Assembly: GCF_009741925.1 (NCBI RefSeq)
Contig: NZ_WPCC01000030.1
Span: 1-37,804, forward strand
Source: Natronomonas sp. CBA1123
Lineage (GTDB): Archaea; Halobacteriota; Halobacteria; Halobacteriales; Haloarculaceae
DNA length: 37,804 nt
Direction: 5' to 3'
In this document: one piece after another, positions 1-37,804 of the stretch
How the letters are laid out: each line of letters starts with the position of its first letter
Numbering within the stretch: position 1 is the stretch's first letter
Program-made: the position numbers and the translations under genes
Notes under the pieces: generated by a model
What the model saw: only the letters and a program-made list of their open reading frames with translations
Told to the model about the DNA's origin: nothing
Database searches by the model: none

Positions 1-264
1 GCGACGGACATCCACGAGCGGCCGACCCCCTCGGACGTGCGGTTCGTCCGCGACGACGTTACCGACCCCGACACCGCGCTGTACCGGGACGCCGAGGCGG
101 TGTACGCGCTGAACTGCCCGCCCGAACTCCAGCGGCCACTCGCCGAGGCGGCCGCCACGGCCGAGGCGGCGTGTTTCTTCACGACGCTCGGGGGCGACCC
201 CGCCGTCGTCGACGCTACGACGGAGACGCTCGAAGACGGGACCCTGTTCAGAGTACACTCATGA
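1..264 (+). CDS. UPF0146 family protein, C-terminal part (5' end outside window)
   Basis: The frame is open from base 1 and ends at a TGA at 262-264, giving the last 87 residues. The stretch around RDDVTDPD and [13 protein letters not shown] matches what I recall of UPF0146, a small archaeal family with a degenerate Rossmann/methyltransferase-like fold and no established function. The stop overlaps the ATG of the HAD hydrolase by 4 bases (ATGA), so the two are probably translationally coupled. The start codon and roughly the first third of the protein, including any nucleotide-binding glycine loop, lie upstream of the window. The family call rests on motif recall. Confidence 0.75.
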
Positions 265-1124
265 ACGTCGACGCAATCATCCTCGACATCGACGGCGTGT
301 TGGTCGACGTGGCCGACTCCTATCGCCGTGCAATCGTCGAATCCATCGACCACGTCTACGGCGACACCATCGAGAAAGCCGACATCCAGGCGTTCAAGAA
401 CGCCGGCGGCTTCAACAACGACTGGGAGTTGACCTACGCCGCCGCGCTGTACGTCCTCGCCACCCGCGAGAAACCGTATCTGAGCCTCGAGACGTACACC
501 GGCCTCATCGCGGCCTCCGGCGGCGGGTTGGACGCCGCCCGGACGGCCATCGCCGACGAACTCGAACCGGCCGCACGCGAGCAGATACTCGCCGACTGGG
601 ACCGACAGCGGCTCCGAGAGGTGTTCCAGCAACTGTACCTCGGCTCCGAGTTGTATCAGCAACTGGAGGGCGAGGAACCCGACCTCGACACCGAGGGGTT
701 CATCCACGACGAACCGGTGTTGCTCGATGACTCGACGCGCGAGGCGTTGGAATCGTGGGACGTTGGAGTCCTCACCGGCCGCCCCGAAGCCGAAGCCGAC
801 ATCGCACTCGACCGCGTCGGCCTCGAAGTGGCCGATGACCACCGGTTCACGATGGACGACTGGGACGCCGGAAAGCCAGACCCCGAGGCGCTCGTGACCC
901 TCGCAGAGCGCTTCGACGCCAGCCGAATCGCCTTCGTCGGCGACACCCTCGACGACATCCGCACGGCGACGAACGCCGCCGAGGCCGACTCGACACGGGA
1001 GTATCACGGCATCGGCGTTCTCACGGGCGGCCTCACTGGCGAGGAGGGCCGCCGACGCTACGAGAGCGCCGGCGCGAGCGCGGTCCTCGACAGCGTCAAC
1101 GACCTCCCCGGCCTGCTCGAATGA
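261..1124 (+). CDS. HAD-superfamily IA hydrolase (TIGR01548-like phosphatase)
   Basis: This 287-residue cytosolic enzyme has all four HAD motifs: the nucleophile pair D9 and D11 in LDIDGVL, the motif II threonine T172 in VLTGRP, the motif III lysine K205 in GKPDPE, and the motif IV acidic cluster GDTLDD at 227-232. A helical cap domain occupies about residues 16-150. This fits an Mg2+-dependent phosphatase of subfamily IA. The length and the extra helical insert resemble the haloarchaeal group I remember as TIGR01548. The substrate cannot be read from the sequence. I chose the ATG at 261 because it overlaps the UPF0146 stop and the DxD motif lies 9 residues in, as expected. The last codons overlap the next gene by 4 bases, so three genes appear to form one operon. 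Confidence 0.87.
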
Positions 1125-1318
1125 CCGCCGAGCGACTCCTCGTGTGGAGTGCGGCAGTCGCCACCGTAGCCGTCTTCTCGCTTGCCTCTGTCTCCAGCGC
1201 GTCAATCGAAGGACGACTCACCTTCGCAGCGCTCGGCGTCGTCGTGGCCCTCCCGCTTTCGGTCGTCTTCGTCGGCTGGCTCTCGGCGGTTCGCGGCGGC
1301 GAGCGCGGCTGGAGCTAG
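1121..1318 (+). CDS. Small two-helix membrane protein, function unknown
   Basis: A 65-residue protein begins at an ATG that overlaps the HAD stop (ATGA). Two hydrophobic segments, about residues 6-27 and 33-54, are separated by a short polar turn and followed by a basic C-terminus (RGGERG). It is predicted to be an integral membrane protein with both ends on the same side. I do not recognise a family. Translational coupling to the HAD gene and the hydrophobic pattern support it being real. Its stop overlaps by 4 bases the stop of the convergent gene on the other strand. Confidence 0.6.
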
Positions 1319-1770
1319 AAGAACAGCCCGGGGTCGTCGTGAGAGAACGTCACGCGCGAGTCGTCCGACAGCGGACGGACGTGGGTGTACATCACGCCCT
1401 CCTCGGTCGCCTGTGCCGCCAACTCCTCCTCCTCGCGAGCGGCGAGAAACGCCGGGACGACGACGGCGGTTTCGTCGTCCGTTGCCTCACTTGCGACGAT
1501 GAAGAACCGCACGCCCCCCTCCGCAGCGCGATAGACGTGGGAGGTGTCGAAAGTGGCAGTCTCGACGAGCGCCTCCAGCGCCTCGAACTCGTCGCCCGGG
1601 GCCAGTACGTCCAGTCCGAACGGGTCGCCGGTGACCGGCGTCACGTCGCCGGGATGGACGACGAGCGTCTCCCAGCCGTCGTCGCGGTACTCGGCGGCGA
1701 TGGCGTCGGCGTCCTCCAGCAGTTCCTGCCAGCGGTCGGCGACCGCCGGCGGTGGCCCGTCTGCGTTCAT
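1315..1770 (-). CDS. Conserved haloarchaeal protein of unknown function (DUF7529-like)
   Basis: The protein is 151 residues, soluble and acidic. Recognisable stretches are GWETLVVHPGDV near residue 32, FGLDVLAPGDEF, and a C-terminus [21 protein letters not shown]. From memory these fit a haloarchaeal family catalogued as DUF7529, with no known activity. The frame stays open upstream, but I chose the ATG at 1770 because residues upstream of it are low-complexity Thr/Ser/Pro/Arg typical of non-coding frames and overlap the ABC ATPase stop region. The gene lies 37 bases downstream of that ATPase on the same strand, so it may be the last gene of the transporter operon, but a role in uptake is only inferred from position. 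Confidence 0.7.
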   Translation of the reverse strand: MNADGPPPAVADRWQELLEDADAIAAEYRDDGWETLVVHPGDVTPVTGDPFGLDVLAPGDEFEALEALVETATFDTSHVYRAAEGGVRFFIVASEATDDETAVVVPAFLAAREEEELAAQATEEGVMYTHVRPLSDDSRVTFSHDDPGLFF

Positions 1771-1807
1771 ACCGGTCCCGTGTCGGCCGGCGGCAAAAGC
1801 CCGACGG

Positions 1808-3190
1808 TCACGAATCGGTGTCGGTGACGGGGGCGTCCAGTTCCTCTCCGACCCAGACGCCGTTGCCGTCGGCGTCCAGTCGGACGTCGTCGGCGTCGAG
1901 ATGACAGGCCGCCCGCTCGCCGTCCGGATGGCGTCGCTCACAGACGCTCGCGTAGCGCTCTCGGAGCGTCTCGGCGGCAGCCTCGAAGTCTCCCTCGACG
2001 AGAGCCTCGAATGCTTCCCGAAGGTGTGGTCGCTCGGAAGCGGGCAAATCGACTCCTTCGAGCAGTCGGTCGAATAACGTCTCGACAGCGTCGCCGCCGG
2101 AGGAATCCAGCCCGTCGAGGCTCACGTCACGGTTCTCGATGCGACGGCGAACGTCCATGACTGCGCGGTACTGTGGCTGGGTGAGTTCGAGGTCGGCCGG
2201 CGGAATCACCTTCGGACACCGGGTCCGGAACCGACAGCCAGAAGGTGGGTTCCGGGGGGAAGGAACGTCACCGGTCAACGGTTCGATGTCGCGGTCGCGC
2301 TCGTCAGTCGAAGCGCGCGGGACGCTCTCCAACAGCGCCTCCGTGTAGGGGTGTTGGGGATTCGCGAACAGTTCCTCGGTCGGCGCGACTTCGACGATTT
2401 CGCCGAGATACATCACCGCGACGCGGTCGCAGATGTGGCGGATGACGCTGAGGTCGTGGCTGATGAACAGATACGTGAGGTCGAAATCGTCCTGGAGGTC
2501 CTCGAGTAGATTGAGCACCTGCGCCTGGACGCTCACGTCCAGCGCGCTGGTGGGTTCGTCCAACACGAGGAACTCGGGGTCGAGCGCGAGCGCCCGAGCG
2601 ATGCCGACGCGCTGGCGCTGGCCGCCGGAGAACTCGTTGGGGTAGCGGTCGAGTTGGTCGGCGGAGAGACCGACCCGCTCCATGAGGTCCGCAACTCGTT
2701 CACGTCGGAGTTCCCCCTTCGGACGGGAGGTATCCACGTCGGAGTGCGGCCACGGCCAGTCGTGGATATCGAGCGGTTGTCGGATGGAAGCACCGACGGT
2801 CATTCGGGGGTCGAGACTGGAGAAGGGGTCCTGAAAGACGACGCCGGCACGCCGCCGGAACGAAAAGAGGTCCTCGTGTTCGGCGAGGTCCTCGCCGTCG
2901 TACTCGACTTTGCCGCCGGTGGGGTCGAGCAGTCGCAGCAGGGTCTCGCCGGTCGTCGACTTCCCACAGCCCGATTCGCCGACTAGCCCGAGCGTTTCGC
3001 CCTCTCGGATGTCGAAACTCACGCCGTCGACGGCCCGAACCGGATTCGTCGTATCGCCGAGCAGACGGTCGAGAATCGAGTCCTCGCGGTCGAAGTGTTT
3101 CTGGAGGTTCCGAACCCGGACGAGGGGTCGGTCGGCCGCCATCGCGTCCGTCCGCTCGGACACCGGCGTCGGCCCGTGTTCGTCACTCAT
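1808..3190 (-). CDS. Peptide/solute ABC transporter ATP-binding protein (OppF/DppF type)
   Basis: This 460-residue ATPase energises the importer encoded upstream. Visible motifs: Walker [10 protein letters not shown] at 71-79, Q-loop VFQDP near 118-122, ABC signature FSGGQRQ at 187-193, Walker B LVLDEP at 208-213, and H-loop SHD at 244-246. The C-terminal oligopeptide-transporter domain carries the four-cysteine pattern of this family (C319, C325, C417, C429). About 90 extra acidic residues sit between the second and third cysteines, whereas the partner ATPase has the normal short spacing. The ATG at 3190 overlaps the end of the preceding ATPase gene by 8 bases; sequence further upstream in this frame is out-of-frame sequence of that gene. 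It acts on the cytoplasmic face of the membrane as a heterodimer with the partner ATPase. Confidence 0.93.
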
Positions 3191-4352
3191 CGAAGTACCC
3201 CTCCTCCAGTGCGTCGGCTTCCTCGTAGTCGTGGTCGGCCAGATAACACATCGCCGTGTGCTCGCCGTCGACGGCGAACTCCGGTGGTTTCTCCAGACAC
3301 TCCCCCATCGCCTTCGGACATCGGTCGGCGAAGTAACACCGGTCGTCCATCTCCCTGTCGACGAGACTCGGGACGTTCCCCGGAATCGGGTCGAGGCGGT
3401 CGGCGGCCCCATCGAGGTCCGGACTCGACCCCAACAGCCCCTGCGTGTAGGGGTGTGCAGGTTCGTCGAAGACGTCTTCGAGCGTCCCCCGTTCGACCAC
3501 TTCGCCGGCGTACATCACGCCGACGCGGTCGGCCATCCGGGCGATGACGCCGAGGTTGTGCGTGATGAGGACCGTCGTCATGCCGGTGTCTTCCTGTAGC
3601 TCCGCCAGCAGGTCGAGTACCTGCGCCTGTATCGTCACGTCCAGCGCCGTCGTCGGTTCGTCGGCCACCAGCACCGAGGGTTCGCCAGCCAGCGCCTGTG
3701 CAATCATCGCTCGCTGGAGCATGCCGCCGGAGAACTGATGGGGGTACTCCGCGGCCCGTTCGACGGGGTCGGGGATGCCGACCATCTCCAGCAGTTCGAC
3801 CGCCCGGTCGTGGGAGGCGTCGTCGACGAAGTCTCGCGTCGGAAGCAAGCTGTCGCCGATGAACTTCGCCAGTCCGTACCCCTGGGTCCGGGAGCGGACC
3901 GACCGCGGGTTCGCCCGGGCCCGGCGCTGGACCTCGACGGCCTCGGCGATTTGCTCGCCGACCGTCAGCGAGGGGTTGAAACTACTCATCGGGTCCTGGA
4001 AAATCGTCGAGAACTCCGTCCCACGGAGCGCGCGACGCTCGCCTTCCGACAGCGACTGGAGGTCGACGTAGTCGCCGTCGACGGCCTCGGGCGTGTCGTC
4101 TTCGATGCGCGCCGCGAGGTCGGGCGAGCGGAACCACACCGCGCCGTCGACGATTTCGCCGGGTCGTTCCACGAGGTCGATGAGCGACAGCGCCGTCACC
4201 GACTTCCCGGAGCCGGACTCGCCGACGATGCCGAACACCTCGCCCTCCTCGACGCTGAAGGAGACGTCCTCGACGGCGTTGATTTGGCCCTCCTCGGTGA
4301 AGAAGCGGGTCGTCAGTCCCTCGACTTCGAGTTTCGGCGCCATCTCAGACAC
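3183..4352 (-). CDS. Peptide/solute ABC transporter ATP-binding protein (OppD/DppD type)
   Basis: At 389 residues this is the second ATPase of the importer. It carries Walker A GESGSGKS at 44-51, Q-loop IFQDP near 117-121, signature FSGGMLQR at 207-214, Walker B VLVADEP at 227-233 and H-loop THN at 264-266. An insert at about residues 143-180 separates the Q-loop region from the signature. The C-terminus has C339, C345, C352 and C369, the cysteine set proposed in this family to bind an iron-sulfur cluster. The GTG at 4352 gives an 8-base overlap with the permease gene; an ATG at 4343, just after the permease stop, would shorten it by three residues and is nearly as likely. Confidence 0.93.
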
Positions 4353-5403
4353 CCCCCTCTCCCTCGATAGAGGGGTCGAGTGCGTCCCGGAGCCAATCGC
4401 CCAGCAGGTTCACGCCGATGACCGCCAGCACGATAGCGAGGCCGGGCATCGTCGCAATCCACCAGTAGGAGCGCTGGTCGCTCCGGCCGTCGGAGATGTC
4501 GGCACCCCACGTCAGGTCGGTGCCGGAGAATCCGAGGAACGACAGCGCGGACTCCAGTAGGATGATAGCGGCCACCTGAATCGTCGCCAACACGATGATG
4601 GGCGTCAGCGAGTTCGGGAGGACGTGCTGTCGGAGGATGCGCCAGTCGGAGGCGCCGGCAGAGCGGGCGGCCTTGATGAACTCCTCGGCACGGACGCTCA
4701 TCGCCTCGCCACGGGCGACCCGAGCGAACCACACCCAGTTGACCAAGGCGACGACGAGCGTCACGGTCACCGGGAACGTAAAGGAGGCGGGCATCTCGGC
4801 GACGTGTGCGGCTCGCGGTATCAGTACGTTCGGGACGATATCCGAGCGGGCGGCGTGGACGAAGGGGTCCGGTACCGTCGTCGTGTGGACGTCGGAGTCC
4901 CTGAACACGCCGACGAGCGCGATGGCGAGGACGAGCGACGGGAACGCCAACATCACGTCGGCGCCCCGCATCAGCGTGTCGTCGATGCGGTCACCGAAGT
5001 AGCCGGCGACCAACCCGTAGGGGACGCCGATGGCCGTCGCGAGCAACGCCCCGAGCAACCCGACGAGCAGCGACACGCGGGCGCCGTACAGCAGTCGCGA
5101 GTAGATGTCCTGTCCGAGTGCGTTCGTCCCGAGCGGGAAGGTCTGTCTGGCGGTTATCTCGACGGTTTCGCTGCCCGACGGCGTGACGCGCTGTTCGGTG
5201 TAGGAGAACCCAAGCGGCGGCAACTCCGAGAGGTCCTCCGTGCCACCGGTGCCGATTCGCGTCGTCGTCGGGTCGTGCAGTGCGAGGAACGGCGCGAACG
5301 TCGCCACGAGGAACAGCAGCAACACGAGTACGACCCCGAGTTGGGCGAGGCGACTCCCCTTGAACTCTCGGCTGAGGCTTCGTTTGACACGTTCGGATAT
5401 CAT
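4345..5403 (-). CDS. Peptide/solute ABC transporter permease (DppC/OppC type)
   Basis: The 352-residue integral membrane subunit starts with a cytoplasmic basic segment, a first transmembrane helix at about residues 20-40, then an extracellular loop to about residue 105. The binding-protein-dependent permease core follows, with the coupling (EAA) loop EFIKAARSAGASDWRIL near residue 241. An extended loop around residues 170-205 (after VGVFRDSD) looks longer than in bacterial DppC. Helices near the C-terminus end in the typical LGDWLRDALDP motif. With the DppB-type subunit it would form the channel. The start overlaps the preceding permease stop by 4 bases (ATGA). Confidence 0.93.
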   Translation of the reverse strand: MISERVKRSLSREFKGSRLAQLGVVLVLLLFLVATFAPFLALHDPTTTRIGTGGTEDLSELPPLGFSYTEQRVTPSGSETVEITARQTFPLGTNALGQDIYSRLLYGARVSLLVGLLGALLATAIGVPYGLVAGYFGDRIDDTLMRGADVMLAFPSLVLAIALVGVFRDSDVHTTTVPDPFVHAARSDIVPNVLIPRAAHVAEMPASFTFPVTVTLVVALVNWVWFARVARGEAMSVRAEEFIKAARSAGASDWRILRQHVLPNSLTPIIVLATIQVAAIILLESALSFLGFSGTDLTWGADISDGRSDQRSYWWIATMPGLAIVLAVIGVNLLGDWLRDALDPSIEGEGGV

Positions 5404-6386
5404 TCTGCGGTCACCCTCGGGTCGAGGTAGGCGTACAGCGAGTCGACGACGATGTTGATGAGGACGAAGCCGACACCGATGACGATGATAGTCCCCTGAA
5501 TCGAGGTCCAGTCGCGGTTGTTGATGGAGGTGATGAGGAACCGACCGAGGCCAGGCCAGGCGAACACCGTCTCAGTGATGACGGCCCCACCGATGAGCGT
5601 CCCGAGTTGAAGGCCGAGAACGGTGACGATGGGGATGAGCGTGTTCCGGAGGACGTGTTTGTACAGCGTGAGCGTCTCCGGTAGTCCCTTCGCACGGCAG
5701 GCCGTCACGTACGACTGCCCGAGTTCTTCCAACATGCCGCTTCGCGTGAGTCGCGTGATGAGCGCGGTGAAGTACGTCCCCAGCGTGATAGCCGGCAGAA
5801 CCAACTGGGCGGCCCATTGTCCGAGTTCGGAAGCCGAGCCGTTCGACAGCGCGAACAGCGCCGTCCGGAGGCCCATCTGTCGACCCGTGGTCGGGATGAC
5901 GTCGACGTGGACGCCGACAAAGATGATGAGCATGACGCCGAGCCAGAAGTTCGGCGTCGAGATACCAATCAGCGAGAACAGCGTCGCACCGTAGTCGACC
6001 GGTTCGCGGCGGCGACGGGCGCTGATGACGCCGAGCGGGATGGCGAGGACGACGGCGACGAACGTCGCGGCGACGGCGAGTTCGATGGTCGCGGGGAGTC
6101 GTGAGGCGACGAGACCCGCGACCTCGCGGCCACTGGACATCGACTCGCCGAAATCCAAAACGACCAAATCGGTGATGTAGTCGTAATACTGGACGTACAG
6201 GGGTTGGTCGAGACCGAGGTTCTCACGGAGTCGCTGACGGACCTCCGGACCCGCATCGGGCGGCAACAGCGTCGCCGTCGGGTCCCCAGGGGTGAGATAG
6301 CGCAGGAAGAAAACGACTGTCACGACCCCCCACGTGACGACGACTCCCTGCAGGAGGCGTTTTATCAGGAACTTTGCGAGACCCAT
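5400..6386 (-). CDS. Peptide/solute ABC transporter permease (DppB/OppB type)
   Basis: At 328 residues this is the normal length for DppB. The N-terminus (KFLIKRLLQG, then a helix through VTWGVVTVVFFLRYL) and the LTPGDPT segment that follows are diagnostic of the OppB/DppB family. The coupling loop reads EELGQSYVTACRAKGL near residue 218, followed by the VLRNTLIPI helix. The C-terminal YAYLDPRV motif is also typical. The ATG at 6386 lies 71 bases downstream of the binding-protein stop on the same strand, and the end overlaps the DppC gene, so the transporter genes very likely form one transcript. Confidence 0.93.
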   Translation of the reverse strand: MGLAKFLIKRLLQGVVVTWGVVTVVFFLRYLTPGDPTATLLPPDAGPEVRQRLRENLGLDQPLYVQYYDYITDLVVLDFGESMSSGREVAGLVASRLPATIELAVAATFVAVVLAIPLGVISARRRREPVDYGATLFSLIGISTPNFWLGVMLIIFVGVHVDVIPTTGRQMGLRTALFALSNGSASELGQWAAQLVLPAITLGTYFTALITRLTRSGMLEELGQSYVTACRAKGLPETLTLYKHVLRNTLIPIVTVLGLQLGTLIGGAVITETVFAWPGLGRFLITSINNRDWTSIQGTIIVIGVGFVLINIVVDSLYAYLDPRVTAE

Positions 6387-6457
6387 GCTACCGCAATTCT
6401 TGCCGGCGGGTTACAAAAAACCGCCGCTATTTGACGATTCGCGACGGGGCGGTGCCG

Positions 6458-8095
6458 TCAGCCCCCGCTCGGGATGGTTCGTGCCTGCTGGAGCAGTTCG
6501 GCCAACTCCTCGTTGCTGAAGTGCTGGAAGGGACCCTCGGTGAACCACGGCGACATGGCGTAGTCACCGTCGAGCGTCGGGTTCCCCCAGCCGATGAGGA
6601 AGAACGCCGGCGACTCCGCCTGCTCGGCGAGCAGTTCGTTGACGAGTTCACCGAAGTCACGCCGGTTGGCGGTACAGGTGACGTTCTCCAGCTCGTTGAT
6701 TTGGTTCGCCGCCGCTTCGGCGATGTCGGCGTCCCGGAGATACCGGCCGACGGGCGTATGGAGTTCGATTTCGATGCCCGCGTGGCCGCTCTCCTCGACG
6801 AGCGCCTCGGCGCGTTCGGGGTCGTAGGGGTAGGGGTCGATGTCGGGGTTGTGCCCGTTGTGACCCGGGAGCGTCGGTTGGCTGGTCTGGTTGCCGAACT
6901 CGTTGAGGATGCTGTCGATGATGGACTGAACGTCGACGGCGAAGTTCATCGCCTGCCGGAACGCCTGATTGTCGAACGGTTCCGCCACGTCGTTCATGAC
7001 GAGGAAGATGTTCCGCGTCGAGGGCACGTCGTCGTAGCCGACGCCCTCGGCCTCCTCGACATCGGGGATGTCGTTCGGTCGGACGTTGGTGACGAGGTCG
7101 GAGTCGCCGGCGATGAGCGCGTCGACGCGCGGGCCGTTTTCCGGGATACCGGTGAACGTAACCGAGTTGGGGTCGGCCGCCTCGCCCCAGTAGCCGTCGA
7201 ACTTCGTGAACGCGACGCGGGTGTCGTTGACGTACTCCTCGAGTTCGTAGGGGCCGGTGCCGTTGATTTCCGTGGCGATGTCGTTGTCGTCGTTTTCGAC
7301 CCAACTCTGCTGGAGGACGCGCCCGAAGGCGGTCAGGTTCCGGAAGATGGTCGGTGTGACCGAGTCAAGGTCGAGAACCACGTCGCCGTCCTCGACGGTT
7401 GCCTCGGCGATGTCGCCCATGTTACCGGCGACTTCGCTGATGTCGGGGTTGTTGGCCCGGCTGATGGAGAAGGCCACGTCCTCGGCGGTCATGTCGTCGC
7501 CGTTGTGGAACTGGACATCGTCTCGAAGCGTGAGTCGGACCTCCTGTTCGGCGGTCCGTTCCCAGTCGGTGACGATGAGTTCGATGGGACGGCCCTCTCG
7601 GTCCCGGTAGAGGAACGGTTCGTAGGCCTGGTCGACGATGTTGTACTGAGGCGTGCTGTTCTCGCCGGTCGGGTCCAGCGTCTCGAGGAGTTGGCCCTGC
7701 GAGATAGTGATTTCGTCGCGGTCAGTCGAGAACTCCTTGACGTTGATGTCCTCGTCGGGACGGGCATCCCACTCGATATCGTTGTTGATACCGTAGATGC
7801 TGAACTGTTGGTGGAGGTACACCCACGGGGCGAGCGCGTTGGCGAGGCCGTTCGCGTGCTGGAGGACCTCGACGCGGGAGGGGTCCTCTGGCAACTCCTC
7901 GTCGTAGGTCCGGAGCTCGGCGTCGGCCCCGTCGTCCGGCGTCCCGTCACCGTTTCCGTTGCCGTTACCGTTCCCGTTGCCGTTTCCGTTACCGTTTCCA
8001 TTGCCACCACACCCGGCCAACCCTACGCTGGCGGCGGTTGCGGCGGTGGCACCGCTGTACTGGAGGAACGTTCGTCGGTCGATGTCTCGCGACAT
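6458..8095 (-). CDS. ABC transporter substrate-binding lipoprotein (SBP family 5), Tat-exported
   Basis: The 545-residue solute receptor has a twin-arginine signal (RR at 7-8 in DRRTFLQYSG), a hydrophobic stretch and a lipobox LAGC with Cys 29, so it should be exported folded by Tat and lipid-anchored outside the membrane. A Gly-Asn repeat linker (about residues 30-49) follows. The mature part matches family 5 extracellular binding proteins (DppA/OppA/NikA), with motifs such as VRLTLRDDVQFHNGDDMTAEDV. Ligand class cannot be told from sequence; peptides are the default guess. I chose the ATG at 8095 over one four codons upstream because it puts the arginine pair at the usual position. It is the first gene of the importer operon. 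Confidence 0.92.
   Translation of the reverse strand: MSRDIDRRTFLQYSGATAATAASVGLAGCGGNGNGNGNGNGNGNGNGNGDGTPDDGADAELRTYDEELPEDPSRVEVLQHANGLANALAPWVYLHQQFSIYGINNDIEWDARPDEDINVKEFSTDRDEITISQGQLLETLDPTGENSTPQYNIVDQAYEPFLYRDREGRPIELIVTDWERTAEQEVRLTLRDDVQFHNGDDMTAEDVAFSISRANNPDISEVAGNMGDIAEATVEDGDVVLDLDSVTPTIFRNLTAFGRVLQQSWVENDDNDIATEINGTGPYELEEYVNDTRVAFTKFDGYWGEAADPNSVTFTGIPENGPRVDALIAGDSDLVTNVRPNDIPDVEEAEGVGYDDVPSTRNIFLVMNDVAEPFDNQAFRQAMNFAVDVQSIIDSILNEFGNQTSQPTLPGHNGHNPDIDPYPYDPERAEALVEESGHAGIEIELHTPVGRYLRDADIAEAAANQINELENVTCTANRRDFGELVNELLAEQAESPAFFLIGWGNPTLDGDYAMSPWFTEGPFQHFSNEELAELLQQARTIPSGG
7950..8005 (-). repeat. Hexanucleotide tandem repeat encoding a Gly-Asn linker
   Basis: About nine degenerate 6-base units (ccgttn on the + strand) encode alternating Gly-Asn just after the lipobox of the binding protein. 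Such low-complexity linkers are common in haloarchaeal lipoproteins and probably act as a flexible tether between the lipid anchor and the binding domain. The repeat could vary in copy number between strains. Confidence 0.85.
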
Positions 8096-8116
8096 ACGGC
8101 CATGCATGAGTAAGTA

Positions 8117-8142
8117 TTACATATATCTTCGTGTTTTTAAGT
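8117..8142 (-). promoter_or_regulatory. Probable promoter of the ABC importer operon
   Basis: Two AT-rich TATA-like boxes lie upstream of the binding-protein gene: CTTAAAAAC at about 8134-8142 and GATATATG at about 8121-8128 (minus strand). The distal one would give a leader of some 15-20 bases; the proximal one would give an almost leaderless mRNA. The AT-rich patch stands out from the surrounding GC-rich sequence. Which box is used is not decidable by eye. Confidence 0.5.
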
Positions 8143-8214
8143 CACATTCGGGAGGAGATAGGCAACCGTCGCCGGTCACACAACGCTTACCCTACAGTCG
8201 GCCGATTACCGCGT

Positions 8215-8883
8215 ATGCGAATCGCACTCCTCGGCGGCACTGGCGACATCGGGCAGGGACTCGTCCTTCGGTGGAGTTACGACACCGACCACGAACTGCT
8301 CGTCGGCTCTCGTGACCCCGAGAAGGCACGCACGAAAGCCGAAGAGTACGAGACGGAACTCGACAGCCGCGGCGTCGACACCGACATCAAGGGCTTCGAG
8401 AACGCGATGGCCGCCGACCGCGCCGACGTGGTGGTACTCGCCGTCCCGGCGTATCACCTCGTCGACACCGTCGAAGCCATCGCGGACAGACTGGACGACG
8501 AGACGATTCTCGTCACGCCCGCCGTCGGGATGAAACGCGACGACGCGGGCTTTCACTACAACCGTCCCGGAGCTGGCAGCGTCGCCGCGCTCGTCGAGGA
8601 GGCGAAACCCGACGACGTACCGCTCGTCGGCGCGTTTCACAATCTCCCTGCGGGTGGCCTCTCGAATCTCGACCGCGAGTTCGAGTGGGACACGCTCGTC
8701 TTCGGCGACGATGACGACGCCAAAGACATGGTCGTCGACCTCGCCGCCGAGATAGAGGGGCTCCGCCCACTCGATGTCGGTGGCCTCGCCAACGCCGCCG
8801 AGGTCGAGGCGGTGACGCCGCTACTCATCAACGTCGCACAGGAAAACGACGGACTACACGACCTCGGCGTGAGGTTCCAGTAG
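8215..8883 (+). CDS. npdG: F420-dependent NADP reductase (F420H2:NADP+ oxidoreductase)
   Basis: The 222-residue cytosolic enzyme transfers hydride between coenzyme F420 and NADP. The N-terminal Rossmann motif GGTGDIG at residues 7-13 is typical of the family, followed by the NADP-phosphate region GSRDPEKA. Other family landmarks are VVLAVPAYH, the LVTPAVGMKR stretch and the FHNLPAGGL segment. The length is normal. The ATG at 8215 places the glycine motif at residue 7; longer starts only add Arg-rich out-of-family residues. It is divergent from the ABC importer operon; a CGCTTACC element at 8184-8191 is a weak candidate TATA region for a leaderless transcript. Confidence 0.87.
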   Translation: MRIALLGGTGDIGQGLVLRWSYDTDHELLVGSRDPEKARTKAEEYETELDSRGVDTDIKGFENAMAADRADVVVLAVPAYHLVDTVEAIADRLDDETILVTPAVGMKRDDAGFHYNRPGAGSVAALVEEAKPDDVPLVGAFHNLPAGGLSNLDREFEWDTLVFGDDDDAKDMVVDLAAEIEGLRPLDVGGLANAAEVEAVTPLLINVAQENDGLHDLGVRFQ

Positions 8884-9051
8884 CTACGCCAGCGACGAGA
8901 GTTCGACGGCGCTGTCGGACTGAATCCACGCGTTGTGGTTTTTCCGGTCGTAGATGACTACCGCTCCGCCTTCGAGTTCGAAGTCCACACACCGGTCGCG
9001 GGTAGTCGGGAGGCTGTCGCCGTCGGAACTGTTTTCGATTGGCGCTGGCAT
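8884..9051 (-). CDS. Small conserved haloarchaeal protein (DUF7331-like)
   Basis: A 55-residue reading frame runs from ATG at 9051 to TAG at 8884-8886, right after the npdG stop (no overlap, convergent). Its core, FELEGGAVVIYDRKNHNAWIQSDSAVEL, alternates hydrophobic and polar residues as in a small beta-rich fold, and resembles what I recall of haloarchaeal DUF7331. Function is unknown. The protein-like composition, the exact fit between npdG and an upstream region with a TATA-like element and inverted repeats, and the resemblance to that family support it. Confidence 0.72.
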   Translation of the reverse strand: MPAPIENSSDGDSLPTTRDRCVDFELEGGAVVIYDRKNHNAWIQSDSAVELSSLA

Positions 9052-9061
9052 TGTCGTTCGC

Positions 9062-9109
9062 GGGCGATATCGCCCTACGGATGTACATTGGTCGCCAATG
9101 GTGTTAAAT
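9062..9109 (-). promoter_or_regulatory. Promoter region with two perfect inverted repeats
   Basis: Upstream of the small gene that starts at 9051 (minus strand) are a TATA-like CATTTAAC at about 9102-9109, a perfect inverted repeat CATTGG-tcg-CCAATG at 9086-9100, and a perfect 14-base palindrome GGGCGATATCGCCC at 9062-9075. The first repeat sits between TATA box and expected start of transcription; the second would be in the 5' leader. This layout suits a repressor operator, or a hairpin in the leader. The same interval also lies upstream of the gene at 9178 on the other strand. Confidence 0.5.
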
Positions 9110-9177
9110 GTTACCGAGTGTCATACACGTGGCAGACAGAACAAGTCATGAAGTGGGCGGCCGCTATGTGAATCAGT

Positions 9178-9420
9178 ATGAGTGAGCCAGTCCCCGTCAA
9201 CGCGGGTGAACACACCGCCGAAGAGCTGTTGCGGCGCCTCCGTGATGGCGACCGCCTCGTCGTCAAAACAGAGATTCTCGGGAGTCCGGAGGAGTTGACG
9301 CTGCGGTACGACGGCACGACCTACTACTGTGACACGCCCACGACGCTGCACAAACACGACGACGCAGCGGAGATGGAGGAGTGCATGCGACACTACGGCT
9401 ACGTGAAAGACGACGAGTAG
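9178..9420 (+). CDS. Small conserved haloarchaeal protein, function unknown
   Basis: The 80-residue acidic protein has a segment DRLVVKTEILGSPEELTLRYDG followed by YYCDTPTTLHKH and an acidic C-terminus. The predicted pattern is a helix (about residues 10-22) and then several short beta strands. I recall similar small proteins across haloarchaea (possibly DUF8001, not certain). Residues C48, H55 and H57 with a second cysteine near C66 could bind metal, but this is speculation. The ATG at 9178 is the only sensible start. It is divergent from the 55-residue gene and followed by a long repeat block. Confidence 0.7.
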   Translation: MSEPVPVNAGEHTAEELLRRLRDGDRLVVKTEILGSPEELTLRYDGTTYYCDTPTTLHKHDDAAEMEECMRHYGYVKDDE

Positions 9421-9800
9421 CACATTCGGCAGTCGGCTGCTTCGGAGCTGCTCGCTTCGCTCGGCGTTCCACAATCCGGCCTCGCGAGTCGGCACTCCGC
9501 TGCCCGCGGCTCCCGTCGGTCGCTGCTCGCACACCGAGGCTTCTCGCTCCGCTCGAAGCCTCGCGCTCCCCGCTCACTTCTTCGGGACCCCTCGCTCCGC
9601 TCGGCGTCCCGCAATCCAATCTCACGGGTCGTCACTCCGTTCCTCCCCGTTCGATAACTGGAGACCCCTCGCTTCGCTCGGCGTCTCCCAATCCGGCCTC
9701 GCGGGTCGCTACGCTCCCCGCTCGCCATTCCCGAGGCGCTCACTTCGTTCGCGCCTCGCAACCCACCCCCTTTTTGCGACTCCGCGACGCATTCCCGTCA
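9421..9800. repeat. 380-base gene-free block of GC-rich imperfect repeats before thrC
   Basis: This interval holds no convincing gene. It is built of degenerate units starting CTCGCTTCGCTCGGCGT and continuing CAATCCGGCCTCGCGGGTCG; the clearest copies begin at 9451, 9591 and 9668, with weaker variants near 9543 and 9738. Part of the third copy (about 9698-9738) recurs at about 35824-35863 in front of pheA. Frames stay open across the block only because stop codons are rare in such GC-rich repeats. A T-rich CCCCTTTTTG at 9766-9775 could be the thrC TATA region or a terminator. Confidence 0.7.
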
Positions 9801-11114
9801 ATGGCAGACCTCACGCTCCCGGCGAACCCAGAGGCGCCTGACGTGGCGACCGACGGCGTCTGGCTCCACTGCATCGAATGCGGCCACGACCACGCCCCCT
9901 TCGACGACATCATCTACACCTGCGAGGAGTGTGGCGGTCTGCTGGAAGCCCGCTACGACCGCTACCCAACCTTCGACGACTTCGAGGGTCGCGGCGTCTG
10001 GCGCTACAACGCTGCCCTTCCGTTCGAGGAGGGCGTCACACTGCCGGAAGGGGCGACGCCGCTGCACGAGGCGCCGCGCCTCGAAGCCGACCTCGGCGTC
10101 CGCAACCTCCGGGTGAAACACGAGGGGATGAACCCCACCGGGTCGTTCAAGGACCGCGGAATGACCGTCGGCGTCCGCGTCGCACAGGAACTCGACGTGG
10201 GGCGACTGGCGTGTGCCTCAACCGGTAACACTTCCGCGGCGCTTGCGGCCTACGGTGCCCGTGCGGACCTCGAGACGCTCGTCCTGCTCCCCGCCGGCAA
10301 GGTCGCCGCTGGGAAAATCGCACAGGCAAGTCTCCACGGTGCCCGGATTCTGGAGGTCGACGGCAACTTCGATTCCTGTCTCGACATCGTCCAGGACCTC
10401 GCCGACCGCGGGGAGGCGTACCTGCTGAACTCGCTGAACCCGTTCCGACTGGAGGGCCAGAAGACCATCGGCCTCGAAATCCTCGAGGAGTTCCGCGACG
10501 ACGAAGGGCGGTTCCCCGACCGCATCGTCCTGCCGGTCGGCAACGCCGGCAACACCGCCGCGCTGTACAAGTGCTTCCGTGAGTTGGTCGCCTCGGGTGA
10601 CCTCGCACCCGGCGACGTGCCGAAACTCACCGGCGTTCAGGCGGAGGGCGCCGCGCCGATGGTCGAAGCCATCGAGTCGGGCGCCGAGGACACCGAACGC
10701 TGGGAGGACGTCGAGACCATCGCGACGGCAATCCGCATCGGCAACCCGGTCAACGCGCCGAAGGCGTTGCCCGGAATCCGGGAAACCGGCGGCACCGCCG
10801 TCGCCGTCTCCGACGAGGAGATTACGACCGCCCAGCGTGACCTCGCAGGCGAGGGCATCGGCGTCGAACCCGCCTCCGCGGCGTCGGTCGCCGGGCTGCG
10901 AAAACTGCGTGAATCCGGCGAGGTCGGGTCGGGCGAGGACGTTGTGTGTCTGACGACCGGCCACCTGCTGAAGGACCCCGACGCCGCGGCGGCGGCGGGC
11001 AGCGACCCCGAACCCGTCCCGAACAGCACGGACGCGGTGCTCGCACACCTCGCCGGCGAGCGGACGGGAGACGGCGGACGCGGACTGCTCGGCCGGCTTC
11101 GCGACCTGTTCTAA
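9801..11114 (+). CDS. thrC: Threonine synthase (PLP-dependent)
   Basis: The 437-residue enzyme converts O-phosphohomoserine to threonine. An N-terminal zinc-ribbon (C24, C27, C41, C44), as found in many archaeal threonine synthases, precedes the fold-type II PLP core. The PLP lysine is K117 in NPTGSFKDRG, the asparagine/serine loop is STGNTSAALAAYG near 140-152, and the PLP-phosphate loop is GNAGNTAAL at 247-255. The ATG at 9801 puts the ribbon at residue 24; upstream codons in the same frame are only the repeat block. The stop overlaps by 4 bases the stop of the convergent hydrolase gene. It appears monocistronic. Other genes of threonine synthesis are not in the window. Confidence 0.94.
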   Translation: MADLTLPANPEAPDVATDGVWLHCIECGHDHAPFDDIIYTCEECGGLLEARYDRYPTFDDFEGRGVWRYNAALPFEEGVTLPEGATPLHEAPRLEADLGVRNLRVKHEGMNPTGSFKDRGMTVGVRVAQELDVGRLACASTGNTSAALAAYGARADLETLVLLPAGKVAAGKIAQASLHGARILEVDGNFDSCLDIVQDLADRGEAYLLNSLNPFRLEGQKTIGLEILEEFRDDEGRFPDRIVLPVGNAGNTAALYKCFRELVASGDLAPGDVPKLTGVQAEGAAPMVEAIESGAEDTERWEDVETIATAIRIGNPVNAPKALPGIRETGGTAVAVSDEEITTAQRDLAGEGIGVEPASAASVAGLRKLRESGEVGSGEDVVCLTTGHLLKDPDAAAAAGSDPEPVPNSTDAVLAHLAGERTGDGGRGLLGRLRDLF

Positions 11115-13447
11115 GCGGCCGCAGCTTTCTTTTCGGCCTCGTCGTCGAGGACGACCGTCTCGGTCGATTCGCCCTCCGAGACCTCGATTTCGTGGGTATC
11201 GAACGCCGTCGCGAGCGTCAGCGTCGCCTCGCTGTCGCTGTCGACCCGAAGCGTGAGTTCGGTATCGGTGTCGAGGCCCGCTTCCTCAACCCACAGCGTC
11301 GCCTCGGCAACGCCCTCCAGCGTGACTTCGAGGGCGTTTTCGGGGCCGCGCCGTTGGTCGATATCGGGCTGTTCCCACTGGAGACCGCGGCTGAGGTGGC
11401 GCTGGGGCGTCTGCCCGACGCGTCGGAACCGTCGGAGGTTGGGGTCGCCGTAGCCGTCGGCCAACGAGAGCGCGTCGACGAGACCGGCGTCCTCGCCGTC
11501 CTGCGTGACGATATCCGACACCCAGTAGGCGCCGTCGTGGACGAGTCCGACCTCTGGGTGGTCGAGTTCCGGAACCTGCCGGTAGGTGACCCGGCGAGGG
11601 TTCCGGATGACCTTCCCACGGGCGATGAACTCCGGCGCCCGGTCCCACTGGTCGCGGATGCCGAGCGAGAGATGCGTCGCGACCGGGAACACGTCGAACT
11701 GGTAGCGGTAGCCGTGTCGCCGCAGTTTCCGGGCGTAGTTCTCCGGCGAGAGCACCGGAACGAGCGGGTCGCCGACGGTGTTCCAGATGAGCATCGGGAC
11801 GTGTCGGAGGTTGTCGGTGATTTCGAGGGCGCTCTCGGGGTCTTGGGCGAAGACGTTGAGCACGTCGCCGCCACCCTCCCCGCCGAAGAGGTCGTTCGTG
11901 AGTTTCGACGGCGCCTTCAGCAGGCCGCCGGTGAGTCCCTCGATTGGGTCCTCGCTGGGCGGCCCGACGACCGAAAAGCCCCGTCCGAACAGGTCCGGAC
12001 ACTGGGCGGCGAGCATACACGTCCCGAACCCGCCCATCGAGTAGCCCGAGATGGTGACGCGACTGCGGTCGATTTCCACCCGAGTTTCGAGGTCGCGCCA
12101 CGCCTCGAAGATGTCGAGTTCCGCCTCGCGTTTGTACCAGCGGCCGGGGCCGCGGGCCTGCGGCATCAACACGACGGCGCCGTGGGCCTCCGCCAGTTGC
12201 TTGACGAGGTTCGGCATGTACACCGCATACTGGGTGTAGGCGCCGCCCAGCGAGTGCAACAGCAACACCATCGGCGCCGGCTCGTCGAGGTTCTCGGGAA
12301 CGTACACGTTGTACGGCTGGATGCGACCCTCCAGTACGTCGTGGTCGGGGTCGACGCCCTCGCCGAGGTAGTACCGCGAGGGGTACAGGAGCGAGTGAAA
12401 GCCGGCTTCGAACGACGCGTCGTCGGTCGTTCCCTCTCGGAGCCGTTGGAAGTCGATATCGGCGTAGAACCGCGAGATGTCGCGGTTGGCGAGCGCCAGC
12501 GATTGGGCGTGTTCCCGCCAGTTGCCCTCCCCGAGGACGCGCGCCGAGCGGTCCCAGACGAGGTCAAGCAGGTTGTGGCCGATGCCGGTCACGTCGAGTA
12601 CGTCGAAGAGGCCGCGCCCGATGTCGAGCGCGCCGACGTGTCGGTCGTACGGTTCGTCGAAGCGGAATCCGACGTTGAACACCGGTGGTACGTTCTGGGA
12701 GCCCCTCTTCAGGCCGCCGGGCGTTTCCTCGTCCGGACTGACCGCGACTTGTCTGAATTCGCCGTCGTCGTCGTTCCAGAGGCCGGTGACACAGTAGTGT
12801 CGCCACGTCTCGTCTGCGGGTTCGAGCGGCACTTCCACCTCTATCTGGTTCCGGCGTACGTCGACGGTGACACGGTCGTCTTCGAGCGGTTCGCCGTCCA
12901 ACTCTGCGCCCGTCCCCCACGTCACGAGCACGTGGTCGACCGGCGCGCCCAACTCACCCAATCCGTGTCCCCAGTCGGTCCGACCGTCACTCCCCCCTGT
13001 GTCGATGCCGATTGCGATGGCCGCCGCATCCGGTTCCAGCATCGTGTTCAGCGTGATTCGGTAGACGACGCCCTCTGCCGTCGGCCGTGCCCGGAACTCG
13101 AGTAAGTCCGCGCCGTTGTAGCTGTAGCGTTCGCCGTCGTTGGGGTAGTGGAGGTCCCCGGTCGGCTGTGAGAGAATGCCGCCGAGGGAGTCGGCGTTCG
13201 ACGGCGACCCCGCAGTAAAGCGACGCGTATCGGCGCCGTGGTCGTCGTAGACGTAGTCCTGATACAGGTACTCACCGTCGCGGTAGGCGTCGTGGCCGGA
13301 GACGAGAAGCGGGTCGGCGTCCCACCCCTCGCCGTTCTCCAACTGCGGCGGCGTGGGGTTGGGGCCGTACAGGGCGTCGGGACCGGGCCGAGGCGGGGAG
13401 GAGGGAGACCCCTCGGCCCGGTCGCCGTTACGGCGTTTCTGAGACAT
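11111..13447 (-). CDS. Large alpha/beta-hydrolase (prolyl-oligopeptidase/esterase type) with N-terminal glucodextranase-like domain
   Basis: The protein is 778 residues. Residues about 40-260 form a beta-rich domain reminiscent of the DOMON/CBM9-like module of glucodextranases; residues about 390-640 are an alpha/beta-hydrolase with a readable triad: S470 in GYSMGG, D560 in VGDPLVPV and H592 in VATHLSLG. The C-terminal 100 residues look like a further beta domain. It is likely an esterase or peptidase; the substrate is unknown. No signal peptide or Tat motif is visible, odd if the N-terminal module binds extracellular glycans. It lies 110 bases downstream of a paralogue with the same architecture. 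The ATG at 13447 was chosen because a TATA-like box lies about 60 bases upstream. Confidence 0.82.
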   Translation of the reverse strand: MSQKRRNGDRAEGSPSSPPRPGPDALYGPNPTPPQLENGEGWDADPLLVSGHDAYRDGEYLYQDYVYDDHGADTRRFTAGSPSNADSLGGILSQPTGDLHYPNDGERYSYNGADLLEFRARPTAEGVVYRITLNTMLEPDAAAIAIGIDTGGSDGRTDWGHGLGELGAPVDHVLVTWGTGAELDGEPLEDDRVTVDVRRNQIEVEVPLEPADETWRHYCVTGLWNDDDGEFRQVAVSPDEETPGGLKRGSQNVPPVFNVGFRFDEPYDRHVGALDIGRGLFDVLDVTGIGHNLLDLVWDRSARVLGEGNWREHAQSLALANRDISRFYADIDFQRLREGTTDDASFEAGFHSLLYPSRYYLGEGVDPDHDVLEGRIQPYNVYVPENLDEPAPMVLLLHSLGGAYTQYAVYMPNLVKQLAEAHGAVVLMPQARGPGRWYKREAELDIFEAWRDLETRVEIDRSRVTISGYSMGGFGTCMLAAQCPDLFGRGFSVVGPPSEDPIEGLTGGLLKAPSKLTNDLFGGEGGGDVLNVFAQDPESALEITDNLRHVPMLIWNTVGDPLVPVLSPENYARKLRRHGYRYQFDVFPVATHLSLGIRDQWDRAPEFIARGKVIRNPRRVTYRQVPELDHPEVGLVHDGAYWVSDIVTQDGEDAGLVDALSLADGYGDPNLRRFRRVGQTPQRHLSRGLQWEQPDIDQRRGPENALEVTLEGVAEATLWVEEAGLDTDTELTLRVDSDSEATLTLATAFDTHEIEVSEGESTETVVLDDEAEKKAAAA

Positions 13448-13477
13448 ATCCCGTCCCTTCGACGCCAATGCGGAAAT

Positions 13478-13510
13478 GTGTTAGCCCTATTAGCACTTGC
13501 TGATTTAAGT
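13478..13510 (-). promoter_or_regulatory. Probable promoter of the downstream esterase gene, with an imperfect inverted repeat
   Basis: A TATA-like CTTAAAT at 13503-13509 (minus strand) predicts transcription start near 13480. An imperfect inverted repeat, GTGCTAA-taggg-CTAACAC, spans 13478-13496 exactly at that predicted start, as a repressor site would. This suggests the downstream esterase has its own promoter besides read-through from its paralogue. Confidence 0.45.
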
Positions 13511-13557
13511 GAATCGTGGGGGTTCACGCCCCGAAAGACCGCCGAAACGACCGCCGT

Positions 13558-16002
13558 TCAGGCGAGTGGGCCGACCTCGACCGTCGACGTACCGGCTTCG
13601 ATTTCGACGTCGTGGGTACCGAAGGACCCCCGGAGCGTCAGCGTCGCATCGACATCGGCATCGACCTCGACGGTGAGTTCGGTTTCGGGGTCCAACCTCG
13701 CGGCTTCGACCCACAGCGTCACCGATTCGACGCTTTCGAGCGTGACTTCGAGCGTGTTCTCGGGGCCACGAACGTCCTCCGGGTCTCCCCACTCGATGCC
13801 GGTGGCGGTGTACGGCATCGGTCTCGTTCCCGAGGACGTGAACCGCTCGGGTTTCGGGTCGCCGTAGCCGTCGGCCAGGGAGGTGGCGTCGACGAGACCG
13901 CTTCCGTGGCCCTCCCGAACGTCGATGTCGGTGACCCAGTAGGCGCTGTCGTGGACGATGTCGAGTTCGGGGTAGTCGAACTCGGGGACGCGCCGGTAGG
14001 TGACTCGCGGCGGGTGTTTCGGTACTTCGGTCGAGGCGAGATACGACGGCCCGCGGTCCCAACTGTCCTGAATCGCGAGTGCGAAGTGGTCGACGCTCGG
14101 GAACACGTCGATTTGGTGGCGATAGCCGTGTTCGCGGAGTTCCCGCGCGTAGTTGGTCGGCCCGAGGAGGGGAACGAGGGGGTCGGTGCCGCCGTGCCAC
14201 AACAGCATCGGGACGTGTCTGAGGTTCTCGGTGAGTCGGAGCGCGTTCTCCGGTTTCTCGGTGAAAATCGAGAACAGTTCGCCGCCGTCCTCGCCGCCGA
14301 ACAGCCCGGTCATCAGCAGCGACGGCGTCGCAATCATGTTGTTCGTCGGCGCCTGCAGCGGGTCCTCGGCCGGCGGGCCGACGACGCCGAAACAGCGGCC
14401 GAAGGAGTCGGGGTTCTTCGTCGCCATGATGATGGCACCGAACCCGCCCATCGAGTAGCCCGTCACGGAGACGCGCTCGCGGTCGATGTCGAAGCGGGAT
14501 TCGAGGTTCCGCCACGCCTCGAAGACGTCGAGTTCGGCCTTCTTCTTGTACCAGATGCCCGGCCCCCGCGTCTGCGGCATGAACACGATGCCGCCGGTCT
14601 CCTCGGCGATGTCCTCGACCAGCGTCGGCATGTACGCCGGATACTGGGTGTAGCAGTTGCCGAGCGAGTGTAGCATCGTCACCATCGGCGCCGGCTCGTC
14701 GAGGTCCTCGGGCACGTAGACGCCGTACGGCTGGATGCGGCCCTCCAGAACGTTGGCGTAGGGGTCGACCCCTTCGCCGAACTCGTAGGCGGAGGGGTAC
14801 AGGTAGGTAATAAAGCCCGAGTCGGGGACGCGGCGGTCGGTCTCCTCGGCGCGGAGCGTCTCGAAGTCGATGTCGGCGTGGTACTGTGAGATGTCGCGGT
14901 TGGCGAGCGCGGTCGCCTGTCCGTGTTCGCGCCAGTTGCCGATGCCGATGGAGCGCGGGACCGCCTCCGCCTCGCTGAACGGCGACAGCCGATTGGCGAC
15001 GCCGACCAACTCCGAGATGCTGAGTGGGTCGTCCAGCGGATTGAACAGTCCAAGCGGGTCCTCGACGTCGAACAGTTTCGGGGCGTCACCGAGCAACCCG
15101 AGCAGCTGCAACGGTTCGTCGAGTCGCTGGAGTACCTCCATCGGCGCGTTGGCGACGACCATCGCCAACCGGGGGAGGAGTTCCTCGATGTCGATGTTCC
15201 GTCGGAGCGGTTCCTCGAACCGGAAGCCGACGTTGAAGACAGGTGGGACATCCATGCCGCGCTTGCCGCCGCCCGGCACCTCGCGGTCGGCGTCGACCGA
15301 AACCTCCTGGAACCGGCCGTCGTCGTCGTTCCAGAGGCCGGTGACACAGTAGTGTCGCCACGTCTCGTCTCCGGGCTCGAGCGGCACCTCCACCTCGATT
15401 TGGTTCCGGCGGACGTCGACGGAGACGCGGTCGTCTTCGAGCGGTTCGCCGTCCAACTCCGCGCCCGTCCCCCAGACGACGAGTCGGTGGTCGGCCGGCG
15501 CCCCCAACTCACCCAGCCCGTACCCCCAATCGGTCCGGCCGTCATCGGCCTCGCCGGCACTCGTATCGATGCCGATTGCGATGGCCGCCGCATCCGGCTC
15601 GAGCATCGTGTTCAGCGTGATGCGGTAGGCGACGCCGTCGGCCGTCGGTCGTGCTCGGAATTCGAGTAGGTCCGCGCCGTTGAACGCGTAGGTGTCCGGA
15701 GCCGTCGGATATCGGAGGTCACCGGTGGGGCGACAGTAGAACCCGCCGAGCGTCTCGCCACCGGGCGGTTGCTCCAGCACCGACCGGGTATCGGCACCGT
15801 GGTCGTCGTAGACGTAGTCCTGATACAGATACTCCCCCTCGACGTAGGCTTCACAGCCGGAGACGAGCAGCGGGTCGGCCGCCCACCCCTCGCCGTTCTC
15901 CAACTGCGGCGGCGTGGGTCGGTCGGCGTGTAGCGCCGGCGGGCCGATGTCGGGCGCCCCCGGCGACTCCGAGCCACCGCCGTCGGCCGTCTCATCTGAC
16001 AT
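13558..16002 (-). CDS. Large alpha/beta-hydrolase, paralogue of the gene at 11111-13447
   Basis: An 814-residue protein with the same plan: glucodextranase-like N-terminal domain (about residues 35-245), linker, then alpha/beta-hydrolase with S517 in GYSMGG, D607 in GGTDPLVP and H639 in SVDHFAL. It has an extra segment of about 50 residues in the linker (about residues 265-330, rich in Leu and Pro) that the paralogue lacks. Several stretches of the N-terminal domain are identical in DNA to the paralogue, including a 55-base run. No signal peptide is visible. I chose the ATG at 16002 rather than starts up to 64 codons upstream because the likely TATA box (16053-16063) would otherwise fall inside the coding region. 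Confidence 0.82.
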   Translation of the reverse strand: MSDETADGGGSESPGAPDIGPPALHADRPTPPQLENGEGWAADPLLVSGCEAYVEGEYLYQDYVYDDHGADTRSVLEQPPGGETLGGFYCRPTGDLRYPTAPDTYAFNGADLLEFRARPTADGVAYRITLNTMLEPDAAAIAIGIDTSAGEADDGRTDWGYGLGELGAPADHRLVVWGTGAELDGEPLEDDRVSVDVRRNQIEVEVPLEPGDETWRHYCVTGLWNDDDGRFQEVSVDADREVPGGGKRGMDVPPVFNVGFRFEEPLRRNIDIEELLPRLAMVVANAPMEVLQRLDEPLQLLGLLGDAPKLFDVEDPLGLFNPLDDPLSISELVGVANRLSPFSEAEAVPRSIGIGNWREHGQATALANRDISQYHADIDFETLRAEETDRRVPDSGFITYLYPSAYEFGEGVDPYANVLEGRIQPYGVYVPEDLDEPAPMVTMLHSLGNCYTQYPAYMPTLVEDIAEETGGIVFMPQTRGPGIWYKKKAELDVFEAWRNLESRFDIDRERVSVTGYSMGGFGAIIMATKNPDSFGRCFGVVGPPAEDPLQAPTNNMIATPSLLMTGLFGGEDGGELFSIFTEKPENALRLTENLRHVPMLLWHGGTDPLVPLLGPTNYARELREHGYRHQIDVFPSVDHFALAIQDSWDRGPSYLASTEVPKHPPRVTYRRVPEFDYPELDIVHDSAYWVTDIDVREGHGSGLVDATSLADGYGDPKPERFTSSGTRPMPYTATGIEWGDPEDVRGPENTLEVTLESVESVTLWVEAARLDPETELTVEVDADVDATLTLRGSFGTHDVEIEAGTSTVEVGPLA

Positions 16003-16052
16003 ATCGGGAAGTGACGTTCCGGGGCGAAAGGCGTTCCCCCGGTCATCAGCAC

Positions 16053-16063
16053 CCTTTTTTAAT
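16053..16063 (-). promoter_or_regulatory. Probable promoter of the esterase pair
   Basis: The minus-strand sequence ATTAAAAAAGG is the only AT-rich patch upstream of the gene at 16002. At this distance transcription would start around 16030, giving a leader of about 30 bases. Confidence 0.5.
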
Positions 16064-16203
16064 GGCGGGTAGAGCCGCTGTAACACCCGTGTTTCCGAAT
16101 CACACGGTTCGTCGAGTTGCGGAACGGACCGCACACGTGCAGAAGGGGCGTTTATGACGCTTGTCTGACGTGGGTTTTTGGTAGTGCATAACACACGTTC
16201 GCT

Positions 16204-16470
16204 ATGGCATCCGCCTCATCCGAGCCGCTCCCGACGGTCGGGACGGACCACGAGCGAGTGACGGAACTGGAAGCGAAGCTGCAGCGCAGCGAACGGCGTC
16301 GGGAGGCCGCCGAGGAGTGGGCGGAGTTCCTCGAAGCCGAGCTCGAAGCGCGCGACAAGCGACTCGAGGAGGTCATCGACCGCTACGAGCGGCTGCTGGA
16401 GGAGGCGAAAGCCGAGGGAGAACGGGAAACCGACGAGGGGCTGTGGGCGAAACTGACCGGCTGGTTTTGA
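16204..16470 (+). CDS. Small coiled-coil protein, function unknown
   Basis: The 88-residue, highly charged protein has a heptad-like Glu/Arg/Leu pattern from about residue 18 to 76 (for example RVTELEAKLQRSERR) predicting one long alpha-helix that probably dimerises as a coiled coil. The C-terminus ends in a hydrophobic, Trp-rich tail (LWAKLTGWF) that could touch a membrane or partner. No enzyme motif is seen and I do not recognise the family. The ATG at 16204 is preceded by a T-rich GGGTTTTTGG at about 16172-16181 that could serve as TATA region for a leaderless transcript. It diverges from the esterase pair and converges with serA. Confidence 0.65.
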   Translation: MASASSEPLPTVGTDHERVTELEAKLQRSERRREAAEEWAEFLEAELEARDKRLEEVIDRYERLLEEAKAEGERETDEGLWAKLTGWF

Positions 16471-16506
16471 CTCGACGCGACTGCGAATCGCCTTCTATCC
16501 GTCCGA

Positions 16507-18087
16507 TTAGCCGTTCAGGCTGATGTACTTCGTCTCGATGATGCGCTCGTCGGCTTCGAGTTTTTCGCGAGCCTCGTCGGGCACTTCCTGGTCGACGTTG
16601 TAGACGGTGAGCGCCTCGCCGCCGTGGACTTCGCGGGCGTTGAACATCCCAGCGATGTTGACGCCGAACTCGCCCATCACCGAGCCGATGTGGCCGATGA
16701 CACCGGGTTCGTCGGTGTTTCGGGCCACCATCATCTTCCCGCCAGGGATGGCGTCGACGCGGTAGCCGTCGACGCGGACGATACGCGGGTCGTCGCCGGC
16801 GAACAGCGTCCCGCAGACGGCGATTTCGGTCTCGCCGTCGCTGACGGTGACCGTCACGAGGCTCTGGAAGTCCTCGGCCTGCCGACGTTTGCTCTCGGTC
16901 ACGTCGATACCACGCTCTTCGGCGATGCGCGGGGCGTTGACGGCGTTGACCTGCCACTCCAGCGGCTTGAACACGCCCTTCAGCGCGGAGGCGGTGACGA
17001 TTTCGATGTCCTCCTCGGCGATGTCGCCCTCGTAGCTGACTTCGACCGACTCGACGCGGCTATCGAGCAGTTGAACGGCGATTTTGCCGGCCGTTTCGGC
17101 GAGGTGGATGTAGGGTTCGACCCGCGGGAAGGCGGATTCGTCCATCGACGGCGCGTTCAGTGCGTTCATCACCGGCTCCTCGTTGAACGCGGCGACGACC
17201 TGTTCGGCGGTGGAGACGGCGACGTTCTCCTGGGCGGCCTCCGTCGAGGCGCCGAGATGCGGCGTCACGATGACGTCCTCGACGTCGAGCAGCGGGCTGT
17301 CGTCGGGGAGCGGTTCTTCGGCGAAAACGTCGAGCGCCGCGCCGGCGAGAATGCCGTCTTCGACGGCGTCTGCGAGGGCGGCCTCGTCGATGATGCCGCC
17401 GCGGGCGCAGTTGACGACGTAGCCGCCCTCCATCTGGGCGAGTTCCGCCTCGCCAATCATGTCCTCGGTCTCGGGTGTCAGCGGCGTGTGGATGGTGAGC
17501 ACGTCGGCGGTTTCGAGTACCTCGTCGAGTTCCGCGAGGTCGGCGCCCAACTGCTCGGCGCGTTCCTCGGAGATGTAGGGGTCGAACGCGACGAGGTCCA
17601 TCCCCAGGGAGTCGAGTTTCTTCGCGACCTCTTGGCCGACCCGGCCCAGTCCGACGATGCCGAGGGTCTTACCGTTGAGTTCAGTGCCGAGGAAGGCGCC
17701 TTTCGCCCACTCGCCGTCCTTCAGACGGACGTGGGCCTGCGGAATCGACCGCGCCGTGGCGAACGTCATCGCGACGGTGTGTTCGGCGGCCGCTCGGACG
17801 TTGCCCTCCGGGGCGTTGGCGACGATGACGCCCTGGTCGGTCGCGGCGTCGATGTCGATGTTGTCGACGCCGATGCCGGCCCGGCCGACGATGACGAGGT
17901 CTGGCGCGGCCTCCAGCACCTCGCGGGTGACCTCCGTCCCCGAGCGGACGATGAGCGCGTTCGCGTCCGAAACCGCCTCGAGCAGTTCCTCGCCCTCCGA
18001 TTCGTAGTCCGTGACGACCTCGTGGCCGGCGTCGCGTATCACGTCGAGACCGGCATCCGCGATGGGGTCCGTAACGAGTACCTTCAT
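16507..18087 (-). CDS. serA: D-3-phosphoglycerate dehydrogenase, long form with ACT domain
   Basis: The 526-residue enzyme catalyses the first step of serine synthesis from 3-phosphoglycerate. The catalytic and NAD domains show GLGRVG at 146-151, R229 in NCARGG, E258 in FAEEP and H277 in TPHLGAS. Residues about 310-450 form the allosteric substrate-binding domain of long-type SerA, and the last 75 residues are an ACT domain (RNTDEPGVIGHIG) that usually mediates feedback by serine. The ATG at 18087 leaves the expected MKVLVTD N-terminus. The promoter upstream contains a 20-base near-perfect palindrome. serB, the last step of the pathway, is 2.9 kb away on the other strand. Confidence 0.95.
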   Translation of the reverse strand: MKVLVTDPIADAGLDVIRDAGHEVVTDYESEGEELLEAVSDANALIVRSGTEVTREVLEAAPDLVIVGRAGIGVDNIDIDAATDQGVIVANAPEGNVRAAAEHTVAMTFATARSIPQAHVRLKDGEWAKGAFLGTELNGKTLGIVGLGRVGQEVAKKLDSLGMDLVAFDPYISEERAEQLGADLAELDEVLETADVLTIHTPLTPETEDMIGEAELAQMEGGYVVNCARGGIIDEAALADAVEDGILAGAALDVFAEEPLPDDSPLLDVEDVIVTPHLGASTEAAQENVAVSTAEQVVAAFNEEPVMNALNAPSMDESAFPRVEPYIHLAETAGKIAVQLLDSRVESVEVSYEGDIAEEDIEIVTASALKGVFKPLEWQVNAVNAPRIAEERGIDVTESKRRQAEDFQSLVTVTVSDGETEIAVCGTLFAGDDPRIVRVDGYRVDAIPGGKMMVARNTDEPGVIGHIGSVMGEFGVNIAGMFNAREVHGGEALTVYNVDQEVPDEAREKLEADERIIETKYISLNG

Positions 18088-18156
18088 GGGCGTACGGTCC
18101 CGGCCGTGAGGGATAACGCTTTCTTCATCGCCGCGTGCTGCCGGGGTCGAAACCGC

Positions 18157-18190
18157 ATTTATATGCACGAATGTGCCTATATTTATAGCT
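18157..18190 (-). promoter_or_regulatory. serA promoter with palindromic candidate operator
   Basis: Two TATA-like boxes on the minus strand (ATATAAAT at 18157-18164 and a TATAAATAT-like box at about 18179-18187) flank an inverted repeat at 18161-18180: arms ATATGCAC and GTGCCTAT around GAAT, with one mismatch per arm pair. The core GCAC-N4-GTGC is perfect. Either TATA box would place the repeat across the core promoter, the typical site for a repressor or Lrp/AsnC-type regulator. The motif half ATATGCACGA recurs at the metY-metX promoter. Confidence 0.6.
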
Positions 18191-18264
18191 TCGAGACGGC
18201 GAATACACAATTTGGTGCCACCAGTCGGCGGCGATAATCAACGGCCGTCAACGACCGGCGGAGA

Positions 18265-18272
18265 GTATTTAT
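18265..18272 (+). promoter_or_regulatory. Probable promoter of the MmpL-family gene
   Basis: GTATTTAT at 18265-18272 is the nearest good TATA-like box upstream of the start at 18328. Transcription would begin near 18295, leaving a leader of about 30 bases. Confidence 0.45.
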
Positions 18273-18327
18273 CAGCTCCGCTGTCACGTCGGGTGAATCG
18301 TGTCCCTGTTGTCGCATCCCTGCCCGC

Positions 18328-20904
18328 ATGACGCCGAATAGCCTCGCCGAGTCCGTCGTCTACGAGCACCGTCGGAAAGTCGTCGCCGTGACGCTGGCAG
18401 TCGTGTTCGTCTTGGGCCTCGGTCTCCCGGGGGTCGTCCTCGATACGACGTTAGAGGAGTTCCGCGGCGGCACCGCCGAACACGCCGCCGACGGCTACAT
18501 CACCGACAACATGAGCGGCCAAGCCGCGAACTCGACGGGGTCGTTCGTCGTCATCGCCGACGACGAGAACGTCCTCACGAAAGAGCGCTACCTCCAGCAG
18601 TTGCGCGTCCAGCAGGAACTCAGAGACGACCCCGTCGTCGGGCCGACGCTCGTCGAAGACCAACAGCCGCTGGGCGTCTCGAACGTCGTCGCCATCGTCG
18701 CCATCCGCAGGGAGGAGGGCGTCGACGCACAGGAGATTACCGTCGAACCGCGGCCGCCGCTGGCAGAGCAAATCGAGGCCATCGAGGGGCTCTCGGAGTT
18801 CGAGTTGGAGCTGTACACCTCGTATGCCGTCGGTATCGTGATGGACGACGTCGAGCACACGTGGCCCGAAGGTGGCTCCTTCGCCACCGTCCCGACGAGC
18901 TACGAGGGCAACGGCAAGACGGCCGAGTCGACGGCCATCGTCGTCTCCCACCGCGAAAGCGTTCCGGCGGAGGAACTCGCTCGCGCCCAAACGCGGATGG
19001 CCGACATCGTCGACGCGGAAGTCGAGGGCGATGCGATGGTGCTCGGGCAGGGCGTCATCGACGACGAACTCCGACGGTCCTCGTTCGACAGCCTCGCCAT
19101 CGTCGGGCCGCTGGCCTTCCTGTTCGTCCTCGTCGTGCTGGTCGTCGCCTACAGAGACCTCTACGACGTGGCCTTGGGGCTGTTCGGCGTCGCGTTGGTG
19201 CTCGTCTGGACGTTCGGCTTCATGGGGTGGGCAAGAATCACGTTCAATCAACTGTTCGTCGCCGTCCCCGTGCTATTGATGGGACTGTCCATCGACTACG
19301 CGATTCACGTCTTCATGCGCGCTCGCGAAGAACGCCCGCCGGACGGGACCGACGACGTCGGGGGGTTCCAGTTCGGCGACGAACCCCGGTCGCCGTCAGT
19401 TCGGAAGGCGATGGCAACCGCCCTCGGCGGCGTCGGCGCGGCGCTGGCGCTCGTCACCATCACGACTGCGACGGGCTTTCTCTCGAATCTCGTCAGCGGG
19501 GTCGCACCGGTGAGACAGTTCGGTCTCGTCAGCGCGGTCGGCATCGTCGGCGCGTTCGTCGTCTTCGGCCTCCTCGTCCCGATTCTCAAAGTCGAGTTGG
19601 ACGAACGGCTCGAAGCCCGCGGTGCCGACAGGCGTGCCCCGGCGGTCGGCACCGAGGGCGGCAGACTCACCGCGTTGCTCGCGGTGCCGCTCGTCGCCGC
19701 CCGGCGCTCGCCGAAGGGCGTCCTCGCGGCCGCGTTGGTCGTCACGCTCGTCGCCGGCGGCGGCGCCGCGACCGTCGATACTACCTTCGAACAGGAGGAC
19801 CTCCTCGTCGAGGAGACCCCCGAGTGGATGGACGGACTCGGGCCGCTGGCACCGGGGAACTACACCGCCCAGGAGAACATCGCGTTCGTCGACCGGGAGA
19901 CGTACATCTACAGCGGGACGACGACCCAGATTCTCGTCAGGGGTGACGTGACGGCCAACGACACCCTCGACCGCGTACAGGCGGCCTCCGACACCGCAAA
20001 CCGGAGCGATTCGGTGCTCATCCTGCCAGACGACACGAACGCGACCCAGAGTCCGATACGGGTGATGGCCGACCTCGCCGACGACGACGCGGCGTTCAAC
20101 GAGACGTTCACCGCCGCCGACACCGACGGCGACGGCGTCCCCGACCGGAACCTCGAAGCCGTCTATGACGCCTTCTACGAGGCGTCACCGGACGGTGCGG
20201 GCACGTGGGTCCACCGCGAGAACAGCGAGTACGTCGCGTTGCGCATCGTCGTCCCCGTCGACGGCACCGAAAGCGAACCCGCCATCGCCGAGGACATCCG
20301 GCCAGCAGCAGAACCGGTCGACGGCGAGGGACTCTCCGCCATCGCTACCGGCCAGCCAATCATGAATCAGGCCGTCGCCGAGAACCTGCTGTCGACGGTC
20401 GTCGACAGCCTCCTCGTCACGCTCGTCGTCGTGTTGGGCGTGTTGATGGCCGTCTACAGGCGACTGGAGGGGTACGCCACGCTCGGCGCCGTCACGCTCG
20501 TTCCCGTCGCCCTCGCCGTCGCGTGGATTACGGGGTCGATGGCGGCGCTCGGCATCCCGTTCAACGTGATGACCGCCCTCATCACGAGTTTCACCATCGG
20601 ACTGGGCATCGACTACTCCATCCACGTCTCCGAGCGGTACGTCTACGAGTTGAACCGCGACATCGGCACCGAGGCGGCCCTGGAAAACGCCGTCTTCGGC
20701 ACCGGCGGCGCGCTGTTGGGGTCGACCGCCTCGACGGCCGGCGGCATCGCCATCCTCGGGTTGGCACTGCTGGTTCCGCTCCAACAGTTCGGCATCATCA
20801 CCGCGCTCACCATCGTCTACGCCTTCCTCGGCAGCGTCGTCGTGCTGCCGAGTCTGCTTGTGCTGTGGACGGAGTGGGCCGACGCCGACCCCGCGGCGGC
20901 CTGA
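18328..20904 (+). CDS. MMPL/RND-family membrane transporter
   Basis: The 858-residue membrane protein has the internal duplication of RND/MmpL proteins: one helix near residues 18-37, an extracellular domain to about 250, five helices to about 430, then the pattern repeats (helix near 465-485, second extracellular domain, five helices from about 685 to 850). The signature loops GLSIDYAIHVFMRAREE and GLGIDYSIHVSERY occur once in each half, as in sterol-sensing-domain-like RND proteins. It is likely to be a proton- or sodium-driven exporter of lipids or other hydrophobic molecules, with no clue to the substrate. No accessory membrane-fusion gene is adjacent. serB follows after 52 bases, so the two may be co-transcribed. 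Confidence 0.88.
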   Translation: MTPNSLAESVVYEHRRKVVAVTLAVVFVLGLGLPGVVLDTTLEEFRGGTAEHAADGYITDNMSGQAANSTGSFVVIADDENVLTKERYLQQLRVQQELRDDPVVGPTLVEDQQPLGVSNVVAIVAIRREEGVDAQEITVEPRPPLAEQIEAIEGLSEFELELYTSYAVGIVMDDVEHTWPEGGSFATVPTSYEGNGKTAESTAIVVSHRESVPAEELARAQTRMADIVDAEVEGDAMVLGQGVIDDELRRSSFDSLAIVGPLAFLFVLVVLVVAYRDLYDVALGLFGVALVLVWTFGFMGWARITFNQLFVAVPVLLMGLSIDYAIHVFMRAREERPPDGTDDVGGFQFGDEPRSPSVRKAMATALGGVGAALALVTITTATGFLSNLVSGVAPVRQFGLVSAVGIVGAFVVFGLLVPILKVELDERLEARGADRRAPAVGTEGGRLTALLAVPLVAARRSPKGVLAAALVVTLVAGGGAATVDTTFEQEDLLVEETPEWMDGLGPLAPGNYTAQENIAFVDRETYIYSGTTTQILVRGDVTANDTLDRVQAASDTANRSDSVLILPDDTNATQSPIRVMADLADDDAAFNETFTAADTDGDGVPDRNLEAVYDAFYEASPDGAGTWVHRENSEYVALRIVVPVDGTESEPAIAEDIRPAAEPVDGEGLSAIATGQPIMNQAVAENLLSTVVDSLLVTLVVVLGVLMAVYRRLEGYATLGAVTLVPVALAVAWITGSMAALGIPFNVMTALITSFTIGLGIDYSIHVSERYVYELNRDIGTEAALENAVFGTGGALLGSTASTAGGIAILGLALLVPLQQFGIITALTIVYAFLGSVVVLPSLLVLWTEWADADPAAA

Positions 20905-20956
20905 CGGGGTTCGCGGGAACCGACGGTTTCGTGACCCCTCCCGACCCAGAGGGCGT

Positions 20957-21589
20957 ATGCTCATCGCGTTCGACTTCGACGGGACCCTCTCGGATTCGGA
21001 GATGACGGTCCTGTTGGGCGAGGAAGCCGGCGTCGCCGACGAGATAGACGAGATAACCGAGCGGGCGATGAACGACGAACTCTCCTACGCCGAGAGCCTC
21101 TACGCCCGCGCCGAGTTGCTCGACGGCCTCCCCGAAGAGCAGGTCGAGGCGGCCTTCGACCGCGTGCAGTTGCGCCCGGGCGCGGCCGAGGTCATCGACG
21201 CCCTCTCGGAGGCCGGCCACCACGTCGCCATCCTCACCGGCGGCTTCGACGACGGCGTCGCCGCCGCACTCGAACGGGAGGGCGTCTCCGTCGACACCAT
21301 CGTCGCCAACTCACTCCCGATTCGGAACGGAAAGCTCACCGGCGAAGCCGAGGGGCCGCTCATCGAGGGGACGAAAGACACCGCTCTCGAAGAACTCGCA
21401 GGAGAGGTCGGCGTCGAGATGGACGACACCGTCGCCATCGGTGACGGCGCCAACGACCTCCCGATGCTGGAGGTGGCCGGACTCGCTATCGGCTACGAGC
21501 CGAAACCGGCGGTCGGGCCCCACTGTGACGTCATCGTCGAGTCGATGACGGACTTACTGGAGTTGCTGGAAGCCAAAGCCGTTCTGTAA
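20957..21589 (+). CDS. serB: Phosphoserine phosphatase (HAD family)
   Basis: This 210-residue HAD phosphatase has D6 and D8 in FDFDGTLSD, T94 in LTGGF, K140 in IEGTKD and the metal-binding GDGANDLPM at 162-170. The GDGANDL motif and the small helical cap near residues 20-75 match SerB, which releases serine from phosphoserine. Motif I has Gly where bacterial SerB usually has Ser (DxDST), so another small phosphatase role is possible, but the family and presence of serA nearby favour SerB. The ATG at 20957 puts the nucleophile at residue 6. No promoter is evident in the 52-base gap, so it may depend on the upstream transporter promoter. Confidence 0.82.
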   Translation: MLIAFDFDGTLSDSEMTVLLGEEAGVADEIDEITERAMNDELSYAESLYARAELLDGLPEEQVEAAFDRVQLRPGAAEVIDALSEAGHHVAILTGGFDDGVAAALEREGVSVDTIVANSLPIRNGKLTGEAEGPLIEGTKDTALEELAGEVGVEMDDTVAIGDGANDLPMLEVAGLAIGYEPKPAVGPHCDVIVESMTDLLELLEAKAVL

Positions 21590-21670
21590 CCCGCCGACAC
21601 CGCGGCGTCAGACGCGCGTCATCCGTACGTCTGCTGTGTGTTTTTGCGCGTTTCGGTCCTACGACGTGAC

Positions 21671-21940
21671 ATGGGAGCGAAAGCCGCGGCCCTCCGGCCA
21701 GTCGCGTCGTTGAGCAGTTGGGTAGACGACCACCCGTTGAGTGCCGTCGGGGCGTTGGTCGCCCTCGGAGCGCTGGTGGTACTGTTGGCATCGGTCGGTG
21801 TCACGGTCGACACCGCGACAGCGTCGTTGGCCTACGACGGTGTCACGGTCGACCGCGTAATCGACACCGTCCTCGCCCAACCGGCCTACGCCATCGCCGT
21901 CGTCGGTGGCGTCGCGGTGTTCCTCTTCTACGACGGCTAG
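21671..21940 (+). CDS. Small two-helix membrane protein, function unknown
   Basis: The 89-residue protein has two hydrophobic helices (about residues 25-43 and 70-87) joined by a polar loop (VDTATASLAYDGVTVDRV). I do not recognise the family; similar short membrane proteins are common in haloarchaea. The ATG at 21671 is preferred over a GTG at 21638 because the T-rich GTGTTTTTGC at about 21637-21646 looks like its TATA region and would fall inside a longer gene. It ends only 7 bases before the stop of the convergent metY. Confidence 0.65.
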   Translation: MGAKAAALRPVASLSSWVDDHPLSAVGALVALGALVVLLASVGVTVDTATASLAYDGVTVDRVIDTVLAQPAYAIAVVGGVAVFLFYDG

Positions 21941-21947
21941 AGCGGTT

Positions 21948-23237
21948 CTACTGGGTCGCTTCCTCGATTGCGGCGTCGAGGTCGGCGATGATGCGGTCGG
22001 TGTCTTCGAGGCCGACGGACAACCGAACGAGGTCGTCGGTGACGCCGCTGGCTTGCTTTTCTTCGTCGGTGAGTTGCTGGTGGGTGGTCGACCCCGGGTG
22101 GATGATGAGCGTCTTCGCGTCGCCGACGTTCGCCAACAGGCTGGCGAGGTCGGTCGATTCGACCGTTTTCCTCGCCGCCTCGTAGCCGGCTTCGAGGCCG
22201 AAGGTAATCATGCCGCCGTAGCCGCCGTCGAGGTACTCGCTTGCCTCCGCGTGGGTTTCGTGGGAGTCGAGGCCGGGGTAGGTGACCCACGACACTTCGG
22301 GGTGCTCGTCGAGGAACTCCGCGACGGCCATCGCGTTCTCGCAGTGTCGCTCCATCCGCATCGGCAGGGTTTCGAGTCCCTGGACGGTCGTCCAAGCGTC
22401 GAAGGGGGCCTGTTGATTGCCCAGGTCGCGCAGGCCACGGGTCCGGGCGGCGTAGGCGAAAGCGGCGTCGCCGAAGGTCTCCGCGAAGTTGACGCCGTGG
22501 TAGGCGGGGTTCGGCTGGGCGATTTCGGGGAACCGCTCGGCGTGGTCGGCCCACGGGAACGACCCGCCGTCGACGAGAATCCCGCCGATGGTCGTCCCAG
22601 AGCCGTGGAGCCACTTCGTCGTGGAGTTCCAGACGAGGTCGGCACCGTGTTCCAGCGGCCGACACAGCGCCGCCGTCGCGAAGGTGTTGTCCACGAACAG
22701 CGGCACCCCGTTGTCGTGGGCGATGTCGGCCAACCGTTCGAGGTCCGGCGTCACGAGCGCCGGGTTGCCGATGGTCTCACAGTGGACGAAGGCGGTGTCC
22801 TCGTCGATGGCCTCCTCGTAGGCCTCGTAATCGAGCGTGTCGACGAAGCGCGTCTCGACGCCGCGGCGCTCGACGGTGTGGGAGAGGTACGTGTAGGTGC
22901 CGCCGTACAGTGACGACGACGAGACGATGTTGTCGCCGGCCGACGCGAGGATGAACGTCGCGAGGTCGAACGACGCCATGCCCGAGGAGGTGGCGATGGC
23001 GGCGACGCCGCCCTCCAGCGTCGCGATGCGCTCTTCGAGGACGGCGTTCGTCGGGTTCATGATGCGGGAGTAGATGTTGCCCGCCTCCTGGAGCGCGAAG
23101 AGGTCCGCGGCGTGTTCGGCGTCCTCGAACTCGTAGGAGGTCGTCTGATAAATCGGCGGTGCGCGGGCGCCCGTCGTCGGGTCGGCTTCCTGTCCGGCGT
23201 GGAGGGAATCGGTGTACAGGTCGTCTCGGTCGAACAT
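21948..23237 (-). CDS. metY: O-acetylhomoserine aminocarboxypropyltransferase (sulfhydrylase), copy 1
   Basis: The 429-residue PLP enzyme converts O-acetylhomoserine and sulfide to homocysteine. Family landmarks: YSRIMNPT near 56-63, the cofactor-stacking SLYGGTYTYL region, [15 protein letters not shown], and the Schiff-base lysine K208 in NSTTKWLHGSG. The end NVGDAKTLIIHPGSTTH is typical of MetY rather than MetB. It resembles the second copy at 24598-25917 along its whole length. The ATG at 23237 is chosen because the TATA-like box sits 20-30 bases upstream. It lies 155 bases downstream of metX with a hairpin between, so it is probably transcribed separately as well as, perhaps, by read-through. 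Confidence 0.92.
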   Translation of the reverse strand: MFDRDDLYTDSLHAGQEADPTTGARAPPIYQTTSYEFEDAEHAADLFALQEAGNIYSRIMNPTNAVLEERIATLEGGVAAIATSSGMASFDLATFILASAGDNIVSSSSLYGGTYTYLSHTVERRGVETRFVDTLDYEAYEEAIDEDTAFVHCETIGNPALVTPDLERLADIAHDNGVPLFVDNTFATAALCRPLEHGADLVWNSTTKWLHGSGTTIGGILVDGGSFPWADHAERFPEIAQPNPAYHGVNFAETFGDAAFAYAARTRGLRDLGNQQAPFDAWTTVQGLETLPMRMERHCENAMAVAEFLDEHPEVSWVTYPGLDSHETHAEASEYLDGGYGGMITFGLEAGYEAARKTVESTDLASLLANVGDAKTLIIHPGSTTHQQLTDEEKQASGVTDDLVRLSVGLEDTDRIIADLDAAIEEATQ

Positions 23238-23257
23238 ACCGACACCGGGAGGTGAGC

Positions 23258-23266
23258 ACAAATAAA
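23258..23266 (-). promoter_or_regulatory. Probable promoter of metY copy 1
   Basis: CTTTATTTG on the minus strand lies about 21-29 bases upstream of the start codon, so the mRNA would be leaderless or nearly so. It implies control separate from metX. Confidence 0.5.
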
Positions 23267-23337
23267 GACCGACCTTCCTCGCAACGCTCACCGGAGTCTA
23301 TGACGGAGCGCTATACGGACTATTGTAGTCTTTTACC

Positions 23338-23368
23338 GGCGAGCGCCGACCCAGCACTGGCGCTCGCC
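23338..23368. terminator. Perfect 10-bp inverted repeat between metX and metY
   Basis: GGCGAGCGCC and GGCGCTCGCC flank an 11-base loop with no mismatch. It begins 25 bases after the metX stop. No T-run follows on the metX strand, so it may stabilise the mRNA 3' end or bind protein rather than terminate in the classical archaeal way; on the other strand nothing needs termination here. A second small inverted repeat, GACTA-ttg-TAGTC, lies at 23318-23330. Confidence 0.45.
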
Positions 23369-23392
23369 AGCACGCTGTTACAACACTCCGTA

Positions 23393-24601
23393 TCAGTCGG
23401 AGAACAGACTCGTGTGGACGGGGGCGAAGTCGTCGCCAGCGTCGTGGTCTTCGACCGTATCGGAGACGGCTTTCCCGTAGACGCCGTCTTCGAGGAAGTC
23501 GTCGAGCGGCGGGCCGACGCGGTCGGGTTCGACGAGGAAGGCGTCGTGGCCGTGGTCGGAGTCGATGACGTGGTGGGCCGTCGCGGCGTCGGTCGCACGG
23601 AACGCCTCGGCGAGTTCCTCGGATTGCTCGACGGTGAAGTGCCAGTCGCCGGTGAAGGAAAGCAGGAGCGCCTCGCCGTCGAAGGCCGCCAGCGCGTCGG
23701 CGTCGGAGTCGTACCCCGAGGCGAGGTCGTAGTTGTCCATCGCCCGCGAGAGGTACAGATAGGAGTTGGCGTCGAAGCGCTCGGCGAACTTCTCGCCCTG
23801 ATAGTCGAGGTACGACTCGACCTCGCGGTAGGGGAAGAAGCCGGCGGCGGGGTCGGCGGGGAACGTGTCCCGACCCATGTCCATCCCGGCAGACCGGCGG
23901 CCGAACTTGTCCTGCATCGAGGACTTCGAGAGGTACATCACGTGGCCGATTTGGCGGGCCAGCGCCAGTCCCTCGGTGGGCGGGTCTTGGCCGTAGTAGT
24001 CGCCGCCGTTCCAGTTGGGGTCGGTCGTAATCGAGCGGCGGGCGATGGCGTCCAAGGCGAGACACTGCGGGTCCAGTCGCGCCGCGGCGGCGACGACGAT
24101 GACCCGGTCGGCGTGGTCGGGGTGGCGTTTGGCCCAATCGAGGACGTTCATGCCGCCGACGGAGCCGCCGACGACGGCGTGGAGGTTCGGGACGCCGAGT
24201 TCGTCCAACAGGAGTCGCTGGGCGCGCGTCCAGTCGCCGACGGTGACGGCCGGGAAGTCGGTGCCCCACGGTTCGCCCGTCTCGGGGTTCGTCGACGCCG
24301 GTCCCGAGGAGCCGTAACACGACCCGGGGACGTTCGCACAGACGACGTAGTACTCGGTGGTGTCGATGGCCTTTCCGGGGCCGACGATGTCGTCCCACCA
24401 CGCGTGGGCCTGTCCGGCGGTATCGGAGCGCCGGCGGCCGCCGGCGACGTGGGCGCTGCCGGTCAGGGCGTGACAGACGAGGACGGCATTGTCGCCCGTG
24501 AACTCCCCGTAGGTCTCGTAGGCGATTTCGAGGTCGGGAATCGACTCCCCGCACTCGAAGGTGAACTCGCCCAACGACTCGACGCCGCGGTCCTCGCTCA
24601 T
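23393..24601 (-). CDS. metX: Homoserine O-acetyltransferase
   Basis: The 402-residue alpha/beta-hydrolase-fold enzyme acetylates homoserine for the MetY sulfhydrylases. The nucleophile is S147 in [12 protein letters not shown], the acid D319 in FTGDWHFT and the base H352 in DHGHDAFL. Family landmarks include [11 protein letters not shown] near residue 41, GPGKAIDT, and [12 protein letters not shown]. Length is slightly above bacterial MetX. The ATG at 24601 overlaps the upstream metY stop by 4 bases (ATGA), indicating translational coupling in a metY-metX operon. The acyl donor (acetyl versus succinyl) is inferred from the MetX-type motifs, not from a direct reading. Confidence 0.93.
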
Positions 24602-25917
24602 AGTACCGCCTCGAGGTCAGCGATGATATCGTCTACGTCTTCGATGCCGACGGACAGCCGAATGAGGTCGGGGGTGACGCCGCTTTCGCGCTGTTCGGCC
24701 TCGCTCAACTGCGCGTGAGTCGTCGAGGCAGGGTGGATGACCAGCGTCCGGGCGTCGCCGATGTTGGCGAGGAACTTCGCCACCTCGGTGTCCTCACAGA
24801 TTCGCTTGCCGGCCTCGTAGCCGCCCTCGGGGCCGAAGGCGACCATGCCGCCGTAGCCGCCTTCCAGATACGTCGAGGCGAGGTCGTGGGTTTCGTGGGA
24901 GTCGAGGCCGGGGTAGGTGACCCACGCGATGTCGGGGTGGTCGTCGAGATACTCCGCGACGGCCAAGGCGTTCTCGCAGTGCCGTTCCATCCGCAACGGG
25001 AGCGTCTCGACGCCCTGTAGCGTCGCCCACGCGTCGAAGGGGGACTGCTGGTCGCCGAGACTGCGGGTCGCGCGGTGTCTGGCGGCCATCGTGAAGGCCC
25101 GGTCGCCGAAGCGCTCGGAGAAGTTCACACCGTCGAAGGCGGGATTCGGGGCGCCGACTTCGGGGTACTTCTCGGGGTACTCTGCAAAGGGAAAGGAGCC
25201 GTCGTCGACGAGAATCCCGCCGAGCGTCGTTCCGGAGCCGTGAATCCACTTCGTCGTGGAGTTCCAGACGATGTCGGCACCGTGTTCGAGCGGCCGACAC
25301 AGCGCCGGGGTGGCGAAGGTGTTGTCGACGAACAGCGGGACCCCGTTGTCGTGAGCCACCTCGGCGATTTCCTCAAGCGGCGGCGTCACGAGCGACGGAT
25401 TGCCGACGGTTTCGCAGTGGACGAAGGCGGTGTCCTCGTCGATGGCGTCGTCGTAGGCTTGGGGGTCAAGGGTGTCGACGAATCGGGACTCGATGCCGCG
25501 GCGGGCGGCGGTGTGAGAGAGATAGGCGTGGGTGCCACCGTAAATCGAGGAGGCCGAGACGACGTTGTCGCCCGCTTCGGCGAGAACGAGCGTCGCGGCG
25601 TCGAAGGCGCCCATTCCGGAGGCGGTCGCGAGGGCGTCGGTGCCGCCCTCCAGCGAGGCCAGACGTTTCTCGAGCGCGCGAACCGTCGGGTTGGCGATGC
25701 GGGAGTAGACGTTGCCGTCGTCTTCGAGGGCGTAGCGAGCAGCCGCGGTGTCGGCGTCGGGAAACTCGAAGGAGGTCGTCTGATAGATTGGTGGGGCGGC
25801 GGCGCCGGTCTCGGCGTCCGGCCCCTGTCCGACGTGGAGACAGCGCGTTCCGAAACCCAGCGCCCGGCCACCGTCGGGTGGGTCGGACGCCGTGGCCCGT
25901 CGCTCGTCGTCGTTCAT
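24598..25917 (-). CDS. metY: O-acetylhomoserine aminocarboxypropyltransferase (sulfhydrylase), copy 2
   Basis: A 439-residue PLP enzyme and close paralogue of the gene at 21948. It has the same landmarks: YSRIANPT near 71-78, [25 protein letters not shown] and the Schiff-base lysine K223 in [11 protein letters not shown]. An N-terminal extension of about 17 residues ([14 protein letters not shown]) is the main difference. It is the first gene of the metY-metX operon. The ATG at 25917 is preferred over one nine codons upstream because the TATA box lies close by. Two copies around metX may differ in regulation or in sulfide versus other thiol donors; the sequence does not say which. Confidence 0.92.
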
Positions 25918-25921
25918 GTGT

Positions 25922-25952
25922 GTCGTGCATATATCCCAATACATCTATAACC
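25922..25952 (-). promoter_or_regulatory. Probable metY-metX promoter with a motif shared with serA
   Basis: The minus strand has a TATA-like GGTTATAGATG around 25943-25953, predicting a start near 25920 and a very short leader. At the predicted start lies ATATGCACGA followed by CACAC (about 25922-25935), the same 10 bases as one half of the palindrome in the serA promoter. Only a half-site is present here. Confidence 0.45.
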
Positions 25953-26026
25953 AAGAGTTACGGCAATCTTTGCCCAGCCCGCGAGCGGTCGCTATCGGGC
26001 GGGAGAAACCACGGAACGGGGCGGCC

Positions 26027-26800
26027 TTAACGGCCGACCCAGCGCAACACGAGCAGCGTTGACTCGAAGAGACCAATCATCGTCCCGGCGACCATGATGG
26101 GCGCCATCCCGGTCGGGTCCGGGCTGAACAGGAAGGCGATGCCGAGGAACGCCCCCCAGAAGTACAGGCGCTTCTCGGCGAGCCACGCCCGCGTCGTCAG
26201 CCCCATCATGATGGCCAGCATCACGAACAGCGGAATCTGGAACACCGCCGCGAACAGCCCCATCATGAGGACGATGAGGCCGAACGTGTCCGAGAGGCCG
26301 AACGCGACGACGGCGGCGCTCCGGGAGTACGTCAGGAAGTACGTGAAGATGGCCGGGAGGATGAGGAAGTACGCGAACAGCACGCCGATGCCCGCGAGGA
26401 CGAGACTGGCGGGGACCGAAGCGAGGTAGTAGCGGCGCTCGTGTTCGTAGAGACCGGGGCGCATGAACAGGTACGTCTGGTAGACGAACACGGGAAGTGC
26501 GATGATGAACCCGCCCAGCGTAGCGACTTTCAGCCGCGCGAGGATGAGCGCGAGTGGGTGGTACACGCGGGGACGAGCGACGTCGCCGCCCGGCAGCACG
26601 GAGTACCACAGGAAGTTGATGATGTAATCGCCGAAGGGGAACACGACGCCGGAGACGATTGCCATGACGACGAGGACGATGCCGAGGCGGTACACCATCT
26701 CCTCGATGTGGTCCGCAAGGGGCATCTCCTCGTCGCTCTCGGGGCCCTCACCGACGAAGCCGTCGTCGACCTCGTAGGACCCGTCGGCCGTCTCACCCAT
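26027..26800 (-). CDS. tatC: Sec-independent protein translocase subunit TatC (TatCo type)
   Basis: The 257-residue six-helix membrane protein is the receptor for twin-arginine signal peptides. After an acidic N-terminal tail it has the conserved N-terminal helix region PLADHIEEMVYRLG, the loop PGLYEHERRYY (the Glu-Arg of TatC), a Gln in AAVFQIPLF at the usual Glu/Gln position, and SPDPTG before the last helices. Length is normal for TatC. The frame is open far upstream on this strand, but that part is the complement of tatCt. The ATG at 26800 lies about 96 bases from the divergent tatCt start; TTACAAAC near 26825-26832 could be a TATA region giving a nearly leaderless mRNA. Confidence 0.93.
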   Translation of the reverse strand: MGETADGSYEVDDGFVGEGPESDEEMPLADHIEEMVYRLGIVLVVMAIVSGVVFPFGDYIINFLWYSVLPGGDVARPRVYHPLALILARLKVATLGGFIIALPVFVYQTYLFMRPGLYEHERRYYLASVPASLVLAGIGVLFAYFLILPAIFTYFLTYSRSAAVVAFGLSDTFGLIVLMMGLFAAVFQIPLFVMLAIMMGLTTRAWLAEKRLYFWGAFLGIAFLFSPDPTGMAPIMVAGTMIGLFESTLLVLRWVGR

Positions 26801-26896
26801 GTACGTCGAACGGTACCGGCCGTTTGTAAGCCTTCTCGTCGGCGCCGGCAGACCGAACGGAAAAGGTTGATAACTGCGAAAGCCGACCTTCCCGTC

Positions 26897-29101
26897 GTGT
26901 CTAGTGCCGCCGATGACGACGTCAAGCGGACGGTCGCGGAGGGGCGTGCACAGCTCGGTGCCCTGCTGTCGACCGCACAGACCCATCTGCAGAAGGTGTT
27001 CATCGTCTTCGTCATCGGCCTCATCGGAACCATCTACGTCCTGCGAGCGTTCGTCTGGAGCATCCTGAAGGCCGACCTCAACACGAATCCCGACATCGTC
27101 GTCGTCGCCATCACCCCCTTCGAGGTCATCCTCCTGCAGGTGAAAATCGGCCTCGTCGTCGGGATTCTGCTGTCGGTGCCGATGCTCATCTACTACTCCC
27201 GCGATTCGCTGAAGCAGCGAGGCCGGTGGCCCGACTCGATTCCGTGGTGGAAATCCGCCGGCTTCATTTCGGTCAGCCTCGCGCTGTTCGCCGGCGGCGT
27301 CGCCTACGCCTACAACCTCTTCTTCCCGCTCATGTTCGGCTTCCTCGCGTCGAACGCCGTCGGCGCGGGCTTTCAGCCGACCTACTCGATTTCGATGTGG
27401 GCGCAGTTCATCTTCCTGCTGTCGCTGTCGTTCGGCCTCGCCGCCCAACTGCCCCTGGTGATGAGCACGCTGTCGTACACCGAAATCGTCCCCTACGAGA
27501 CGTTCCGGGACAAGTGGCGCCACGCCGTCGTCGCCATCTTCATCTTCGGCGCGCTGTTCTCCCCGCCGGACCCCTTCACGCAAATCATGTGGGCGGTCCC
27601 CCTCGTGACGCTGTATGGGGTGTCGCTGTATCTGGCGAAAATCGTCGTCACGGCGAAGCGCTCCACCGAGTCGACCGACTTCCGGTCGGTCGCCCGCGCA
27701 CACTGGAACGTCCTCGCTGGGCTGTTCCTCGTCGGCGGCGCCCTCATCTATGCCTTCTACACCTACGGCGGCGTCGGGAGCGTCAACGGCCTGCTGGACT
27801 CCCTCGGGTCCAGTTATCGGTTCATCCCCGCAGGGGAGGCGTACGGCCTCGCCGAAACGACGTACGTCGCACTCGTCAGCGTCCTCTACGGCGCCCTCGC
27901 CGCCGTCGTCGGCTTCGGCTACTTCGTCTACGAGGGCCTCGACGAGAGCGCCAGCCAGTATGCGGTTCCGGGCGGGTCGCCCGCCGACCCCGCCGACATC
28001 GACCTCTCGGAGTTGGACGAGGGCGGCATCCGTGCGGCGCCCGCGGCCGCCTTCGCCCGCCTCGAAGAGGACGAGGCCGTCGCCTTGGCCGGGCAGGCGA
28101 TGGAGGAAGACGACCCCGAGCGCGCACGGGCCATCCTCGACCGCTACGACGACATCAACCCGCCGGAGAGCGACGTGTCCCCGAACGACTTCGAGGACGG
28201 CGGCGACGGGAGCGCCGCGGCCACCGACGCCCAAACGGACGAAGAAGAGGAAGGAGGCATCCTCGCCCGCCGCGGCGCCGGAATGTTGAGCGCCTTCAGC
28301 GAGGACGACATCGACGAGGACGACATCGGCGGCTACGCCTACGACGCCGCCTTCGTTCTCAACAGCGTCACCGCGAAATCGTTCCGGCTGGTCGGCCTGT
28401 TCATGGTCGTGTTGGCCGGGACGTTCTTCGTGCTGTATCAGGGCGGCATCGGCCGACTCAACGACCAGTTCGTCAGCCGGATGCCCTCGGAGTACGCCGC
28501 CGAACAGGTGTCTATCGTCACGCTCCATCCCGTCGAGGCGCTCATCTTCCAAATCAAGGTGGCGACCATCTTCGGGGCTGCCGCCGTGCTGCCGCTGTTG
28601 CTGTACTACGCCTGGCCCTCGCTGAAGGAGCGCGGACTGGCCCGCGGTGACCGCCGCGTCCTGCTCGCGTGGGGCGGCAGCCTCATCGTCGGCATGGCGG
28701 TCGGGAGCATCGTCGGCTTCGTCTACGTCGCGCCGACGGTCATCTCCTGGCTCGCCGCGGACGTCCTCGACGCCGGCATGATAATCGCCTACCGCATCAA
28801 CAACTACGGCTGGCTCATCTTCTTCCTCACCGTCGGCATCGGCATCCTCGCGATGATTCCCGTCTCGATGGTGCTGTTCTACCGCGGGAACATCGTCGCC
28901 TATCGGACGATGCGAACCCGTTGGCGGGAGGTCACCATCGCTGTCCTCGCCGCCGGAGCGCTGCTGTCCCCTCGCGGCGTGTTCACGATGTTCCTCCTCG
29001 GTATCCCCATCGTCTTCGCCTACGGCGTCGGGTTGGCCATCCTGTGGCTGCTCACGCTGGGCGGTCGCCGCGAGCGACAGCGCGTCGAACCGGCCGACTG
29101 A
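26897..29101 (+). CDS. tatCt: Double-length Tat translocase subunit (TatCt, two fused TatC units)
   Basis: The 734-residue protein holds two TatC-like halves. The first (about residues 1-330, from HLQKVFIVFVIG) and second (about 495-720, from NSVTAKSFRLVG) each carry TatC features such as PFEVILLQVKI and HPVEALIFQIKV. They are joined by extra helices and an acidic cytosolic linker at about 360-480 (poly-Asp/Glu). Such a fusion with about 14 helices is known only from haloarchaea and is essential there for Tat export. I use the GTG at 26897 because it gives the N-terminus SSAADDDVKRT that I recall for TatCt, and no ATG lies in a suitable place. tatC is divergent from it. Confidence 0.92.
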   Translation: MSSAADDDVKRTVAEGRAQLGALLSTAQTHLQKVFIVFVIGLIGTIYVLRAFVWSILKADLNTNPDIVVVAITPFEVILLQVKIGLVVGILLSVPMLIYYSRDSLKQRGRWPDSIPWWKSAGFISVSLALFAGGVAYAYNLFFPLMFGFLASNAVGAGFQPTYSISMWAQFIFLLSLSFGLAAQLPLVMSTLSYTEIVPYETFRDKWRHAVVAIFIFGALFSPPDPFTQIMWAVPLVTLYGVSLYLAKIVVTAKRSTESTDFRSVARAHWNVLAGLFLVGGALIYAFYTYGGVGSVNGLLDSLGSSYRFIPAGEAYGLAETTYVALVSVLYGALAAVVGFGYFVYEGLDESASQYAVPGGSPADPADIDLSELDEGGIRAAPAAAFARLEEDEAVALAGQAMEEDDPERARAILDRYDDINPPESDVSPNDFEDGGDGSAAATDAQTDEEEEGGILARRGAGMLSAFSEDDIDEDDIGGYAYDAAFVLNSVTAKSFRLVGLFMVVLAGTFFVLYQGGIGRLNDQFVSRMPSEYAAEQVSIVTLHPVEALIFQIKVATIFGAAAVLPLLLYYAWPSLKERGLARGDRRVLLAWGGSLIVGMAVGSIVGFVYVAPTVISWLAADVLDAGMIIAYRINNYGWLIFFLTVGIGILAMIPVSMVLFYRGNIVAYRTMRTRWREVTIAVLAAGALLSPRGVFTMFLLGIPIVFAYGVGLAILWLLTLGGRRERQRVEPAD

Positions 29102-29103
29102 AG

Positions 29104-29128
29104 CGGTCGCCGGTGCCTTCGGCGACCG
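29104..29128. terminator. Hairpin just after tatCt
   Basis: A perfect 9-bp inverted repeat, CGGTCGCCG and CGGCGACCG with a 7-base loop, starts 2 bases after the tatCt stop. No T-run follows directly; the next AT-rich patch (CTTAAGTAT, about 29146-29154) looks like the promoter of the following gene, which would then be leaderless. It may protect the tatCt mRNA 3' end. Confidence 0.4.
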
Positions 29129-29174
29129 AACCGCGTTGAGAACGGCTTAAGTATTCTCACAGTCATCCCCGAGT

Positions 29175-29350
29175 ATGCCCAAGATAAGCGTCGAGATTCC
29201 AGGGGAACTGCTCGACGACCTCGACGACCACGTCGGCGACGACGGCAAGTACGTCAACCGAAGCGACGCCATCCGGGCGCCATCCGGAAGAACCTCGACA
29301 TCCTCGACGAAATCGACGCCCGCCACGACCGACTGGAGGACGATGAGTAA
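29175..29350 (+). pseudogene. Ribbon-helix-helix (CopG-type) regulator broken by an apparent one-base frameshift
   Basis: The ATG at 29175 starts MPKISVEIPGELLDDL and continues VGDDGKYVNRSDAIRA, the classical strand plus first helix of a haloarchaeal CopG-like DNA-binding protein. After base 29279 the frame turns into Ser/Thr-rich nonsense-like residues, while the frame shifted by one base gives IRKNLDILDEIDARHDRLEDDE and a TAA at 29348-29350, exactly the expected second helix and tail. One base therefore seems missing relative to homologues, between two copies of GCCATCCGG (29268-29276 and 29279-29287). In an intact version the stop would overlap the next gene's ATG by 8 bases. Either a true mutation, a sequencing/assembly error or, less likely, programmed frameshifting; no slippery heptamer is seen. 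Confidence 0.8.
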
Positions 29351-30059
29351 CGCCGTCGAACCGCGGCGAGCGCTCCCGGCGGGCGCCGTCGCACTGGCGG
29401 CGATGTTCGTCACCGCGCTCGTCACTGCACAGGTGACCGCCTCGAAACTCCTGTTGTTCGAATCCCCCATCGGACTGCCGGTGACGGGGACCAGTCTCGT
29501 GTTGCCCGGCGCCGCGCTGGCGTACGCACTCACCTTCCTCGCGACCGACTGCTACACCGAGTTGTACGGCAAACGCGCCGGTCAGGTGCTCGTCAACGTC
29601 GGCTTCCTGATGAACTTCCTGTTGCTCGCGCTCGTCTACAGCACCATCGCCGCACCCGCGGTTCCCGGCCAGCCAATCGACCCCGCGAACTTCGCGGCGG
29701 TGCTCGGACAGAGCGGTCCCCTCGTCATCGCCAGCCTCGCGGCGTACCTCGTCAGTCAGAACTACGACGTCGTCGTCTTTCACAAACTCAAGGAACTCAC
29801 CGACGGCGAGATGCTGTGGCTCCGCAACATCGCCTCGACGGGGACGAGTCAGGCCATCGATACGGTCATTTTCGTCGGGTTGGGTTTCTACGTCCTCCCA
29901 CAACTCGGCTTCGGGGCGACCTACGAGGTCGGCTTCGTCCTCTCGCTCATCGTCGGCCAGTACGTCCTGAAGCTCCTCATCGCACTCGTCGATACGCCGT
30001 TCGTCTACCTCATCACCGGGGCGATTCGCCGCTCCGATGACGGCGTCGCACCGGTCTAA
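29343..30059 (+). CDS. Queuosine-precursor transporter family protein (YhhQ-like)
   Basis: The 238-residue membrane protein has about six to seven hydrophobic helices. Family landmarks are TAQVTASKLLLF near residue 27, LAYALTFLATDCYTELYGKRAG in the second helix region, VVVFHKLKELTDGEMLWLRNIASTGTSQ, and DTVIFVGLGF. These match the YhhQ/vitamin-uptake-like family. In archaea a likely cargo is a 7-deazaguanine base such as preQ0 for archaeosine in tRNA; this is inference. The ATG at 29343 is the start expected from the overlap with the regulator stop. Because of the frameshift upstream, the frame is now continuous with the regulator's start, so a 294-residue fusion from 29175 is formally possible. 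Confidence 0.85.
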   Translation: MSNAVEPRRALPAGAVALAAMFVTALVTAQVTASKLLLFESPIGLPVTGTSLVLPGAALAYALTFLATDCYTELYGKRAGQVLVNVGFLMNFLLLALVYSTIAAPAVPGQPIDPANFAAVLGQSGPLVIASLAAYLVSQNYDVVVFHKLKELTDGEMLWLRNIASTGTSQAIDTVIFVGLGFYVLPQLGFGATYEVGFVLSLIVGQYVLKLLIALVDTPFVYLITGAIRRSDDGVAPV

Positions 30060-30101
30060 TCCGCAGGAACGCTTTTCACGTCGCGTGCGAACGTACCGGT
30101 T

Positions 30102-30299
30102 ATGTTGCCCCTCCAATTCGGCATCCCCGGCGGCCCGGAACTGCTCATCATCTTCCTGATACTGTTCCTTTTCGCAGTGCCAGTGTTGCTCGTCGTCCTG
30201 TTTCTCGTGAGCAGAAGCGGCGGCAGCGACCGCGTCGAGGAACTCGAAGCCAGAGTCGAAGAACTCGAAAACGAACTCGAAGAGGAGCGCTCGCGTTAG
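30102..30299 (+). CDS. Small single-helix membrane protein with coiled-coil tail (TatA-like appearance)
   Basis: The 65-residue protein has an N-terminal GIPGGPELLII segment, a hydrophobic helix to about residue 38, and then a charged helical tail with heptad pattern (RVEELEARVEELENELEEE). The opening resembles the start of TatA pore subunits, and tatC/tatCt are 1-4 kb away, but the FG hinge and KLP motif of TatA are absent, so I do not call it TatA. It could be an anchor or scaffold protein. A TATA-like CGCTTTTCAC at about 30068-30077 suits a leaderless mRNA. The stop overlaps by 4 bases that of the convergent rlmE. Confidence 0.65.
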   Translation: MLPLQFGIPGGPELLIIFLILFLFAVPVLLVVLFLVSRSGGSDRVEELEARVEELENELEEERSR

Positions 30300-31054
30300 T
30301 CGACCCGTTCGGCGAAGCCGAAGCGTGGCTTCACGTCGGTCACCCGCACCTCGACGGTCTCGCCCGCCTCGGTCCCAGAGACGAACAGCGTGTACCCTTC
30401 GACCTTCGCGATGCCGTCGCCCTCGCTGCCGACGTCCTCGATGTCGACTTCGAGTTGGTCACCCTCCCGAACCGGCGCGGTGAGTCGGCCTTTCGCGACC
30501 ATGAACAGCTCCGAGGAGGAGTCCCGGGAGGCCTTCGGGTGAATCGTACGGACGTACTCGAACTCCTCGTCGATGTCGGCCCGCAGGTCGTCGGTGTCCG
30601 GTCCCTCGAACACTTTCGCGACGAAGTCCCCGCCCGGAGCCAGCAGTTCGAGGCTGGTCTCGAAGGCCATCCGGGCGAGATACACCGACCGCGCGTGGTC
30701 CAGCGAGTACTCGCCGGTCATGTTCGGCGCCATGTCCGAAACCACGGTGTCGGCCTCGCCGACCGTATCGATAACCTTCTCGCGAGTGTCGCCTTCGGTC
30801 ATGTCGCCGCGGACAGTCTCGACGCCGTCGATTGGCTTGATGCGCTGGAGGTCGACGCCGACGACGGTGCCCGACTCGCCGGCCAACTCCGAGGCGACCT
30901 GCAGCCACCCACCCGGCGCCGCCCCGAGGTCGACGACGGTGTCGCCTTCGCTGATGAGCCCCGCCTCCTCGTTCAGTTGCTTGAGTTTGTACGCCGCCCG
31001 GGAGCGATACCCTTCCTGTTTCGCCCGGTTGTAGTAGTCGTCCTTGCGAGTCAT
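30296..31054 (-). CDS. rlmE: 23S rRNA (uridine-2'-O-)-methyltransferase RlmE/FtsJ with TRAM domain
   Basis: The 252-residue enzyme methylates ribose 2'-O of rRNA using S-adenosylmethionine. The catalytic K-D-K-E tetrad is readable as K23, D107 (VVSDMAPN), K147 (DFVAKVFEG) and E182 (SSELFMVAKG). The SAM-binding motif is DLGAAPGGW at 42-50, and D84 in RGDMTEGD lies in the cofactor pocket region. After about residue 195 a TRAM domain (GDQLEVDIEDVGSEGDGIAKVEG), an RNA-binding beta-barrel found on archaeal RNA-modifying enzymes, extends the protein beyond the bacterial length. The ATG at 31054 gives the usual start TRKDDYYNRAKQEGYRSR. Confidence 0.93.
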   Translation of the reverse strand: MTRKDDYYNRAKQEGYRSRAAYKLKQLNEEAGLISEGDTVVDLGAAPGGWLQVASELAGESGTVVGVDLQRIKPIDGVETVRGDMTEGDTREKVIDTVGEADTVVSDMAPNMTGEYSLDHARSVYLARMAFETSLELLAPGGDFVAKVFEGPDTDDLRADIDEEFEYVRTIHPKASRDSSSELFMVAKGRLTAPVREGDQLEVDIEDVGSEGDGIAKVEGYTLFVSGTEAGETVEVRVTDVKPRFGFAERVD

Positions 31055-31190
31055 GTGTACCCCACCGGATTCCGTGTCGGAACGGCCGGCGAATTCGCGT
31101 TCATATCGGGACTGACGCCGCCGAATCGGAAATGGGCATCGGATAGCGCTGGTCGACGGCGAGCGTCGTCCCTGACGGCCCGTTTCGTCC

Positions 31191-31202
31191 CCATTTATTT
31201 TA
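31191..31202 (+). promoter_or_regulatory. Probable promoter of the FilR1-type regulator gene
   Basis: CCATTTATTTTA, about 25-34 bases upstream of the ATG at 31225, is the strongest TATA-like element in this gap and predicts a leaderless or nearly leaderless mRNA. The rest of the 31055-31190 gap holds no gene I can support. Confidence 0.55.
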
Positions 31203-31224
31203 GAATACGACCCGAAGCACCCGT

Positions 31225-32025
31225 ATGGTTGACGCTCACGCCGAGCTCGATTTTCTGATTCGCTCGGAAAACCGGGTGACTGTTCTCAGTCTGTTGGCGA
31301 GGCGTCGCTACTCCGAACGCGAACTCGTCGAGACGACGGAGATGTCCAAGACGACCGTCAATCGAATACTCGAAGATTTCACCGAGCGGGGCTGGATCGA
31401 AGAGGCCGACGAGGCGTACACGACCACTCGGTTCGGAGACGTACTCGCGGACGATTACGAACGGTTCCGGGAGTCGATGGACCTCGCCAGCCGTCTCGGG
31501 CCGTATCGACATCTCCTTCCGATGGAGGAGATGGGCTTCGACCTCCGCCTGCTCACCGACGCGAAGGTCACCGACCCCGACCGTCTCGACACCCTCCAGA
31601 GCGTCGACCGCTGGACCGAGCTCATCCGCCAAGCCGACCGCGTTCGGTTCCTCGCGAACACGGCCAACGAGCCGATTATCCGAACCACCCGAAACGCTAT
31701 CGTCGAGGACGACACGGCCCACGAATCCGTCTTTACGCCAGCGCTGTACGACTACATCCGAAAGCGCCCCAGTCTGTGTGAGATGTTTCGGGAGATGTTA
31801 CGCGAGGGGGCGAGTTTCTATCGAGCGGCCGATGGGACGGACATGCCGTGGTTTATCGCCCTGTACGACGACCTCGTCGGCGTCGGCGGGTTCGACGAGT
31901 CCGGGACTGTTCAGACCGGCTTCGAATCCGACGCCGAACCGGTCTTCGAGTGGGCCGAAGGGACCTTCGAGTCCCACCGGGTAGATGCGACACCCCTCAC
32001 CGTCGAGGACTTCCCGGTCGAGTAG
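31225..32025 (+). CDS. Winged-helix transcriptional regulator with FilR1-type sensor domain
   Basis: The 266-residue protein has an N-terminal winged helix-turn-helix (about residues 8-65; recognition region ELVETTEMSKTTVNRILEDF) and a C-terminal alpha/beta domain (about 95-265) of the FilR1-middle type, common in haloarchaeal one-component regulators. It contains several conserved-looking segments such as VRFLANTANEPI and MFREMLREGASFYRAADGTDMPWFIALYDD. The ligand is unknown. It stands directly upstream of the micro-ORF/SnoaL/FAD cassette on the same strand, separated by a terminator-like hairpin, so it is a plausible local regulator. The TATA box lies just upstream of the chosen ATG. Confidence 0.83.
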   Translation: MVDAHAELDFLIRSENRVTVLSLLARRRYSERELVETTEMSKTTVNRILEDFTERGWIEEADEAYTTTRFGDVLADDYERFRESMDLASRLGPYRHLLPMEEMGFDLRLLTDAKVTDPDRLDTLQSVDRWTELIRQADRVRFLANTANEPIIRTTRNAIVEDDTAHESVFTPALYDYIRKRPSLCEMFREMLREGASFYRAADGTDMPWFIALYDDLVGVGGFDESGTVQTGFESDAEPVFEWAEGTFESHRVDATPLTVEDFPVE

Positions 32026-32047
32026 ACATCGTGTCGCTCCGCGACAG

Positions 32048-32073
32048 CCCCTGCAATATCGCAGGGGTTGTTT
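32048..32073 (+). terminator. Probable terminator of the regulator gene
   Basis: CCCCTGC-aatatc-GCAGGGG, a perfect 7-bp stem with a 6-base loop, is followed directly by TTGTTT. It begins 22 bases after the regulator stop. A separate TATA-like GATAATAAC at about 32100-32108 then marks a likely new promoter for the cassette starting at 32156. Confidence 0.6.
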
Positions 32074-32155
32074 CAGCTCATGGTTTGTATCATTTCACCG
32101 ATAATAACTAAGTGCGTCTCTCCACCTTATTCGACCGGGGTACACGGGTGGTAAG

Positions 32156-32251
32156 ATGAACGTCAGCAGCGACACAGGAGAGACCAACAGTCACACACGG
32201 GAAACGCTTCGACGGCTTTGGGAGCGGCTGTTCGGGGGTGGTGTGCAATGA
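32156..32251 (+). CDS. 31-residue micro-ORF at the head of the SnoaL/FAD cassette
   Basis: ATG at 32156 to TGA at 32249-32251 encodes a short peptide with a polar N-terminus (MNVSSDTGETNSHT) and a basic, amphipathic C-terminal helix (RETLRRLWERLFGGG). It overlaps the following SnoaL-like gene by 4 bases (ATGA), so ribosomes could pass from one to the other. It lies about 25 bases beyond the expected transcription start from the TATA-like GATAATAAC near 32100. A weak Shine-Dalgarno-like GGGTGG stands 7 bases before the ATG. It could be a leader peptide, a partner of the enzymes or chance. I know no family for it. Confidence 0.5.
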   Translation: MNVSSDTGETNSHTRETLRRLWERLFGGGVQ

Positions 32252-32733
32252 GCCAAAGCGCACTGGCCGACCGGAAGACGGCGTACCACGACGCCTACAT
32301 CGAGGCGTGGAACGACCACGACCCCGATGGTGTGGTCGAACAGTTCGCGGACGGGGGAACGTACGTCGACCCGCTCTTCGAGGAGCCAATCGGGGGCGAG
32401 GAAATCGCCGAGTTCGTCAGACTCACTGCCGAGCGGTTCCCGGATTTCCGGTTCGAACAACGTCACGTGTTGGACGTACCCGAAGAGAGTATCCGAATCG
32501 AGGAGTGGACGATGCACGGGACACACGAGGGGATGCGCGAGGGACTGCCACCGACCGGGAACACCATCGCACTCGACGGGACGAGCGTCGTCGAAATCGG
32601 TGCCGGCGGCATCCGAGAAATCAGAGGGTACTACGACCAGAAGGAGTTGGCCGAGCAACTCGGATTGACCTTCCCCGCGGTTGTCGGTCAACTGCCCACG
32701 ATGGTCGTCGGGGCCGCAAAGGAGGTGTTGTGA
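32248..32733 (+). CDS. SnoaL-like / NTF2-fold protein (polyketide-cyclase type)
   Basis: The 161-residue protein has the NTF2-like cone fold pattern of SnoaL ester cyclases: first helix AYIEAWNDHDPDGVVEQFADGG, then strands with TYVDPLFEEPIGGEEI, RFPDFRFEQRHVL and EWTMHGTHEGM, ending in the core strand IREIRGYYDQKELAEQLGL. Related proteins catalyse aldol-type cyclisations or bind small hydrophobic molecules; here only a ligand-binding or cyclase/isomerase role can be suggested. The ATG at 32248 overlaps the 31-residue micro-ORF stop. An FAD monooxygenase is encoded just downstream, a combination often seen in aromatic/polyketide tailoring. Confidence 0.82.
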   Translation: MSQSALADRKTAYHDAYIEAWNDHDPDGVVEQFADGGTYVDPLFEEPIGGEEIAEFVRLTAERFPDFRFEQRHVLDVPEESIRIEEWTMHGTHEGMREGLPPTGNTIALDGTSVVEIGAGGIREIRGYYDQKELAEQLGLTFPAVVGQLPTMVVGAAKEVL

Positions 32734-32738
32734 GAAGC

Positions 32739-32828
32739 ATGTCGAGTCCGGAAGTCACCGACGCATCGCTTCTTTTCACGTTGGGGATTGCCTCCGAGTG
32801 TGGCGAGTTCATCGTGGAGCATCTATGA
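32739..32828 (+). CDS. 29-residue micro-ORF between the SnoaL-like and FAD monooxygenase genes
   Basis: ATG at 32739 to TGA at 32826-32828 encodes a small hydrophobic peptide: polar MSSPEVTD, then SLLFTLGIASECGEFIVEHL with one cysteine. The stop overlaps the monooxygenase ATG by 4 bases (ATGA). A strong Shine-Dalgarno match, GGAGGTG at 32721-32727, sits inside the last codons of the SnoaL-like gene 11 bases before this ATG, and no other start uses it. The monooxygenase has only a weaker GGAG nearby. These features favour real translation. It may be a translational coupler, a small subunit, or a decayed gene remnant. Confidence 0.55.
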   Translation: MSSPEVTDASLLFTLGIASECGEFIVEHL

Positions 32829-34183
32829 CTGTCGCTACGATTCCGGAGTACGACCACAGCAACGTCGCGATGGTCGGCGAGCACGCCGTCGTCGTCGGCG
32901 GAAGTATGGCTGGACTGGTCGCCGCGCGTGTGCTCGCGGACGCGTTCGAGCGAGTGACCGTAATCGAGCGGGACGCCTTTCCCGACGAACCGAGACCCCG
33001 CCGTGGCGTTCCGCAGGGAAACCACGTCCACGCGCTGCTCGAAGCCGGACGGGACACCCTCGAAGACCTGTTTCCGGGGTACAGCGACGACCTCGTCTCG
33101 GCGGGGGCGATGGACATCGACCTCTCGACCGATTTCAACTTCTACGACGAAGGAGATTTCGTCGCAAGCGGTTCACACCACGTGTCGATGTACTGTGCGA
33201 CCCGGCCCCTCATCGAATACGTGACATGGCGCCGACTCGCGGCAATCGATGGCGTGGCGCTCCGTGACGAGTGCCACCTGACGGAGTATCTCATGGACGA
33301 CACCGGGACGACCGTCGTTGGCGTGACGGTCCGAGACGAGACAGGGACCACCGAAGAGGTCGAGGCCGACCTCGTCGTCGATTGTACGGGTCGGACGTCG
33401 TCGACACCCGAGTGGCTCGCCGACCACGGCTACCGACGACCCCCGAGAGACGAGGTGGAAATCGACCTCGTGTACAGTACGATACTCGTCGAACGGCCAC
33501 CGACGGACATGCGAGCGTTCCACGTGATGCCGTGTCCGCCACGAGCTCGGAGCACGGTCACGCTCCCAATCGAGGACGACCGCTGGGTCGTGACGCTGTC
33601 GGGGCTCCACGGCGACCATCCACCCGCTGACCTCGACGGGATGTTGGAGTTCGCCAAGAGCCTCCCGGTCGACGCAGTCGCCCGGATTATCGAGGACCAC
33701 GAAATCGTCTCCGACGGCGTCGAACAGTACCCGTTCCCGGCGAATTTGCGACGACGATACTGGGAGTTAGAGCGGTTTCCCGATGGACTCGTCGTCCTCG
33801 GAGACACTATCGCGAGTTTCAATCCCATCTACGGACAGGGGATGTCGGTGGCCGCTCTGGAGGGGCTCCAGCTCCATCACGCGCTTGCTGCAGGCGGACG
33901 GGATGACCTCGCCGTGCGCTTTTTCAACCGTGTCGAGAGCGTCGTCGACAACGCGTGGAACGTCTCCGTTGGCTCGGATTTCCGCTTCGAGGAGACCACC
34001 GGACCGAAGCCACCGGGAACCGACATCCTCAACCGATACTTGTCCCGAATGACGCGGAAGGCCCACGACGACGGGACGCTGGCCGACGCTTACAGCCGTG
34101 TCGTCACCATGGAGGAACCCCCGACCTCGTTGCTCCGTCCATCCATCGTGTGGCGTGTGGTCAAACCGTCGCTCACCACCTAG
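32825..34183 (+). CDS. FAD-dependent monooxygenase (aromatic-hydroxylase/PHBH superfamily)
   Basis: The 452-residue flavoprotein has the ADP-binding motif VVVGGSMAGLVAARVLAD near residues 21-38, with acidic end VIERD, the segment RRGVPQGNHVHALLEAGRD, DLVVDCTGRTS in the middle, and the second FAD motif LVVLGDTIASFNPIYGQGMS near residue 325. This set is typical of flavin monooxygenases acting on hydrophobic or aromatic compounds, best known to me from actinobacterial secondary-metabolite clusters. Substrate and product are unknown. Its ATG overlaps the 29-residue micro-ORF stop. Apparent actinobacterial flavour raises the possibility of horizontal transfer, unproven here. Confidence 0.87.
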   Translation: MTVATIPEYDHSNVAMVGEHAVVVGGSMAGLVAARVLADAFERVTVIERDAFPDEPRPRRGVPQGNHVHALLEAGRDTLEDLFPGYSDDLVSAGAMDIDLSTDFNFYDEGDFVASGSHHVSMYCATRPLIEYVTWRRLAAIDGVALRDECHLTEYLMDDTGTTVVGVTVRDETGTTEEVEADLVVDCTGRTSSTPEWLADHGYRRPPRDEVEIDLVYSTILVERPPTDMRAFHVMPCPPRARSTVTLPIEDDRWVVTLSGLHGDHPPADLDGMLEFAKSLPVDAVARIIEDHEIVSDGVEQYPFPANLRRRYWELERFPDGLVVLGDTIASFNPIYGQGMSVAALEGLQLHHALAAGGRDDLAVRFFNRVESVVDNAWNVSVGSDFRFEETTGPKPPGTDILNRYLSRMTRKAHDDGTLADAYSRVVTMEEPPTSLLRPSIVWRVVKPSLTT

Positions 34184-34286
34184 CAGGTGGAACTGCCGGC
34201 GAGAGTGGTCGAGGCCACCACGACTCGCGGGTGCTGAGCAAAGCGACGAACGGTTCGAGACCACACTGGTTCGGCAATTCCTGCCA

Positions 34287-34294
34287 GTTTTTAA
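34287..34294 (+). promoter_or_regulatory. Probable lpdA promoter
   Basis: GTTTTTAA centred about 32 bases upstream of the lpdA ATG (34323) is a good TATA-like box and predicts a leader of only a few bases. It separates lpdA from the monooxygenase cassette; the rest of 34184-34322 shows nothing further. Confidence 0.55.
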
Positions 34295-34322
34295 CCCCGG
34301 CGTGAGAGTGGGCTGACAAGGA

Positions 34323-35747
34323 ATGGTCGTAGGAGACATCGCAACCGGAACGGAGGTACTGGTCATCGGCGGCGGCCCGGGCGGCTACGTCGCCGCTATT
34401 CGCGCCGGGCAACTCGGGTTGGACGTGACGCTCGTCGAGAAGGACGCCTACGGCGGCACCTGTCTCAACACGGGCTGTATCCCATCGAAGGCGCTCGTCC
34501 ACGCGACCGATGTCGCCCACGAGGCACGTGGCGCCGAACACATGGGCGTCTACGCCGACCCCGCCGTCGACCTTCAGGGGATGGTCGACTGGAAGGACGG
34601 CGTCGTCGACCAACTCACGAGCGGCGTCGAAAAACTGTGCAAGGCGAACGGCGTCAACCTCGTCCCCGGACGGGCGGAGTTCGAAGACGAAAACACCGTC
34701 CGCGTCGCCCACGGCGGCGAAGGGCAGGGCAGCGAGTCCATCGAGTTCGAACACGCTATCCTCGCCACCGGGAGCCGCCCCATCCAGTTGCCGGGCTTCG
34801 AGTTCGACGACGACCGGGTTCTCGATTCCAGCGGCCTGCTATCGCTGAATGAGCTCCCCGATTCCCTGCTCGTCGTCGGTGGCGGTTACATCGGCATGGA
34901 ACTGTCGACGGTGCTGGCGAAGCTCGGTACCGACGTGACCGTCGTCGAGATGCTCGACGACATCCTGCCGGGCTACGAGGACGACGTTACGCGGGTCGTC
35001 CGCGAGCGCGCCGAGGAACTCGGTATCGAGTTCAACTTCGGCGAAGTCGCCCAGGAGTGGGATGACACCGGGTCCGAAGCGTTCGTCACGACCGAAGACG
35101 AGGACGGCGAGACCCACGAGTATACCGCCGAGAAGGTGCTCGTCGCCGTCGGCCGCCAGCCCGTCACCGACACCGTCAACCTCGACGCCATCGGCCTCGA
35201 AACCGCCGAAGAGGGCACTATCGAGACCGACGACCAAGCCCGCACGAGCGTCGAGAACGTCTTCGCCGTCGGCGACGTGGCCGGCGACCCGATGTTGGCC
35301 CACAAGGCGTACAAAGAGGGCCACGTCGCAAGCGAGGTCATCGCCGGCGAACCCGCGGCCCTGGACTATCAGGCCGTCCCGGCGGCCGTCTTCACCGACC
35401 CCGAAATCGGTACCGTCGGGATGACCGAAGCCGACGCCGCCGACGCCGGCTTCGACCCCGTCGTCGGCGAGATGCCGCTTCGGGCCTCCGGGCGCGCACT
35501 CACCCTCGACGAAAGCGAGGGCTTCGTCCGCATCGTCGCCGACGCCGAAACCGAGTTCGTCCTCGGTGCCCAAATCGTCGCTCCGGAGGCCTCGGAACTC
35601 ATCGCCGAGGTCGGCCTCGCCATCGAGATGGGCGCCCAACTCGAAGACGTCGCCGCGACCATCCACACCCACCCGACGCTGTCGGAAGCCGTCGCCGAGG
35701 CCGCCGCCAACGCCCGCGGCGAAGCGACACACACGCTGAATCGGTAG
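34323..35747 (+). CDS. lpdA: Dihydrolipoyl dehydrogenase (E3)
   Basis: The 474-residue flavoprotein reoxidises dihydrolipoyl groups of 2-oxoacid dehydrogenase or glycine-cleavage complexes with NAD+. It shows FAD motif GGGPGG at 16-21, the redox disulfide C47 and C52 in GGTCLNTGCIPS, the NAD-binding region VVGGGYIGMELS near 187-198, the second FAD motif VENVFAVGDVAG, and the C-terminal active-site His-Glu pair H450 and E455 in HTHPTLSEA. Length is normal. It has its own promoter. No E1 or E2 genes flank it here, so its partners must be encoded elsewhere, unlike the pdh/oadh-lpd clusters I recall from other haloarchaea. Confidence 0.94.
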   Translation: MVVGDIATGTEVLVIGGGPGGYVAAIRAGQLGLDVTLVEKDAYGGTCLNTGCIPSKALVHATDVAHEARGAEHMGVYADPAVDLQGMVDWKDGVVDQLTSGVEKLCKANGVNLVPGRAEFEDENTVRVAHGGEGQGSESIEFEHAILATGSRPIQLPGFEFDDDRVLDSSGLLSLNELPDSLLVVGGGYIGMELSTVLAKLGTDVTVVEMLDDILPGYEDDVTRVVRERAEELGIEFNFGEVAQEWDDTGSEAFVTTEDEDGETHEYTAEKVLVAVGRQPVTDTVNLDAIGLETAEEGTIETDDQARTSVENVFAVGDVAGDPMLAHKAYKEGHVASEVIAGEPAALDYQAVPAAVFTDPEIGTVGMTEADAADAGFDPVVGEMPLRASGRALTLDESEGFVRIVADAETEFVLGAQIVAPEASELIAEVGLAIEMGAQLEDVAATIHTHPTLSEAVAEAAANARGEATHTLNR

Positions 35748-35758
35748 TATCAGTCGTT

Positions 35759-35935
35759 GCTCACGACTCACTGCGTTCGCCGTTCGTCTTCCGAGAGCCT
35801 TCACACCGGCGCTCTCATCCGCCGCTCGCGGGTCGCTTCGCTCCCCGCTCGCCATCCGAGGCTTCTCGCTGACGCTCTCATCCGCCACTCACGGCTCACT
35901 GCGTTCGCCGTTCGTACATCGAGGTTCCTCCTTCC
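35759..35935. repeat. Tandem repeat of about 63 bases (2.7 copies) between lpdA and pheA
   Basis: Units start at about 35759, 35824 and 35887. Units 1 and 2 both end in GCTCTCATCCGCC; units 1 and 3 share TCACTGCGTTCGCCGTTCGT. Unit 2 shares a stretch of about 40 bases (CTCGCGGGTCGCT, CGCTCCCCGCTCGCCAT) with the repeat block in front of thrC at about 9698-9738. No gene fits this interval (35748-35989). A TATA-like CGCTTTTAGC at about 35957-35966 follows and would give a leaderless pheA mRNA. Confidence 0.7.
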
Positions 35936-35989
35936 AGTCGGAACCTCGCCCCCGACGCGCTTTTAGCCCCAACCCTGCTACGGGAGTCC

Positions 35990-36793
35990 ATGAAAGCCCT
36001 CACGCTCGGCCCCGAAGGGACGTACTCACATCGCGCGACGCAGGCGGTCGCCGACGACATCGACTTCGTGGAATCGGTGACCGGCATCGTCGAGGGCGTC
36101 GCCAGCGGGGAGTACGAACGCGGCGTTATCCCCATCGAGAACAGCATCGAGGGGTCGGTCACCGAGTCGTTGGACGCACTCGCCGACCGCAACGTCGCCG
36201 TCGTCCGCGAAATCGTCACGCCCATCCAACACGCCCTGCTGGCACAGGCCGGCGAGTTCGACATCGTCGCGAGCCACCCCCAGGCGCTGGCGCAGTGTCG
36301 GGAGTACCTCAACGAGGAGTACCCGAGCGCGAAAACCGAGGCCGTCGCTTCGACCGCTCGGGGTGTCGAACGAGCCCGAGAGGACGCCTCCGTCGCCGCC
36401 ATCGGCCACCCCGCCACCGCCGGTGACGACCTGCAGGTGTTGGCCCGCGACATCCAGGACAGCACTTCCAACGCCACCCGGTTCGTCGTCCTTGCACCCG
36501 AAACGGAGCGCAACGACGCCGGCGGCAAGAGCTCCGTCATCGTCTACCCGAACACGAACCACCCGGGACTGCTCCTCGAGATGCTCGAACCGTTCGCCGA
36601 CCGCGATATCAACCTCTCGCGTGTCGAGTCCCGTCCCAGCGGCGAACGCCTCGGCGACTACATGTTCCACTTCGACTTCGCCGCCGGCCTCTACGAGGAG
36701 CGCGCACAGGAGGCCATCGAGGAACTGCGTGACATCGCAAGCGAGGGCTGGGTTCGCGTCCTTGGCTCCTACGACACCGAGCACGTGTTATAA
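35990..36793 (+). CDS. pheA: Prephenate dehydratase
   Basis: The 267-residue monofunctional enzyme converts prephenate to phenylpyruvate in phenylalanine synthesis. The catalytic domain starts MKALTLGPEGTYSHRA, with IPIENSIEGSV near 47-57, ASHPQALAQC near 94-103 and the essential Thr-Arg-Phe at 163-165 (NATRFVVL). A C-terminal ACT domain (about 180-267) holds the ESRP motif at 213-216, which in this family binds phenylalanine for feedback inhibition. No chorismate mutase domain is attached, as usual in archaea. The ATG at 35990 is directly downstream of a TATA-like element. The stop is followed by a T-run CTATTTTTCC at about 36836-36845, a likely terminator. Confidence 0.94.
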   Translation: MKALTLGPEGTYSHRATQAVADDIDFVESVTGIVEGVASGEYERGVIPIENSIEGSVTESLDALADRNVAVVREIVTPIQHALLAQAGEFDIVASHPQALAQCREYLNEEYPSAKTEAVASTARGVERAREDASVAAIGHPATAGDDLQVLARDIQDSTSNATRFVVLAPETERNDAGGKSSVIVYPNTNHPGLLLEMLEPFADRDINLSRVESRPSGERLGDYMFHFDFAAGLYEERAQEAIEELRDIASEGWVRVLGSYDTEHVL

Positions 36794-36916
36794 GTGCAGT
36801 TCCCGACCCGGCGTTCGGTTCGCGGGAGAGGTCGGCTATTTTTCCGGACGTAGAAGAGAACAGGATTTCAGCGGATTATTGCTCACGTTTACTTGCTCGT
36901 TGTCCGTATGTGTAGT

Positions 36917-37624
36917 ATGTCGGACATTCCGAGAGACTTCGACCCAGAGTCACCCGAAGAACGCGAGATTGCTGGCAAGGCGGCAACTGACCGGTCCGAT
37001 TTTCTCGCACTCATGGGCCACGCCTACCGTGGTGAGATGGGCCGGACTACGTCGTGGCGCACACGAATCGACAGGACGACCAATTGGGCGGTCGTATTGA
37101 CAGCGACGTTACTCACATGGGCGTTTTCGTCGGAATCACGGCCCCACTACATCCTCCTCATCGGAATCGTCATGCTAACGGTGTTCTTGGGAATCGAGGC
37201 CCGTCGCTATCGCGTGTACGACATCTGGCGCTCTCGGATTCGGATGCTGGAAGAGAACGTGTTCGCGAACGCGCTCGACCCGGAAGGCGTAGAGCTATCG
37301 AACTGGCGCGAACTTCTCAGCGACGATTTCCGAGCGCCGGCGGTGAAGACACCGGTAATCGAGGCCGTTTCGCGCCGCCTCCGACGGGTGTATTTCGCAC
37401 TCATCTCGGTTCTGGTCGCCGCCTGGGTCGTCCGGCTGACCGTCTTCGCAACGACGCCGACCGGACTTATCGAGACCGCTACCGTTGGGATTGTGCCGGG
37501 TGAAGTCGTTCTCGGCAGTATTGCAGTGTACTACGTCTGTGGGATAGTACTGACGCTCTGGCCGAATAGACGGAAAGCGAAGGGTGAGTTGCAGTCTCGG
37601 CCTGCGAACGAAGAGTGGAAATGA
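36917..37624 (+). CDS. DUF2270 family membrane protein
   Basis: The 235-residue protein matches DUF2270: an acidic start (MSDIPRDFDPESPEERE), the block FLALMGHAYRGEMGRTTSWRTRIDRTTNWAV, two helices (about residues 56-70 and 74-92), the cytosolic stretch EARRYRVYDIWRSRIRMLEENVFANALDP, and two more helices (about 160-180 and 195-222). Members are common in haloarchaea and of unknown function. I prefer the ATG at 36917 over an ATG at 36908 or a TTG at 36893, since the family normally opens just before the acidic tail. The downstream DNA forms a strong hairpin and T-run, closing the transcript. Confidence 0.85.
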   Translation: MSDIPRDFDPESPEEREIAGKAATDRSDFLALMGHAYRGEMGRTTSWRTRIDRTTNWAVVLTATLLTWAFSSESRPHYILLIGIVMLTVFLGIEARRYRVYDIWRSRIRMLEENVFANALDPEGVELSNWRELLSDDFRAPAVKTPVIEAVSRRLRRVYFALISVLVAAWVVRLTVFATTPTGLIETATVGIVPGEVVLGSIAVYYVCGIVLTLWPNRRKAKGELQSRPANEEWK

Positions 37625-37680
37625 CGCTCGTTGGCTGACTGGCGAATCGTTCAACAGCTAAACCGACTCTACGTCATCAA

Positions 37681-37793
37681 CCAAAAAAACGAGCATCCGC
37701 GAGCGAAGCGAGCGGTTCACCGTGCGCCGAAGGCGCACGGGACCGAGGGCCGACCGGAGGGAGGCCCGATGTGTCTTTTTCATGAACGTTTTT
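37681..37793. terminator. GC-rich hairpin element with T-runs on both strands
   Basis: Downstream of the DUF2270 gene lies an A-run (CCAAAAAAAC, a T-run on the minus strand), the repeat motif GCGAGCGAAGCGAGCGG, a perfect 9-bp hairpin CCGTGCGCC-gaa-GGCGCACGG at 37720-37740, a second stem GGGCC/GGCCC around 37747-37767, and T-runs GTCTTTTTC at about 37773-37781 and CGTTTTTG after it. The arrangement suits a two-way terminator between convergent transcripts. The GAGCGAAGCGAGC part is the complement of the CTCGCTTCGCTC motif in the block before thrC. Bases 37625-37680 hold nothing I can support. Confidence 0.6.
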
Positions 37794-37804
37794 GCCGGGT
37801 CGGC

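Follow-up and report, generated by a model that had tools for sequence, protein, structure and literature searches.

The closest described counterparts of the locus analyzed here pair an epoxidase with a SnoaL-like or NTF2-like enzyme. In xiamenmycin, a LasC-like epoxidase and a SnoaL-like cyclase (XimD and XimE) form an established pair, and a ligase-type enzyme, XimA, is also part of the system (PMC4053376). In polyether pathways, an epoxidase is found with an NTF2-like epoxide hydrolase, as in Lsd18/Lsd19 and MonCI/MonB (PMC8827043, PMC10560226, PMC6018673). For short frames in front of genes, the relevant background is haloarchaeal: 72% of Haloferax transcripts are leaderless, and of 97 long 5'-UTRs in Haloferax volcanii, 16 contain upstream ORFs of 15-31 aa (PMC4983044), while termination-reinitiation assisted by Shine-Dalgarno (SD) motifs is documented for haloarchaea (PMC6728339).

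The window, by which we mean the whole stretch of 37,804 nucleotides from Natronomonas sp. CBA1123 that was analyzed, contains a four-frame cassette in which a SnoaL-like gene and a flavin monooxygenase gene are each preceded by a micro-ORF. Its features are as follows.

31056..34268, no strand: segment without counterpart in close relatives (blastn against the empty sites of genomes G118, G117 and G123)
31225..32025, + strand: FilR1-type (HVO_A0261 family) transcription regulator (PF25213, 90.3 bits; PF08350, 61.9 bits; each over its curated cut-off)
32043..32072, + strand: terminator-like 12-bp hairpin 3' of the regulator gene (-27.8 kcal/mol, z -5.5 for 32030-32085)
32101..32112, + strand: TATA-like AT-rich stretch 5' of the cassette, a putative promoter read off the sequence
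32156..32251, + strand: micro-ORF1, open frame of 31 aa, pI 6.5
32248..32733, + strand: SnoaL/NTF2-like protein, 161 aa (PF07366; predicted SnoaL2/AclR-like fold)
32721..32727, + strand: GGAGGTG, Shine-Dalgarno-like, 11 nt 5' of the micro-ORF2 ATG
32739..32828, + strand: micro-ORF2, open frame of 29 aa, pI 4.05
32816..32819, + strand: GGAG, 5 nt 5' of the monooxygenase ATG
32825..34183, + strand: 452-aa flavin monooxygenase, Lsd18/LasC-MonCI kind (phmmer against PDB)

A preliminary description of this DNA had reported the four frames, the ATGA at both junctions between a micro-ORF and an enzyme gene, a FilR1-type regulator just upstream, and a hairpin separating the two. The coordinates hold to the base, both regulator models, HVO_A0261_N and FilR1_middle, exceed their cut-offs, and the hairpin, with its 12 pairs, is real and strong. 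The SnoaL ATG is preceded by GGTGGTG, and micro-ORF2 has an alternative start at GTG 32730, which would lengthen it to 32 aa and have it overlap the SnoaL stop codon by GTGA.

We read the locus as an acquired epoxidation and epoxide-opening operon with a FilR1-type regulator, its micro-ORFs being lineage-specific leader frames in cis, and give this reading as a whole a probability of about 0.5. The operon and its regulator would have been gained by horizontal transfer. The flavin enzyme would probably epoxidise, via a C4a-hydroperoxyflavin, an alkene in a substrate that is hydrophobic and perhaps an isoprenoid, and the SnoaL-like protein would probably open or cyclise the epoxide through acid-base catalysis. 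The leader frames would have no conserved peptide product and, if translated, would act in cis by ribosome hand-over at ATGA. A bolder version, in which a mobile haloarchaeal module for epoxidation and epoxide opening, controlled by a FilR1-type regulator, turns isoprenoids into oxygen heterocycles, its leader micro-ORFs forming a termination-reinitiation chain, is a long shot; if true, newly arisen leader micro-ORFs would give an operon a built-in chain of ribosome hand-over.

Homology to the empty sites of G118, G117 and G123 ends at 31055 and resumes at 34269. In these close relatives, whose lpdA genes are 95-96% identical, ftsJ/rlmE adjoins lpdA, and 31056-34268 is replaced by fewer than 260 bases of other DNA. 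Because the relatives carry ftsJ and lpdA side by side without the segment, it was probably acquired in this lineage; loss from the relatives is the formal, less probable alternative. The spot between ftsJ/rlmE and lpdA is variable in the genus: G123, G117 and G118 have other DNA of 73-257 nt there, and G131, G133, G125 and G126 kilobases of different DNA.

The regulator may control the cassette. In G144, which has the closest monooxygenase (64% identical), a FilR1-type gene likewise lies directly upstream, in a genome that has no more than two of them at E <= 1e-8. Among about 60 other monooxygenase loci, six distinct ones have a FilR1-type gene within the flanks covered, with a further locus besides; copy numbers of 0-14 per genome (mean about 6) would predict about one. 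This co-occurrence is suggestive only, because these loci are among the hits from which the profile was made. The scan for sigma-70 promoters is inapplicable to archaea.

The repeated ATGA layout had been called unlikely by chance, a claim that stands weakly and was overstated. A gene start of the form ATGA itself contains TGA, so that all the layout further requires is a start codon and an open frame ahead of the gene, and the micro-ORFs serve as a caution that an overlapping stop comes free with any such start. When each gap was subjected to local dinucleotide shuffling with the ATGA held fixed, an ATG frame with 25 aa or more that ends at the ATGA appeared in 11.7% of shuffles for the first gap and 4.7% for the second, or a joint chance of about 0.5% if the two are independent. 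In about 404 kb of the genome, 14 of 124 called genes starting with ATGA have an ATG frame of 25-60 aa ending there, some of these frames being tails of real genes. Among homologues of the monooxygenase, 53 of 62 start with ATGA or GTGA, and for them too the overlapping stop is thus built in. ATG frames of at least 20 aa precede 9 of these 53, against 5.0 expected; with GTG starts allowed the count is 21 of 53, against 12.8 expected from shuffles, but these loci include related genera and cannot be counted as independent, and what they encode is dissimilar and in many cases rich in Arg.

Codon usage was scored as log-odds trained on this genome and compared with windows of real genes and with spurious frames inside genes. 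Micro-ORF1 (score -0.12) falls at the 5th percentile of the former and the 82nd of the latter, and so resembles spurious frames. Micro-ORF2 is borderline (score 0.17; 16th and 98th percentiles, respectively). Protein searches of 146 family genomes at E up to 10 found no homologue of either, the best non-self E values of 0.03 and 0.10 being chance-like. The nearest SnoaL genes (G066, 78% identical; G353, 72%) lack both a micro-ORF before them and a monooxygenase behind them; similarity at the DNA level to these two sets in 16-29 bases into the gene and ends before its stop codon. Such micro-ORFs are missing as well from monooxygenase homologues with 55-64% identity and from an operon of G143 in which SnoaL, AMP-ligase and monooxygenase genes follow one another, and none of the genomes searched has the same cassette. 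The preliminary description had itself held that homologous loci lacking either micro-ORF would leave an ordinary two-gene operon, and the homologous loci do lack them, although the frames may still be translated. The micro-ORFs are therefore probably leader sequences or chance frames rather than working peptides, and cis-acting leaders at most.

Of these two possibilities, the one that survives best as a rival is that both are untranslated frames, the TGA supplied by the gene's own ATGA and the gap happening to be open. We regard this as a serious contender at somewhat under even odds. The built-in stop, the shuffle frequencies of 12% and 5%, and the lack of homologues, even before the nearest SnoaL genes, all fit it. 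It has to accommodate the low joint probability and a micro-ORF2 that fills its gap, is acidic, and outscores nearly all spurious in-gene frames. In addition, from the putative promoter, a SnoaL 5'-UTR with no ORF in it would exceed 90 nt, which is atypical.

Translated leaders that couple in cis, with termination at TGA and reinitiation on the overlapping enzyme ATG, are a tentative alternative that we hold a little less probable; it is compatible with our preferred reading. In its favor are the exact ATGA overlaps, the GGAG and GGTGGTG before the two enzyme starts, the acidic micro-ORF2 with its borderline codon score, the haloarchaeal precedents cited above, and the somewhat raised frequency of upstream frames before monooxygenase homologues. 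As in documented ATGA pairs (PMC6728339), the overlap is of four bases and an SD-like motif lies inside the upstream frame, but here that frame is an ORF of 29-31 aa and not a known gene. As in Haloferax volcanii (PMC4983044), frames of 15-31 aa precede an ordinary gene, but here a single operon has two of them, both with ATGA at the end, and micro-ORF1 is hardly acidic. The GGAG and ATG of the monooxygenase sit in a hairpin (window 32792-32848, z about -2), so that initiation there could depend on translation through micro-ORF2; accessibility of this start is low, yet inside the range of ordinary positions. The codon usage of micro-ORF1 and the smallness of the frame excess, which includes related genera and unalike sequences, also count against coupling. 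The term couplers, which had been offered for the peptides, may still apply in this cis sense. Some other explanations of the intergenic regions were rejected. Rfam gave no match for a riboswitch or other known RNA in 31000-34400, the region of micro-ORF1 folds worse than its shuffles (z +2.3) and so is no structured leader, and comparison by eye found no likeness between micro-ORF2 and the AMP-ligase of G143 of which it might have been a remnant.

The small-molecule tailoring pathway that had been proposed is of the right kind and can be defined more sharply, since the FAD enzyme groups with Lsd18/LasC and MonCI, whose SnoaL-like partners are known. In a phmmer search of PDB, these are the only matches of the monooxygenase at E <= 0.001 (Lsd18, 2.3e-56; MonCI, 1.1e-55; all matches 2e-56 to 9e-55), with homology spanning residues 19-435. 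Models of aromatic hydroxylases match far worse, the best NCBIfam E value being 5e-9 and under the cut-off. The FAD motif is retained (GGSMAG for GGGMAG), and His69 aligns with the flavin-stacking His71 of Lsd18 (PMC12144862). The substrate-contact residues differ, A70, I72 and W74 of Lsd18 corresponding to V68, A70 and L72. The signature motifs of polyether epoxidases, RKGxPQxRHxHxLWSxGA and AFNPxxGHGMSxxA (PMC10560226), are matched at 11 of 18 positions by RRGVPQGNHVHALLEAGR and at 12 of 14, most of the second motif, by SFNPIYGQGMSVAA. Because these motifs are not fully matched, we file the protein as an Lsd18/MonCI homologue, probably with epoxidase-type chemistry judging from its sequence, and not as a polyether epoxidase. 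A further difference from those systems is that the genome (97% complete) gives no sign of a modular PKS in a search with the ketoacyl-synthase profile PF00109, the matches being partials of 50-60 residues in frames of 389-438 aa, thiolase-like in size. An isoprenoid substrate is plausible by analogy, since Lsd18 takes farnesyl acetate (PMC12144862) and MonCI linalool (PMC10560226).

The SnoaL-like protein scores 68.8 bits against PF07366 (curated cut-off 28.4), and its structural model has a pLDDT of 84.7, the last 19 residues excepted, which are of low confidence. By both sequence and fold, the nearest structures are SnoaL2/AclR hydroxylases and ester cyclases. The NTF2-like epoxide hydrolases of polyether pathways have the same fold (Z 15.2 for MonBI-MonBII, 14.9 for SalBIII, 14.7 for Lsd19), as do limonene epoxide hydrolases at Z about 15, a value that does not discriminate because many other NTF2-like proteins align equally well. 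A C-terminal tail resembling QLGLTFPAVVGQLPTxxxGAVK is common to a haloarchaeal SnoaL subgroup (32655-32733 in the window; L032-L035, L040, L044); it is the part modeled with low confidence here.

Likened by enzyme kind, the cassette shares with xiamenmycin the adjacency of epoxidase-like and SnoaL-like genes but has no prenyltransferase or chorismate lyase, and the window has no ligase. The resemblance is fuller in G143, where a divergent FilR1-type gene lies beside tightly packed genes for SnoaL, an AMP-ligase and a monooxygenase homologue, the ligase/monooxygenase junction being TGATG. The AMP-ligase thus stands between the other two, and this operon (L232, 8437-12944; also L096) has the same enzyme kinds as XimE, XimA and XimD. 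Elsewhere in the fetched flanks, a SnoaL gene occurs near the monooxygenase only in L109 and L121, where it is farther away, and at two bacterial loci. Plasmid records hold no adjacent SnoaL-monooxygenase pair, and in Salinirubellus the two are about 10 kb apart. As most haloarchaeal homologues of either enzyme stand apart from the other, the pairing may be incidental.

This bears on the alternative that the flavin enzyme serves catabolism or detoxification, as a hydroxylase or some other class A monooxygenase, and that the SnoaL-like gene is an unrelated neighbor. The partly matched motifs, the breadth of the family (soil bacteria, Streptomyces and haloarchaea), the usual lack of a SnoaL gene nearby, and a match of the SnoaL-like protein, below cut-off, to ketosteroid isomerase-related proteins (TIGR02096) speak for it. 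With polyene epoxidases the only solved structures matched at E <= 0.001, and a SnoaL-ligase-epoxidase operon in G143, we consider it less likely than not. Haloarchaeal enzymes that public records label FAD-dependent monooxygenase can be recognized as polyene epoxidase homologues, sometimes found beside genes for a SnoaL-like protein, a ligase and a FilR1-type regulator, and this offers a concrete chemistry that can be tested for. Such pathways had been described as rarely described in haloarchaea, which does not mean rare: of 392 genomes from the order, 82 have the monooxygenase at E <= 1e-150, and what is unusual is its direct adjacency to SnoaL. On MAG contigs labeled Nitriliruptoraceae (Actinobacteria; L113, L121), the monooxygenases are 51-54% identical, within the haloarchaeal range, from either transfer or misbinning.

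It is very improbable that the micro-peptides work as protein partners for both enzymes, as had been suggested for the pathway. All that speaks for it is where the frames lie, between enzyme genes, and that micro-ORF2 has an acidic pI; against it, no homologue was found in 146 family genomes, and the frames are absent from the loci of the nearest SnoaL homologues and from the G143 operon. A search for conserved micro-ORFs beside homologues found none, and only two frames of 27 aa, before the monooxygenases of G016 and G008, are alike. In this best-matched pair, codon positions 1 and 2 differ at least as often as position 3, which also argues against a peptide; since the differences are not concentrated at third positions, kinship of the DNA suffices as explanation. 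The two frames (L084, 3232-3315, in the orientation that puts the monooxygenase on the + strand; L085, 3418-3501) have a common core, AACAGCGACGGCAAACGAGGC, which is perhaps a regulatory site rather than part of a peptide.
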